A stretch of DNA of 64,000 nt from positions 2,514,001 through 2,578,000 of the forward strand of contig NZ_VCBX02000001.1 of NCBI RefSeq assembly GCF_005938745.2. Reading direction: 5' to 3'. Positions 1 to 64,000 of this stretch are shown piece by piece. The notes under the pieces were generated by a model. That model saw only the letters and a program-made list of their open reading frames with translations, was not told where the DNA came from and ran no database searches. Every line of letters starts with the position of its first letter. Position 1 is the stretch's first letter. The DNA comes from Rhodococcus sp. KBS0724 (GTDB taxonomy: Bacteria > Actinomycetota > Actinomycetes > Mycobacteriales > Mycobacteriaceae). Both the position numbers and the translations under genes were made by a program.

Positions 1-3000
1 TCGGTCTGACCAACGCCGGCTGTACCGGACAACTGCCGCAGACGGTTCCGTGGCTGGTGCTCGACGACCGGGTCACTGCTGCCGAGATCGCGGGTTCCCC
101 CGAGACACCGGTGACCGACCGGGAACGGACGGCAGTACTTCACATCGATCATCCGGCCTACGTGATTTACACGTCCGGGTCGACCGGGATTCCGAAAGGT
201 GTGGTGGTGCCGCACCGAGGGGTGTTCGACCTTACGACGGAACTATGCACACAACTTTCGACTGGGCCACAGGCGCGTGTATTGCACTGTGCATCTCCGA
301 GTTTTGACGCGTCGGTGTTCGAATTCGTGTGGGCGTTCGGTGCGGGCGGACGATTGGTGATCGCCCCGCCAACGATGTACGGAGGTGGCGAACTCACAGC
401 GCTACTCGATCGCGAGCAAGTCACACATGCCATCCTCACGCCATCCGCCCTGGCATCGCTGGACCCCGCAGGGCGCGCATCGCTTCAATGCCTTGTTGTT
501 GCAGGAGAAGCGTGTTCGCCGGAGTTGGCGGGGCGGTGGTCGCCTGGTCGGTTGATGTTCGACGCCTACGGCCCGACAGAGGCGACGGTCATGGCAAATA
601 TCAGGGTGATCGAGCCGGGCAGCGAGTTACTGACTCTCGGAGGTCCGATCCGCGGCGTCGAAGAAGTAGTACTCGACGATCGGTTGCGGCCGGTACCGGT
701 CGGAGTGGTCGGAGAGTTGTATCTGGCCGGCGTCAGCTTGGCGCGTGGCTATCGGAACCAGATGGGAACAACAGCGTCGAGGTTTGTGGCGGATCCGTTC
801 GGATTGCCGGGGCGCCGTATGTATCGCACCGGGGACACGGTGCGCTGGCGCCATGATCGGCAGGGCAGCCTGACACTCGAGTACTTGGGCCGCAACGATT
901 TTCAAGTCAAGGTTCGTGGTTTCCGGATCGAACTCGGCGAGATCGATGCGGTAATGGCCGATCATCCGACCGTCGCTTTTGCGATCACCCTCGGACGCGT
1001 CGAAACCCACGGAAACACGACACTGGCGTCGTACGTGCTTCCGGCTGACGACCACGAAGTCGACCCAGCCGAATTGCGAACCCACGTGCAGGGATTGCTA
1101 CCCGACTACATGGTGCCGGCAACAATCACCGTGCTCGACACTATTCCGCTGACCCCGGTAGGGAAGCTCGATCGCGGCGCGCTGCCCGAACCAGATGTGG
1201 GGGCATCGAGCACCGCCTTCCGGCAGCCGCGAACTCCGATCGAGGAGACCATCGCCGGTATTTTCGGCGAGGTGCTGGACGTCGATCGCCTCGGCGCCGA
1301 CGCGCACTTCTTCAACCTCGGTGGCAATTCCCTGAGCGCGACCAAAGCAGTGGCCCGGATCAATTCAGCACTGAATGAGGGAATTGGCGTCCGGGACCTG
1401 TTCGACGCACCCACCGTGGCTGCGCTGGCCGAGTGGATCGAGCGGACCGACGGAAGGACATCCGTGGGGCCTGCTTTGGTGGCAGGTGTGCGACCCGAGA
1501 GAGTTCCGGTGTCCCTCGCCCAGCATCGCATGTGGCTCGTCAATCAGTTGGACACGTCGTCGCCCGCGTACAACATTCCTATCGCGCTCCGGCTGGCCGG
1601 TGAACTCGATATCGACGCTTTCCGAGCCGCGTTGACAGATGTCGTCGAGCGTCACGACACCCTTCGCACGGTGTACCCCGGATCGCCGGACGGTCCGCTC
1701 CAAGTGGTTGTTCCAACAGCTCAGGTATTGCCGGATTTGAATCCGCTCGAGGTGGCGAGTGAGAGCGAGCTGTCCGGGCACATCGAGCGGCTCGCGTCGT
1801 CCGGGTTTGATGTCACAGGCGAAGTCCCCGTGCGGATTGCGTTGTTCAAGGTCGGCCCAGAGCAGCACGTTCTGGTTATTGTCGTGCACCATATCGCCGC
1901 GGACGGTTCGTCGATGCCACCGCTGGCCCGCGATGTGATGACGGCATACACCGCGCGCGTGAACTGGCGTATTCCGGATTGGGCGCCGCTTCCCGCGACG
2001 TATGCCGATTACACGCTGTGGCAGCGTCGCCTGCTCGGCGTCGAATCCGATCCGGGTTCGCTTGCCGGCGAGGAGCTCACGTACTGGCACCAGGCGCTGT
2101 CGGGGTTACCGACTGTCCTGCCGTTGCCGACGGATCGAGCCCGCCCGACCTGGCGTCGGATGCGGGGAAGCGCGGTGCAGTTCGAGATCGACGCCGGCTT
2201 GCATCGCGCGCTGCAACATATTGCGCGCAAACATGATTCGACGATGTTCATGACCATGCATGCAGCGCTCACCGTCCTGCTCAGCCGGTTGAGCGGGACT
2301 GACGACATCGCGGTGGGCACACCGGTGGCCGGGCGTGGTGAGGCTGCACTCGACAATATGGTCGGCATGTTCGTCAACACCGTGGTGCTGCGGACGGCAG
2401 TAACACCCAGGTCACCTTTCGAGGATGTGCTTCGGACGGTTCGGGAGGGTGATCTGGGAGCTTTCGCTCACGCACAGACCCCGTTCGAGCAAGTGGTCGA
2501 GACGATCGATCCGGCCCGCTCGACGGCACACTCACCGTTGTTCCAGGTAATGCTCGAGTTCAGGAATGCCGCATTGCCGGAATTGGTGCTGCCGGAGTTG
2601 ACCGTTGAACTTCTCGACATCGACATCGAGGTAGCCCGGTACGACCTGCACCTGAGTCTCGCCGAGCAATTCGATACCGCCGATGGTTCGCCGGCCGGAA
2701 TATCTGCGTCCTTCGGCTTTGCCGTCGACATCCTCGATTCGGCTACGGTGCAGAGTTTCGCCGAACGATTCGTCCGCGTACTGGAGGAGATCGTGGCTGC
2801 GCCGTCAACCCGCGTCGGAGATATCGAACTCCTCTCGCCTGCGGAGTGTGGTGAGTTGGTTCCGGTGTCGGGGGCTTCGGGTGGGCGGGTGTTGGTGTTG
2901 CCGGAGTTGTTGGCTGTGGGGGCAGTAGATCGGTCGGCGATCGCTGTTGTCTGTGGTGGTCGGAGTGTGTCGTATGGGGAGTTGGATGTTTGGTCGAATC

Positions 3001-6000
3001 GGTTGGCGCGGTTGTTGATTGGTCGGGGTGTTGGTCCGGGTTCGTGTGTTGTGGTGGCGTTGTCGCGGTCGGTGTTGTCGGTGGTGGCGTGGTGTGCGGT
3101 GGTGAAGTCGGGGGCGGCGTTTGTGGGGGTGGATCCGGGGTATCCGGCGGCGCGGGTGGAGTTCATGGTTGCGGATTGTGGTGCGGTGGTGGGTGTGACG
3201 GCGGCGGAGTGTGTGGGGGTGTTGCCGGGTTCGGTGCAGTGGGTGGTGTTGGATGGTCCTGGTTTTGAGGGGGTGTTGGCGGGGTTTGATGGTGGGCCGG
3301 TGTCGGATGTGGATCGGGTGTCTGTGGTGTATCCGGGTGGGGCGGCGTATGTGGTGTATACGTCGGGGTCGACGGGGGTGCCGAAGGGTGTGGTGGTCTC
3401 GCATCGGGGGTTGGCGGATTTGGTTGCGGATCAGTGTGTTCGGTTCGGGCTAGATTCCAATTCTGTGGTGTTGCATGCGGCGTCGCCGGGTTTTGATGCT
3501 GCGGTGTTGGAGTTGTTGTGGGGGTTGGGTTGTGGTGGTCGGTTGGTGGTTGCTCCGGCGGGGGTGTTTGGTGGGGATGAGTTGCGGGGGTTGTTGGTGG
3601 GGGAGAGGGTTTCTCATGTTGCGTTGACGCCGACGGTGCTGGGGACGGTGGATCCGTCCGGTCTCGAGGATCTCTCGACTGTGGTGGTGGGGGGTGAGGT
3701 GTGTTCGCGGGAGTTGGTGGCGCGGTGGGCTGTTGGTGGTCGGGTGGTGGTGAATACGTATGGTCCGGCGGAGGCGAGTGTGCAGTCGAATGCGAGTGCT
3801 GCGTTGGTGGTGGGGGAGCCGGTGTTGTTGGGTGGTCCGATTCGGGGTGTGGGGGAGGTTGTGTTGGATGGTTGGTTGCGTCCGGTTCCGGTGGGTGTGG
3901 TGGGGGAGTTGTATCTCTCGGGTGGGGGTTTGGCGTGGGGGTATGTGAATCGGGTGGGGTTGACGGCGTCGCGGTTTGTGGCTGATCCGTTTGGTGGTTC
4001 GGGTTCTCGGATGTATCGGACGGGGGATGTTGTTCGGTGGCGGCGGCTTGCGGATGAAAGTTTGTCGTTGGAGTTTGTGGGTCGTGGGGATTTGCAGGTG
4101 AAGGTGCGTGGGGTTCGGGTGGAGTTGGGGGAGGTGGAGTCGGCGTTGTCGGGGTGTGTGGGGGTGGCTCGGGCTGCTGTTGTGGTGCGGGGGGATCGGT
4201 TGGTGGGGTTTGTGGTTGCGGAGTCGGGTGTGAGTGTGGATGTTTCGGTGGTGGTTGATTCGGTGGCTGGGCGGTTGCCGTCGCAGATGGTGCCGGCTGT
4301 GGTGGTGGTGGTTGATGGGTTGCCGGTGACGCCGAATGGAAAGCTGGACCGCGACGCCCTACCCACCCCAAGTTTTGATGACCGACTGAGCACATTCATC
4401 GCTCCGGCAACCGAGATGGAATCTGCGCTGGCAGGGTTGTTCGAGGAAGTGCTGGGACTCGAATCGGTAGGCGCGGGAGATTCGTTCTTTTCTCTCGGCG
4501 GCGACAGTATCGTCGCGATTCAGTTGGTCTCTCGGGCGAAGGCCTCTGGAATCGTTTTCTCGGCGCGGGATGTGTTCGAGCATAAAACGGTGGCTGGGTT
4601 GGCGGAGGTTGCCGTCTTCGGTGATGGAACGGAGGCAGTCGGATTGGACGAACTGCCTGGGGGCGGGGTCGGTGAGGTTCCGTTGACGCCGACAATGCGA
4701 TGGCTCCTCGAACGGGGCACGGGATTCACTCGCTTCTCACAAGCCGTGATGCTCAACCTTCCGGCCGGAATCGACGAACCGGGCCTGGAGGGCACCGTGC
4801 AGGCGGTGCTCGATCATCACGACATGCTGCGGGCTCGGCTACGGCCACAAGCCGATGGCGGTTGGACGTGGGAAGTGTTGCCGGAAGGTGTGATTCGAGC
4901 GGACAGCCTCATCTGCCGGGTGCCGATGCAGGGGAACCTGGGAAGTTCCCAGTTCAGTGACCACGCCGCTGCGGAGTTGGATGCTGCGGCTGATCGGCTT
5001 GATCCCAGCACGGGCGCTGTGGTGCAGGTGGTGTGGTTTGATCCCCCGAATGCCGGCGAGCAGGGTTGCGCGTTGGTGGTGGCACATCATTCGGTGATCG
5101 ACGGGGTGTCGTGGCGGGTGCTGATACCCGACCTGGCAACCGCGTGGTGGCAGATCGCGGCTGGAATGGAACCAGAGTTGCCCGCGGTCGGAACGTCGAT
5201 GCGGCGGTGGGCTCATGGACTGGTAGACGAGGCTCGTCGGCCCGAGCGCGCAGCCGAACTCGAGCTGTGGCGAGCTATGAGCGTCGGGGACGATCCGGTG
5301 ATCGGGTCGCGGCCCCTCGACCCTTCGGTCGATGTGAACGGCTCGACAGATCATGTTTCCGTCGAATTGCCCACCGACGTGACAGAAGCGCTGCTGACCA
5401 CAGTTCCCGAAGCATTTCACGGTGGGGTCAGCGACGGGTTGCTGGCTTCGTTGGCGGTTGCGGTCACGCAATGGCGGCGAGATCGCCGGCCGATATCGAC
5501 CGATGCTCCGATTGCCACAACACTCATTGCGCTGGAAGGTCATGGGCGAGAGGAGAACGCGGTCCCTGGCTCGGATCTGAGTCGTACCGTCGGCTGGTTC
5601 ACCACGAGCTTTCCACTGCGGCTGGATCTTGCGTCCGTCGATATCGACGATGCGTGCGCGGGCGGCCCGGCCTTGGCGGCCGCCGTCAAAGCCGTCAAGG
5701 AACAGATCCGGACCGTACCCGATCACGGAATCGGCTTCGGGTTGTTGCGGTATCTGAACGAGGACACCGCTTTTGAGCTGCAGGATTTGCCGACACCGCA
5801 GATCGGATTCAATTATCTGGGGCGCGTCGAGGCAATATCCCCGGGCGGATCTCAGCCGATCGGATGGGCGCCGCTCGATGATGGTGACACGCTCGCCGAC
5901 CCCCGGCGTGGCGGTGCGCAGGATCCCGACATGCCAGTCGCGAACGTGCTGGAGATCAACGCCATGACTCTCGGTGGCTCGCGTAAGCCACGATTACACG

Positions 6001-9000
6001 CGACGTGGACTTTCCCTGTCGGAGTGTTGACCACCGACGAGGTGAGTGAGCTGGCGCGGCTGTGGACCGAGGTGTTGACTGCCCTGACCCAGCAGCCTCT
6101 CGGCGGGCGAACGCCGTCGGATCTGGACTTGGTCGGTCTCGGCCAAGGTGAGATCGAGATGCTCGAGGATCGGTACCCCGCGTTGAGTGATGTGTGGCCG
6201 CTGTCCCCGCTGCAGGAAGGTTTGCTGTTCCATACGCTGCTGTCCGAGGAGTCGGTGGACGCGTACGTCGTCCAGTTGGCCGTTGAATTGCGCGGTGACG
6301 TTGATTCGGATCGCCTGCGTCAGGCAGGACAAGTGCTGCTTGACCGCTATCCGAATCTGCGGACCGCATTCGACTCCGACCTCGAATTCGGGCCGGTGCA
6401 GGTTGTCCAGGAAGACCTGACAGTCGTGTGGTCTGAAATGGACCTGTCGGAACTTGACGAGGAAGCACGTCAGCGTGAATTGGATCGGGTGATGGCTGCT
6501 GACAGAGCGCACCGTTTTGATCCCGTGCGTGCCCCACTGCTGCGCTGGTTGCTCATCACTACGGGCACGGAGAGCTACCGCTTGGTGATGACCAATCATC
6601 ATCTGCTGCTCGATGGTTGGTCGACCCCTCTCTTGTTGCGCGAACTGCTAGTGGCCTACGCGGCAGGTGAAGACGCCTTGCCGAGGGCGTACCCGTACCG
6701 CGACTACCTGGCGTGGATCAACCGGCAGAACACAACAGAATCACTTGACGTGTGGGCGAAGGCATTTGACGGTGTCGACGAGCCGACGTTGGTTGCGTCG
6801 GGTGATCCTGCTCGTCGGTACAGCGGGTCGCGGGATGTGTTCGGTGAGTTGACCGAGGATCAGACGGTGGCGTTGTTGTCGTGTGTTCGGGGTATGGGGG
6901 TCACTGTGAATTCGGTGATCGAGATGGCGTGGTCGATTGTGTTGGGTGGGTGGACGTCTCGTGATGATGTGACGTTCGGTTCGACGGTGGCTGGTCGTCC
7001 TCCGCAGGTTGCGGGGGTGGAGTCGATGATCGGTTTGTTTGTCAATACGGTGCCGGTGCGGGTTCGGTTGGATCGGGGGGAGACTCTTGGTTCGCTTCTT
7101 TCTCGGATTCAGGGTGAGCAGGCTGGTCTTCTTGATCATCAGTATGTGGGTTTGGCGGATATTCAGCGGGTTGCGGGTGCTGGTGCTGTGTTCGACACGA
7201 TGACGGTGTTCGAGTCGTATCCGGTGGATCGTGGTGGGTTGACTGCGGAGACGGATATTGCGGGTATGCGGGTGGTTGATGTCGGTGGTGTTGATGCCGC
7301 ACACTATCCGATCGGCGTTGTTGCGCACCTGGACAGCCGACTGCATATCAGAATCAAGTATCTGCCGGAGCTTTTCGACTACGGCACAATCGGCAGTGTT
7401 CTGCAGCGAGTTTTGCGCGTCGTCAACGCCCTTGTTTCAAATCCTGATCTGCCACTTGCGGCGCTGGACGTGCTTTCGCCGGAGGAACACCGGGAACTGG
7501 TCCCGGTTCAGGGTGAGATGTCCGCGAAAGAACATGTGCTGCCGGAATTACTGTCGGCTGCGCGGGACCCGGATGCGGTTGCTGTGGTGTCTGGTGGTTG
7601 GCGGTTGTCGTATGGGGAGTTGGATGTTTGGTCGAATCGGTTGGCGCGGTTGTTGATTGGTCGGGGTGTTGGTCCGGGTTCGTGTGTTGTGGTGGCGTTG
7701 TCGCGGTCGGTGTTGTCGGTGGTGGCGTGGTGTGCGGTGGTGAAGTCGGGGGCGGCGTTTGTGGGGGTGGATCCGGGGTATCCGGCGGCGCGGGTGGAGT
7801 TCATGGTTGCGGATTGTGGTGCGGTGGTGGGTGTGACGGCGGCGGAGTGTGTGGGGGTGTTGCCGGGTTCGGTGCAGTGGGTGGTGTTGGATGGTCCTGG
7901 TTTTGAGGGGGTGTTGGCGGGGTTTGATGGTGGGCCGGTGTCGGATGTGGATCGGGTGTCTGTGGTGTATCCGGGTGGGGCGGCGTATGTGGTGTATACG
8001 TCGGGGTCGACGGGGGTGCCGAAGGGTGTGGTGGTCTCGCATCGGGGGTTGGCGGATTTGGTTGCGGATCAGTGTGTTCGGTTCGGGCTAGATTCCAATT
8101 CTGTGGTGTTGCATGCGGCGTCGCCGGGTTTTGATGCTGCGGTGTTGGAGTTGTTGTGGGGGTTGGGTTGTGGTGGTCGGTTGGTGGTTGCTCCGGCGGG
8201 GGTGTTTGGTGGGGATGAGTTGCGGGGGTTGTTGGTGGGGGAGAGGGTTTCTCATGTTGCGTTGACGCCGACGGTGCTGGGGACGGTGGATCCGTCCGGT
8301 CTCGAGGATCTCTCGACTGTGGTGGTGGGGGGTGAGGTGTGTTCGCGGGAGTTGGTGGCGCGGTGGGCTGTTGGTGGTCGGGTGGTGGTGAATACGTATG
8401 GTCCGGCGGAGGCGAGTGTGCAGTCGAATGCGAGTGCTGCGTTGGTGGTGGGGGAGCCGGTGTTGTTGGGTGGTCCGATTCGGGGTGTGGGGGAGGTTGT
8501 GTTGGATGGTTGGTTGCGTCCGGTTCCGGTGGGTGTGGTGGGGGAGTTGTATCTCTCGGGTGGGGGTTTGGCGTGGGGGTATGTGAATCGGGTGGGGTTG
8601 ACGGCGTCGCGGTTTGTGGCTGATCCGTTTGGTGGTTCGGGTTCTCGGATGTATCGGACGGGGGATGTTGTTCGGTGGCGGCGGCTTGCGGATGAAAGTT
8701 TGTCGTTGGAGTTTGTGGGTCGTGGGGATTTGCAGGTGAAGGTGCGTGGGGTTCGGGTGGAGTTGGGGGAGGTGGAGTCGGCGTTGTCGGGGTGTGTGGG
8801 GGTGGCTCGGGCTGCTGTTGTGGTGCGGGGGGATCGGTTGGTGGGGTTTGTGGTTGCGGAGTCGGGTGTGAGTGTGGATGTTTCGGTGGTGGTTGATTCG
8901 GTGGCTGGGCGGTTGCCGTCGCAGATGGTGCCGGCTGTGGTGGTGGTGGTTGATGGGTTGCCGGTGACGCCGAATGGAAAGCTGGACCGCGACGCCCTAC

Positions 9001-12000
9001 CCACACCGGATTTTGCCGGCGTTCGGACTGATTTCCGGGCTCCTGTCACCGAGGTGGAATCGGTATTGGCCGGGTTGTTCGAGGAAGTACTCGGGCTCGG
9101 ATCAGTGGGCGTGGAGGATTCGTTTTTTGCGCTCGGCGGCGACAGCATCATGTCGATTCAGCTCGCAGCACGGGCAAAGGCTCAGGGAGTGGTCATCTCC
9201 CCGCGGGATGTGTTCGAACGTAAGACGATTGCCGGACTGGCGGAGGTAGCAGTTCTTTCGGGTGAGGCCGACGTAGCCAGGTTGGAGGAATTGACCGGCG
9301 GCGGGGTCGGTGACGTTCCGTTGACGCCGATAATGCAGTGGCTCGTCGGTCGGGGTGGTACAGGGTTCCATCGATTCTCGCAGGCGGTGCTGCTGAATTT
9401 GCCGGCGGGAATCGACGAGCAGGGTTTGGCGAGCACGGTGCAGGCGGTGCTCGATCATCACGACATGCTGCGGGCTCAGTTGCGCCCAGGTGCACACGGA
9501 TCGTGGGTCTGGAAAGTCCTGCCCGTCGGATCAATTCAAGCAGAGAAGGTGATTCGGAAGGTATCGGCCGGGCCAGGCGTCGCCGATTTCCGTGAGGTGG
9601 CTGCGTGCGAGTTGGACGCCGCAGCGGATCGGCTTGATCCCAGCACGGGCGCCGTGGTGCAGGTGGTGTGGTTTGATCCCCCGAATGCCGGCGAGCAGGG
9701 TTGCGCGTTGGTGGTGGCACATCATTCGGTGATCGACGGGGTGTCGTGGCGGGTGCTGATACCCGACCTGGCAACCGCGTGGTGGCAGATCGCGGCAGGT
9801 AGATCGCCGGAACTGGAGCCGGTCGGAACATCGATGCGCCGCTGGTCCTACGGGCTTGCGCAGGAGGCTCGTCGACCGGAGCGGGCAGCCGAACTCGAGC
9901 TGTGGCAAGCGATGGTTGTGGGCGAGGACCCCGTGATCGGATCCCGGCCCATCGACCCTTCCGTCGACGTGACTACCACTGCCGACACTGTTGAGATTGA
10001 AGTCTCCCCGGAGACAACTGAGGCACTGCTCACCACAGTTCCCGAAGCATTCCACGGTGGTGTCGTCGACGCACTACTGGCGGCACTGGCGGTTGCGGTC
10101 ACGACGTGGCGGCGCGAAGATAACCCTTCCCTCGCAGATATTCTCATCGGTCTCGAGGGTCATGGACGTGAAGAAGGTGTGGTTCCAGGTTCGGATCTGA
10201 ATCGTACCGTCGGCTGGTTCTCCACGAGCTTCCCACTGCGGTTGGATCTTTCGGATATATCTCTGAGCGACGCCGCCGCTGGTGGTCCGGCCTTGGGTGC
10301 CGTGGTCAAATCTGTCAAGGAACAACTCCGGGCGATACCGGACCACGGGATCGGCTACGGATTGCTGCGGTATCTCAACGAGGACACCGGATTGGTGTTG
10401 GGGGAGTTCCAAACACCGCAGATCGGCTTCAACTATCTCGGCAGGGTTCGTGCAGGTGAAGTGTCAAACGAGTCCGGTGCAGCCTGGATTCCGATCAACG
10501 GAGACATCGAGCTGGGCGGTGCACAGAATCCGGATATGCCGCTACCAGCCGTTCTCGACATCAACGCACTCACCGTCGAAAGTGACGACGGCAGGCCGAG
10601 ACTGCGCGCAATCTGGTCGTTCCCCACAGGCATACTGGCGAAGAGCGACGTTCAGGCGGCCGCGAGAATGTGGTCGGAAACGCTTGCGGCGCTGGCCGCA
10701 GACGCCGGGCAACCGGGCGTCGGAGGACGAACGCCGTCGGATCTGGACTTGGTCGGTCTCGGCCAAGATGAGATCGAGATGCTCGAGGACCGGTACCCCG
10801 CGTTGAGTGATGTGTGGCCGTTGTCCCCGCTGCAGGGAGGTTTGCTGTTCCATGCGCTGGCGTCGGCAGGGTCGGTGGACGCCTACTTGGTGCAGTTGGT
10901 TGTCGAATTGCGGGGTGAGGTTGATCCGGAGCGATTGCGCGGTGCTTGCCAATCGGTGCTCGATCGCAATCCGAATCTGCGGACCGCCTTTCTGTCCGAC
11001 ACCGGATCTCAGCCGGTTCAAGTGGTGCAGGATGGCGTCGAAGCACCGTGGTCGGAGATCGACCTTTCGGGATTGGACACCGCCGCGCGTGTTCGTGCTT
11101 GGGATCATCTGATGGCGGAGGATCGTGCCACCCGGTTCGATCCGACTCGGGCCCCGTTGTTGCGGTGGATGCTGGTCAGCACCGGCCCGGGAAGCTATCG
11201 CCTGGTGATGACCAATCATCATCTGCTGCTCGATGGTTGGTCGACGCCGCTACTTCTGAAGGAATTGCTGGTGCTCTATGCCACCGACGGCGCGACACTA
11301 CCCCGGGTCCGTCCTTATCGGGACTTTCTGGCCTGGGTCGCCGGGCAGAACAAAACAGAATCACTTGACGTGTGGGCGAAAGCATTTGACGGTGTCGACG
11401 AGCCGACGTTGGTTGCGCCGGTTGATCCTGCTCGTCGGTACAGCGGGTCGCGGGATGTGTTCGGTGAGTTGACCGAGGATCAGACGGTGGCGTTGTTGTC
11501 GTGTGTTCGGGGTATGGGGGTCACTGTGAATTCGGTGATCGAGATGGCGTGGTCGATTGTGTTGGGTGGGTGGACGTCTCGTGATGATGTGACGTTCGGT
11601 TCGACGGTGGCTGGTCGTCCTCCGCAGGTTGCGGGGGTGGAGTCGATGATCGGTTTGTTTGTCAATACGGTGCCGGTGCGGGTTCGGTTGGATCGGGGGG
11701 AGACTCTTGGTTCGCTTCTTTCTCGGATTCAGGGTGAGCAGGCTGGTCTTCTTGATCATCAGTATGTGGGTTTGGCGGATATTCAGCGGGTTGCGGGTGC
11801 TGGTGCTGTGTTCGACACGATGACGGTGTTCGAGTCGTATCCGGTGGATCGTGGTGGGTTGACTGCGGAGACGGATATTGCGGGTATGCGGGTGGTTGAT
11901 GTCGGTGGTGTTGATGCCGCACACTATCCGATCGGACTGGTCGCTCACGTCGACTCGGTGGTGCGCCTGACAATCAAGTATCTCCCAGATCTCTTCGACC

Positions 12001-14822
12001 ACAGTGTGATAGACGAGATGATGCAATGCGTCCTCCGCGTCATCGACGCAGCAGTCACAGAACCGGATCTGCCAATCGGCGCACTGAATTTACTCTCGCC
12101 TGCGGAGTGTGGTGAGTTGGTTCCGGTGTCGGGGGCTTCGGGTGGGCGGGTGTTGGTGTTGCCGGAGTTGTTGGCTGTGGGGGCAGTAGATCGGTCGGCG
12201 ATCGCTGTTGTCTGTGGTGGTCGGAGTGTGTCGTATGGGGAGTTGGATGTTTGGTCGAATCGGTTGGCGCGGTTGTTGATTGGTCGGGGTGTTGGTCCGG
12301 GTTCGTGTGTTGTGGTGGCGTTGTCGCGGTCGGTGTTGTCGGTGGTGGCGTGGTGTGCGGTGGTGAAGTCGGGGGCGGCGTTTGTGGGGGTGGATCCGGG
12401 GTATCCGGCGGCGCGGGTGGAGTTCATGGTTGCGGATTGTGGTGCGGTGGTGGGTGTGACGGCGGCGGAGTGTGTGGGGGTGTTGCCGGGTTCGGTGCAG
12501 TGGGTGGTGTTGGATGGTCCTGGTTTTGAGGGGGTGTTGGCGGGGTTTGATGGTGGGCCGGTGTCGGATGTGGATCGGGTGTCTGTGGTGTATCCGGGTG
12601 GGGCGGCGTATGTGGTGTATACGTCGGGGTCGACGGGGGTGCCGAAGGGTGTGGTGGTCTCGCATCGGGGGTTGGCGGATTTGGTTGCGGATCAGTGTGT
12701 TCGGTTCGGGCTAGATTCCAATTCTGTGGTGTTGCATGCGGCGTCGCCGGGTTTTGATGCTGCGGTGTTGGAGTTGTTGTGGGGGTTGGGTTGTGGTGGT
12801 CGGTTGGTGGTTGCTCCGGCGGGGGTGTTTGGTGGGGATGAGTTGCGGGGGTTGTTGGTGGGGGAGAGGGTTTCTCATGTTGCGTTGACGCCGACGGTGC
12901 TGGGGACGGTGGATCCGTCCGGTCTCGAGGATCTCTCGACTGTGGTGGTGGGGGGTGAGGTGTGTTCGCGGGAGTTGGTGGCGCGGTGGGCTGTTGGTGG
13001 TCGGGTGGTGGTGAATACGTATGGTCCGGCGGAGGCGAGTGTGCAGTCGAATGCGAGTGCTGCGTTGGTGGTGGGGGAGCCGGTGTTGTTGGGTGGTCCG
13101 ATTCGGGGTGTGGGGGAGGTTGTGTTGGATGGTTGGTTGCGTCCGGTTCCGGTGGGTGTGGTGGGGGAGTTGTATCTCTCGGGTGGGGGTTTGGCGTGGG
13201 GGTATGTGAATCGGGTGGGGTTGACGGCGTCGCGGTTTGTGGCTGATCCGTTTGGTGGTTCGGGTTCTCGGATGTATCGGACGGGGGATGTTGTTCGGTG
13301 GCGGCGGCTTGCGGATGAAAGTTTGTCGTTGGAGTTTGTGGGTCGTGGGGATTTGCAGGTGAAGGTGCGTGGGGTTCGGGTGGAGTTGGGGGAGGTGGAG
13401 TCGGCGTTGTCGGGGTGTGTGGGGGTGGCTCGGGCTGCTGTTGTGGTGCGGGGGGATCGGTTGGTGGGGTTTGTGGTTGCGGAGTCGGGTGTGAGTGTGG
13501 ATGTTTCGGCGGTGGTTGATTCGGTGGCTGGGCGGTTGCCGTCGCAGATGGTGCCGGCTGTGGTGGTGGTGGTTGATGGGTTGCCGGTGACGCCGAATGG
13601 AAAGCTGGACCGCGGCGCCCTACCCACCCCCGACTTCGATGCCCAGCGCGCAGAATATCGGCCCCCTCGGGAGGGGGCGGAATCCGCCGTCGCCGCGGCG
13701 TTTGAAGGTGCACTCGGTGTATCGCGAGTGGGTGCCGACGACAATTTCTTTGCGCTCGGGGGTGATTCGTTGACTGCCACCACAGTGGCCGCGAGATTGC
13801 ATGAATCGATCGAGGCCGACGTGCCGGTTCACTGGATTTTCACCGACTCGACACCCGCGACTTTGGCGCACAGAATTTCGACGTGCCCAGCGGAGACGAA
13901 CGACGCGGTGGGGGTTCTGCTTCCACTGCGGGCCAAAGGAAATCGTGATCCACTGTTCTGTGTCCACCCAGCGATCGGGCTGGCGTGGTGTTTCAGCGGC
14001 TTGGTGCAGTACGTGGACAGTGACCGCCCGATCTACGGAATCCAATCGCCCGCCCTGACAGATTCATCCGTACATTTCGATTCGCTCGACGATCTTGCGG
14101 CCCGCTACGTTCGAGAGATTCGATCCGTACAGCCACACGGGCCGTACCATCTGCTCGGATACTCGGTGGGCGGCCAGATTGCACATGCAATGGCGGCCCA
14201 GCTTCGTCGTGACGGTGACGACGTTGCAACGCTCGCGATGATGGACAGTCGTCTGATGTCCGCGACCGACGCCCCGATGCCGTCCGTCTCACGACTCGTC
14301 ACCGAGTTCGCCGAGGTGGATCTATCCGACGAGCCCACGGAGGAACCCACGTTCGATCAGGTTGCGGAGTTGTTGCGCCGCAAGGGCGGATTCTTCGCGA
14401 TGCTGACGGCAGACCATCTCGAGACTTTGTATCGGCAGTACAACAATCTTGTCGATGATGCTGTGGCGCACCATCCGTCAAATCTCGATGTGTCGGATCT
14501 TCTCTACTTCAGCACCACGCTGGAATCCGGCGAAGCCGATCGAAACGGAAAACCCGAAAACTCGACGGGTGCCGCGGACTGGACGGACTACATCAGGGGC
14601 GACATTCACGAGTACATGATCCCCACGACGCATGAGCAGATGACGGGCCCTCCAGGTCTGGCGGTCATCGGTCCGATCCTGAATCGCTACCTGGCTTCGG
14701 GTGAACTAGTGACCGGCGCCGAGTTCGATGAGGACAACACCGCCGGCAATCAGCGCAATACCCAGCATCATGAGCTTCGTCAGGGCCTCGCGAAACAGGA
14801 TTCGAGACGCGAGGGCAGTTAA
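1..14822 (+). CDS. Multimodular non-ribosomal peptide synthetase, C-terminal part (5' end outside window)
   Basis: The reading frame is open from base 3, giving 4939 visible residues. Domain order by nucleotide: A1 (to ~1190), T1 (~1215-1470, carrier Ser codon 1329), C1 (~1500-2810, HHxxxDG at 1887), A2 (~2832-4366), T2 (Ser 4506), E1 (HHxxxDGxSW at 5085), C2 (HHxxxDG at 6597), A3 (~7550-9004), T3 (Ser 9144), E2 (HH at 9720), C3 (HH at 11217), A4 (~12093-13627), T4 (Ser 13767) and a type I thioesterase (GYSVGG, Ser codon 14163; candidate His in HEQM). C2 and C3 follow E domains and should be D-L condensing; C1 should be L-L. The predicted chain end is X-(D)Y-(D)Y-(L)Y with the same Y three times, because A2-A4 are nearly identical. 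My manual alignment to GrsA gives a pocket of D-A-L-A-V-G-T-V-Q-K for A2-A4 and D-A-F-I-V-A-A-V-M-K for A1. I cannot assign either to a substrate. The A5 motif in A2-A4 is YGPAE instead of YGPTE. Codon use in the A2-A4 blocks is unlike the flanking modules. Confidence 0.97.
2832..4369 (+). repeat. NRPS adenylation-domain repeat, copy 1 (module with C1)
   Basis: This segment encodes nearly all of A2. It matches 12093-13630 over 1538 bp with only two differences seen (at 13510 and 13615 of the other copy). From 2968 to 4366 it also matches 7606-9004 with no difference noticed. The block is strongly G+T biased on the coding strand: in 3001-3060, 52 of 60 bases are G or T. Normal base use returns abruptly at the NGKLDR (A10) motif near 4338. 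The spacings of 4638 and 9261 bp between copies are multiples of three. Confidence 0.95.
4992..5160 (+). repeat. NRPS epimerase-core repeat, copy 1
   Basis: These 169 bp around the HHxxxDGxSW motif of E1 match 9627-9795 of E2 with a single silent difference noticed. The surrounding E-domain DNA is clearly diverged. The patch has ordinary composition, unlike the A repeats. Confidence 0.9.
6741..7315 (+). repeat. NRPS C-domain half repeat, copy 1
   Basis: This is the C-terminal half of C2. It matches 11361-11935 with only a handful of differences near its 5' end. From about 6860 it has the same G+T-rich codon style as the A repeats, so the unusual DNA covers the back half of C and then, after a unique linker, the A domain. 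Confidence 0.92.
7606..9004 (+). repeat. NRPS adenylation-domain repeat, copy 2
   Basis: This segment encodes A3 and is read as identical to 2968-4366 and, apart from the base corresponding to 13510, to the third copy. The match starts about 140 bp later than the copy 1/copy 3 match, because the preceding linker (about 7316-7605) is different sequence. The right border is again just after the A10 motif. Confidence 0.95.
9627..9795 (+). repeat. NRPS epimerase-core repeat, copy 2
   Basis: This is the E2 counterpart of 4992-5160 and covers the catalytic His motif. The short perfect patch inside otherwise diverged domains looks like a gene-conversion tract. Confidence 0.9.
11361..11935 (+). repeat. 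NRPS C-domain half repeat, copy 2
   Basis: This is the C-terminal half of C3, matching 6741-7315. After 11935 the linker diverges from the first copy until the A repeat begins. C1 does not carry this repeat, as expected for a different condensation subtype. Confidence 0.92.
12093..13630 (+). repeat. NRPS adenylation-domain repeat, copy 3 (terminal module)
   Basis: This segment encodes A4 and matches copy 1 across its full 1538 bp. Base 13510 is C where copy 1 has T (Val to Ala), and base 13615 is G where copy 1 has A (Asp to Gly). The left border lies in the C-A linker at the sequence for LSPAECGEL. Confidence 0.95.
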
Positions 14823-15032
14823 CGCCACCCCGCAGGCCGTCCAGATTCCGTACGCCACTCCGAGAGCAAGGCCGGCGTCGAGCGCGAGTGTCAGGAACGC
14901 GAAAGAGGCCAAATAGCCCGCGCCCACTAGGACGAACCACTTCTTGTTGCTTCCATTTTGTGATGCCATACGCAGCGCCAGGGTGGCGGAGACTTCGGAG
15001 AGGATCGCCGAGATCAGAAATATCCACGTCAC
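14706..15032 (-). CDS. Small multidrug resistance (SMR) family transporter subunit
   Basis: The 108-aa product has four hydrophobic helices and the SMR signature [10 protein letters not shown], with the membrane Glu at residue 13, which binds protons and cationic drugs in EmrE-type pumps. The GTG start overlaps the stop of the upstream SMR gene by 4 bp (GTGA), so the two are probably made together as a heteromeric pair, like EbrAB or YkkCD. The last 117 bp overlap, tail to tail, the 3' end of the NRPS gene. Export of the NRPS product is possible but rests only on position. Confidence 0.9.
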
Positions 15033-15379
15033 GCGGGGTCACCTGATTCGCTGGCGGCTGCCGCTTGCGAGCCGAGTTCGACACACAAAACTCCACCGAT
15101 GACCAAGGCAATGCCCAGTCCCATCGTCGCGGTCAGGGGATCGCCGAAGAGAATCGTTGCGAGTATTGCCGTCAGGACAACTCCGGTCGCTCCCCAGATT
15201 CCGTAGGCAACACCAAGTCCCATGCCTTCGCGGAGCACGAAGGACAGTGCGGTGAAGGCCACTAGGTATCCCACGACGACTACCACGTACCAGGCCGGGT
15301 GATCGAGAGCGGCGCGCAAGGAGAGTGTGGCGGAGACCTCGGTCACTATTGCGGCAATCAGTAGTAGCCATTTCTTCAC
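15029..15379 (-). CDS. Small multidrug resistance (SMR) family transporter subunit, first gene of pair
   Basis: The product is 116 aa when started at the GTG giving VKKWLLLIAAIV. A longer frame reaches 15430, but its extra 17 residues are polar and unlike the family. It has four predicted membrane helices and the motif TEVSATLSLR with Glu14 in the EmrE position. The C-terminal tail is polar and short. It is the promoter-proximal member of the SMR pair. Confidence 0.88.
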   Translation of the reverse strand: MKKWLLLIAAIVTEVSATLSLRAALDHPAWYVVVVVGYLVAFTALSFVLREGMGLGVAYGIWGATGVVLTAILATILFGDPLTATMGLGIALVIGGVLCVELGSQAAAASESGDPA

Positions 15380-15473
15380 GAGCGATGATTCTGTCAGAGC
15401 TGGTCGGTGGCATTCGCGAGGGCGGTGCACTACACAGGGGCGGTAGCCGCTGCTCCGACGGTGAGGTTGTGCT

Positions 15474-15992
15474 GTGTACGGACTCGACGACTCGCAACCG
15501 GCGTCAACTACTCTCCGGCGCGGACGCGGATCGTGCAGTCAACGACTTGCAGTGCTGGAGGCGCTGGCCCGCAGTTGTGGGATTGCGACGCGGGTGGAGG
15601 GGTTAATTCTGCGCGGCGAGTTCTGGTACCCGCGTTTCCCGCGGTTGCGCGCACTTATTCCCGAACGCGTTCTGTTGGCATGGCCCGAGTTCCTTGTCGA
15701 CGGCCGATGGTCCACGCTGTCCGAGACTCTGGTCCGGCCGTCCGCCGCGGCGCCGATCGCGGCGTTCACCAACTCGGGAACCGAGACACTCTTCGACGCC
15801 GTCGCCCGAGCACCGATCTCGTGGACAGGTGCGACGACGTGCGATTGTCTGGACTTGTCCGAGTTTGTCGAGCTGAGTCTGGGAACCTTCGATTCTCGTG
15901 ACGCGCTTTTCGAGGATTTCGGCCAGACGATGTGTTGGCCGACCAGAACGGTCGTCGATCCGCTGTTCCGGAACTGGAGTGCGTCAGGCTAG
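15474..15992 (+). CDS. Transglutaminase-like protein, probably 5'-truncated or frameshifted
   Basis: The 172-aa frame from GTG contains [19 protein letters not shown] followed by a TRV segment. This resembles the G-x-C...ALxRxxGIxxRV core of transglutaminase-like proteins, with Cys as the nucleophile. The block that normally carries the catalytic His-Trp (HxWxE) reads LAWPEF, so His appears replaced by Leu. The frame has a stop just upstream (15462), and the family normally has more sequence before the Cys. The +1 neighbouring frame from 15407 (VAFARAVHYTGAV...) could be the lost N-terminus. It may be a decaying gene or may use an alternative start. Confidence 0.55.
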
Positions 15993-16021
15993 TGCCACGA
16001 TCGGGGGCTAGGCTGTTCGGC

Positions 16022-16879
16022 ATGTCTGTGCGTACACCGTTGGTCCCCGGAACCGTCTCACCCGTCCTTGCTGTGCCCTCGAAGATCGAGCGGCCCGAGT
16101 ACGCGTGGAAGCCGACAGCCAAGGAAGGCAACGAGCCTTGGGTCCAGACGCCGGAGACCATTGAAGCGATGCGCGTCGCGAGCAAGATCGCCGCCAGGGC
16201 GTTGCAGGAAGCGGGCAAGGCTGTTGCTCCCGGCGTCACGACTGACGAGCTGGATCGCATTGCTCACGAGTACATGATCGATCACGGCGCATACCCGTCG
16301 ACGTTGGGTTACAAGAGCTTTCCCAAGTCCTGCTGCACCTCCCTCAACGAGGTGATCTGCCACGGAATCCCCGATTCCACGGTCATCCAGGACGGTGACA
16401 TCGTCAATATCGACGTCACCGCCTACATCGGTGGGGTGCACGGCGACACCAACGCCACCTTCCTCGCCGGTGATGTATCCGAGGAGCATCGTCTTCTCGT
16501 CGAGCGCACCCACGAAGCCACGATGCGGGCGATCAAGGCAGTCAAGCCGGGCCGCGCGCTCAACGTGATCGGTCGTGTCATCGAGTCTTACGCTCACCGA
16601 TTCGGGTACGGCGTCGTGCGTGATTTCACGGGCCACGGCATCGGCGAGACGTTCCACAACGGCCTCGTGATCCTGCATTACGACGAGCCCGGTGTCGAAA
16701 CGATCATCGAACCCGGAATGGTCTTCACCATCGAACCGATGATCAACCTCGGTGGCATCGATTACGAAATCTGGGAAGACGACTGGACCGTTGTCACCAA
16801 GGACCGCAAGTGGACCGCTCAGTTCGAGCACACCTTGGTTGTCACCGACACCGGTGCCGAGATCCTGACTCTGCCTTGA
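16022..16879 (+). CDS. map: Type I methionine aminopeptidase
   Basis: The 285-aa protein removes the initiator Met from nascent proteins. All five metal ligands are visible: Asp in VNIDV, Asp in HGDTNATF, His in TGHGIG, Glu in FTIEPM and Glu in QFEHT. The ~40-residue N-terminal extension rich in Pro is typical of the actinobacterial MetAP1c type. The ATG at 16022 was chosen over an upstream in-frame start at 15932 because the upstream stretch lies inside the preceding gene. The stop overlaps the cobQ start. Confidence 0.95.
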
Positions 16880-18405
16880 CCCTGCGTGGTGCTCTGCTCG
16901 TAGCGGGTACGACCTCCGACGCGGGCAAAAGTGTCCTTGTTGCCGGGTTGTGCCGGATGCTGGCGCGTCGCGGTGTACGCGTCGCGCCGTTCAAGGCGCA
17001 GAACATGTCCAACAACTCCGTCGTCACCCTGGACGGTGGGGAGATCGGTCGCGCTCAGGCACTTCAAGCCCGCGCATGCGGGTTGGAGCCGAGTGTGCGT
17101 TTCAACCCGGTCCTACTCAAGCCGGGAAGTGATCGAACTTCGCAACTGGTCGTTCGCGGCAAGGCGATGACAACAGTCGGTGCGCGGGATTACATGCAGC
17201 ACCGTGCCTGGTTGCGCGGCGTCGTCGCCGAGGATCTGGCGTCGCTGCGAGACGATTTTGATGTCGTGATTTGTGAGGGTGCCGGTTCGCCGGCCGAAAT
17301 CAATTTGCGGGCAACGGATCTCGCAAACATGGGATTGGCGGAAGCCGCTTCTATTCCGGTGATCGTGGTCGGAGACATCGACCGTGGTGGCGTGCTGGCC
17401 CATCTGTTCGGAACGGTCGCGGTTCTCTCGCCGAGTGATCAGGCCTTGATCGTCGGCTTCGTGATCAACAAATTCCGTGGTGACGTCGGACTGCTCGAGC
17501 CAGGCCTCGAACAACTCCGCGAACTGACCGGACGACGGACGCTGGGTGTCATCCCGTTTGCCGACGATCTGTGGCTCGACGCCGAGGACTCGCTGGGAGT
17601 TACCGGTAACGCACCGGTGGGTCGCCCCGGACAGCCTGTCGGTTCGGCGTGGTTGACGGTGGCGGCAGTTCGGTTGCCGCGCATTTCGAACTCGACGGAC
17701 GTCGAAGCCCTCGCTTGCGAACCGGGTGTTGCGGTTTCGTGGGTCACCGACCCGGCACGGATTCGCGACGCGGACCTCGTGGTGATTCCGGGCAGCAAGT
17801 CCACGGTGAGTGATCTCGCGTGGTTGCGCAGCACTGGCCTGGCTGACGAGATCATCGCCCGCGCGGGTCGTGGACAGGCCGTGCTGGGAATCTGCGGTGG
17901 CTATCAGATGCTGGGCAAGTCCATTGTCGACGATGTCGAGTCAGGATCGGGCACTGTTCCGGGACTCGGATTGCTCGATCTCGACATCGAATTCGCTTCG
18001 GACAAGGTTCTGGCTCAGGTCGACGGTCACTACGACGGTATTCCTGTGTCCGGGTACGAGATTCACCACGGCCGGGTGGTGCGCAACAATGATCTCCCGT
18101 TGCTGAGAGCTGCGGACGGTTCGCCGGAGGGAAGTGTTCGAGGTTCCGTCCGAGGCACCCATTGGCATGGACTTCTCGAGAGTGACGCGTATCGACGCAC
18201 CTTCCTGACGGACATTGCCGGTGCTGGATTTGTGGTGGCGCCCGATACGTCCGTGGCTGCTGTCCGTGAACAACAACTCGACCTCCTGGCCGATCTCGTC
18301 GAGAAGTTCCTCGATCAGGATGCGCTCGAGGAATTGATCGGTGGGGGAGTCCCGACTGGATTGCCCGTCATCACCTCGCTCGTGGGTGGCGCCGGCGCTC
18401 CCTGA
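16876..18405 (+). CDS. cobQ: Cobyric acid synthase
   Basis: This 509-aa glutamine-dependent amidotransferase adds amide groups to adenosylcobyrinic acid a,c-diamide. The N-terminal dethiobiotin-synthetase-like domain has the P-loop GTTSDAGKS. The C-terminal glutaminase-like domain has the Cys nucleophile in [10 protein letters not shown] and His in GYEIHHGR. The start is taken as the TTG at 16876, overlapping the map stop (TTGA); an earlier frame start lies inside map. It lies 34 kb from the main cobalamin operon, and coupling to map suggests constitutive expression. It meets the PhzF-like gene end to end. Confidence 0.95.
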
Positions 18406-18409
18406 ATTC

Positions 18410-19270
18410 CTACTCCGTGATGGGGACAGCCGTGCCCGTCACTGAGATGCCTCCCTGTGTCGGAATATCGACAACCAGGACGCTCGGACGGCCGACATGT
18501 CGGCCTTGATGGATCGTTATCCGCCGGGGAGTGTCGGCGGGATTGAGTGCCCGCAGGTATCCGCCGGTAGAAGCCGCCGCAGATCCTGTCGCCGGGTCTT
18601 CGGTGATGGTGCCCGCGGGAAAGAGGTTTCGGGCTTCGAAAGTGTTGGCGTCCACTTGATACAGGAAGGTCACGGTTCCTGCCCAGCCCTGTGCGTCCAT
18701 GAGTGCACGCATTGCCGCGGGCTCGAAGGTGAACTGATCGAACGTCGACTTGTCTCCGAGAACCACAATGGGGTGGGTGTTGCCGGCATAGGACAGCTGG
18801 GGCGGAAAGTTGGTGTCGATCGCCGACGAGTCGATGCCCACGAGTCCGAGGAGTGCCGTGAGCACGGCGTGGTCGATGGGTGAGATTGCCGGTTCCACAC
18901 TGGTGAAGGTTGCGAGAATGCCGGATCCGTCTGTTCGGGTCGTGATCGAGACCGGCCCGACTGATGTTTCGAACGTGAAGGTTCCGGCGCCGTCACGTTC
19001 GGTGAGCGCCACCGCGGTGGCGATGGTGGCGTGGCCGCAGAACGGAATCTCCGCGATGGGGGAGAAATATCGAATAACGTTGCGCTGCTTGTTGTCCGCT
19101 GGTCCGGGCTCGGTGACAAATGCTGTCTCCGCGTATCCGATGTCCGTGGCGATGGCTTGCAACTCCGCGTCGCTGATACCGCGGGCATCGAGCACCACTC
19201 CGGCGGGGTTGCCGCCAGTGGGATCGGAACTGAATGCGGTGTAGCGAAGGATATCCGGTGTGATGGCCAT
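18410..19270 (-). CDS. PhzF-family isomerase/epimerase
   Basis: The 286-aa protein has the PhzF fold signatures: GNPAGVVL near residue 20, the catalytic-type Glu in YAETAFV (residue 48), PFCGHAT near 80 and EDPATGSAAAS in the C-terminal lobe. PhzF proteins catalyse isomerisations of small metabolites. No other phenazine gene is nearby, so the substrate is unknown. It converges on cobQ with only 4 bp between stops. Confidence 0.85.
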   Translation of the reverse strand: MAITPDILRYTAFSSDPTGGNPAGVVLDARGISDAELQAIATDIGYAETAFVTEPGPADNKQRNVIRYFSPIAEIPFCGHATIATAVALTERDGAGTFTFETSVGPVSITTRTDGSGILATFTSVEPAISPIDHAVLTALLGLVGIDSSAIDTNFPPQLSYAGNTHPIVVLGDKSTFDQFTFEPAAMRALMDAQGWAGTVTFLYQVDANTFEARNLFPAGTITEDPATGSAAASTGGYLRALNPADTPRRITIHQGRHVGRPSVLVVDIPTQGGISVTGTAVPITE

Positions 19271-19341
19271 GAATCCATCGTCCCTGGTGAACGTGGTAGG
19301 ACGAAAGAGCCGTTAGATCGGAACTGGACTGCGCGGCTCGC

Positions 19342-19722
19342 TCAGCCCGCATACCGGCCACTGTAGGCGCACAGCACACCCCAGGCGGCAGCGAATCCAG
19401 CGACCTTGAGTTTTGTTGCGGCGCCAGGAAGCGTCAATCCGAAGACAGTGGCGTCACCGAAATCGGCTGCTGCCCGAAGTGCGACAGCGCCACGACGCGC
19501 CGGCCCGTAGGGCGCCGTGGCCAGCAGAAGTCCGCTTGCGACATCGCGCGCTCCGACCGCCCGAATTACGGTCGCTACTTCCGGTGCGACGCTGCCGTCA
19601 GCCCGGGTGAGTTTGCACGGCTTCGCAAGAATTCGGGGTGAGAGGACGACGGCAGAGCTGTACACGGCGGTCAGGACACCCAGGGCTTGAGGGAGCAGGC
19701 GCGCAGTGGGGATTGTCGTCAT
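19342..19722 (-). CDS. Small membrane protein, DUF4267-like
   Basis: The 126-aa product starts at the ATG giving MTTIPTARLLP. The longer frame to 19794 adds a polar stretch that does not look like a signal. Several hydrophobic segments and the pattern IRAVGARDVASGLLL followed by RAAADFGDA resemble DUF4267-type membrane proteins of actinomycetes. Function is unknown. It stands alone between genes of the same strand. Confidence 0.65.
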   Translation of the reverse strand: MTTIPTARLLPQALGVLTAVYSSAVVLSPRILAKPCKLTRADGSVAPEVATVIRAVGARDVASGLLLATAPYGPARRGAVALRAAADFGDATVFGLTLPGAATKLKVAGFAAAWGVLCAYSGRYAG

Positions 19723-19833
19723 GATGAGCGGGTACCCACAATCTGTTGCCTGACACCCGCCTGACAGATGGGTGCGCTGGTTCATGCACACCATTCGTAG
19801 CCAGAAGTCAACTCCCGCAGCCGTTCCCGGACG

Positions 19834-20253
19834 CTAACCGTGAATGGCATCGAGTGTCATCTCCAGCGTAACGGTGACAGCCCAGATCTCGGTGGGGCCT
19901 GCTACCGCGGACGGACACTGCTCGAGGGCAACACCGTCGACCAGATTCTGCAGAACGAACCAGCTGTAGGACGTGATGCTGGTGTCGACCATTGCCGATG
20001 TGGTCCCGGTGAGGATCACCGACAGGTTGCTCGTATCGACTCGGACGGTGCACGTGAGAGTGCTGCAGGCGACGGTGAGGTGCAGGAGTGTGCTCGCTGC
20101 TTCGTCGACGGCAAGAACGAGATCCGCCACGGCGTCGGGAGCTAGATCGTGGTGCGCGCACCGCGACTGTACGAGTGCTCGCAGCGTATGGAGCTGGTCA
20201 GCTGTGGCGGCCACAGACAGTGAAGGGGAGGAGAAAAACTCGTTGACAACCAT
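19834..20253 (-). CDS. Anti-sigma-factor-like (RsbW/GHKL-type) protein with degenerate ATP site
   Basis: The 139-aa protein has the size and segment pattern of single-domain anti-sigma kinases: an N-terminal sensor-like half, LVLAVDEAASTLL at the N-box position, then LVDGVALEQ at the end. The usual Asn of the N-box is replaced by Ser/Thr, and I see no G1 (DxGxG) or G2 glycine motif. It may therefore bind a partner without kinase activity. No sigma factor or anti-anti-sigma gene is adjacent. Confidence 0.6.
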   Translation of the reverse strand: MVVNEFFSSPSLSVAATADQLHTLRALVQSRCAHHDLAPDAVADLVLAVDEAASTLLHLTVACSTLTCTVRVDTSNLSVILTGTTSAMVDTSITSYSWFVLQNLVDGVALEQCPSAVAGPTEIWAVTVTLEMTLDAIHG

Positions 20254-20451
20254 GAGTGCTCCTAGGATGCGGTTGTGGGTGTCAAGTCAGGAAACAACGG
20301 CGGCGGACCGTCCTGATGACTACCAGTGCGCGCATCGAAGGTGCTCGTTCAAGTGGCCGCCTGCTGAAGCGATTCGGCAGGTGCAGGCCAGATGCCGTCT
20401 GTAGTGCATTCGTAGCCGGATCGACCGCGGATGGGTGGGACCGGAAAAATG

Positions 20452-21255
20452 TCAGGTATCGAACTCGGCAGCGAGATTCTTGGCGTGCTCCAGCTCAGTT
20501 CCCGCGCACTGGGCGGCTTCCTCGGCGGTGCGTCGAGCGGACTCGGCAAACCGGCACTCCTGCTCGGCTCGTGACAGTGCCTCGCGGAGTTCGGACAGTT
20601 GCTGCTTCGCCTGATTCACCTTCTCGGTGGCCGCTTCGAGTTCCGAAATGGCCTGATGTGCAGCGGTTTCCGCGACGCTGACGCGAGTCTCGACCTGTTT
20701 CCGTGCGGCCTCGTTCGGCTGTTCTATTGGCTCGGCGTCGGAAGGCGGGGGTGCTGCAGGCTCGGGTACCGACGCGAGCGCCGCAGGGCCGAAGCCGCTG
20801 TAAGACACTGAGCCCAGCATCCGGCCGCGTCGCAGATCGGCACCGATGTCGGGTTCGGCCAGCGCCGCCGACAGCGACTGGCCGATCTCGCGCAACGCGG
20901 TCTCCGACAATGGGCGACCGCGGTCTTGTGCCGCGGACGCGGCACGGTCGGTCAGTGCTGACAGTACGGCCGCTCGCCGGGTTGCGAGCGACCGCAACTC
21001 GTCGCCGTGTAGCGCCTGCTGCGCCGCACGCAGCGCTGCTCCGAGTTCGAGCAGTCGATCGAGGCTGTCGGGTTCCACCCGAACAAGCAGGTTGAGCGCC
21101 CATCCCGTTGTAGTCGGTTTGCGCAGCGCACCTAGATTCTTCGCCAGCGTCGCATCGCCCGATTCTTTGGCGCGTGCAACTGCGGCGCGTCGCGCGGCGA
21201 TGAATTCGGACGGGTCGACTGCGTACAGTTCGTCCGCTGTGCGCTCGAAGTCCAC
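20452..21255 (-). CDS. Conserved hypothetical coiled-coil protein
   Basis: The 267-aa product starts with GTG. The N-terminal ~130 residues are helical and charged (KNLGALRKPTTTGWALNLL). A Pro/Glu-rich linker near residues 160-180 is followed by a long Ala/Glu/Gln heptad-type coiled coil to the end. There is no signal peptide or membrane helix. The N-terminal layout looks like an actinobacterial conserved family, but I cannot name a function. It is divergent from the TspO-like gene. Confidence 0.75.
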   Translation of the reverse strand: MDFERTADELYAVDPSEFIAARRAAVARAKESGDATLAKNLGALRKPTTTGWALNLLVRVEPDSLDRLLELGAALRAAQQALHGDELRSLATRRAAVLSALTDRAASAAQDRGRPLSETALREIGQSLSAALAEPDIGADLRRGRMLGSVSYSGFGPAALASVPEPAAPPPSDAEPIEQPNEAARKQVETRVSVAETAAHQAISELEAATEKVNQAKQQLSELREALSRAEQECRFAESARRTAEEAAQCAGTELEHAKNLAAEFDT

Positions 21256-21333
21256 ACATCATTGTGGCACCGCGCTGGTGGATCGGGATCGCCAATGCGA
21301 ATTGTGTACGGACTTACGGGGCATACGTCAGGT

Positions 21334-22101
21334 ATGGGTCGGGGTATGAAGTTCGTCGTCGTTGTCAGCGCCGTGGTCGCAGTCGTCGGATCGTTCATCG
21401 GTTCGGGAGCCTGGATCGGCACGCCGATCGGGGAGGCAGTGGGAGGTGCACTGAGTGCTACGTCAACGCTGGTGGCGCCTGCCAGGACTGCATTCTCGAT
21501 CTGGTCGGTCGTCTACGTCGGATTTCTCGCGTATGCGATTTGGCAGTTCCTGCCAGGCAGGACCGTGCGTCATGAATCCTTGCGCCCTGCGATAGCGGTG
21601 TCGATGCTCCTCAATGCGACCTGGATTTTGTCGGTGCAGGCCGGATTCTTGTGGCTGAGCGTCGTGATTATCGGGTGTTTGCTTGTTGTGCTCACGCGAG
21701 TGTTCGTACTGCTTCAGCGGCAGCGCCCGGAGAATTGGATGGACGCAGTAATCACGGACGGCACCATGGGTCTGTATCTCGGCTGGGTATGCGTCGCGAC
21801 CATCGCCAACATCACTGCCTGGCTCGTCGACCTGGGCATCACGAACGCTGCGACGGCGTGGGCGGTCATCGTTCTCGCCGTCGCTGCTGCGGTCGGGGTT
21901 GGCTTGGCCACGGGTTCCCGCGGCGCGATTGCGCCGTCGATCGGCATTGTGTGGGGACTGGCGTGGGTGGCGCAGGGCCGACTGGAAGGTGAGCTGGCGA
22001 ATACGGTTGTCGGCGTCTCGGCAGTGATCGCAGCCATGATGGTCGGCGTTTATACCGCGGGCATCAGGCTCGACCTGACGGGCGCGCACCGGACGAACTG
22101 A
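21334..22101 (+). CDS. TspO/MBR-related tryptophan-rich membrane protein
   Basis: The 255-aa protein has about seven hydrophobic helices. The segments ARTAFSIWSVVYVGFLAYAIWQ and LNATWILSVQAGFLWLS resemble the Trp-rich helices of the extended actinobacterial TspO-like family. The exact start is uncertain: ATG 21334 or 21346 (GRGMKFVVV). In the family, TspO proteins bind porphyrins or tetrapyrroles, but that role is not shown here. Confidence 0.65.
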   Translation: MGRGMKFVVVVSAVVAVVGSFIGSGAWIGTPIGEAVGGALSATSTLVAPARTAFSIWSVVYVGFLAYAIWQFLPGRTVRHESLRPAIAVSMLLNATWILSVQAGFLWLSVVIIGCLLVVLTRVFVLLQRQRPENWMDAVITDGTMGLYLGWVCVATIANITAWLVDLGITNAATAWAVIVLAVAAAVGVGLATGSRGAIAPSIGIVWGLAWVAQGRLEGELANTVVGVSAVIAAMMVGVYTAGIRLDLTGAHRTN

Positions 22102-22167
22102 ATTTTTGATCCCGGTCGGTGAGAGAACTGATTCTCAAATGGTCCGGTTTACCTACATTGATGAGTC

Positions 22168-22197
22168 GAAGTAATTCTCCACCTAGAAGTAATTCTC
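22168..22197 (+). repeat. Tandem 12-bp direct repeat upstream of reductase gene
   Basis: GAAGTAATTCTC occurs at 22168-22179 and again at 22186-22197, 18 bp apart. The repeats are AT-rich compared with the surroundings and end 21 bp before the next start codon. They may be regulator sites or part of the 5' leader. Confidence 0.6.
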
Positions 22198-22218
22198 TAC
22201 ATAAAGAAGAGGCATTCT

Positions 22219-23139
22219 GTGAAGATCCTGATCGTTGGCGGAACTGGCATGATCGGTGCCCACACGGCACTTCACCTTCGCAAGATGGGAAACGACGTAA
22301 CCGTCGCGGCCCGTAATCCACTCGCCGATGACTCGCCGGTGCGAGACTTCCCGGTTCTGCTCGGTGACTACACGGAACAAACATTCACGGCAGATCAACT
22401 GGCACCGTTCGACGCCATCGTCTTTGCTGCCGGCCAGGACGTCCGACACATGGGCCGCGGCGTCGACGAGGCCGAGTTCTGGGAGAAGACGCAGTCCGGT
22501 GGGGTGCCCCGGTTCGCGGCTCTGGCCAAGGAGGCCGGTGTCGCCCGGTTCGTCCAGGTGGGAAGCTACTACCACCATCTGCGCCCCGAGATGGCGGAGA
22601 CGATGCCGTACATCGCTGCGCGCAAGGCCGCTGACGAGGGAGCACGGGCGCTGGCCGACGAGACCTTCAATGTCTCGACGCTGAACCCGCCTTCGATTCT
22701 CGGTGTGATCGGCGGAGCGTCTGCCAAGCGCTACCGCAAGATGTTCTCGTGGGCCGGCGGCAAAGAGGCGCAGATTCCTGACTTCGCTCCGGCCGGTGGC
22801 ACGAACTTCATGTCAGTCCGGTCTCTGTCCGAAGCGATCTGGGGCGCGCTGCAACACGCGGAATCCGGCAAGGCATATCTGATCGGCGACCAGAATCTCA
22901 CGTACCAGCAGTACTTTCAGTTGCTTGTTGCTGCCGCCGGCGGCGATCGCGTCATCGACGAGCGTAACGAGGAGCACCCGATCCTTCCGGACAGCTTCAT
23001 CGTCCAGGGACGTGGCAACGTCATCGCCTACGAGCCGGCTGCTGAGGACACTGCGCTGCTCGGCTACACCCAGAACGACTGTGCCCGTGCACTCACGGAG
23101 ATGTACGAGACAGTGAAGGAATCTGTCGCCACACACTGA
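22219..23139 (+). CDS. NAD(P)-dependent epimerase/reductase-like protein
   Basis: The 306-aa protein begins with the Rossmann motif ILIVGGTGMIGAHTA and has an extended-SDR layout without a clear YxxxK catalytic pair; GSYYHH near residue 115 occupies that area. The family includes sugar epimerases and NmrA-like or isoflavone-reductase-like enzymes, so the substrate is open. The GTG start has an AAGAAGAGG ribosome-binding region 7 bases upstream. The gene stands alone. Confidence 0.8.
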   Translation: MKILIVGGTGMIGAHTALHLRKMGNDVTVAARNPLADDSPVRDFPVLLGDYTEQTFTADQLAPFDAIVFAAGQDVRHMGRGVDEAEFWEKTQSGGVPRFAALAKEAGVARFVQVGSYYHHLRPEMAETMPYIAARKAADEGARALADETFNVSTLNPPSILGVIGGASAKRYRKMFSWAGGKEAQIPDFAPAGGTNFMSVRSLSEAIWGALQHAESGKAYLIGDQNLTYQQYFQLLVAAAGGDRVIDERNEEHPILPDSFIVQGRGNVIAYEPAAEDTALLGYTQNDCARALTEMYETVKESVATH

Positions 23140-23281
23140 TGCTCCGATCGCTCGGCAATCGAGCATCATGAGGCCCCGGCCCACTGTCCTTCGCTGATCG
23201 TGTTCTGGTTTGTCCAGGAATGATCGGGGCAGTGGGCCCGTAGGTCGCCTCGCCTGCTTCTGTTTGCTCTGGTCGAGTGGA

Positions 23282-23839
23282 TCAGGACGGGTGTGCACGT
23301 CGGTGAAGGGACGCCCAGTAGGTCGCGAGAATCGCTGCGCTGGTTCCGAAGACGAGCCACGTGATTCCAGCGGCGACAACTCCCGTGACGAAGAACCCGA
23401 GAACCAGTCCCGCGACCACATTCACGATGATCAACACAGTTGCCCCGGCCAATCCGAGGAAGGTCCGAATCGGCGCGAACGTGATAGTCCGAGTGACTGC
23501 TCTCAACGGTCCGGCGGCGACCGCCGACAGTACCGGCAGGGAAATCAAGGCGACGAGAAGAGGCAGAATCGGATTCAGGATGCCCGCGACGATTCCGCAG
23601 AGCACAGCGACAGTCACCGCCAGCAACAACCGTGGTGAAGATCGGCCGTCGGTGTGCGCAGCGAAGCCCATCGTCAGCCAGAGCGCGAGGATCAACACCA
23701 ACGCCGAAGCCAGTACTCGGACGGAGAACCACCACGACGTTGTCGGGACCGGATCGCCGAAAATCAACAGAGCTTGAATCACGGCGCCCACCACGATGAT
23801 CGGCGCGTAGGTGAGAAGACCACGGGTCAGGCTCTTCAC
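23282..23839 (-). CDS. Polytopic membrane protein, last gene of phosphoesterase operon
   Basis: The 185-aa product has about five hydrophobic segments and short loops, and ends in a basic tail (HRRAHPS). Its ATG overlaps the stop of the lipoprotein gene by 4 bp (ATGA), so translation is likely coupled. I recognise no family. It probably acts at the membrane with the two exported products upstream. Confidence 0.7.
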   Translation of the reverse strand: MKSLTRGLLTYAPIIVVGAVIQALLIFGDPVPTTSWWFSVRVLASALVLILALWLTMGFAAHTDGRSSPRLLLAVTVAVLCGIVAGILNPILPLLVALISLPVLSAVAAGPLRAVTRTITFAPIRTFLGLAGATVLIIVNVVAGLVLGFFVTGVVAAGITWLVFGTSAAILATYWASLHRRAHPS

Positions 23840-24177
23840 GATGCACCGACCGTTCCGTTGCGATCGAGGACGGTTTGCACATCTCCCGAGTAGAGGGTCA
23901 CGGCGTCGACAATCAACTCGAACGTGCTCTCGTCCTCGGATGTCGATGTAGCCGTGATGGTCTCGCCGTTCACGGTTTCACCGGTGCATCGCAGTTCGAG
24001 ACCTTCGCCGGAACATACCGGTGCCACGAGGATGTCGATGTCTTTCTCGAGGAGCACTTCGTTGGTCGCGTAGCGCATGTCGGCGATTCCGGCCCCACCC
24101 ACCGGCGCGAGGGCGTCGATCTGGGCGCATCCGCCGAGTGCCGACACCAGAGCGAGTCCCACGACGAGTCGCCTCAC
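23836..24177 (-). CDS. Small putative lipoprotein
   Basis: The 113-aa product starts with GTG in a GTGA overlap with the phosphoesterase stop. MRRLVVGLALVSALGGC is a signal peptide with a lipobox (ALGGC), so residue 17 is a likely lipidated Cys. The mature part is acidic and Thr-rich, and contains two further Cys (PVCSGEGLELRC) that could form a disulfide. A longer upstream frame exists but runs antisense to nothing plausible and inside the phosphoesterase gene. Confidence 0.8.
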   Translation of the reverse strand: MRRLVVGLALVSALGGCAQIDALAPVGGAGIADMRYATNEVLLEKDIDILVAPVCSGEGLELRCTGETVNGETITATSTSEDESTFELIVDAVTLYSGDVQTVLDRNGTVGAS

Positions 24178-25961
24178 CGTGATGACCGCTGCTGGTACGA
24201 GAGCAGGCGGGCATGCTCGTCGAGGTGCTGCTGTTCGAGTGATGCGTCGGTGATGATTTCCAAGTCGAATGGTGCGGTCAGGAGGAGCTCGGTGTTGCGG
24301 TCCAAGGCCGATCCTCTTCTCATCAAAGGGTTTTCGGCCCAGTCGTTTGCTGCCAGTTCGCGGCTCTGCGACGCAAGGTCGAGGTAGCCTCCGGAAGTGC
24401 CAGGAGTGATCGGAGACGCGTGGTCGAGGACGGTGGTGAACAGCGACAACGTTCCGTCGCGGTTGTCGACGATCTCGACGGTTTGTTGTTGCTGCGGGAA
24501 ATCGATGCACGACGCGGTGGTGATCTCCCAGAATCCGTGGTCGTTGCCTCGGTGCGCGAGGATCTGGTTTTGATGGGTGTGGCCGTTCAACCAGCCGATC
24601 ACTACCGGATACTTCAACAGCAGATCAACGAATTCCTCAGCTCCGTAAAGCTTCTTGTTCATTCCTGGGCGCTGAGCGCGATTCTCCAGGGTCAGGCTGT
24701 TGTGGTGAGTGAGGATCAGAACAAGCTTCTTCTGCGCCTGAGCCAATTCCAATTGATCTCGGAGCCAGTCGAACTGATCCTCGGGAACCGCGCCGTCGGC
24801 GCCGGCGACCGCATTGCAGGTGTCGAGCCCGAATGCCCGAACATGGGGCGTCATCTCCGTAGACCACCAGGTTTCGCCCGAATCCAGATTGTGCTGGGTG
24901 AATCCGTGTCCGATCGGGCCTGGCGCGTCGGTCGTGTTGAAGTGTTCAGCCATGAACTCACGCTGCTCGAAGAGGTAGCGCTGCGGATCCGCTGTGACAC
25001 GTCGGAAGCCCGGCCGAGTTCCGGCTTGCACGCCCAGTGCGTCGATCATCCGTTGCAGCGGACTCGCCGTCGCGGCATAACCGGCGAGCGCGGATGTGGC
25101 GGTCGCCTGCAATGTGTACGACTTCTCGGATCCGACTGCAAGCGAATGCAGTTGCGAAGACACGTCGAACGTGCCGAGGAGAAGCGTGTCGTGGTTGCCG
25201 TACACCGCGTACCACGGCACCGGCAGACCGACCGATTCGACGGGCTCGGCGATCGCGTCGCTGAGCAACCGGGGCAGGGTCGGAAATCCGTATTCTCCGA
25301 ACGACCCTCCTGACGGGTCATCCGGTCGATATGCCCATTGCGCGTCTGGCCAGGCCTGGACGCCTTCGAATGTCGTCGGTGATCCGCTGTTGGGCGTCAC
25401 TGGAACACCGTCGAGAACGTCGATGTACCAACGTAGTTCGAGGTGTGAGTGCATGTCTGCACTGTCGCCGGTGACCGTTGCCGCACCGAGTGGTGCACCG
25501 GTGACGGGGCTGATGGTGTTGTCGGCGAACGACTTGACCATCGCAGCGGTCACGTGGACGGTCAGCGGATCCTGCGGGTGGAATGCAGAACCCCACGCCG
25601 CATGATCTTGGACGATCATCGGTTCGATGCGCGCCGGTGACTGCGCGTCGATGACGTGCATATCCGACAGGTGGCCGAGGTACAGAATCGACCGCCGGGC
25701 TTGCGCCCTGGCCGCGGCCGGCGCTCTGCGCAGAATGTCCAAGCGCGGCAGATGCTCCTCACCGGGGCCTGGTCTCAACGTCCGATACGAATGCGCGTCT
25801 CCCGCGGCGCGAAGAATTGTTCCGGTCAGCGTCGAAGGCGCAGCTTCGGTCGGGGTCTGTGCAAACGCCACGCGGCTCCCCAGTAGAGCAGGAGCGACTC
25901 CCCACAGAGCGGCCAATGCGGCCGTCCGACTCACGAACTGACGACGAGACAATCCGGGCAT
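24174..25961 (-). CDS. Tat-exported metallophosphoesterase (TIGR03767-like)
   Basis: The 595-aa protein begins with a twin-arginine signal (LSRRQFVSRTAALAALWG) and an Ala-x-Ala-like cleavage region. Calcineurin-type metal motifs appear in order: GHLSDMHV, GDSADMHSH, YGNHD, LTHHN and NGHTHQ. The length and layout fit the large actinobacterial phosphoesterase family TIGR03767. It should act outside the membrane on an unknown phospho-substrate. It is first in a three-gene overlapping operon with a lipoprotein and a membrane protein. Confidence 0.85.
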   Translation of the reverse strand: MPGLSRRQFVSRTAALAALWGVAPALLGSRVAFAQTPTEAAPSTLTGTILRAAGDAHSYRTLRPGPGEEHLPRLDILRRAPAAARAQARRSILYLGHLSDMHVIDAQSPARIEPMIVQDHAAWGSAFHPQDPLTVHVTAAMVKSFADNTISPVTGAPLGAATVTGDSADMHSHLELRWYIDVLDGVPVTPNSGSPTTFEGVQAWPDAQWAYRPDDPSGGSFGEYGFPTLPRLLSDAIAEPVESVGLPVPWYAVYGNHDTLLLGTFDVSSQLHSLAVGSEKSYTLQATATSALAGYAATASPLQRMIDALGVQAGTRPGFRRVTADPQRYLFEQREFMAEHFNTTDAPGPIGHGFTQHNLDSGETWWSTEMTPHVRAFGLDTCNAVAGADGAVPEDQFDWLRDQLELAQAQKKLVLILTHHNSLTLENRAQRPGMNKKLYGAEEFVDLLLKYPVVIGWLNGHTHQNQILAHRGNDHGFWEITTASCIDFPQQQQTVEIVDNRDGTLSLFTTVLDHASPITPGTSGGYLDLASQSRELAANDWAENPLMRRGSALDRNTELLLTAPFDLEIITDASLEQQHLDEHARLLSYQQRSSR

Positions 25962-26365
25962 TGCGCTCCTCGATCTTGGCTAGCGGAAGAACATAACCAC
26001 GTGTCGACGACGGGTCGGACATGATCCGTATCGACGGGTTGGAATTGTACGGACTCCGGACAAATCCGACAGACCGTCGGAGGGTTCGCCGCGGGATCGG
26101 TGTTCGGTGTCCCAGCGCCCTGTGCTCGTGGATGTATTTGGCGGCGGTTGCAACCTTTGTGCTGAGCGGACAAATGTCCGGCCTAACTCTGACCTCAGAG
26201 CATATGGCGTGGGTCACAATCGCCCTCTAATGTTGTCGCTCGAGCGGTGATCCGATCGCAGCCTGGCGGTGCATCAGCCTTCAAACGAGTGCTCGGTACA
26301 TGTCGCTGGTGAATGCACTTGTTGCCCAAGCAGTCCGAAACCTAGTTGAACAGGAATCTCACACC
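25962..26365. other. Divergent intergenic region
   Basis: About 400 bp separate the phosphoesterase start from the 26366 operon. Apart from the palindrome at 26167-26180 I see no gene here; the short frames have no family features. Promoters for both directions should lie in it. Confidence 0.6.
26167..26180. promoter_or_regulatory. Candidate operator upstream of EthD-like/SDR/MDR operon
   Basis: CGGACA-AA-TGTCCG is a perfect 6-bp inverted repeat with a 2-bp spacer, about 185 bp upstream of the 26366 start. A related half, CCGGACAAA, occurs near 26056. No regulator gene is adjacent, so the binding protein is unknown. Confidence 0.45.
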
Positions 26366-26713
26366 ATGAGCACAGCGATTCTCGTCGCGCACGTACATCC
26401 CGCTGATCCTTCTTCCGAGGCAGAGTTCAACCGCTGGTATGACGAAGTGCATATTCCGCAGGTCGTCGAACGGGTGCCAGGGGTTGTCTCCGCCTCCCGG
26501 TTTTTCCTCGCGGATGCGCAGTTGCTGCCCGAGGACGCATTGCCCGCCCGCCGCTACCTGAGCATTTATCAACTCGACACGGAGGACCTCGCGGGCACCG
26601 CTCAGGCGTTGGGGAGTGCCTTGGGCGACGGAACTCTCGACATGTCCGAGGCTATCGCGACCACCGGAGACACTGGGCCCGAATTGCTCTTCTACGTCCC
26701 GACCGAGAACTGA
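26366..26713 (+). CDS. Small EthD-like dimeric alpha/beta-barrel protein
   Basis: The 115-aa product has the pattern FNRWYDEVHIPQVVERVPGV seen in EthD and related ferredoxin-like dimeric barrel proteins, which often accompany oxygenase or dehydrogenase pathways. The ATG at 26366 is preceded by CAGGAA; a longer frame from 26300 lacks a good ribosome-binding site. It is first of three same-strand genes with 14- and 56-bp gaps, implying a small catabolic operon. Confidence 0.65.
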   Translation: MSTAILVAHVHPADPSSEAEFNRWYDEVHIPQVVERVPGVVSASRFFLADAQLLPEDALPARRYLSIYQLDTEDLAGTAQALGSALGDGTLDMSEAIATTGDTGPELLFYVPTEN

Positions 26714-26727
26714 AGGAATCTGCCCAC

Positions 26728-27498
26728 ATGTCCGATCTACTCGAGAACAAAGTTGCGATAGTCACCGGAGCCGGCGCTGGAATCGGCGCAGCCATCGCCC
26801 GAGCCTTCGGGGCGGAAGGTGCTCGCGTCGTAGTTTCCGACATCAACGGTGACGCAGCACAGGGCGTGGCCGACTCGATCGAGGGCGCCATCGCGGTTAC
26901 CGCGGACGTCACCGACGAACAGCAGGTGAAGAATCTTGTCGCCCAAGCGGTGGACGAGTTCGGTGGACTGAACGTCGTAGTACCTAACGCCGGCATCGCC
27001 ACCACGACTCCACTGATCGAGACCTCGTTCGAGGACTGGCGGAAAGTCATGTCGGTCAACCTCGACGGAGTATTTTTGACCATTCGTCATTCGTTGCCCG
27101 CGCTCGTTGCGTCAGGGGGCGGCTCGATCGTCAACATCTCCTCGATCTCGTCGACGACCGGTTCGCCGCTGATCGGCAGTTATGCAGCGGCCAAGGCTGC
27201 GGTCCGCAACCTCACCGAAACCCTGTCGGCTGAACTTCGCTTCCACGGTGTGAGGGCAAACGCTCTGCTCCCCGGATTCATCGACACCGACCTGGTCAAG
27301 AGTCACCAGCTAGATTTCGAGAATGCGCTCGGCCTCGAATCCGGAGGCTTCGACGACCTGATGGTCACGAAGCAGACGCGTTACGGGCGCACCGAGGAAG
27401 TGGCCGCCGCAGCAGTGTTCTTCGCGAGTGATCAGTCGTCGTGGTGCAACGGCAGCAGCCTGGTTCTCGACGGAGGGTTTACCGCGTCGCTCCTTTGA
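26728..27498 (+). CDS. Short-chain dehydrogenase/reductase (SDR)
   Basis: The 256-aa classical SDR has the cofactor motif TGAGAGIG, NAG near residue 89, catalytic Ser in VNISSISS and the YAAAK active-site Tyr/Lys. Asp in VVSDING after beta-2 favours NAD(H). It ends with LDGGFTASLL, typical of the family. It lies 14 bp after the EthD-like gene and before an MDR gene, so it likely oxidises an alcohol in the same pathway. Confidence 0.92.
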   Translation: MSDLLENKVAIVTGAGAGIGAAIARAFGAEGARVVVSDINGDAAQGVADSIEGAIAVTADVTDEQQVKNLVAQAVDEFGGLNVVVPNAGIATTTPLIETSFEDWRKVMSVNLDGVFLTIRHSLPALVASGGGSIVNISSISSTTGSPLIGSYAAAKAAVRNLTETLSAELRFHGVRANALLPGFIDTDLVKSHQLDFENALGLESGGFDDLMVTKQTRYGRTEEVAAAAVFFASDQSSWCNGSSLVLDGGFTASLL

Positions 27499-27554
27499 AC
27501 TGCCGTAATCCCTGTTCGTCACCAGACCCCACTATCCATGCGAGGATCCACACC

Positions 27555-28559
27555 ATGACCAACCGTGCCGTGTACGTGCTGCCGCCTGGTGGACTGGGCA
27601 ACCTCGAATCGAGGGTGATCGACACCCCAGTGCCGGGTGTGGGTGAGGTGACGATCGCGATCCACGCGAATTCTCTCAATCATCACGACTACCTCGTGGC
27701 GACCGGCGAAATACCGACCGACGGCCCTCGTATCCTGTTGTCCGATGCGGCTGGTGAGGTTGTCGCAGTCGGAGACGGCGTAACGCAGTTCGGTGTCGGG
27801 GATCGAATCATGAGTACCTATCTGCCGCATTGGCGCGGTGGCGCACCGGATTTCGACGGTTTCGGAAACTCGCCCGGTGACGGCGTCGACGGGTTCGCCC
27901 GCGCCGCCGCAACGGTGTCGGCGTCGGCAGTAACAGCGATGCCGCGAAACTACACCTATGCGGAGGCGGCTACGTTGCCTACCGCTGGCCTGTCCGCGTG
28001 GCGTGCGCTATTCGGCGCTGTTCCAATCACTCCGGGTTCGTCGGTGCTGATCCCCGGAACCAGCACGGTCGCGTTGTTTGCAGTCCAAATGGCGAAAGAT
28101 GTTGGAGCTCAGGTGATCGCAACATCGTCGTCCCCCGACAAGATGGCCCGATTGCGCGATCTCGGTGTCGATCACGTCATCAACTACCGTGAGAACCCAA
28201 GTTGGGGCGAGGAGGTGATGCGGCTCAGCGGCGGGATCGATCTCGTCCTCGACGTCGGCGGGCCGTCGACGCTCGGTCAATCTCTGGCCGCTGTCCGGCC
28301 GGGTGGGCGGATTTGCGCGCTGGGCATCATGAACGGCGCCTCGGCGTCGATAGACCTGACTTCTCTACTGACCAAACAGGTCACAATCGAAGGCGTTTTG
28401 GTGGGTAGTCGTGCCCATCAGGAGGACATGGTTGCCGGGTTGGAGAACCTTACGTTGCGTCCCGTCATCGATTCGACCTTCAGCCTCGATCGTCTCGCCG
28501 ACGCGTTCGAGCAACAGAAGTCTGGGCAGGCTTACGGGAAAATCGTCATCACCAACTGA
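27555..28559 (+). CDS. Zinc-free MDR-family alcohol dehydrogenase/quinone reductase
   Basis: The 334-aa protein is a medium-chain dehydrogenase/reductase. It has a GroES-like N-terminal domain (SLNHHDYLVATG) and a Rossmann domain starting near SSVLIPGTSTVALFAVQMAK, where the usual GxGxxG is replaced by GTSTVA. The Cys-rich structural zinc loop is absent, as in the zinc-independent quinone-reductase branch. The ATG at 27555 was preferred over an upstream start inside the SDR gene. Confidence 0.85.
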   Translation: MTNRAVYVLPPGGLGNLESRVIDTPVPGVGEVTIAIHANSLNHHDYLVATGEIPTDGPRILLSDAAGEVVAVGDGVTQFGVGDRIMSTYLPHWRGGAPDFDGFGNSPGDGVDGFARAAATVSASAVTAMPRNYTYAEAATLPTAGLSAWRALFGAVPITPGSSVLIPGTSTVALFAVQMAKDVGAQVIATSSSPDKMARLRDLGVDHVINYRENPSWGEEVMRLSGGIDLVLDVGGPSTLGQSLAAVRPGGRICALGIMNGASASIDLTSLLTKQVTIEGVLVGSRAHQEDMVAGLENLTLRPVIDSTFSLDRLADAFEQQKSGQAYGKIVITN

Positions 28560-28831
28560 TGATGCTTGCCGGCTGTGGTCCGTGGTCTTCGTCTCTGCCG
28601 TGGCGTGGAATGACGTTGACCCGCGGCGACATTTGCTTGAATCGCCACGGCCTCAAAGACAGTCGCGGTGGGGGCCTCGATGACCTTGTCGGATTGGCGG
28701 TTCGTCGACTGTCGTCAACCGGCGCGCACACCTCCACTACGCTGTGAACGAGGTTGGTGAGGAAAAGTGTTGGTAGGTAACGTATTTTACGAGTATGACT
28801 GTTGTCATTGCCGAGATCGACCGAGGTCTGG

Positions 28832-29275
28832 CTACTCTGGCTCATCGCGGGTCCGTGGCTTACCGCGACTACTTCGGGTTGGTGTATCGATGCAACTCGA
28901 TGAAGTCGAGCGAGTTGTGGCGGGAACGGTTCGATCTACTATCGATGGTGGAACTCTGTCGGCCGCATCTTGAGAGTTGTTGTTGTGGATGCGGATCGTC
29001 CGTTCGTCGAGCACTCCTCGGAGCCACAGTTCGAGGCTGTCTGCGGCACTGTTTTCCCCGCCGAGTGAAGCGGCCAACTTCGAAGTCAGGTGCAGACTCG
29101 GCATCTGAGGTCCGGTAAGTGCTCTGTATACGGCCTGGTGCGAGTATCCGATCCGCTCGGCCAACCGTGTAGTCGGGAGGTCTCCGTTCGCCTTCACCAG
29201 ATCCTGCATGTATGTGAAAAAGTCGTGACGAGGACCGGGTGGCACGTCGGGTTGCTTCAAGGATCTCTTCGACAT
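28832..29275 (-). CDS. Helix-turn-helix DNA-binding protein
   Basis: In the 147-aa product, residues ~18-75 carry an XRE-like HTH: LPTTRLAERIGYSHQAVYRAL followed by LTSKLAASLGG. The last ~45 residues are Ser/Thr/Arg-rich and low in predicted structure, and may be a tail or a degraded end. Neighbours give no hint about its target. Confidence 0.6.
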   Translation of the reverse strand: MSKRSLKQPDVPPGPRHDFFTYMQDLVKANGDLPTTRLAERIGYSHQAVYRALTGPQMPSLHLTSKLAASLGGENSAADSLELWLRGVLDERTIRIHNNNSQDAADRVPPSIVDRTVPATTRSTSSSCIDTPTRSSRGKPRTRDEPE

Positions 29276-29825
29276 GTCTCTCCTATCCGAGTGCGGCGTC
29301 CGGTTCGCGCGTCATCGACGTCGTATGGGCTGTGGCTCGCGATCGCACCGCCTAGAGGAACCTGTCCGTGCCACCGGCATCTTGTGCTGCTTGACGGGAT
29401 GCGGGGGTGTCCCGGTGATGATTCCACCGACGAGTCGACTAGCGAGAGGTTTTCCATGGCCGGTATTCGGAGCAGAGACCACTGTGGCTTGGTTGAATTG
29501 GAAGGTCGTGACGAAAAGCACTGACTGATTGGACCTGCATTCATGGATAGATTGACGAGGAGTGCCGTGGACGCGGATACGCGAGGTCAAGGGAGGCCTC
29601 GATCTGCGCGGTCGGCAGTAATAACAGTTCGGCGAGGGTCTTGTGCGCGTTCGTTCCAGGCCAAGCGTGGTCTGTCCGACAGAGCCTGAAGTACACGGGT
29701 ATCAGGCGAGTGATGGGAAGGCGATATCGAACTTTAAATCATCGAACTATCTGTTACGGAAAGTTTTCGTGATATCTACCTTTGGTGGCTGAATCGGAAT
29801 CCCCTGCGCCCCAAGCTAAAGTGAA
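29276..29825. other. Gene-poor stretch
   Basis: About 550 bp between the HTH gene and the small secreted protein. Several frames stay open by chance but none shows family features or a good start. An AT-rich patch near 29730-29775 may hold the promoter of the 29826 gene. Confidence 0.5.
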
Positions 29826-30200
29826 ATGACTGAGCTTGGGAAGAAGATCGCCGTCAGTGCGGCTTCGCTCGTTGTTGTCATCGTGTCGAGCGCAACGTGT
29901 GCGGAGCCTCCGAGTCGGATAACTGCGACGACACCCACCGCCACAGTTGTCGAGCCGGAGATTCAAGTGGCACTTGACAATCTCCATCCTGGCTGCCGAG
30001 AGGTCGATGCCGAGCTGCAATCGGCAACAGCCCATGCGCTGAAACTGCTACAGCGAAATGGAATTGATGATGAAACTCAATTGACGTTGCTACTACACCT
30101 CAGGCAGTCGACGCCTGCGGACTTCGGATCTCTCGACGTGAGTTGTGCTCAGCAACTGGGCACCCTTGTAGCGCTTCGGATGCTGCGGGAAGGCAAATAG
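29826..30200 (+). CDS. Small secreted protein, function unknown
   Basis: The 124-aa product has a short basic start (MTELGKKIA) and a hydrophobic stretch to about residue 22, then a Thr/Pro-rich linker. This fits a signal peptide. Cys25 in SSATC is not a clear lipobox. The mature part is helical with two Cys (HPGCREV and VSCAQQ) that could pair. I recognise no family. Confidence 0.55.
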   Translation: MTELGKKIAVSAASLVVVIVSSATCAEPPSRITATTPTATVVEPEIQVALDNLHPGCREVDAELQSATAHALKLLQRNGIDDETQLTLLLHLRQSTPADFGSLDVSCAQQLGTLVALRMLREGK

Positions 30201-30276
30201 CGGCGGCCCCAAACTTCATCCAGCCGGAACGGTCGGGCTGTAGTGGGCGATTCTGGGCGTGTTTCCCTGACCCGCC

Positions 30277-30456
30277 ATGCCCCGCGCATTGATTGTCGCC
30301 GCTGCAGCAATCACGCTGATTCCCGGTGCGCCGATTGGCTTGATCACGACCGCCGTGCAAGCGCTTGCGGGACTGCTTCTTCCGAGTGCGAGGGTGTTCC
30401 TGCTGTTGTTCTGTAACGACAGGCATGTGCTCGGACCGTGGGTCAATCCTCGGTGG
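30277..30456 (+). pseudogene. Remnant of an Nramp-type divalent metal transporter
   Basis: The translated segment AAITLIPGAPIGLITTAVQ followed by LAGLLLPSARVF and CNDRHVLGPWVNPRW resembles the C-terminal helices of actinobacterial Nramp-like transporters. No upstream part of such a gene is present, and after GPWVNPRW the frame runs into DNA that encodes a His-rich protein on the other strand. I therefore read it as a ~60-residue leftover of a larger gene. The frame stays open to 30708, but its second half is the antisense of the His-rich gene. Confidence 0.55.
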
Positions 30457-30468
30457 GGTTGGTCTGAC

Positions 30469-30639
30469 CTAGCTGTCGTCGTGTTCGTCGTAGTGACCCT
30501 CGTGCTCGGCGTGGCGGTGTCCGTCGTGGAGGTAGTCCACATGATCACCGTGCTGGACGGCCTCATGACCACAGTCGGGGCCGTGCACGTGCGGGTGATC
30601 GGCCGAATCATGTTGGCGGTGTTCTTCGGAAGTTGTCAT
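30469..30639 (-). CDS. 56-aa histidine-rich putative metal-binding protein
   Basis: The frame from ATG (30639) to TAG (30469) encodes 56 residues with 14 His, one Cys and many acidic residues, including HGPDCGHEAVQHGDHVDYLH and a DGHRHAEHEGHYDEH tail. Similar small His-rich proteins are common in actinomycetes, often labelled zinc-transport related. The composition argues for binding Zn, Ni or Cu. It lies beside the Nramp remnant, which supports a metal-homeostasis locus that has lost its transporter. The short length is why it is easily missed. Confidence 0.72.
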   Translation of the reverse strand: MTTSEEHRQHDSADHPHVHGPDCGHEAVQHGDHVDYLHDGHRHAEHEGHYDEHDDS

Positions 30640-30949
30640 TTCGCGCCTTTCTACTTCGGTGCCTCGCTTTGGATGGCGATGCCGGTGGATTGGGCGGGCC
30701 GTACTTGACGTCGATCGCGATTGCCGTTCATCTCAACCGTAGTAGCGATTTCGGTACTGAGCCAGGGCTGGGCGGTGCGCACGTGTAAGTGCGAAGGTAA
30801 GGAGGCGATGCGGATCCGCGGTGGCAGATCCTGGCTAGCGCAATTGACACTCTAGGATCGGACCGAGCGGACCAGGAGTTTCCCCTATTCAGCGTCCTCG
30901 AGGCTCTGATCGGTAGCGATCAACGGAACCTGCAACGAATGGAGTCGCA
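30640..30949. other. Intergenic region, no gene seen
   Basis: About 310 bp between the divergent His-rich gene and the 30950 gene. No frame with family features and no clear hairpin was found. It should contain both promoters. Confidence 0.5.
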
Positions 30950-31291
30950 ATGTTCGGACGAGGGCGGAAAGAATGGGAGAACGCCGAAGCGACCATCGTG
31001 CTCGTCAGGATCAAGAAGGTCTCGAGTGACGGACTCACGCCGACAAGGGAATGGGCAGCCGATGTCCGCCGTGCGGACGGAAGCGTTGTACGAGCCAAGA
31101 TCGACGAACCTCGCTGGGTGACCGACTTCTGGCCACCGGACGCAGGTGCCGTCGTCAAGGTTCAGATCAATCCGCAGACCGGAGTTGTGCGCTTCGATGT
31201 GAAGAACGACCCGCAACTGAGTGTGAAAGGCCAAGAGAAGCTCAAATCCGATGCCTTCGAGGCCACGCTGAGACAACCGCCGACGCCGTAG
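30950..31291 (+). CDS. Conserved hypothetical protein
   Basis: The 113-aa protein is soluble and has mixed beta content, with repeated Val/Ile strands (ATIVLVRIKKVSSDG and AVVKVQINPQTGVVRFDVK). There is no signal or membrane helix. A start at ATG 30950 gives MFGRGRKEWENAEATIVL. I do not recognise a function. It converges on ctaD with 23 bp between stops. Confidence 0.6.
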   Translation: MFGRGRKEWENAEATIVLVRIKKVSSDGLTPTREWAADVRRADGSVVRAKIDEPRWVTDFWPPDAGAVVKVQINPQTGVVRFDVKNDPQLSVKGQEKLKSDAFEATLRQPPTP

Positions 31292-31314
31292 CTTTCGATT
31301 AGCAGACGAAATCC

Positions 31315-33000
31315 CTACTCGCGGTTGATGTGGGCCTCGGCGCGCATGCGCTCGACCATGTGGGGGTAGTGCAGTTCGAAGGCGGGGCGTTCGGATCGAA
31401 TTCGGGGTAACTCGGTGAAATTGTGCCTCGGCGGGGGACACGTGGTGGCCCACTCGAGAGAGTTTCCGAACCCCCACGGATCGTCAACGGTGACGACTTC
31501 TCCGTATCGGTAGCTCTTGAAGACGTTCCACACGAACGGCAACGTTGATGCGCCCAAGACGAACGCGAAGATCGTGGATATGGAATTCAGCATTGTGAAC
31601 CCGTCGGACGGTAAGTAGTCGGCGTATCGGCGAGGCATACCTTCGGCGCCCAGCCAGTGCTGCACAAGGAATGTGCCGTGGAATCCGACGAACGTGGTCC
31701 AGAAATGCCACACACCGAGGCGTTCGTCCAGCATCCGGCCGGTCATCTTCGGGAACCAGAAATAGATGCCCGCAAATGTCGCGAACACGATCGTGCCGAA
31801 CAGAACGTAATGGAAGTGCGCAACGACGAAATAGCTGTCCGTGACGTGGAAGTCGAGTGGTGGGCTCGCGAGGATGATGCCCGTCAAACCGCCGAACAGA
31901 AACGTCACCAAGAAGCCGATGGAAAACAGCATGGGTGACTCGAAGGTCAACTGTCCCTTCCACATTGTGCCGATCCAGTTGAAGAATTTGACTCCGGTGG
32001 GCACCGCGATCAAGAAGGTCATGAAAGAGAAGAAGGGCAACAATACGACGCCCGTGGCAAACATGTGGTGCGCCCACACTGCAATGGACAACGCCCCGAT
32101 GGCGAGTGTGGCGTAGACCAGTCCGTTGTAACCGAAGATCGGTTTGCGGCTGAAGACCGGCAGTATCTCCGTAATGATGCCGAAGAAGGGGAGCGCCACT
32201 ATATAGACCTCAGGATGCCCGAAGAACCAGAACAGATGCTGCCACAGGATGGCGCCGCCGTGGCTCGGGTCGTAGATGTGCGCGCCGACGTTTCGGTCGG
32301 CAAGGAGCGCCATCAAGGCCGCTGTGAGGATCGGGAAGGCGATCAGGATCAGAATCGACGTGATGAAGATGTTCCAGGTAAAGATCGGCATGCGAAACAT
32401 CGTCATTCCCGGCGCGCGCAGGCAGATCACGGTGGTGATCATGTTGACGGCTCCGAGAATGGTTCCGACTCCGGCCAATGCAAGTCCGGTAATCCAGAGG
32501 TTGGCCCCGGCGCCGGGCGAGAATGCGTCGGTGGACAACGGTGCATACGCAGTCCACCCGAAATCGGCCGCGCCTCCGGGGGTGATGAAGCCACTGATCG
32601 TGATGAGCGCACCGAACAGATAGAGCCAGTAACTGAGGGCGTTCAATCGGGGAAACGCAACGTCAGGCGCTCCGATCTGCAGCGGCAGGATGTAGTTCGC
32701 GAAGCCGAAGACGATCGGTGTTGCATACAGCAGAAGCATGATGGTGCCATGCAGAGTGAACAGCTGGTTGTACTGCTCATTGGACAAAAACTGCATTCCT
32801 GGAACAGCTAGCTCCGCACGCATCATCAACGCCATCACTCCGCCGATCATGAAGAAGGCGAACGAGGTGAACAGGTACATCAATCCGAGCTTTTTCGGAT
32901 CTGTTGTTGTCAACGTGTCGAGAAGTGCCTGGCCCTTCCGGAGCCGGCGTGGGGGATACGGCCGTCGGCCTACCAGGGGGCGGACAGGTGTTGCTGTCAT
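31315..33000 (-). CDS. ctaD: Cytochrome c oxidase subunit I
   Basis: The 561-aa catalytic subunit of the aa3-type terminal oxidase sits in the membrane with about 12 helices. Ligands are visible: His in LFTLHGTIM (haem a), the His-Tyr pair in [11 protein letters not shown] (CuB, cross-link), His-His in WAHHMFATG (CuB), and the two His in [10 protein letters not shown] (haem a3 and haem a). The start is the ATG for MTATPVRP, preceded by GGGAGAA. No ctaC, ctaE or ctaF gene is adjacent, as usual for scattered actinobacterial ctaD genes, and it may be one of several paralogues. Confidence 0.95.
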
Positions 33001-33241
33001 CAGGGTTCTCCCATCGCACGTTTGGAAGCGCGACTGCATGAGTTGTTACCCGTACTTGAAACCAGCGAAACAGCGCAGGGTGAAGTCATGGGTCATTCTG
33101 ACGGCGGGAAACCGCGCCTGAACGACGCGCTATTGATTCGGACTTCGAAAGCCGTTGGACCGCAGCGTCGTACGAAAGCTTGGAAATGGCACGAGATTCG
33201 AATGACGGAACAATATTCATTCCTGTGTCGTTGACCGGGCT

Positions 33242-33691
33242 ATGAGCGACGATACGAAAGTCCGGGACGCACTCTTCGAGCTTGTTGCCAATGGGAAACA
33301 GGGTGTTTTGGCAACCATCAAACGCGACGGCAGGCCGCAGCTGTCCAACATCATCTACCGCTGGGACTCCGAGTCGCGAACGGCATCGATCTCGATTACG
33401 GCTGACCGGGTCAAGAGTAAGAATGCCGCGCGGGACCCCCGGGTGTCGCTGCACGTGAGTGCTCCCGATTTCTGGGGTTATGCAGTGATTGAAGGGAGTG
33501 CGGAGTTGACTCCACCCGCCGCAGACCCGCATGACGAGGTAGTTGATGCGCTGGTGGATCTCTATCGAGACATCAGCGGCAAGGAGCATCCCGACTGGGA
33601 AGAATATCGGCAAGCAATGGTGGCTGAGCGGCGCCAAATTCTGAGCATGCAAGCAGACCACGTGTACGGCATGGCGGGGACCGTCGAATAA
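33242..33691 (+). CDS. PPOX-class flavin/F420-dependent protein
   Basis: The 149-aa split-barrel protein has the pattern GVLATIKRDGRPQLSNIIY with a following RVKSKNAARDPRVSLHV. This resembles Rv1155-like F420- or FMN-dependent PPOX proteins. The substrate is unknown. It is followed after 20 bp by a TetR gene on the same strand, so the two are probably cotranscribed. Confidence 0.82.
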   Translation: MSDDTKVRDALFELVANGKQGVLATIKRDGRPQLSNIIYRWDSESRTASISITADRVKSKNAARDPRVSLHVSAPDFWGYAVIEGSAELTPPAADPHDEVVDALVDLYRDISGKEHPDWEEYRQAMVAERRQILSMQADHVYGMAGTVE

Positions 33692-33697
33692 TTACGA

Positions 33698-33713
33698 ACT
33701 ATCATGTAATAGT
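33698..33713. promoter_or_regulatory. Candidate operator overlapping TetR start
   Basis: ACTAT-CATGTA-ATAGT is a 5-bp inverted repeat that ends in the GTG start codon of the TetR gene. A second overlapping pair, ATTAC and GTAAT, lies at 33691-33710. This could allow autorepression, but the arms are short. Confidence 0.35.
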
Positions 33714-34311
33714 GAATTCGGAAACTCCCGCACGTGCCGGCCGGCCACGTGACCTGGGTAAGGACCAAGCTGTGCTCGTTGCAGCACGCCGTCTCCTGGC
33801 GGAAGTCGGCTACCAGCAGACGACGATTGCTGCTATCGCCCGGTTGGCCGAAGTGAATTCGCCGGCTATCTACCGCCGATGGCCGACCCGTGAAGCGTTG
33901 ATCGAGGAAGCTGTGCACGGGACGGGAGGCCATCCGCTGCCCGAGGCGTCCGGCGACCTCCGAACGGACCTTGCGACGTGGGTGCGTATTTTCCTGGTTC
34001 GAGCCGCGCGGCCCGCAGCCAGGGCGGGTGTCCCTGGCCTGCTCGCGGACTCGCAGAGTGAAGAAGCCCGGCAACGCTTGCTGGCCATCGGCGCTCCGGT
34101 TCGCAAGGCCTTTCAAGAGATGTTGGACGACGCTGCGGCTCGGGGTGAAATCCCGGTCGAGGTGGACGCGATGTTCTTGTTCGACCTCCTTTCCGGCACC
34201 ACCACGATGCGTGGTCTCACGCGCGGAACCGAGGACGAGGATCACTTCGTCGAATCGCTTGCAGGTTCGCTGTACGTGCTTGCTGTGCATGCAGGTGGCA
34301 CCGCCGCCTGA
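33712..34311 (+). CDS. TetR-family transcriptional regulator
   Basis: The 199-aa protein has an N-terminal HTH (TTIAAIARLAEVNSPAIYRRW, residues ~43-63) and a helical ligand domain (TetR_C-like). The GTG start lies 20 bp after the PPOX gene. It may control that gene and itself, but no other target is evident nearby. Confidence 0.88.
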   Translation: MNSETPARAGRPRDLGKDQAVLVAARRLLAEVGYQQTTIAAIARLAEVNSPAIYRRWPTREALIEEAVHGTGGHPLPEASGDLRTDLATWVRIFLVRAARPAARAGVPGLLADSQSEEARQRLLAIGAPVRKAFQEMLDDAAARGEIPVEVDAMFLFDLLSGTTTMRGLTRGTEDEDHFVESLAGSLYVLAVHAGGTAA

Positions 34312-34571
34312 GAACGGCGCTTGAATCAACTACCTTGCCCAAAATGGGCTCGGGTTTTCTTCCAGTGCGCCACGTGACTGCCCGTCCACTTCTGATGGCG
34401 AATTCGCTGGGGTAATACGCGCGACAAAAGGCCTCGCGGTCGAGTCGGCGCGGTGCCCGAGACCGGTGGTGCACCATAACGGTCACGGTGACAATTGTGG
34501 CAACAATTCGGGATCTTTTCGACCTCGAATCGGTTCATTTCGCGTCAATTCCAACTATTTTCGCGAAAGTC

Positions 34572-34601
34572 TTGGATCAGTCCAGATATCCGCGTCATAG
34601 T
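34572..34601 (+). promoter_or_regulatory. Putative furA promoter giving a leaderless transcript
   Basis: TTGGAT at 34572-34577 and CATAGT at 34596-34601 are separated by 18 bp. The GTG of furA starts 7 bp after the -10 element, so transcription would begin at or next to the start codon. No ribosome-binding site is needed. The surrounding AT-rich DNA is a plausible FurA autoregulatory site, by analogy to mycobacterial furA. Confidence 0.5.
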
Positions 34602-34607
34602 AGAGGG

Positions 34608-35051
34608 GTGTCCTCGACGCCGGACTTTCCAGCACAACTGCGTGACGCAGCGCTCCGTGTGACCCGACCAAGGGTCGCGGTGCTCGAAGCGCTGCATGCG
34701 CGTCCTCATGCCGGTACGGACGTAATTTTCGATGCTGTTCGGACGGTTCTACCGGGAGTGTCTCGGCAAGCTGTGTACGACGTCCTGCATGCGTTGACGG
34801 CAGTGGGAATTGTGCGGCGGATTCAGCCTTCCGGTTCAGTTGCGCTGTATGAGTTGAGGGTTGGCGACAATCATCATCACGTCGTCTGCCGATCGTGTCG
34901 GATGGTTTCGGACGTCGACTGCGCAGTTGGCGAGGCGCCGTGTCTGACGCCGCCGGATTACGACGGCTTCGAGTTTGTCGAAGTCGAAGTTGTCTTCTGG
35001 GGGATGTGCCCCGATTGTGCGACACCACAGAGTTCGCGATCACGCCCGTGA
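34608..35051 (+). CDS. furA: Fur-family redox/iron regulator
   Basis: The 147-aa repressor has the winged-helix segment GVSRQAVYDVLHALTAVGIVRR and the metal region HHHVVCRSC with a second CPDC pair for structural zinc. The start is the GTG at 34608; an upstream frame to 34488 lacks family similarity. It precedes katG by 36 bp on the same strand, the conserved furA-katG order of mycolic actinomycetes. In that group, FurA represses its own operon and oxidation relieves it. Confidence 0.93.
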   Translation: MSSTPDFPAQLRDAALRVTRPRVAVLEALHARPHAGTDVIFDAVRTVLPGVSRQAVYDVLHALTAVGIVRRIQPSGSVALYELRVGDNHHHVVCRSCRMVSDVDCAVGEAPCLTPPDYDGFEFVEVEVVFWGMCPDCATPQSSRSRP

Positions 35052-37313
<2,262 letters not shown>

Positions 37314-37338
37314 TCCCCGCGTAGTCGACTACGTCGCG

Positions 37339-37372
37339 TGGCCCGCTCGGCAGTTTGTTGCCGAGCGGGCCA
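37339..37372 (+). terminator. Intrinsic-type terminator after katG
   Basis: GCCCGCTCGGCA at 37341-37352 pairs perfectly with 37359-37370 across a 6-nt loop, and two more outer pairs extend the stem. There is no T-tract, as is common in high-G+C actinomycetes. It may serve both katG and the convergent GAP-family gene. Confidence 0.8.
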
Positions 37373-37386
37373 TCCGCGTTTCTGGG

Positions 37387-38070
37387 CTACCAAAGATCGT
37401 TGTAGTGGATCAGCGCATCAACGACCAATATCAAACCTATGGTCACGAAGAGGACCCGCACAGAAGCGGGACCGTAGCGGGCGAGCACTCGAACGATCCG
37501 CCGGTATGCGCGCCGGGCTCTGACTGTTCGCCTCAGAGACAGACCCAGGATGAGAAGCGGCGGTAGAAGCGCGAGCACGCAATAGATCACGACGATCAAC
37601 GGCCACGCTGGCAACGGGGGATCGTGAGCCGAGAGCATCGCCAATGCGGCAAGGTAAGGAATCGCCGTCGGTGCTTGGACAAGACCTATTGCCAATCCGA
37701 TGAAGCCGAGTATCCACGGGCGGCGACGTATCGGTTCTGCCCATCGCGTCGAGGTCGTCGACGTGGTTGTGGGCATACATGCGAGGGCAATCAGGACCAG
37801 GCCGAGCGCCATCGCGCCCCAGTATCGAACTGTGGGTGTCAGTTCGAAGTCGACCAGTTCGGCTATGAAGTTGATTCCGATGACGGTGCAGATGCCGAAA
37901 GCTGTTGTTGCTGCGAAGACACCGCCGAGGAAACTCAGCCCACCGGGTAGTGGGGAACGTCTTTTCAGTCGGCTGTCATAGATCACTGCGGTGGTGATTC
38001 CGACCAGCAGGACGTCGAGTGAATCGAGGAATGCCAAACCTGCGAGTGCTGAAAGAAGTAGTGGCTGCAT
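37387..38070 (-). CDS. GAP-family (SfLAP-like) membrane protein
   Basis: The 227-aa protein has six predicted helices. The opening LAGLAFLDSLDVLLVGITTAVIYDSRLKRR and a mid-protein GLAIGLVQAPTAIPYLAAL resemble the GAP/Sap family, some of whose mycobacterial members help export glycolipids. The cargo is unknown here. Confidence 0.75.
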   Translation of the reverse strand: MQPLLLSALAGLAFLDSLDVLLVGITTAVIYDSRLKRRSPLPGGLSFLGGVFAATTAFGICTVIGINFIAELVDFELTPTVRYWGAMALGLVLIALACMPTTTSTTSTRWAEPIRRRPWILGFIGLAIGLVQAPTAIPYLAALAMLSAHDPPLPAWPLIVVIYCVLALLPPLLILGLSLRRTVRARRAYRRIVRVLARYGPASVRVLFVTIGLILVVDALIHYNDLW

Positions 38071-38175
38071 GACGCGGTCAGCCTACCGATGGAGCAGGTT
38101 TCGATGGAGCCGCTACCGACCCCGACATGGCCCGATGTGCTTGTGCTACAGCGGGCGTGAATCTTCCGGAGGCCG

Positions 38176-38808
38176 TCAGGACCGTGTCGTGCTGAGCCCG
38201 TCGATCAGTACTGAAATCATGCGCTTGCTGTACTCATGCCCCGGTTCGCCCGGCACGGATTGGCACAGAAGTGCGACAGCATCCAGGAGGTCTTTGGCGC
38301 TGATGTCGGTCCGAATCTCGCCGCTGGCCATCGCGTCGTCGAGAAGGGAGCCGAGCGCGGGTTCGAGTCGCTGGTAGAAGTATCCGGGCAGGGCGTCGAA
38401 TGCCGGATCGCCCGAGTGGAGGGCTGCGGCAAGGCCTTGTTTGGTCGAGAGAAATTCGGTGTACCGATGGATCCACTTCGCGACGGCAACTCCTGGTGTG
38501 TTCGCCGCAGCCAGTGCCGGTCCGGCAGCAGCGCAGGCATCGATCTCGCGCTGAAGAACGGCTGTGACCAGGTCTGAGCGTCGGGGGAAGTGTCGGTACA
38601 GCGTTCCGACTCCGACGCCTGCCAGATCGGTGATCTCCTTGGCGGGTGCATCCACGCCTGACGTGGCGAAGACGGTTTTCGCCGCTTCGAGCACTGCATC
38701 GAGGTTGCGCTGCGCGTCGACGCGTCGCCGGCGCGGCGCGCGTTCGGATTTTCCCGGTTCGACAGCGTTGTCGGGGTCGCTTCCGGACTGCCCTGTGTTC
38801 GTCGACAC
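38176..38808 (-). CDS. TetR-family repressor, probable regulator of the adjacent aldo-keto reductase
   Basis: The 210-aa protein has a basic N-terminal tail, then an HTH (APAKEITDLAGVGVGTLYRHF) and an all-helical ligand domain. The GTG start is divergent from the aldo-keto reductase gene 132 bp away. Two palindromes lie between them, so it most likely represses both genes and responds to a compound handled by the reductase. Confidence 0.9.
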   Translation of the reverse strand: MSTNTGQSGSDPDNAVEPGKSERAPRRRRVDAQRNLDAVLEAAKTVFATSGVDAPAKEITDLAGVGVGTLYRHFPRRSDLVTAVLQREIDACAAAGPALAAANTPGVAVAKWIHRYTEFLSTKQGLAAALHSGDPAFDALPGYFYQRLEPALGSLLDDAMASGEIRTDISAKDLLDAVALLCQSVPGEPGHEYSKRMISVLIDGLSTTRS

Positions 38809-38830
38809 ACCGACCCTTCCCTTGATTTAC

Positions 38831-38845
38831 CGGAAAGCCTTTCCG
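38831..38845. promoter_or_regulatory. TetR operator 1
   Basis: CGGAAAG-C-CTTTCCG is a perfect 7-bp inverted repeat with a 1-bp centre, placed between the divergent TetR and aldo-keto reductase genes. Confidence 0.75.
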
Positions 38846-38856
38846 TATAGTCGATC

Positions 38857-38871
38857 CGGAAGGGCTTTCCG
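38857..38871. promoter_or_regulatory. TetR operator 2
   Basis: CGGAAGGGCTTTCCG is a near-copy of operator 1, with one arm position changed. Centres are 26 bp apart, between two and three helical turns, which would suit two dimers. Confidence 0.7.
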
Positions 38872-38940
38872 CTTGTGTTCAGGGTAAGGCATCAGCCCGC
38901 TTGCCCACACAGCCCCCTTCCGAAATCTCGAGGAGAAGCC

Positions 38941-39963
38941 ATGCAGTACCGCACTCTCGGCCGGACCGGTATCAAGGTCAGTCCATACGCGCTCGGCACG
39001 CTCATGTTCGCCACGGCCATCGGCAATCCCGACCAGGACGACTCGATCCGGATCATCCACAAAGCGCTGGACGCAGGGATCAACTTCGTCGACACCTCCG
39101 ATGCATACGGCGATTCCGAAGAAGTCGTGGGCAAAGCACTCAAAGGGCGTCGTGACAACGTCGTCCTCGCAACCAAGGTGAGCCGGCCGACGGGAACCGA
39201 CCCCAATCAACAGGGCGCCTCGCGGCGCTGGATCATGCAGGCCGTCGAGAACTCTCTTCGCCGCTTGCAGACCGACCACATCGACCTTTATCAAATCCAG
39301 CGTCCGGACCCCGATACCGATATCGAGGAGACGCTCTCTGCGCTCTCGGACCTGATTCGCGCTGGAAAGGTCCGTGCGATCGGGTCGTCCACGATGCCCG
39401 CGTCCGACATCGTCGAAGCTCAGTGGGTCGCCGAGCGGCGCGGGTTGCAACGGTTCCACACGGAGCAACCGCCGTACTCGATCCTCAACCGCGGCATCGA
39501 AAGTGAGGTGTTGCCGACCGCGCAACGTTTCGGAATGGGGACGCTTGTGTGGGCCCCTCTCGGGCAGGGGATGCTGACTGGACGCGTTCGCAAAGGCCAG
39601 CGCAACGATCTGCGCCGCGCGAGCCTCTTCAAACATCTCACGGACGAGCGTCGACTCGACGTGGTCGAGCAACTCATTCCCCTCGCGGATGAAGCGGGCA
39701 TGCCCCTGACACACCTCGCGATGGCGTTCGCGATTGCTCATCCGGGCGTGACCAGCGCGATCGTCGGGCCGCGCACCGAGACTCACCTCGACGACCTTCT
39801 CGCCGGCGTCGACGTCACGCTTTCCGACGAGATCCTCGACCGGATCGACGAGATCGTCCCGCCCGGGACCGACGTCGGTCCTCTCGATCAGGCCTATGTG
39901 CCTCCAGCCCTACAGAACTCAAATCTGCGTCGGCGGCACGTCGGTGAGCGCGGTGCCGCCTGA
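38941..39963 (+). CDS. Aldo/keto reductase
   Basis: The 340-aa TIM-barrel oxidoreductase has the catalytic Asp and Tyr in DTSDAYGDSE and Lys in LATKVSRP. At the place of the usual catalytic His (LYQIHRPDP in many relatives) it reads LYQIQRPDPDT, so His is Gln. C-terminal NADP-binding region: AIVGPRTETHLDD. The ATG at 38941 has AGGAG upstream (GAGGAGAAGCC). It is controlled with the divergent TetR gene. Confidence 0.92.
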   Translation: MQYRTLGRTGIKVSPYALGTLMFATAIGNPDQDDSIRIIHKALDAGINFVDTSDAYGDSEEVVGKALKGRRDNVVLATKVSRPTGTDPNQQGASRRWIMQAVENSLRRLQTDHIDLYQIQRPDPDTDIEETLSALSDLIRAGKVRAIGSSTMPASDIVEAQWVAERRGLQRFHTEQPPYSILNRGIESEVLPTAQRFGMGTLVWAPLGQGMLTGRVRKGQRNDLRRASLFKHLTDERRLDVVEQLIPLADEAGMPLTHLAMAFAIAHPGVTSAIVGPRTETHLDDLLAGVDVTLSDEILDRIDEIVPPGTDVGPLDQAYVPPALQNSNLRRRHVGERGAA

Positions 39964-39997
39964 ACCAGACCGTCGTCGACAGTCAGGGAGGCACAGG

Positions 39998-41803
39998 TCA
40001 GGGAGTCACAATGGCAAAGGCCGGATCGGGACTGTCGAGCAGTCCGAGTAGGCGCGCAAGCGTCGCAGGATCACCGGAATGTTCGACTCCGTCCAGCCCG
40101 CTCCCGGCAAGCAACCCGAGTAGCTGCGCTTTGGTGAGAGTGAGGGTGAGATCGGCGGTTGCTTTGGTCCGGGGGTTGGGCGTTTGGATCAGTGCTCCGT
40201 TGGAGAGGGTCATCCGGACCTTCGTGTCGAGATCGGTGAAAATCCATTCGATGCATAGCTTTTCACCCCCGGCCCGGGGTCCGTTGACACGAATGGCAAG
40301 TGTGTCGAAGAGCTGTTCCACCGTCAATGCCGCAGCCATACCGGTACCGAGATCGATGGGCGGTGGGGTGATCTCGCCGCGGAGTTCCTTTGCGCCGGTG
40401 AGGTAGAAGCCGCGCCAGGTCGGATTTTCCGCACCGTAGGCGAGAGTGGTGTAGAGATCCGCGAGAGCGTTTCTTGCTTCGGTGTTGTCGGGTTCGGCAA
40501 ATACCGCATGCTTGAGCAGTTCGGCCGCGAACCGAGTGTCACCTGCATCGATGTAGCCGCGTGCCTTGTCGAGAACTGCAGGCACACCGCCGATTACGTC
40601 CACATAGCGAGCGGCCAATTGCTCCGGCGGGTGCTGCCAGAGTGAACTGGGATGACCGTCGAACCAGCCCATGTAGCGCTGGTAGATCGCCTTGACGTTA
40701 TGGCTGACCGATCCGTAGTACCCGCGGATATGCCAGGCATCGTCGAGCGCTGTGGGCAGCGTGAACTCCTCTGCGATCTCACTTCCGGTGAGTCCGATGT
40801 TGACCATTCGCAAAGTCTGATCGTGCAGATACGCGTACATGTCCCGTTGCTCGGTCAGGAACTGCACGATGTTCTCCGAACCCCACGTGGGCCAATGGTG
40901 CGACGCGAACACCACATCGGAATCCGGTGCGAATAATTCGACAGCCTCGTCGAGGTAGTGAGACCAGATGCGTGGATCTCGTACCAATGCGCCTCGAAGC
41001 GTGAGGATGTTGTGCAGGTTGTGCGTGGCGTTCTCGGCGACACACAATGCGCGGCTGTCGGGAAAGTGGAAGTTCATCTCGGACGGTGCCTCGGTCCCCG
41101 GAGTGATCTGGAAGACGATCCGCACTCCGTCGACGGTTTCTTCCTGCCCGGTATGCGTGACGTCGACGGTCGGGGGGATCAGGCCTACCGATCCACCAGA
41201 GGTCTGGATGCCCAGCCCGAGACTGGCCTGGCCCTCGGGTCCGACGTCCAATGTGTAGCCGTACTGATAGTTCGCGCGACGGTTCATTGCGGTTCCCGCA
41301 TAGACGTTCTCGGATACCGCATGTTCGAGGAAACCCTCGGGCGCGATGATCGGCACATCGCCGGCGCCGTCGGGGAGAACGCCCATCACACCGCCGAAAT
41401 GATCTGCGTGCGAATGGGTATAGATCAAGCCGGTGACCGGGCGGTCACCACGGTGTTCGCGGTAGAGCGCAAGACCGGCGGCAGCGCACTCCGCGGAGAT
41501 CATCGGGTCGATCACAATGACACCGTTGTCGCCCTCGACGAGGGTCATGTTGGAAATATCGAATCCGCGGATCTGATAGATCCCGTCCGTGACCTCGAAG
41601 AGTCCGTTCTTGACACAGAGCTGAGCCTGACGGAACAGGCTCGGATGAACCGTTTCCGGGCACGGCTCGTCGAGATAGCTGTAGCCGGACAGGTCGAAAA
41701 TGATCCGTCCGTCGGCGTTCTTGATGGTGAGCGGTTCGAGCGTGGCGATGAAGCCCCGCTCGGCATTGTCGAAGTCCGTGCGATCGGAATAATCCAGCGC
41801 CAT
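39998..41803 (-). CDS. Class III (metallo-beta-lactamase fold) alkylsulfatase
   Basis: The 601-aa enzyme resembles SdsA1-type alkylsulfatases, which cleave sulfate from alkyl sulfate esters. Zinc site motifs: THSHADHFGG, GTEAPSEMN, CVAENATHNLHN and SHHWPTWG. A dimerisation segment and a C-terminal SCP2-like domain (TTP-like lipid-binding fold, from ~residue 480) follow. There is no signal peptide, so it is cytoplasmic. A paralogue lies at 44161, and the XRE-cupin regulator gene is just upstream on the same strand. Confidence 0.92.
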   Translation of the reverse strand: MALDYSDRTDFDNAERGFIATLEPLTIKNADGRIIFDLSGYSYLDEPCPETVHPSLFRQAQLCVKNGLFEVTDGIYQIRGFDISNMTLVEGDNGVIVIDPMISAECAAAGLALYREHRGDRPVTGLIYTHSHADHFGGVMGVLPDGAGDVPIIAPEGFLEHAVSENVYAGTAMNRRANYQYGYTLDVGPEGQASLGLGIQTSGGSVGLIPPTVDVTHTGQEETVDGVRIVFQITPGTEAPSEMNFHFPDSRALCVAENATHNLHNILTLRGALVRDPRIWSHYLDEAVELFAPDSDVVFASHHWPTWGSENIVQFLTEQRDMYAYLHDQTLRMVNIGLTGSEIAEEFTLPTALDDAWHIRGYYGSVSHNVKAIYQRYMGWFDGHPSSLWQHPPEQLAARYVDVIGGVPAVLDKARGYIDAGDTRFAAELLKHAVFAEPDNTEARNALADLYTTLAYGAENPTWRGFYLTGAKELRGEITPPPIDLGTGMAAALTVEQLFDTLAIRVNGPRAGGEKLCIEWIFTDLDTKVRMTLSNGALIQTPNPRTKATADLTLTLTKAQLLGLLAGSGLDGVEHSGDPATLARLLGLLDSPDPAFAIVTP

Positions 41804-41944
41804 ATCGGTTTCAGCTCCCTCGGAAAAGTCAACGACTCGGTCGTCCCATCGTGGAAGGCCGCACGGCTCGGCGCATCATCCGTGTCGGGTGAACTCGGTG
41901 GCTTCTCGAGGAGATCGGCCTGCACTCACCTCCGGTCCGACGTG

Positions 41945-42541
41945 CTAGTCCTGCGCCGCAATCGGTTTCGCATGGGTGCGCACATGCGCCTTTTCGCCTT
42001 GTGGGCCGAACAGATGCAGGATCTCCACCACGTGGTCATCGGCGGGACCGAACCAATGGGGCTCGGCAGTGTCGAACTCCGCGACTTCACCAGGGCGCAG
42101 AACAACCTCGTTCGCGCCCAGAATGAGCCGCAGATCCCCGGCGAGGACGTAGAGCCACTCGTAGCCGGCGTGGGTGACGAGTTTCGGTGGACGCGGTCCG
42201 ATTACCTGCTTGAACACCTGCAGGCGCCCGGGATAGCGCGTCAGCGGAACGACAGCACTACCGTTCTTGCGTCGGCTCGGGGTGAGGTGGACCCGGGGAT
42301 CGCCGGTAGCGGGAGCACCGACGAGTTGGTCCAGTGCGACCCGATGAGCTCGGGCGAGCGGCAACAGCAGATCGAGGGTGGGACGACGCTTACCCGCCTC
42401 GAGGCGTGAGAGTGCGCTGACGGAGATGCCGGTGGCCTCGGAGAGGTCCTCGAGAGTCAATCCGCGATCGCGTCGAAGCAGCCGCAGCCTTGGCCCGATA
42501 TCGGTGATCAACTGCTCGAATTCAGCATCCATACCGTCCAT
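41945..42541 (-). CDS. XRE-family regulator with cupin sensor domain
   Basis: In the 198-aa protein, residues ~17-70 form an XRE helix-turn-helix (LTLEDLSEATGISVSALSRL) and residues ~110-185 a cupin barrel (THAGYEWLYVLAGDLRLILG, LRPGEVAEFD). Such proteins sense small ligands. The start is ATG 42541; a much longer frame upstream overlaps the divergent MFS gene and looks non-coding. A perfect palindrome lies immediately upstream. It is a likely regulator of the sulfatase and exporter genes around it. Confidence 0.88.
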   Translation of the reverse strand: MDGMDAEFEQLITDIGPRLRLLRRDRGLTLEDLSEATGISVSALSRLEAGKRRPTLDLLLPLARAHRVALDQLVGAPATGDPRVHLTPSRRKNGSAVVPLTRYPGRLQVFKQVIGPRPPKLVTHAGYEWLYVLAGDLRLILGANEVVLRPGEVAEFDTAEPHWFGPADDHVVEILHLFGPQGEKAHVRTHAKPIAAQD

Positions 42542-42543
42542 CT

Positions 42544-42558
42544 TTGCAGTTTCTGCAA
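42544..42558. promoter_or_regulatory. Candidate operator of the XRE-cupin regulator
   Basis: TTGCAG-TTT-CTGCAA is a perfect 6-bp inverted repeat, 3 bp upstream of the regulator start and 86 bp from the divergent MFS start. The position suits autoregulation and control of the MFS-sulfatase operon. Confidence 0.65.
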
Positions 42559-42644
42559 GTTTTCTACCGAGTTCGGACGCCGGAGGGCGACGATCCTTCC
42601 GACAGCCGAGCACGGCTGAGCACTTCGAGAGATGGAGTCCGACC

Positions 42645-44051
42645 ATGAAACCTTCGAGCGGAATCGACGAACCGCACGTAATCGGACTTGATGCCGGGCG
42701 GCGATGGGGAGTCCTGGCGATCTGCTGCACGAGCCTGTTCGTCGTCGGGTTGGACACGACCATCGTCAACGTTGCTCTGCCGACGATCGGGGAGGGATTT
42801 AGCGTCGGAACCCGCGGTCTCGAATGGGTCGTCAACGCGTACACCCTCGTTCTGGCGAGTTTGCTCATCTCGTCGGGAGCGGTGGCCGACCGATTCGGCA
42901 GGAGACGGGTCTTTCAGATCGGGCTCGTCGTTTTCGGGGTGGCGTCGATTGCCTGCGCACTCGCTCCGTCCGTGTGGGTGCTGATCGCCGCGCGGATCGC
43001 CCAAGGCGTCGGCGGGTCGATGCTCAGCCCGGTCGCCCTGGCGATCGTGGTCAACGTGATGACCGACCCGAAGGAGCGGGCCAAGGCGATCGGGGTGTGG
43101 GCCGCGGTCTTCGGCCTGAGTATGGCGGTGGGGCCGATCGTCGGCGGGGTGCTCATCGAAAGTTTCGGCTGGCGATCGGTTTTCTGGATCAACGTGCCTG
43201 TCATCCTGGCCGTACTCGTCTTGACTGCTGTTTTTGTACCGGAGTCCCGAGCGCAGCAGTCGCGACGTCTCGATCTTCCCGGTCAGTTGCTGCTGGTAGG
43301 GCTTGTCGGCGGTGCGGTTGCCCTACTGATCGAGGGCCCACACATCGGATGGTTCTCCGCCGCAGCGACGGTGGGATACGTCATCGTCGCAGTGGCGCTG
43401 GCCGCATTCATCCGGGTCGAATCACGAAGGCGCGAGCCACTCATGGACCTCGCACTGTTTCGCCGCAGACCGTTCTCGTCGGCCGTGGTCGGAGCTGTCG
43501 TGGTGTTCGTAGCGTTGAACGCGACGCTGCTGCTCGGCACGTTCTACCTCCAGCACTCCCGCGGTATGAGTCCGGCCCTGGCCGGCGCGATCACACTTCC
43601 CATGGCTGTTGCGGCAACTGTCTGCGCACCGCTGTCCGGAATACTCGTCGGACGGTTCGGCCCGCGGCGACCGCTGTTGATCGCCGGTAGCTTCACGACG
43701 CTCGGCGGGCTGTGCCTGATCTCGCTCGACAACAACACGGCCATTCCGATGCTGTTGGTCGCTTACCTGTTCCTCGGTATCGGATTCGGATTCTCGAACG
43801 CCCCCATCACCAACACCGCCGTCAACGGACTGCCGCGATCGCAGGCCGGGCTTGCCGGTGGAATAACCTCCAGTGCACGCCAATTCGGCGCCGCTCTCGG
43901 TGTGGCGCTCGCCGGCGGCATTATCGGCGCCAGTGCCCCCGCAGATGTCGCACAGGCATCGAGGCTGGGATGGATCCTGGTTGCCGGATGTGGGCTCGCG
44001 GTCCTGGTAATTGCAATGGCATCTCGGAATTCCGAGGAACCCGAGCGATAA
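42645..44051 (+). CDS. MFS transporter, DHA2 (14-helix) drug/solute exporter
   Basis: The 468-aa polytopic protein has motif A-like ADRFGRRRVFQIG after helix 2, motif C-like GPIVGGVLIESFGWR in helix 5, and LDTTIVNVALPTIG in helix 1, the DHA2 signature. The ATG at 42645 was chosen; the ORF extends upstream but antisense to the regulator. It is divergent from the XRE-cupin gene and followed by an alkylsulfatase, so it may export or take up a sulfated amphiphile or its product. Confidence 0.9.
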   Translation: MKPSSGIDEPHVIGLDAGRRWGVLAICCTSLFVVGLDTTIVNVALPTIGEGFSVGTRGLEWVVNAYTLVLASLLISSGAVADRFGRRRVFQIGLVVFGVASIACALAPSVWVLIAARIAQGVGGSMLSPVALAIVVNVMTDPKERAKAIGVWAAVFGLSMAVGPIVGGVLIESFGWRSVFWINVPVILAVLVLTAVFVPESRAQQSRRLDLPGQLLLVGLVGGAVALLIEGPHIGWFSAAATVGYVIVAVALAAFIRVESRRREPLMDLALFRRRPFSSAVVGAVVVFVALNATLLLGTFYLQHSRGMSPALAGAITLPMAVAATVCAPLSGILVGRFGPRRPLLIAGSFTTLGGLCLISLDNNTAIPMLLVAYLFLGIGFGFSNAPITNTAVNGLPRSQAGLAGGITSSARQFGAALGVALAGGIIGASAPADVAQASRLGWILVAGCGLAVLVIAMASRNSEEPER

Positions 44052-44160
44052 CCACGTCGCGTGGTTGTACGAGCTTCACCCTGCGCGGGTGATTCCAAGT
44101 GTGTGCCCACCCGACCCAGATGATGGTGTATCTGATCGTCGTAGCCGAGCGGGGAGTGCC

Positions 44161-46068
44161 ATGTGCCAGACACCTAAGGACGCAACACCGATCACTGCGA
44201 CGGTGAATCGCGAGGCCGTCGCGCGGTATGCCATGGAGGACCGGCAGGATTTTGCGGACGCGGACCGCGGCTTGATCGCCCCGTTGCCGGGCAAGGTGGT
44301 CGCCGATGACGGACACACGGTCTTCGATCCTGACGCAATGGCATACCTCGGTGACGACGTTCCGGCGCCGGACACCGTCAATCCGAGCCTGTGGCGCCAA
44401 GGCCAGTTGATGCGCCGCGGCGGGCTCTACCAGATCACGGACCGCCTCTATCAGGTGCGAAACAACGACCTCGCCAACTTGACGGTCGTCGAAGGTGACG
44501 AAGGCCTGATCGTCATCGACTGCATGGCCGGGGTCGAATCGGCACGCCAAGGTATGAAGATGATTCGCGAACACGTCAGCGACAAGCCGGTTGCCGCAAT
44601 CATCTACACGCACACCCATATCGACCACTACGGCGGCGTCAAGGGAATCGTCGACCTCGACGACGTGACGTCGGGAAAGGTTCCGATCATCGCGCCGGGC
44701 ATGATCGCGTCGTTCGACAAGTTTGCGATCGGTGAAAATGTTGTCGCGGGAAATGCCATGGCCAGACGGTCCTTCTACGCATTCGGTGGATTGCTCGACC
44801 TGAATGCCAAAGGGATGGTCACGTGCGGCATTGGCACCATCAGTACAAAAGGTCCGCTGGTCTCGTATATTTCGCCTACGGACAGCATTACCGAAACCGG
44901 AACGAAGCGCGAAATCGCCGGCCTGGAATTCGAGTTCCTCTATGCCCCCGATACCGAGGCTCCGGAGGAAATGCACATCTGGATTCCGGAACTCGCGGCA
45001 CTGACGTGTGCCGAGAACGCCAACCACTCGCTCCACAACATTCAGACGTTGCGTGGTGCGCGCACGCGCGACGCTCGGAACTTCGCTCGCTATCTGGACG
45101 AAACCCTCGAACGGTGGGGAGACGAAGCGACTGTCCACTACGGTCCACACACCTGGCCGGTGTGGGGCAACGAGAATCTGGTGCCGTTCATCGAATCTCA
45201 AAGGGACACTTACAAGTACATTCACGATCAGGCGCTTCGGCTGGCGAACAAGGGGTACACGCCGCTCGAAGCTGCCGAGGTGATCGAACTGCCGGACGAA
45301 CTCGGACGCAAGTGGTACAACCGCGGATACCACGGAACTCTGCACCACGACGTGCGCGCTGTGTACACCAAAGAACTGGGAATGTGGGACGGCGATCCGG
45401 TGTCGCTGCACCCGCATCCACCGGTGGAGTCGTCCAGGCGGTTCGTCGATCTCCTTGGCGCACAGAAGATTCTGGACGAGGGCAAGCGGGCTTTCGGTGC
45501 GGGGGACTACCGCTGGGCTGCTGAGATCCTGCACAAGTTGGTGTTCGCGCAACCGGAGAACACCGAGGCGAAGAACCTCCAGGCCGACGTGTACGAGCAG
45601 ATGGGGTACCAAGCGGAAGGGCCGCAGTGGCGCGGAATCTACCTCTCGGCAGCCCTGGAATTGCGTGAAGGTTCACAACCCCCGCCGTACATCACCGCGA
45701 GCCAGGACAGTGTCCTCGCGATGCCCATCGACATTCTCTTCGACTTCGTCGCAATACATCTCATCGGAGACAAGGCGGCCGACGTCGATCTCCGCATCGA
45801 TTTTGTGTTCACCGATCACGACAACGAAACCTGGACACTCTGGGTCAAGCGCGGCGTGCTCAATGCCAGGCGGGGAGCGGCGCCGAACACGCAGCTGACG
45901 GTGACCGGACCGAAAGCTGCGCTGATCGGTGCACTTCTGCAGCCAGGTGCTGCGCCGGAGTTGGCGAGGGCAGGAAAGATCTCGCTGGACGGCGACGATT
46001 CAGCCTTGAAGACGCTGGGAGGGTTGATGGATACCTTCGATCCCAGCTTCAATATCGTCACGCCGTAG
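44161..46068 (+). CDS. Class III alkylsulfatase, second paralogue
   Basis: The 635-aa enzyme has the same architecture as the gene at 39998: THTHIDHYGG, DTEAPEEMH, CAENANHSLHN and GPHTWPVWG motifs, then a C-terminal SCP2-like domain. Both end in the same style (FxIVTP). The sequences are clearly diverged, which points to different substrates. ATG at 44161; the following amidase starts 26 bp after its stop, so the two form an operon, perhaps with the MFS gene. Confidence 0.92.
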   Translation: MCQTPKDATPITATVNREAVARYAMEDRQDFADADRGLIAPLPGKVVADDGHTVFDPDAMAYLGDDVPAPDTVNPSLWRQGQLMRRGGLYQITDRLYQVRNNDLANLTVVEGDEGLIVIDCMAGVESARQGMKMIREHVSDKPVAAIIYTHTHIDHYGGVKGIVDLDDVTSGKVPIIAPGMIASFDKFAIGENVVAGNAMARRSFYAFGGLLDLNAKGMVTCGIGTISTKGPLVSYISPTDSITETGTKREIAGLEFEFLYAPDTEAPEEMHIWIPELAALTCAENANHSLHNIQTLRGARTRDARNFARYLDETLERWGDEATVHYGPHTWPVWGNENLVPFIESQRDTYKYIHDQALRLANKGYTPLEAAEVIELPDELGRKWYNRGYHGTLHHDVRAVYTKELGMWDGDPVSLHPHPPVESSRRFVDLLGAQKILDEGKRAFGAGDYRWAAEILHKLVFAQPENTEAKNLQADVYEQMGYQAEGPQWRGIYLSAALELREGSQPPPYITASQDSVLAMPIDILFDFVAIHLIGDKAADVDLRIDFVFTDHDNETWTLWVKRGVLNARRGAAPNTQLTVTGPKAALIGALLQPGAAPELARAGKISLDGDDSALKTLGGLMDTFDPSFNIVTP

Positions 46069-46094
46069 TCCGAAAACGAAGGGATAGCTTTTCG

Positions 46095-47075
46095 ATGTGC
46101 ACACGATTGGTTTACCTGGGCCCCAACGACACTGTGATCACTGCCCGGTCGATGGATTGGAAAGTCGACCTCGGAACAAACCTCTGGGCATTCCCGCGTG
46201 GCATGACCCGTGCGGGGTGTGCGGGTCCGAACTCGATTCAATGGACGTCGACGTACGGCAGTGTTGTCGCCACCGCCTACGACATGTGCACGACGGACGG
46301 GGTCAACGAGGCGGGACTCTCTGCCAATCTCCTGTGGTTGGTCGAATCCGAGTACCCGGCATACGACGGCTCTACCCCCGGATTGTCCATCGCGGCGTGG
46401 GCGCAGTACGTGCTGGATCGCTGCGCGACTGTTCAGGAAGCAATCGATGTGTTGGCGACGGAGCCCTTCACCATTGTGACCGCTGCTGTTCCCGGCGAAG
46501 ACCGCCTGGCAACGCTGCACATGTCCCTCTCGGACGCGAGCGGTGACAGCGCGATCATCGAGTACATCGGTGGCCGAGCGACAATTCACCACAGTCGCGA
46601 GCACCAGGTGATGACCAATTCTCCGGTCTTCGACAAACAGCTCGCCGTCAACGAGTACTGGAAGCAGATCAACGGCACCGTCATGTTGCCCGGTACCAAT
46701 CGCGCCGCGGATCGCTTCGCCCGCGCCTCGTTCTACGTCGATGCAGTCCCGAAGACAGACGACCCGCGCACCGCGTTGGCCGCGACGTTCAGCGTTATCC
46801 GGAACGTGTCTGTGCCCCTGGGTATTTCGACTCCCGACGAGCCGAACATCTCGTCGACCCGGTGGCGCACGGTGGTCGATCACAAGCGCGGACTCTACTT
46901 CTTCGAGTCGGCGATGACACCGAACACCTTCTGGGTGAATGTGGCGTCGATCGATCTGAGCGAGGGATCAACGGTCCGCAAGCTCGACCTCGGGCCGAAC
47001 GAGAGCGTCGTCTACTCGGGTGATTCCTCGGATCAGTTCAAACCGGCCGAAGCATTCACTTTTGCGGGTTTGTAA
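46095..47075 (+). CDS. Linear amide C-N hydrolase (choloylglycine hydrolase/penicillin acylase family)
   Basis: The 326-aa Ntn-type hydrolase begins Met-Cys, so Met removal exposes the Cys2 nucleophile. Arg18 and Asp21 (TARSMDW) and Asn175 (VMTNSPVFD) sit at the positions known for bile salt hydrolase, and Arg236 (VIRNVSVP) is a candidate for the last catalytic Arg. There is no signal peptide. Its place after an alkylsulfatase suggests cleavage of N-acyl amides such as sulfated acyl amino acids or acyl-homoserine lactones; this is inference. Confidence 0.9.
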   Translation: MCTRLVYLGPNDTVITARSMDWKVDLGTNLWAFPRGMTRAGCAGPNSIQWTSTYGSVVATAYDMCTTDGVNEAGLSANLLWLVESEYPAYDGSTPGLSIAAWAQYVLDRCATVQEAIDVLATEPFTIVTAAVPGEDRLATLHMSLSDASGDSAIIEYIGGRATIHHSREHQVMTNSPVFDKQLAVNEYWKQINGTVMLPGTNRAADRFARASFYVDAVPKTDDPRTALAATFSVIRNVSVPLGISTPDEPNISSTRWRTVVDHKRGLYFFESAMTPNTFWVNVASIDLSEGSTVRKLDLGPNESVVYSGDSSDQFKPAEAFTFAGL

Positions 47076-47167
47076 GGAATGGACACGTCGCCACAACCAC
47101 CTGCGAGTTGTCGTATTCGGTCCGCTGCACGCCAACGCGCTGATCGGATCGCGTACCGTTTCCTTTC

Positions 47168-47713
47168 ATGGAACTGACTCGAGTAGCGGTGGGCAAGGGG
47201 TCGTGCACCGTTCGGATCGACGGACCGGTCAGTAAGCACGCGGTCCTCCTTCTTCCGGGCAAGGGCGACCCAGTCGACGTGTACGACAAAGTGTGTGAAC
47301 GACTGCACAATTCGGATTTGCGTACGGTGGCCGTCGAATCGATCGAGAATCTCGACGAGAAGACGGCAGTGGTTCTGCTGGACGAGCTGAACATCGCCTG
47401 GGTGAACCTGGTGGGGCACCGCGAAGGTGCTGACCTGGCGTGGCTGCTGGCTGCGCGTCAGTTCGGGCGCTTCGCGAGCTTGATTTCGGTGGATCGTGGT
47501 CATCCCTCCGCCGCCGACATTGCCGGGGTTCCGCCGGTGGAGGTGCCGACAACCATCGTGGTCGGCAGTGCCGGGCGGGCGATCGCCGACGCCAGCGGAC
47601 GGTTTGTGTACTCCGACTTCCGGGTGGCTGAAGTGCCCGGAGTCGACGACATCGTGAAGTCCGCGCCGGCTGAACTCGCTACCGAGATCGTGCTGCGCAC
47701 CAGTCCCTGGTGA
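47168..47713 (+). CDS. Alpha/beta-hydrolase-like protein without a nucleophile Ser
   Basis: The 181-aa protein is shorter than typical alpha/beta hydrolases but follows the fold: HAVLLLPGKGD, then LVGHREGADLAWLLAA where the elbow Gly-x-Ser-x-Gly is GHREG, so the nucleophile Ser is Arg. It probably has no esterase activity of the usual kind. It converges on mtr with a strong hairpin between the genes. Confidence 0.65.
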   Translation: MELTRVAVGKGSCTVRIDGPVSKHAVLLLPGKGDPVDVYDKVCERLHNSDLRTVAVESIENLDEKTAVVLLDELNIAWVNLVGHREGADLAWLLAARQFGRFASLISVDRGHPSAADIAGVPPVEVPTTIVVGSAGRAIADASGRFVYSDFRVAEVPGVDDIVKSAPAELATEIVLRTSPW

Positions 47714-47726
47714 ACATCTGACGTAG

Positions 47727-47768
47727 GAAGAAGGCGGGCACTCCACAGTGGGAGTGCCCGCCTTCTTC
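47727..47768. terminator. Strong bidirectional terminator hairpin
   Basis: GAAGAAGGCGGGCACTCC (47727-47744) pairs perfectly over 18 bp with 47751-47768 across a 6-nt loop. The A-rich 5' arm and T-rich 3' end give partial U-tracts in both directions. It separates the convergent 47168 and mtr genes. Confidence 0.9.
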
Positions 47769-47780
47769 GTTGAACGGCGG

Positions 47781-49157
47781 TCAGATGTCGAGTCCGAGCA
47801 ACGCGTTCTCGACCACCTCGGCCAGCGCCGGGTGGATCCAGTACTGCCCGCGGGCCATGTCCTGAGCGGACAGCCCGAAACTCATGGCCTGGATGAGTGG
47901 CTGGATGACGGTCGGGGCCTGAGTCCCCATGACATGAGCGCCCAGGAGACGACCGGTTCCGCGCTCCGCGATGACCTTGCAGAGACCCTCCTGATCTTCC
48001 ATCGCCCAGCCGTAGGCGACGTCGCCGTAAGCCTGGACCTTGACGGTGATGTCGAGTCCGGCGTCACGCGCCTGCTTCTCCGTCATTCCGACATCGGCGA
48101 TCTGCGGATCGGTGAACACCGCAGCCGGGACGAACCGGTGATCGGTGGCTCGCAGCCCCGAAGTGTCGTTCCACGCGTCCTGGAGCAGGTTGTGCTGAAC
48201 GACGCGTGCTTCGTGGTTGGCCACGTGCTTGAGCTGATAGGGGGAGGAGACGTCGCCGAGCGCGAAGACGCCCTCCGCTGTGGTGCGCTGGTACTCGTCG
48301 ACGACGATGGAGCCGTTGTCGTCGAGTTCGATGCCGGCCTTGTCGAGGTCGAGGAGATCTCCGTTGGGTTTGCGGCCTACGGCGACCAACAGAACGTCAC
48401 CGGAAACAACTGTGCCGTTTGCCAGTTCGACGGCGACGTTCTCGTCTTCGTTGCGCACGGAGCGCACGGGTGACCCGAGGTGCACGTCCCACTTCTTGAC
48501 GGCGAGTTCGGTGAAGCGCTCCGAGATCTCGTCGTCGAGGTGACGAAGCAGGCGGCCGCTACGGCCGATGATCGACACGCGAGAACCCAACGCGGAGAAC
48601 ACATGTGCAAACTCGGTGGCGATGAACCCGGATCCCAGGATGACCAGGTGCTCGGGGAGTTCCGGCAGACGCATGATGTCTTCGTTGGTGTAGTACTTCA
48701 CACCGCTCGAGGCGACTTCCTCGGGAATGATCGGGCGTGAACCGGCGGCAATCACAACCTGGTCGGCCGTGATGGTCTCGCCGGTTCCGGTGTTGATGGT
48801 CTTCGGGCCGGTGAAGGTGGCGTGGCCGCGGTAGACAGTGGTGTTGGGGCTGTCCTCGCTGCGGTAGCGTTCGCCGCCCGCCGAGATGGGATCGATTCGG
48901 CCGAAGACACGCTTGACGATGTCGGACCAGCGAACACCGTCCAGGGTGGCGTCGACGCCGAATTTCTCGGCGTGCGACACCGTGTTGGCGACCTCAGCCG
49001 CGTAGACGAACATCTTGGTCGGGATGCATCCGACGTTGAGGCACGTGCCGCCGAAGGTTCCTTCCTCGAGGATGGCGATTTTCTTGCCGTCGAATCGCTC
49101 GTCGGGCAACGAATTGCCGGAGCCGCTTCCGATGATGGCAAGGTCGTAATCCGTCAC
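47781..49157 (-). CDS. mtr: Mycothione reductase
   Basis: The 458-aa flavoprotein disulfide reductase keeps mycothiol reduced with NADPH. It has the FAD motif IIGSGSGNS, redox-active [16 protein letters not shown](P) motif [15 protein letters not shown], a second FAD motif EGVFALGDV and the C-terminal [13 protein letters not shown] with catalytic His-Glu. The GTG start overlaps the upstream hydrolase stop (GTGA). An mtr gene fits a mycothiol-making actinobacterium. Confidence 0.95.
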
Positions 49158-50185
49158 TGCGCGTTCTCCTGTGTGGTGGTGTCTGCGTCTTCGGTCAGGC
49201 GGCGATCGAGCCACTCCAACCACTGATCGAGTTCGGAAAAGGCTGTGGCCAACGGCTTCTGGGTCGAGAGGAAGACGTCGTGGCGCGCGCCGTCGATGGG
49301 AACGATGGTAGTCCGGTCACCGAGGCAACCGGCCCATCGTGCGATCTGCTTCACATCCAGGACGGAATCTGCCAGGTCGACGCCAGGGTGATACGCCTTG
49401 GCGAACTCCGATTTCTTCGAACGCAGGATCAGTGCGGGGACACCGATGTCCAGGCCACGATGCAGTTGCGCGTGCCCGCCGCGCACGGCACGCATCCACC
49501 CGAACGTGACCGGGCACCCTTCGAGCGGCTTCCAGTCGAGGTTGTAGTCCCACTCGCCGTTGGCGGAGATATGGAGACTCGAGCCGTACGTCGGCAGGCC
49601 CGTGCCAGGGATGACAGTCTTCGCGGACACTCGTCCCAACGCGTCGATGGCCGCGGTGCCGACACTGCGAACCATCGGCGGACCCTGCAAGTCGAACCAC
49701 GGGCTGTTGAGCACCAGGCCGGCGATGCCGTGTCCGGAGCTGCCGCCCGGCTTGCGCTGGAGTCGGTCCAGCCACAGAGGAACGATGAGTCCACCGGTCG
49801 AATGCGCCATCAGGAGGAGCTCGCTGCCGTCGGTTTCGGAGTTCACGATGCGCAGAGCCTCGTTGAGCTCGGCGTCGTAGAGTGCGAGATCCGACACGTA
49901 GTGCGCGGTGTGGCCCGGTTTCAGTGAACGCCCGCACTTGCGCAGATCCAGCGCGAAGAAGGCGTAACCCTGCTCGGCAAAGTGCTCGGCAAGATGTTTC
50001 TGGAAGAAGTAATCGGTGAACCCATGTACGTACAGAACTGCGCGGTTCGCCCGGACTGCCTCGCCAGGCGGCTGATAGCGGACGAGTGTGGCGTCTATCT
50101 CACCCTCACCGTCCGGATCGGTTCCGAGAGGAATGGTCAGCTGCTGATATCCGTCTCCGAGGACGTCTGGAACCCATGTAGTCAC
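49154..50185 (-). CDS. Alpha/beta hydrolase, lysophospholipase-like (Rv2854-type)
   Basis: The 343-aa serine hydrolase has the oxyanion region [11 protein letters not shown], nucleophile elbow AHSTGG, a long lid region and His in GARHDVFLS. The order hydrolase-mtr equals Rv2854-Rv2855 of M. tuberculosis, from memory. It is translationally coupled to mtr by a 4-bp overlap. The substrate is unknown, possibly a monoacyl lipid. Confidence 0.88.
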
Positions 50186-50331
50186 AGATCACAATCTAAT
50201 CCTCGTTTCCGGACGGCGTTGTAGAGCACAATTGGGGGTGGTAAACGGCGCACTTACGCCCAGGTAACCTATTCGGCGTAACACAGCAGGCGGATGCGCG
50301 CACGGCTAATGACAAGGAAGTCGATTCTCCA

Positions 50332-51870
50332 GTGTCGAATCAGAACGCGGTAGAGACGAAGACGGATGTAGTGCTCGTGGGTGCGGGCATCATGAGTGCC
50401 ACGCTTGGTGCCTTGTTGCGCCAGCTGCAGCCGGACTGGTCGATTTCGACCTTCGAGAGGCTCGACGCCGTCGCAGCCGAGAGCAGCGACCCGTGGAATA
50501 ACGCGGGAACCGGTCACTCCGCGCTCTGTGAGCTCAATTACACCCCCGAGAACTCGGACGGCACGGTCGACATCAAGAAGGCCGTCAACGTCAACGAGCA
50601 GTTCCAGGTGTCCCGTCAGTTCTGGGCACACGCTGTCGAGCAGGGCGTGTTGACGCAGCCCAAGGAATTCATCAACCCCATCGCACACGTGAGCTTCGTT
50701 CACGGCGAGGCCAACGCCAAGTACCTGCGTGCTCGCTACGACGCACTTGCCGGCCACCCGCTCTTCCGCGGCATGGAGTACATCGACGATCCGGCCGAGT
50801 TCACCAAGCGCCTGCCGCTGATGGCAAAGGGCCGCGACTTCTCGGATCCCATCGCCCTCAACTGGAGCCAGGACGGCACCGACGTCGACTTCGGAGCGCT
50901 CACCAAGCAGCTCGTCGGCTACATCGGCAAGACCGGCGGCAACATGTACTTCGGTCACGAGGTCACCAACCTCACGCAGAACTCCGACAAGACGTGGACC
51001 GTCAAGGTCACCAACCGTCGCACCGGTGAAAAGCGCGTCGTGCGTTCACGATTCGTCTTCGTCGGCGCCGGTGGTGGCGCTCTGCATCTGCTGCAGAAGT
51101 CGGGCATCAAGGAAGCCAAGGGCTTCGGCGGATTCCCCGTCAGCGGCGCGTTCCTGCGGTGCACCAACCCCGACTTGATCGACCAGCACAGCGCCAAGGT
51201 CTACGGCAAAGCTGCCGTCGGCGCTCCGCCCATGTCGGTTCCGCACCTCGACACGCGTGTCATCGGCAACAAGCCGGGCCTGCTGTTCGGACCGTACGCC
51301 GGCTGGTCACCCAAGTTCCTCAAGCAGGGTCGTGTCACGGACCTGCCCGGTTCGGTCAAGCCCAACAACATCCTCTCGATGCTCGGCGTCGGCGTCAGCG
51401 AACTCGGCCTGGTCAAGTACCTGGTCAGCGAGCTCACCAAGAGTGAAACCGGACGTATCTGGGATCTGCGTGAATTTGCACCCAAGGCCGAGACCAAGGA
51501 CTGGGAGCTCATCACCGCAGGTCAGCGCGTCCAGGTGATTCGCCGGGCCAAGGGCAAGGGCGGCGTCCTCGAATTCGGTACCGCTGTCGTGGCTGCCGAG
51601 GACGGCTCGATCGCCGGCCTGCTCGGTGCCTCTCCCGGCGCGTCGACGGCTGTTCCCGCGATGCTCGACGTCCTCGAGCGCTGCTTCCCGACCGAATTCC
51701 AGGGCTGGAAGGGCAAGCTGCGCGAGATGGTTCCGTCCATCGGCGTCAAGCTCACCGACAACGAGGGACTTTTCAACCAGGTCTGGGATTGGTCCTCGAA
51801 GGTGCTCGAGCTCGATTCCGCGTCATCAACTGTTTCCCTTCCGGTCGCGGAAACCGCTGCAACTGTGTGA
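50332..51870 (+). CDS. mqo: Malate:quinone oxidoreductase
   Basis: The 512-aa FAD-dependent, membrane-associated TCA enzyme passes electrons from malate to the quinone pool. It has the FAD-binding [16 protein letters not shown], the family motif [18 protein letters not shown], and [13 protein letters not shown]. The GTG at 50332 gives [10 protein letters not shown]. It is divergent from the hydrolase-mtr operon and followed by a GNAT gene 11 bp later. Confidence 0.95.
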
Positions 51871-51881
51871 TAGTCGCACCC

Positions 51882-52358
51882 ATGACGGCAACAGCAGCAT
51901 TGAAGCGTTCATGGGCACTCGACCTCGACAACAAGACTTTCTACGAGTTGTTGAAGCTTCGGGTAGAAGTATTTGTCGTCGAGCAGGCCTGCCCGTACCC
52001 CGAGTTGGACGGGCGGGACCTGCTGACGGAAACCCGCCACTTCTGGCTGGAGCAGGACGGCGAAGTGGTGTGCACACTCCGCCTCCTCGAAGAGCACGAC
52101 GACGGTAAGAAGAGCTTCCGCATCGGTCGACTCTGCACGTCGCACGCGGCACGCGGACAGGGCCACACGACGCGATTGTTGCAAGCTGCACTGGCAGAAG
52201 TGGGCGAGGCGCCGTGCCGCATCAATGCCCAGACCTATCTGGTCGACATGTACAGCAAGCACGGCTTCAAGGCTGACGGCGAAGAGTTTGTCGAGGACGG
52301 TATTCCGCACACCCCGATGCGCCGCGGTGGCGGCGAGCCGTTCGTGCTGGCCAGCTGA
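51882..52358 (+). CDS. GNAT-family N-acetyltransferase (ElaA-like)
   Basis: The 158-aa protein has KLRVEVFVVEQACPYPELDG, typical of ElaA, and an acetyl-CoA pocket at CTSHAARGQGHTTRLLQAAL. The ATG at 51882 gives MTATAALKRSW. It is cotranscribed with mqo and ends at a terminator. The substrate is unknown. Confidence 0.9.
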   Translation: MTATAALKRSWALDLDNKTFYELLKLRVEVFVVEQACPYPELDGRDLLTETRHFWLEQDGEVVCTLRLLEEHDDGKKSFRIGRLCTSHAARGQGHTTRLLQAALAEVGEAPCRINAQTYLVDMYSKHGFKADGEEFVEDGIPHTPMRRGGGEPFVLAS

Positions 52359-52378
52359 ATCATTGATGCACTAGACCC

Positions 52379-52416
52379 AGTCGGCTCACACAATTGTGGG
52401 CCGACTAGGGTTTTTT
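52379..52416 (+). terminator. Terminator of the mqo-GNAT operon
   Basis: AGTCGGC at 52379-52385 pairs with GCCGACT at 52400-52406, with an inner CACAATTGTG palindrome. A T6 tract (52411-52416) follows. It isolates the riboswitch-controlled operon from upstream transcription. Confidence 0.82.
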
Positions 52417-52421
52417 CGATA

Positions 52422-52515
52422 CCGAATGCTCGCGGGGAAGTCCTGTTCGATTCAGGTGCGGTCCCGCCACTGTAAAGATCTCCCGAGATCTCAGCCAGAT
52501 TGCCGCGACATTCGG
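52422..52515 (+). promoter_or_regulatory. Cobalamin (B12) riboswitch
   Basis: The conserved core GGTCCCGCCACTGTAA lies at 52460-52475, and a B12-box-like GCCAGATTGCC follows near 52494. The P1 stem is CCGAATG (52422-52428) with CATTCGG (52509-52515). A small hairpin TCTCGG/CCGAGA at 52528-52547 lies directly before the GGTGGAGGG ribosome-binding site, so control is probably at translation start. It should turn down the operon beginning at 52565 when adenosylcobalamin is plentiful. Confidence 0.9.
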
Positions 52516-52564
52516 ATGAAGCCAAGTTCTCGGCGAGGAAACCGAGAGGTGGAGGGATGTCGAC

Positions 52565-54505
52565 GTGCGGGTAGAAGACGATCAGGCGGCGGTGGCGGGT
52601 TTCCCGTTCAGCGCGGTGGTGGGCCAGGACCAACTGCGGTTGGCGTTGATCCTCTGCGCGGTACACCCCGGAATCGGTGGCGTACTGGTTCGCGGCGAAA
52701 AGGGCACGGCAAAATCCACCGTCGTGCGCGCCTTGACGGCTTTGCTGCCGGCCGTCGACGACGCCGGTGTGAGACGTCCCGCCAGGCTGGTCGAACTGCC
52801 CGTCGGGGCAACGGAAGACCGTGTCATCGGCTCGATCGACCTCGAAAAGGTATTGCGCGACGGTGAGCGCGCCTTCCAGCCCGGACTGCTGGCCGCGGCG
52901 CATCAGGGTGTTCTGTACGTCGACGAGGTGAACCTTCTCCACGATCATCTGGTTGACGTTCTTCTCGACGCAGCCGCGATGGGTCGAGTGCATGTCGAGC
53001 GGGACGGGATTTCGCACTCACACGCCGCGAAGTTCGTCCTCGTCGGAACGATGAATCCCGAAGAGGGAGAACTGCGTCCACAGCTCCTGGATCGTTTTGG
53101 TCTTGCAGTGGACGTGTCCGCATCTCGCGACGTGGATGTGCGGATGGAGGTAGTGCGCCGACGCCTCGACTACGAACGCGATCCGCAGGCGTTTGCCGAC
53201 CGCTACGCCCCGGCCGATCAGGAATTGGCCGCCGAAATCCTTTCTGCGCGTATCCGACTGGAGGACGTGGAGCTGAGCAACCGAGAACTGCGGCGGATTG
53301 CGTCGTTGTGCGCGTCCTTCGACGTCGACGGTATGCGCGCCGATCTTGTCCTCGCGCGTACTGCTACCGCTCATGCTGCGTGGCGTGGTGGGACCGAGGT
53401 CACCGAGGAAGACGTACGAGTCGCGGCGGAATTGACTCTGCCGCATCGCCGCCGACGCGATCCCTTCGACGAGCCGGGCCTCGATCAGCAGCAACTCGAC
53501 GATGCGATGCATCGGGCCGACGAGGATGCTCGGGCCGGCGAGCCGGAACCGCCCGAGAATCCTGAGCCCGAATCAGGCAGCGGCGAACCCGAGGGCGGCG
53601 AACCCGAAGACGGGGGCCCGGATGACGACGGCCCGGACGATGACGGGCCGCAGGATGATCCGGACGGTCCGGGTGGGGGAGTGCGCGCCACCGATCGGCC
53701 GTCCGCCCCGCCGAGTAGCCAGTTCAAGGCCAAACTTCTCGAAGTTCCCGGCGTCGGGGAAGGTGCGCCCGGCCGGCGTTCACGATCCACGTCGTCACGT
53801 GGACGCGTCGTGCGGTCGACCACCGATCGCGGGCACGGTCTGCACCTGACGAGCACAGTGTTTGCCGCTGCGGAATCGCAGGTTGCGCGTGGCCGCACGG
53901 CGGGCCGTCTGCGATTGGCGCCGGCTGATCTGCGCGGCGCCATTCGTGAAGGGCGCGAAGGCAATCTGATCGTGTTCGTGGTGGACGCGTCGGGGTCGAT
54001 GGCGGCGCGCGACCGACTTTCCGCGGTGACCGGCGCCGTGGTCTCGCTGCTCCGCGACGCCTATCAGCGCCGCGACAAGGTGGCCGTCATCACCGTCCGG
54101 GGCCGCGAAGCCGAACTGGTTCTGCCGCCGACGTCATCCGTGGACATCGCGGTTCGCCGGTTGCAATCCATGCGAACCGGTGGCAAATCGCCACTCGCAG
54201 AAGGATTCTTGCGTGCCCGTGAGGTGATTCTGCGCGAACGGCTCCGGGATCCGCAGCGCCGCGCACTCATGGTTGCGTTGACCGACGGCCGTGCCACCGG
54301 CGGCAAGGACGCGCTGCACCGCGCGCGTGTCGCCGCGCACCTGCTCGCCGACGCATCGGTTGCCTCGATCGTGGTGGACTGCGAAACCGGGCTTGTCCGT
54401 TTGGGATTGGCCGCAGAATTGGCCCGAGAACTACGAGGCGGATGCGTCCGTCTTGCCGAATTGTCAGCGCAGCAGGTCGCGGGTGTCGTCCGCGCCGCAG
54501 CCTAA
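52565..54505 (+). CDS. Magnesium/cobalt chelatase-like protein, fused ChlI-ChlD type
   Basis: The 646-aa protein has an N-terminal AAA+ domain (Walker [10 protein letters not shown], Walker [11 protein letters not shown], then [12 protein letters not shown]), a linker very rich in Pro, Gly, Asp and Glu (about residues 310-375), and a C-terminal VWA domain with MIDAS VDASGS. This is the BchI/BchD pair in one chain, as in Rv2850c. Being under a B12 riboswitch and first of a cob operon, it probably energises cobalt insertion with a CobN partner encoded elsewhere. GTG start 10 bases after GGAGGG. Confidence 0.88.
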
Positions 54506-54528
54506 CGTTTTCATTTCAGGAGATCACC

Positions 54529-55143
54529 ATGCCTAAAGGCGTTCCCGATACTGTTCCCGACGACGGCTTGACCACACGCCAGCGTCGTAACGCGCCGGTG
54601 CTTGCCGTCCACACCGGACCTGGCAAGGGCAAGTCCACCGCCGCGTTCGGGATGGCACTGCGCGCCTGGAACCAGGGATTCGACATCGGCGTCTTCCAGT
54701 TCGTGAAGAGCGCAAAGTGGAAAGTCGGCGAAGAAGCCGCGTTCCGCGCACTCGGAAACCTGCACGACGAGAGTGGCGTCGGTGGCCCGGTGCAGTGGCA
54801 CAAGATGGGAGAGGGCTGGTCCTGGACTCGTAAGGCCGGCAGCGAGGAAGATCACGCCGCTGCTGCAGCGGAGGGATGGCAGGAGATCGCCAGGCGCCTC
54901 GCCGACGAAACGCACCGCTTCTACGTCCTCGACGAGTTCACCTACCCGCTCAAGTGGGGATGGGTCGACGTCGACGAGGTTGTGCAGACGTTGCGCGATC
55001 GACCGGGAAATCAGCATGTGGTGATCACCGGGCGGGACGCGCCGCAGGCGTTGATCGACGCAGCCGACCTGGTGACCGAGATGACCAAGATCAAGCACCC
55101 GATGGACGCCGGCCGAAAGGGCCAGCGAGGCATCGAATGGTGA
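54529..55143 (+). CDS. cobO: Cob(I)yrinic acid a,c-diamide adenosyltransferase
   Basis: The 204-aa enzyme adds the adenosyl group to cobalt in corrinoids. It has the P-loop GPGKGKST, the BtuR-family FYVLDEFTYPLKWGWVD and VITGRDAPQALIDAADLVTE. The ATG at 54529 has CAGGAG upstream. The stop overlaps the cobB start. Confidence 0.94.
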   Translation: MPKGVPDTVPDDGLTTRQRRNAPVLAVHTGPGKGKSTAAFGMALRAWNQGFDIGVFQFVKSAKWKVGEEAAFRALGNLHDESGVGGPVQWHKMGEGWSWTRKAGSEEDHAAAAAEGWQEIARRLADETHRFYVLDEFTYPLKWGWVDVDEVVQTLRDRPGNQHVVITGRDAPQALIDAADLVTEMTKIKHPMDAGRKGQRGIEW

Positions 55144-56513
55144 GTTCGTCCACGCCGGCCGTAGTTATCGCCGCACCCGCATCGGGTAGCGGAAAGACCA
55201 CGGTGGCAACGGGGCTGATCGGTGCTCTCCGGCGCTCCGGTAGCAGTGTGGCACCGTTCAAGGTGGGCCCGGATTACATCGACCCCGGCTATCACGGACT
55301 CGCGGCGGGAAGGCCGGGACGTAATCTCGACACGGTCCTTGTCGGCGAAGAACGCATAGCGCCGCTCTATCAGCACGGCACCGCCGACTGCGATATCGCC
55401 GTGGTCGAAGGCGTCATGGGCCTGTTCGACGGCAAGATCGACGAAGCCAATGTGCAGGCATCGGCGGAAGGGTCGACGGCGCAGGTGGCCGCGGTTCTGG
55501 GCGCACCGGTTGTTCTGGTCATCGACGCCCGCGGCCACAGTCAGAGCCTGGCCGCTGTGTTGCACGGATTTGCCACCTACGACTCGAGCGTGCGGATCGG
55601 CGGCGTCATCCTCAACCGCGTCGGCAGTGCCCGGCACGAGCAGGTTCTGCGCCACGCGTGCGACAAGGTCGGGATACCGGTACTCGGAGTTGTGCCGCGC
55701 CTGGCCGAGTTGGAGGTGCCGTCACGTCACCTGGGGTTGATCCCGGCTGCCGAGCACGGCACCGCGGCAGTCGCCGCGGTAGACGCGATGTCGGAGTTGA
55801 TCGCAACTCACGTCGATCTCAGCTCCGTGCGCGCTCTGGCCGCGTCGAATGTTGGTGCACCTGCCTGGAATCCGGTGCAGGAGGTGGGGGAGCGTCCCGG
55901 CTCGCGGCCTGTGGTGGCGATGGCGGGCGGACCGGCTTTCACCTTCGGATACGCCGAACATCGTGAGCTTCTCACCGCCGCCGGCGCGGATGTGCAGGTA
56001 TTCGATCCGCTGCGCGACGAATTGCCCTCCGGTACTGCCGCTTTGGTACTTCCCGGCGGATTTCCGGAGGAGCATGCTGTTGACCTGGCGTCGAACACTG
56101 CTCTGCTGGCGCAAGTACGAGAATTGGCTGACGGCGGTGCGCCCATCCACGCGGAGTGCGCCGGACTGCTCTACCTCGCCCGCAGCCTCGACGGTCATGC
56201 GATGGCCGGAGTTGTCGGCGTCGACGCAGTTTTCGGGAAACGACTCACACTCGGCTATCGCGAAGCGGTGGCGTTGAGTGACTCGAGCCTTTTCGAGGCG
56301 GGTTCGCGTGTCGCCGGACACGAATTTCACCGCACCTCTCTCGTCAGTGCCGACGCCGACGGATGCGCGAGCGCGTGGGGTTGGCGACCGTGGGACGGCG
56401 GCGCAGTGCGCGAGGGATTTGTTCGCGGCGGAGTTCACGCGTCGTATCTCCACACGCATCCGGCCGGCCGGCCGAGTTCGATTGCCACTTTTGTCGAGGC
56501 TGCTCGTGCCTGA
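55137..56513 (+). CDS. cobB: Cobyrinic acid a,c-diamide synthase
   Basis: The 458-aa glutamine amidotransferase amidates the a and c carboxylates of cobyrinate. The N-terminal domain has the P-loop APASGSGKTT. The C-terminal glutaminase has LPGGFPEEHA, the Cys nucleophile in HAECAGLLYL, and GHEFHRTS. The start may be ATG 55137 or GTG 55140; both overlap cobO. Confidence 0.94.
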   Translation: MVSSSTPAVVIAAPASGSGKTTVATGLIGALRRSGSSVAPFKVGPDYIDPGYHGLAAGRPGRNLDTVLVGEERIAPLYQHGTADCDIAVVEGVMGLFDGKIDEANVQASAEGSTAQVAAVLGAPVVLVIDARGHSQSLAAVLHGFATYDSSVRIGGVILNRVGSARHEQVLRHACDKVGIPVLGVVPRLAELEVPSRHLGLIPAAEHGTAAVAAVDAMSELIATHVDLSSVRALAASNVGAPAWNPVQEVGERPGSRPVVAMAGGPAFTFGYAEHRELLTAAGADVQVFDPLRDELPSGTAALVLPGGFPEEHAVDLASNTALLAQVRELADGGAPIHAECAGLLYLARSLDGHAMAGVVGVDAVFGKRLTLGYREAVALSDSSLFEAGSRVAGHEFHRTSLVSADADGCASAWGWRPWDGGAVREGFVRGGVHASYLHTHPAGRPSSIATFVEAARA

Positions 56514-56910
56514 GGTATACGTCGGCGTCGGATTCACGACGTCGGCCACCGCTGCCGAGATCGTCGACGCCGTGCGAGGCGCCGCGCCGCAGGACTCGAC
56601 AGTCGTTGGCCTTGCCACTTCCGTCGGGAGAGCCTGCGCCCCGGCACTGATCGATGCCGCGAAGATCCTTGCAGTCGACGTCACGGCGTATACCGCGGAA
56701 GAACTTGCAGCCGTGCCCGTGCCGTCACCGTCATCGCGCGTCCACCAGGCTGTGGGTACCGCCAGCGTTGCGGAGGCGGCAGCGATCCTGGCATCCGGTC
56801 ACGGACCTCTGGCGGTGGGTAAGACCTCGACCGGTGCGGTGACCGTCGCCGTGGCCAGTAAAGTTCCCCCAGCGAGCACAAAGATCGACGATGAAATGGA
56901 GTGCGAGTGA
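56506..56910 (+). CDS. CobE/CbiG-C-like cobalamin biosynthesis protein
   Basis: The 134-aa protein has VYVGVGFTTSATAAEIVDAV and YTAEELAAV, features of the CobE family and of the C-terminal domain of CbiG. It overlaps cobB by 8 bp and ends in a GTGA overlap with the next gene, so it is translationally coupled to both. CobE is needed for corrin formation in aerobic B12 makers, though its chemistry is unclear. Confidence 0.75.
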   Translation: MPEVYVGVGFTTSATAAEIVDAVRGAAPQDSTVVGLATSVGRACAPALIDAAKILAVDVTAYTAEELAAVPVPSPSSRVHQAVGTASVAEAAAILASGHGPLAVGKTSTGAVTVAVASKVPPASTKIDDEMECE

Positions 56911-58133
56911 GCGAGCCCACCGCAGACGAGACCAACTACCTGGTCGGACTCAACCTGACCGATCGACGCGTTGTCGTATTCGGCGGCGGGACGGTCGCTC
57001 AGCGCCGCCTCGGCCTGCTGGTCGCGTCGGGCGCAGCAGTTCACGTGATCAGTCGTGAGGTCACGCCGGCAGTCGAGGGCATGGCAACGGCAGGACAGAT
57101 CACAGTCGAGCTGCGTCCGTACCAGGAAGGTGACCTCGAGGGTGCCTGGTACGCCATCGCGTCGACCGACGAGCCCGAAACCAACGCGGCAATCGTCGCG
57201 GAGGCCGAGCGTCGTCGCATCTTCTGTGTGCGCGCCGACAACGCCAAGCACGGCACCGCCGTCACGCCCGCCAGCGCCGAGTACGACGGTATGAGCATCG
57301 GCATCCTGGCCGGCGGCGATCATCGTCGTTCGGCAGCCGTCCGTACCGCCGTGGTCGAAGGACTGCAGTCCGGTGTCCTCGCGGATACGGCAGAACCGGC
57401 AGCGCCCGGCGTGGCACTGGTCGGCGGTGGCCCCGGCGACCCGGATCTGATCACCGTGCGCGGTCGACGATTGCTGGCCCGCGCCGACGTTGTTGTTGCC
57501 GATCGCCTGGCGCCGCCGGAGTTGCTGGCCGAGCTCGGACCCGACGTCGAGGTCATCGACGCCGCGAAGATTCCGTACGGCCGGGCCATGGCACAGGAAG
57601 CCATCAACGCGGCGCTGATCGACAACGCGAAGGCCGGAAAGTTTGTCGTGCGGCTCAAGGGCGGCGACCCTTACGTCTTCGGTCGTGGCTACGAAGAACT
57701 CGAGGCGTGTGCCGCAGCGGGTGTGCCGGTGACGGTAGTGCCCGGAATCACGAGCGCGATTTCCGTGCCGTCGGCAGCCGGTATTCCCGTCACGCATCGC
57801 GGTGTCACTCACGAGTTTGTCGTCGTGAGTGGGCACGTTGCTCCCGATCATCCGGATTCGCTGGTCGACTGGTCGGCTTTGGCGAAGCTGCGCGGCACGA
57901 TCGTGCTGCTCATGGCCGTCGAACGCATCGATCAGTTCGCGGCTGCACTCATCGAAGGTGGGCGAGCCGCGAGCACTCCGGTCACTGTGATCCAGGAGGG
58001 CACACTGCGTACGCAACGTGAGGTGCGGGCCGATCTGGCGACCGTCGCTCAGCGCGTCAAGGATGAAGAGATCAAGCCTCCGGCCATCATCGTGATCGGA
58101 CCGGTGGCGGGCTTTTCCGTCAACGCTGGGTAA
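56907..58133 (+). CDS. cysG: Siroheme synthase/uroporphyrinogen-III C-methyltransferase fusion
   Basis: In the 408-aa protein, the N-terminal half is a precorrin-2 dehydrogenase-like domain (VVVFGGGTVAQRRLGLL; CVRADNAKHG). The C-terminal half is an SUMT methyltransferase (VGGGPGDPDLITVRGRRLL, VRLKGGDPYVFGRGYEE, ITSAISVPSAAGIPVTHRG). It makes precorrin-2, the branch point to siroheme and B12. The preferred start is GTG 56907, with GTG 56901 as an alternative. Confidence 0.93.
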   Translation: MSEPTADETNYLVGLNLTDRRVVVFGGGTVAQRRLGLLVASGAAVHVISREVTPAVEGMATAGQITVELRPYQEGDLEGAWYAIASTDEPETNAAIVAEAERRRIFCVRADNAKHGTAVTPASAEYDGMSIGILAGGDHRRSAAVRTAVVEGLQSGVLADTAEPAAPGVALVGGGPGDPDLITVRGRRLLARADVVVADRLAPPELLAELGPDVEVIDAAKIPYGRAMAQEAINAALIDNAKAGKFVVRLKGGDPYVFGRGYEELEACAAAGVPVTVVPGITSAISVPSAAGIPVTHRGVTHEFVVVSGHVAPDHPDSLVDWSALAKLRGTIVLLMAVERIDQFAAALIEGGRAASTPVTVIQEGTLRTQREVRADLATVAQRVKDEEIKPPAIIVIGPVAGFSVNAG

Positions 58134-58144
58134 CGTGAAGTCTT

Positions 58145-59656
58145 GTGTCTGATTCCCCAAAATCTGAAACCGCTCAGTCCGCGGCCCCAGCGGTCAATGC
58201 TCCGGTAGCGACCCGAGTCATCGGTCTCGCCATTATCGTCCTGAGCGGTTTGCAGATGATGGTGGTGCTCGACGGCACCGTCGCCAACCTTGCGCTCGCG
58301 CCACTGCAAGCTGATCTCGGGCTCAGTGACAGCGGCCGAAACTGGGTGCTGACGTCGTATGCCCTGGCGTTCGGCGGGCTCATGTTGCTCGGTGGCCGAC
58401 TCGGTGACGCGTACGGCCGCAAGAAAATGTTCATCGCGGGCGTCTCGCTGTTCACCGTCGCGTCGCTGCTGTGCGGCCTGGCGCTCAACGAGGGCATGCT
58501 GATCGCGGCGCGGGCGCTGCAAGGAGTTGGCGCGGCCGTCGCATCGCCGACGGCCTTTGCCCTGGTTGCCACGACGTTTGCGGCCGGACCGGCGAGAAAT
58601 CAGGCCATCGCAATTTTTGCCGCGATGACGGGCGTCGGATCGATTGCCGGACTGATCATCGGTGGTGCGCTCACCGAGGTGTCCTGGCGATTGATCTTCC
58701 TCATCAACGTTCCTATCGGAATCGTGCTCGTGGGTATGGCATTTCGAGCACTGCGCGAAACAACGCAGACTCGACTCGCTCTGGATGTGCCCGGCGCGAT
58801 TCTTGCCACGCTCGGCTGCACCGGCATTGTTTTTGCATTGACCGAAGGCCCGGAAATGGGCTGGGGGAGCGTCGCCGTTATCGGTGCGTTGGTTGCCGGA
58901 CTGATCGCTCTCGGAGCGTTTCTGTTCGTGGAACGCACCGCCCGGAATCCGTTGCTCCCGTTCTCGTTGTTCGCCGACCGGAACCGCGTTGCGACGTTCC
59001 TGGCGATCTTCTTCGTCGGTGGCGCGATGTTCAGCATGACCGCGTTTGTTGCGCTCTTCGTGCAGGACATCATGGAGTACTCGCCGCTGCGCGCAGGTTT
59101 GGCATTCATCCCGTTTGCCATCGGTTTGGGCGCGGCAGCAACTGTCGCGTCGAAGCTGGCGGTCCGTGTTCAACCCCGATGGCTCGTGCTGACCGGTGTA
59201 CTGATCATGATCGTCGGACTTCTCTACGGCTCCACCCTCGACTCCAGTTCCACGTACCTTGCCAATCTTTTTGTCCCCGTCATCGGCATCGGATTCGGTA
59301 TCGGACTGGCGATGGTGCCGCTGCCGCTGTGCGCGATCGCCGGCGTTCCCGAGACGGAGATCGGCCCGTTGACGGCCATCTCCCAAGTTGCTCAGACGCT
59401 CGGCGGCCCGCTCGCGCTGTCGGTCATCGGCGCGATGGCGACGTCGAAAACTCTCTCGCTCGGCGGCATTTCGGGTAAGGCAGCCGATATGAATCCGACC
59501 CAGTTGATCGCCCTCGGCGAGGGATACACCTTTGCTCTTGTCGGCTGCGCGATCTGCGCGGTTCTCGCCGGCATTGCGGCCGTGTGCATCAGATTCACCC
59601 CCGCCCAGGTGGCCCAGGCGCAGGCTGCGGAGAAGGCAGCTCAGGGAATCAGCTGA
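58145..59656 (+). CDS. efpA: EfpA-type MFS transporter (DHA2 family)
   Basis: The 503-aa protein has 14 predicted helices, LDGTVANLALAPLQADLGL in helix 1, GGRLGDAYGRKKMF (motif A) and the QMMVVLDG segment typical of EfpA. In mycobacteria EfpA is a proposed lipid or drug exporter. It lies 11 bp after cysG, as in M. tuberculosis, and precedes a hairpin. Confidence 0.9.
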   Translation: MSDSPKSETAQSAAPAVNAPVATRVIGLAIIVLSGLQMMVVLDGTVANLALAPLQADLGLSDSGRNWVLTSYALAFGGLMLLGGRLGDAYGRKKMFIAGVSLFTVASLLCGLALNEGMLIAARALQGVGAAVASPTAFALVATTFAAGPARNQAIAIFAAMTGVGSIAGLIIGGALTEVSWRLIFLINVPIGIVLVGMAFRALRETTQTRLALDVPGAILATLGCTGIVFALTEGPEMGWGSVAVIGALVAGLIALGAFLFVERTARNPLLPFSLFADRNRVATFLAIFFVGGAMFSMTAFVALFVQDIMEYSPLRAGLAFIPFAIGLGAAATVASKLAVRVQPRWLVLTGVLIMIVGLLYGSTLDSSSTYLANLFVPVIGIGFGIGLAMVPLPLCAIAGVPETEIGPLTAISQVAQTLGGPLALSVIGAMATSKTLSLGGISGKAADMNPTQLIALGEGYTFALVGCAICAVLAGIAAVCIRFTPAQVAQAQAAEKAAQGIS

Positions 59657-59670
59657 TCAGCCCTGTTTTT
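59642..59670 (+). terminator. Likely terminator after efpA
   Basis: CAGGG at 59642-59646 pairs with CCCTG at 59661-59665. An inner ATCAGCTGAT palindrome and a T5 tract (59666-59670) follow the pattern of an intrinsic terminator. The efpA stop codon lies within the hairpin. Confidence 0.55.
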
Positions 59671-59733
59671 GTGCGTCGCGTCTGGATACGATCTAACTGA
59701 GGGCCGAGCTTCCCGACGGATCGGAGTGCCGTG

Positions 59734-60162
59734 ATGCGGATCGCGGATATCTTGCGCAACAAGGGCAACAGCATCGTCACCATCAACGCTCATACCACCG
59801 TCAACGCGTTGCTGTGCGATCTTGCCCGCCACAACATCGGTGCCATGGTCGTCCTCGACGGTGACGCTGTTGTCGGAATCATCTCCGAGCGCGATGTCGT
59901 GCGGCGCTTGCATGAGCGGGGTCCTGAACTGCTGGCCATCGAAGTGTCCGAGGTGATGACAGCGCTGATGTACACGTGCGTGCCGGCTGATTCCGTGGAC
60001 AGCATCGCCGCGATCATGACCGAACGACGCATCCGCCACCTGCCGGTCATCGAAGACGGGGAGCTGCTGGGAATCGTCAGCATCGGCGACGTCGTCAAGA
60101 GTCGGATCGACGAGTTGCAAAGCGAGCGCGATCACCTCGAGTCGTACATCGACCAGGGCTGA
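59734..60162 (+). CDS. CBS-domain pair protein
   Basis: The 142-aa protein is two tandem CBS domains: [20 protein letters not shown]...[13 protein letters not shown] and [21 protein letters not shown]...[14 protein letters not shown]. Such stand-alone proteins bind adenine nucleotides and sense energy state. ATG 59734 follows GTG 59731; either could be used. It is 35 bp before selO. Confidence 0.9.
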
Positions 60163-60197
60163 TCGAGGGGTTGTCTCACGGTGACTACTCTCGTGTG

Positions 60198-61706
60198 ATG
60201 GCAGCAATCCAGGATTCCACAGCAGGCACGGCCACCACCGTGGCCGGCCTCGAGAGCACTTTCGCTGACGAGTTGAGCGCATTGACAGTGCCGTGGCAAG
60301 GTGCCGCTGCGCCTGATCCGCAGTTGCTCGTCGTGAACGAGCCGCTGGCTGCGTCGTTGCAGTTGGACGTAGAAGGTCTGCGAAGTGTGGACGGGGTTGG
60401 CGTCCTGTCCGGGTCGACAGCGCCGGTCGGGGCCAAACCGGTGGCGATGGCGTATGCGGGTCATCAGTTCGGTGGATACGCACCGATTCTCGGGGACGGT
60501 CGGGCATTGCTGCTCGGTGAACTCCTGACCAGCGACGGTCGGCGTGTGGATCTCCATCTCAAGGGCTCGGGGCGCACGCCGTTCTCGCGTGGCGGTGACG
60601 GGTATGCGGTTGTCGGGCCGATGCTGCGCGAATACCTGGTCAGTGAGGCGATGTATGCGCTCGGTATCCCCACGACGCGCGCGCTGTCGGTGGTGGCGAC
60701 GGGTCGGGACGTTCGCCGCAGCGGTGCCGAACCCGGTGCCGTGCTTGCGCGGGTCGCATCCAGTCACCTTCGAGTGGGAACCTTCGAGTTCGCGGCCAGG
60801 CAAGGTGAGATCTTGCAGCCGCTCGCCGACTACGCGATCGCCCGCCACTATCCGGAGTTGACCGAACTACCGGCGACGGGGGCGAACAATCGCTACCTGA
60901 GGTTCCTCGAGGCGGTGGTCGAGGCGCAGGCGTCACTGGTGGCGAGGTGGATGCTCACCGGTTTTGTACACGGGGTGATGAACACCGACAACACGACCAT
61001 CTCGGGGGAGACCATCGATTACGGTCCCTGTGCCTTCCTCGACGCGTTCGATCCGTCGGCAGTGTTCAGCTCGATCGACGGCGGCGGCCGCTATGCGTTC
61101 GGCAATCAGCCCACCGTCCTGAAGTGGAATCTGGCGCGCTTCGCAGAAACACTGTTGACGCTGATCGATTCCACACCCGACGATGCGATTTCCGTGGCGT
61201 CGGCAATTCTCGACACCTTCGACGAGCGCTACGAGAGCCACTACGCGGCCGGTATGGCGGCAAAGCTCGGTCTGGTCCATCCGATTGTCGATCGAGGGCT
61301 TGTCGACGATCTGCTGACGTTGTTGGCGCAACACGGTGCCGATTGGACGGGCACTTTCCGTGCTCTCGCGGACGAACTGCGCGGAAATTCGGAGCCCATC
61401 GACGACCTCGTGCCACGGGAGCACATCGAGCCATGGTTGCAGCGGTGGCACGGCGCTCTGACGGAACAGGGACGCGATGCCGTGGAGACCGCGAGCGCGA
61501 TGGACCGCGTCAACCCGCTCTACATTCCGCGTAATCATCAGCTAGATGCCGCCTTGCGTGCCGCGACCGACGGCGATCTCGTTCCCTTCGAGAAGCTGTT
61601 GGAGGTAGTCACGCATCCGTTCGACCGACGCGAGGAGTGGTCCGACTACACCGAGGCGGCCCCGGAGTCTTTCAGTGAAACATTCCAAACCTTCTGTGGC
61701 ACTTGA
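60198..61706 (+). CDS. selO: Protein adenylyltransferase SelO (YdiU/UPF0061)
   Basis: The 502-aa pseudokinase transfers AMP to proteins. Family motifs visible: [56 protein letters not shown] and [20 protein letters not shown]. It ends FQTFCGT, with Cys where some bacterial and eukaryotic SelO proteins have Sec. It converges on yaaA. Confidence 0.94.
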
Positions 61707-61718
61707 TCGCGGGAGCTG

Positions 61719-62462
61719 TCAATCCGTCAGGATGATCAATTCGCGCTCCGACGCGATTTCCACGCGCAGGCCCGCCTTCGACGCCACTCGGGCAACTCCC
61801 TTGATGTCACTCGGTTCGGCGCGTGAGACCACGAGCGCCCGCGCCAGCAGACCCTTGTGGTGTTTGTTGAAGTGACTGACCACCGTGCGGGTTCCGTCCG
61901 GCTTCTCGGTGAGGACCGTTGCGATCAGCGCGTCCGGAACCGGTCCGAGGTCTTGGTAAGTGCCCGATCGCAAGTCGATGACAAGTCCGTCGGCCTCGGC
62001 GGCCAAGGCCTTCGGCAGTTCCGGCTTCCACAGTGATCGCAGTGTCCCCATGCCGGGCAGCTTGGACCCGCCGGAGAGGCGGTAGGCGGGAATCAGATCA
62101 CCGGCGCGGACCGCGCCGAAGAGGGCGGAACCGATCGCGATCCGGTCGAGTGCCTTGGCCTTCTGAGCGCGCGTGAACGACTTCGCGTCAAGGGCGTCGA
62201 ACAGCACGCCGGTGTAGCGCTGAAGTGCGGGGCGGGTTGCCGAGACCCACAGTTTGGCGTTGCGTTCCACCTCGTCCGCCTGGGTCGGTCCGAGCCCCAG
62301 AGCCTGGCACGAGGCGTCGACGTCGGCGGCCAGATCGACAAGCGTCTGCACCAGCAATTCGCGCGTTTCGGTCAACTGGGGCATCGACAGTTCAGCCAGA
62401 TCGAGGGGCGCATCCTTGCCGCCGTCGGACTTGGTTTCTGAGGGAGGCAGCAATACAAGCAC
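61719..62462 (-). CDS. yaaA: Peroxide stress protein YaaA
   Basis: The 247-aa DUF328 protein opens with [11 protein letters not shown] and has [19 protein letters not shown] and [17 protein letters not shown]. In E. coli YaaA limits intracellular iron and DNA damage under peroxide. The GTG at 62462 was chosen over a frame extending to 62594, which would overlap proS. It is divergent from proS with 55 bp between starts. Confidence 0.92.
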
Positions 62463-62517
62463 CCCGATACCGTACCGACGCCCGTCCGAGGTACAGCGCC
62501 GACTATCCTTATACCTC

Positions 62518-64000
62518 GTGATTACCCGTCTGTCCCACCTGTTCCTGCGTACCCTGCGTGACGATCCCTCGGACGCCGAAGTTGCCAGCCACAAACTGCT
62601 GGTTCGCGCCGGCTACGTGCGTCGTATCGCTCCAGGCGTCTACTCGTGGTTGCCGCTGGGATTGCGGGTGCTGCGCGAGGTAGAGCGCGTTGTCCGTGAA
62701 GAGATGAATGCGATGGGTGGCCAGGAAATCCTGCTGCCCGCGTTGCTGCCGCGCGAGCCGTACGAGGCGTCGAACCGCTGGACCGAATACGGCGCCGGAC
62801 TCTTCCGTCTCAAGGACCGCAAGGGCAACGACTACATGCTCGGCCCGACCCACGAGGAGCTTTTTGCTCTGACGGTCAAGGGTGAGTACAACTCCTACAA
62901 GGACTTCCCGGTCACCCTGTACCAGGTGCAGACCAAGTACCGCGACGAAGAGCGTCCGCGTGCCGGCATTCTGCGTGGCCGCGAGTTCGTCATGAAGGAC
63001 TCGTACTCCTTCGACCTCACCGACGAGGGACTGACGGCGTCGTACCAGGCGCACCGCGACGCGTACGAGAAGATCTTCACGCGTCTGGGCGTCAAGTACG
63101 TCATCGTCTCGGCGACCTCTGGTGCCATGGGCGGCAGTGCGTCCGAGGAGTTCCTTGCCGAGAGCGAGATCGGCGAAGACACCTACGTGCGCTGCCTCGA
63201 ATCCGGTTACGCCGCAAATGTCGAGGCCGTCAAGACTGTTGTGCCCGAGGCCATTCCGTTCGACGGCCTGCCCGAGGCCAAGGTCTACGACACCGCGAAC
63301 ACGCCCACCATCGACACCTTGGTGGACTGGGCGAACGGTGCCGACCTCGGTCGCACGATCAGCGCTGCCGACACCCTCAAGAACATCATGGTCAAGACCC
63401 GTCTGCCCGGTGGTGAATGGGAACTCCTCGGCATCGGCATCCCCGGCGACCGTGAGGTCGACGAGAAGCGACTCGAAGCTTCACTCGAGCCTGCCGAGTT
63501 CGTCATGATCACGGAGACCGACTTCAAGAACAACCCGTTCCTGGCCAAGGGCTACATCGGCCCGAAGGCGCTGCAGGCCAACGGTGTTCGCTACCTCGTC
63601 GATCCGCGCGTCGTCGACGGCACCAGCTGGATCACGGGTGCCGACGAAGACGGCAAGCACGTTGTCGGCCTCGTTGCCGGTCGCGATTTCACGCCAAACG
63701 GAACCATCGAAGCTGCCGAGGTTCGCGACGGCGACGCGTCCCCGGACGGAGCCGGCACGCTGGTCTCCGCCCGCGGTATCGAAATCGGTCACGTCTTCCA
63801 GCTCGGACGCAAGTACACCGACGTGTTCGACGTGAACGTCCTCGCCGAAAACGGCAAGCCGGTTCGCCCGACCATGGGTTCGTACGGCGTCGGCGTCTCG
63901 CGCCTCGTTGCCGTCATCGCCGAGCAGCATCACGACGAGAAGGGCCTGCGCTGGCCCGCCGAGGTCTCACCGGCCGACGTCTACCTCGTCATCGCGAACA
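62518..64000 (+). CDS. proS: Prolyl-tRNA synthetase, 5' part (runs off window)
   Basis: The visible 494 codons start at GTG ([20 protein letters not shown]). Class II motif 1 region [18 protein letters not shown], motif 2 [27 protein letters not shown], the bacterial-type insertion/editing domain (about residues 230-390) and GSYGVGVSR near the window end. A TATCCT box at 62504-62509 lies 8 bp before the GTG, so the transcript may be leaderless. The anticodon-binding domain lies beyond the edge. Confidence 0.96.

Follow-up and report, generated by a model that had tools for sequence, protein, structure and literature searches.

GRINS were reportedly described in 2021 in PNAS, and we know of no explanation of their origin or of the reason for their recombination. 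In the excerpts from which the literature cited here and below was drawn, they are defined as repeats of about 1 kb or longer which share >80–90% identity within the same synthase and exhibit GC and TA skews above 0.15–0.25 (PMC10394414; PMC9899208). They are linked to gene conversion, are commonest in actinobacteria and are described in PKSs and PKS-NRPS hybrids (PMC10394414; PMC9899208). A second related phenomenon is the concerted evolution of assembly lines, in which domains group by gene cluster and not by position. The A domains of the daptomycin, A54145 and CDA synthetases are named in this context, and divergence is described as alternating in cycles with internal recombination, from which there is escape; strand skew is not described in the excerpted text (Medema et al., 2014; PMC4256081). 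Finally, A domains serve as exchange units in natural recombination (PMC8097286; PMC7486941; PMC9205934), and nucleotide skew is given as common to duplicated NRPS genes (Booth et al., 2022; PMC9205934). Among the matches listed for GRINS or skew in NRPSs, as far as the excerpts go, there was no report of GRINS in NRPS A domains, which is not proof of absence. The locus presented here combines GRINS and concerted evolution, both of a known kind, in NRPS A domains.

The window, i.e., the whole analyzed stretch of 64,000 nucleotides from Rhodococcus sp. KBS0724, opens within an NRPS gene. Its open frame (3..14822, plus strand) comprises the 3′ 4,939 codons of a whole frame of 5,770 amino acids, the 5′ end of which lies outside the window. 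The visible domain order is A1-T1-C2-A2-T2-E2-C3-A3-T3-E3-C4-A4-T4-TE (Table 1). Ten ORFs were scanned after the NRPS (window 15932–41803), among them an M24 peptidase, a CobB/CobQ-like amidotransferase, a peroxidase, COX1, an alkyl sulfatase and TetR. They resemble genes of general metabolism and regulation, and the cluster may therefore extend upstream, beyond the window.

Table 1. Features of the NRPS gene, in window coordinates.
Feature	Position	Strand	Remarks
A1 domain	3..1187	+	cut by window start; unskewed, not homogenized
GRINS copy 1	2832..4369	+	end of C-A linker and whole A2, to just past the A10 motif; G/T third-position segment 2835–4337
E2 epimerization domain	4671..6077	+	HHSVID
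Second repeat, copy 1	6780..7295	+	C-terminal part of C3; third positions 92% G/T
GRINS copy 2	7581..9004	+	A3 domain; G/T third-position segment 7551–8975
E3 epimerization domain	9309..10685	+	HHSVID
Second repeat, copy 2	11400..11915	+	C-terminal part of C4; third positions 92% G/T
GRINS copy 3	12093..13630	+	end of C-A linker and A4; G/T third-position segment 12096–13598
TE domain	13923..14702	+	unskewed

The initial annotation had described three blocks of this gene as the same base for base apart from two differences in the third. In fact, 2968–4366 and 7606–9004 show 0 differences over 1,399 bp, and 12229–13627 carries 2, both of which are missense (GTG/GCG, Val/Ala; GAC/GGC, Asp/Gly). 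The stretch common to copies 1 and 3 is longer and covers the 1,538 bp given for each in Table 1, with 2 differences and an exact run of 1,417 bp. Copies 2 and 3 are 99.4% identical over 1,424 bp from 7581. The 5′ edge is located in the C-A linker in copies 1 and 3 and at the start of the A domain in copy 2, and the 3′ edge lies just past A10 in all copies. The rest of the gene had been called normally diverged. This applies to the T, E, and C domains at large, whose identity between modules is 55.7–82.9%, but not to the second repeat in C3 and C4, where 514 of 516 positions are identical (exact 513-bp run from 6803 to 7315) within 1.2 kb of sequence at 86% identity.

Similar edges recur in 19 sibling pairs from several NRPS families, where 14 tracts start 39–102 bp before the A-domain profile and 13 end at most 17 bp from its end, with 12 doing both. 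These 12 of 19 tracts span the region from the linker to about A10, whereas excerpts on natural A-domain recombination report mostly Acore exchanges which spare the C-A linker and the Asub-T interface (Baunach et al., 2021; PMC8097286). They lie near the productive boundary of linker plus A domain (Calcott et al., 2020; PMC7486941). In contrast to natural A-domain recombination, the exchanges here homogenize. The tract boundaries, from the C-A linker to A10, represent natural exchange points and are relevant to peptide synthetase engineering.

The main feature of the A blocks, missed by the initial annotation, is their strand skew. On the coding strand, the A2, A3, and A4 blocks exhibit a GC skew of +0.555 to +0.567 and a TA skew of +0.567 to +0.587 per A domain, rising at third positions to 0.91–0.92 and 0.90–0.92, respectively. 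Elsewhere in the gene, GC and TA skews are 0.055 and 0.027 in the part of A1 inside the window, and −0.026 and 0.013 in TE. G or T occupies 97–98% of the third codon positions in the three block segments as opposed to 53–59% in four other parts of the gene, and T closes 60 of the 64 two-fold pyrimidine codons of the block versus 187 of 456 in those four parts. The edges of the skew approximately match the edges of identity and nearly coincide with the A domain.

The blocks thus resemble GRINS in size, identity, skew and signs of conversion: they are located inside an assembly-line synthase gene with C, A, T, E, and TE domains, measure 1,399–1,538 bp at 99.4–100% identity (set against at least 500 bp and >80%, often >90%) and exceed the skew values of the working definition, with the 516-bp second pair likewise long and similar enough. 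They differ in that they lie in an NRPS, on A domains and part of C. The blocks are very probably GRINS in a four-module NRPS, A-domain-sized, almost confined to G and T at third positions and mutually overwriting by gene conversion. Conversion (or selection) favoring G/T on the coding strand would remove A and C, and the equal specificity of the A domains may make exchanges tolerable.

Collapsed or mis-polished repeats might mimic such blocks, particularly as the repeats are longer than short reads and were judged from assembled sequence. However, the flanks of the copies differ, and all three lie on a single 6.69 Mb contig; copy 3 is set apart by its 2 missense sites and copy 2 by a separate 5′ edge at 7581. 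Moreover, 14 of 20 loci of other assemblies (most of these loci having been picked for paired hits) contain A-domain-sized repeats of at least 98% identity, comparable tracts are present in the single-contig genome G007, and a census of 132 domains agrees. An assembly artifact is hence barely credible.

An orthologue search among 28 genomes of the genus revealed the same domain order in four further genomes, namely Rhodococcus globerulus (G008), G003, G004, and G021. A2, A3, and A4 are 98.0–99.9% identical within the focal genome (G000) and 90.6–94.0% within R. globerulus, but 83.0–86.6% between the two. The remaining domains follow their position: between the two genomes, identity is 84.0% for E2–E2, 84.5% for E3–E3, 85.9% for T2–T2, and 84.8% for TE, whereas E2 and E3 of the focal genome are 73.1% identical, and its E2/E3 and T2/T3 pairs at 73–75% fall below their positional R. 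globerulus orthologues (84–86%). Between species, the A domains thus diverge about as fast as the remainder of the gene, yet they are equalized within each. As befits gene conversion, the skewed A domains are closer within than between genomes, and the T and E domains are not. Since R. globerulus has its own homogenized blocks, conversion recurs or persists across speciation. Sequence comparison thus demonstrates intragenic conversion, either recurrent or continuing.

The proposal of a recent homogenization accordingly stands as far as conversion between modules is concerned but not as a single event, since R. globerulus homogenized its own set separately. According to a one-event reading, a single recent homogenization or module duplication produced the blocks, and the skew is incidental. 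This would agree with the 0–2 differences in 1,399 bp of the focal genome. It is already contradicted by the R. globerulus set, as well as by the separate pair in each of eight genomes of a second family and by the flanking E and T domains, which are nearer to their positional orthologues than to each other. The association of skew with near-identical siblings in the census (12 of 12 versus 1 of 120) is hardly incidental either, which leaves this explanation highly improbable. A recent duplication of whole modules is disfavored because the flanking domains follow position between the two genomes.

In G003, G004, and G021, A2, A3, and A4 are 70–75% alike, group by position with 89–94% identity between genomes, and have a weaker third-position GC skew (0.30–0.43). 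Conversion in these genomes has apparently stopped or is much older. The diverged A domains indicate that the homogenized state is not obligatory. One gene is therefore represented by homogenized (G000 and G008) and diverged (G003, G004, and G021) orthologue sets, which distinguishes it from the case described in the excerpts of Medema et al. (2014; PMC4256081).

A2, A3, and A4 of the focal genome and R. globerulus share the code DALAVGTVQK, and A1 reads DAF(I/V)VAAVMK (code positions numbered after GrsA). The substrate of DALAVGTVQK might be a large or aromatic residue, a guess from known codes. The equal codes, together with two modules whose E domains keep HHxxxD, are in line with the initially predicted peptide with three equal residues, two of them epimerized; Ser is present in all four T motifs. 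The accompanying idea that homogenization had settled all three positions on one amino acid is one of two possible readings. In G003, G004, and G021, the same code type is found at A2 and A4 (DALAVGTIQK) but not at A3 (DAFVMALIWK), and in Nocardia, seven of the nine loci with a complete set of four modules have a DALA-type code at A3, and none has one at A2 or A4 (four of these loci were re-read). In one comparison, Rhodococcus A2 (from G004) is 69% identical to A3 of Nocardia nova versus 50% to its A2 or A4. A3 may either have been overwritten in the line of G000 and G008, or have escaped and changed in G003, G004, and G021; the Nocardia data weakly favor the latter. The A3 code in any case differs between orthologue sets, which may bear on GRINS as diversifiers of products.

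Concerted evolution extends beyond the focal gene. A second NRPS family in eight genomes contains two skewed A domains which are 98.7–100% alike within each genome and 81.7–98.1% alike between genomes (first copies). In its tree, the copies group by genome in all eight cases (one at modest support, 84/61), whereas the 15 T domains that come after a copy separate according to position (support 100/100). This pattern, copies by genome and flanks by position, is found in the second family as well as in the identity matrices of the focal gene. In G012, the ninth genome with the pair, the frames are broken, and it was excluded from the counts. Its locus (L052, G012:C1:1490001–1510000) contains the family-2 NRPS in several frames with many gaps between the repeat copies, representing either a pseudogene or sequencing indels.

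The third family exhibits the reverse distribution. In G014, G016, and G025 (L060–L062), its copies show 99.6–100% identity and strong skew; they are weakly skewed in the focal genome (G000:C1:3803776 and 3811651; 77% over the whole domain, 79% over the core) and in R. globerulus, where the pair is 74% alike. Rhodococcus NRPSs thereby offer a natural series in which orthologous domains are skewed and homogenized, partly diverged or diverged, and two gene families with opposite states in different species allow direct tests of cause and direction. A further pair lies in two NRPS genes of the focal genome 24 kb apart (L041 and L042, G000:C1:4579993–4581198 and 4603903–4605108), consisting of 100% identical, strongly skewed A domains; its R. 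globerulus orthologue is 96.7% identical.

The link between skew and identity was assessed in a census of 132 NRPS A domains of G000, G007, and G002. Both skews exceed 0.25 in 12 of 12 domains with a sibling of at least 90% identity, versus 1 of 120 without. The census took TIGR01733 matches over the cut-off independently of their likeness to the block, although G002 and G007 were picked after repeated hits had been seen there. It read 132 of 133 typed matches, the excluded one being a focal-genome domain partly beyond the stretch read; two short fragments of domains already counted were left untyped. In a similarity-chosen set of 157 A domains in 39 regions, 36 of 36 siblings are skewed, a percentage which is biased since most of the loci (one of them a flank) had been selected as matches to the skewed block. 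One focal-genome A domain (L043, G000:C1:4611718–4612959) is skewed (0.32/0.38; third-position TA 0.90) and lacks a sibling of more than 65% identity. In R. globerulus, the A domain in a comparable place has about as much skew; this might reflect a relic or a lost partner. The GRINS signature is also seen in PKS AT domains of G050, a genome of the same order, with 100% identical pairs at a third-position GC skew of 0.77–0.99. Here, the link is looser, as 2 of 14 siblings with at least 90% identity have a GC skew of only 0.17–0.18; another AT cluster, 81–82% alike, shows 0.10–0.19. The value of these data lies in the natural orthologue series and in a test of fixation bias; the phenomenon is both genuine and broader than the initial annotation had it.

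The fixation-bias test compares silent third-position differences within and between genomes. Within genomes, differences of G/T versus A/C account for 13 of 13 in the second family and 37 of 52 in R. globerulus (focal family). Differences fixed between genomes of the second family comprise 65 G–T, 24 G/T-versus-A/C, and 2 A–C changes (p = 4e-7 against those within genomes), and the contrast persists after trimming of the 3′ edge (7 of 7 within versus 65:19 fixed, p = 8e-5). The focal family shows 16 fixed G–T differences versus 8 of G/T versus A/C (p = 0.002 against R. globerulus within-genome differences). In an E and TE control, G–T changes constitute 23 of 491 differences. The inter-gene pair of G000 and G008 revealed no fixation bias, with G–T to G/T-versus-A/C ratios of 10:8 within and 14:12 fixed, and at positions 1 and 2 there was no significant fixation bias in any family. 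Polarized singletons in R. globerulus include 17 silent third-position changes that start from G or T, and 12 of them lead to A or C. As new changes bring in A or C and fixed differences are mostly G versus T, A and C are removed over time in two of the three families. This suggests that in these two families mutation erodes the skew and something restores it, which may be biased conversion or selection.

These directions also bear on an explanation in which a local mutation bias, for instance deamination of cytosines on the exposed coding strand or a bias linked to transcription, writes the skew, and conversion is a by-product of low complexity. Both skews exceed +0.25 in 49 of the 157 A domains while the lone GC value below −0.2 is −0.21, so that strong skew is in excess with one sign. 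Protein composition also follows the skew, with 22.3% Val and 15.0% Gly in 36 strongly skewed A domains versus 11.0% and 8.9% in 83 unskewed ones. However, where the three weakly skewed orthologues all have C at a four-fold site, the skewed block has far more G than T (G:T = 14:4 against A2 and 15:4 against A4), unlike the C-to-T changes of deamination, which is therefore disfavored as the source; this comparison assumes that the weakly skewed orthologues represent the older state. Given further that the polarized R. globerulus changes mostly leave G/T, a mutational origin is unlikely. Alternatively, the skew could be maintained by selection at the RNA or protein level, through translation, R-loops or G-quadruplexes. 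Coding-strand G-quadruplex motifs indeed average 1.56 per skewed A domain (36 domains) versus 0.00 per unskewed domain (84 domains). However, the focal block contains none, leading to the rejection of G-quadruplexes as a common cause, and weakly skewed orthologues retain open reading frames, which makes selection of this kind very unlikely.

With conversion between GRINS as the preferred reading, a mechanism was considered in which GRINS drift into an alphabet to which mismatch repair is blind, thereby evading NucS; we regard it as tentative and rather unlikely. EndoMS/NucS is a non-canonical mismatch repair system (PMC8228993; PMC11551767; PMC5290159), whose in vivo repair in Mycobacterium smegmatis is, according to the excerpts, limited to G-G, G-T, and T-T (PMC11551767) and which cuts recombination between 85–95% identical repeats 3- to 10-fold (PMC5290159). 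The focal genome encodes NucS (PF01939 match, G000:C1:2084271–2084633), and no TIGR01070 match to MutS1 was found in it (a control profile matched in 11 of 14). Copies restricted to G and T would differ only as G versus T, and the mismatches in their heteroduplexes would then all be G-A or T-C and escape NucS, allowing diverged copies to recombine freely. A difference of G/T versus A/C would be visible to NucS in only one strand polarity. Should the incoming strand for the most part be the one pairing with the lagging-strand template, co-directional genes would end up with the G/T version, and conversion and skew would reinforce one another.

With all codon positions counted, the fixed differences visible to NucS number 194 of 413 in the second family versus 459 of 563 in control flanks (two of four genome pairs), and 80 of 123 (65%) in the focal family versus 473 of 615. 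This contrast appears to support the NucS-blind mechanism in part. The 80 visible differences of the focal family count against it and may be due to constraint at the protein level. As far as is known, cyanobacteria, firmicutes, and eukaryotes mostly lack NucS. GRINS nevertheless occur, less often, in cyanobacteria, firmicutes, and some eukaryotes (PMC10394414), and NucS repair is reportedly independent of RecA and NHEJ (PMC11551767); both points, taken from excerpts, argue against the mechanism. Among the matches listed in separate searches on the two terms, again in excerpt, there was no published link between GRINS and NucS, the link being proposed here.

With regard to the replication strand, skewed synthases are co-directional with replication in 13 genomes (G000, G001, G002, G003, G006, G007, G012, G014, G018, G019, G024, G047, and G050). 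Fork direction was placed by hand from dnaA, and in G000 additionally from a perfect dif-like site, while elsewhere the terminus was assumed to lie opposite the origin; the G002 locus is near its presumed terminus. Head-on synthase domains are few, comprising four AT domains of G050 (4.54–4.56 Mb) and one A domain of G000 (0.588 Mb), and they have neither a sibling nor strong skew. The loci read include no skewed head-on case, so that the sign of the skew may or may not stem from the replication strand. In the focal genome, a gene with mildly negative skew lies about 5–28 kb from the dif-like site, where the direction of the fork is uncertain. Two A domains at most 10 kb from this site (position 3309842), at G000:C1:3314445–3318833 (L044 and L160), have third-position GC skews of −0.44 and −0.60.
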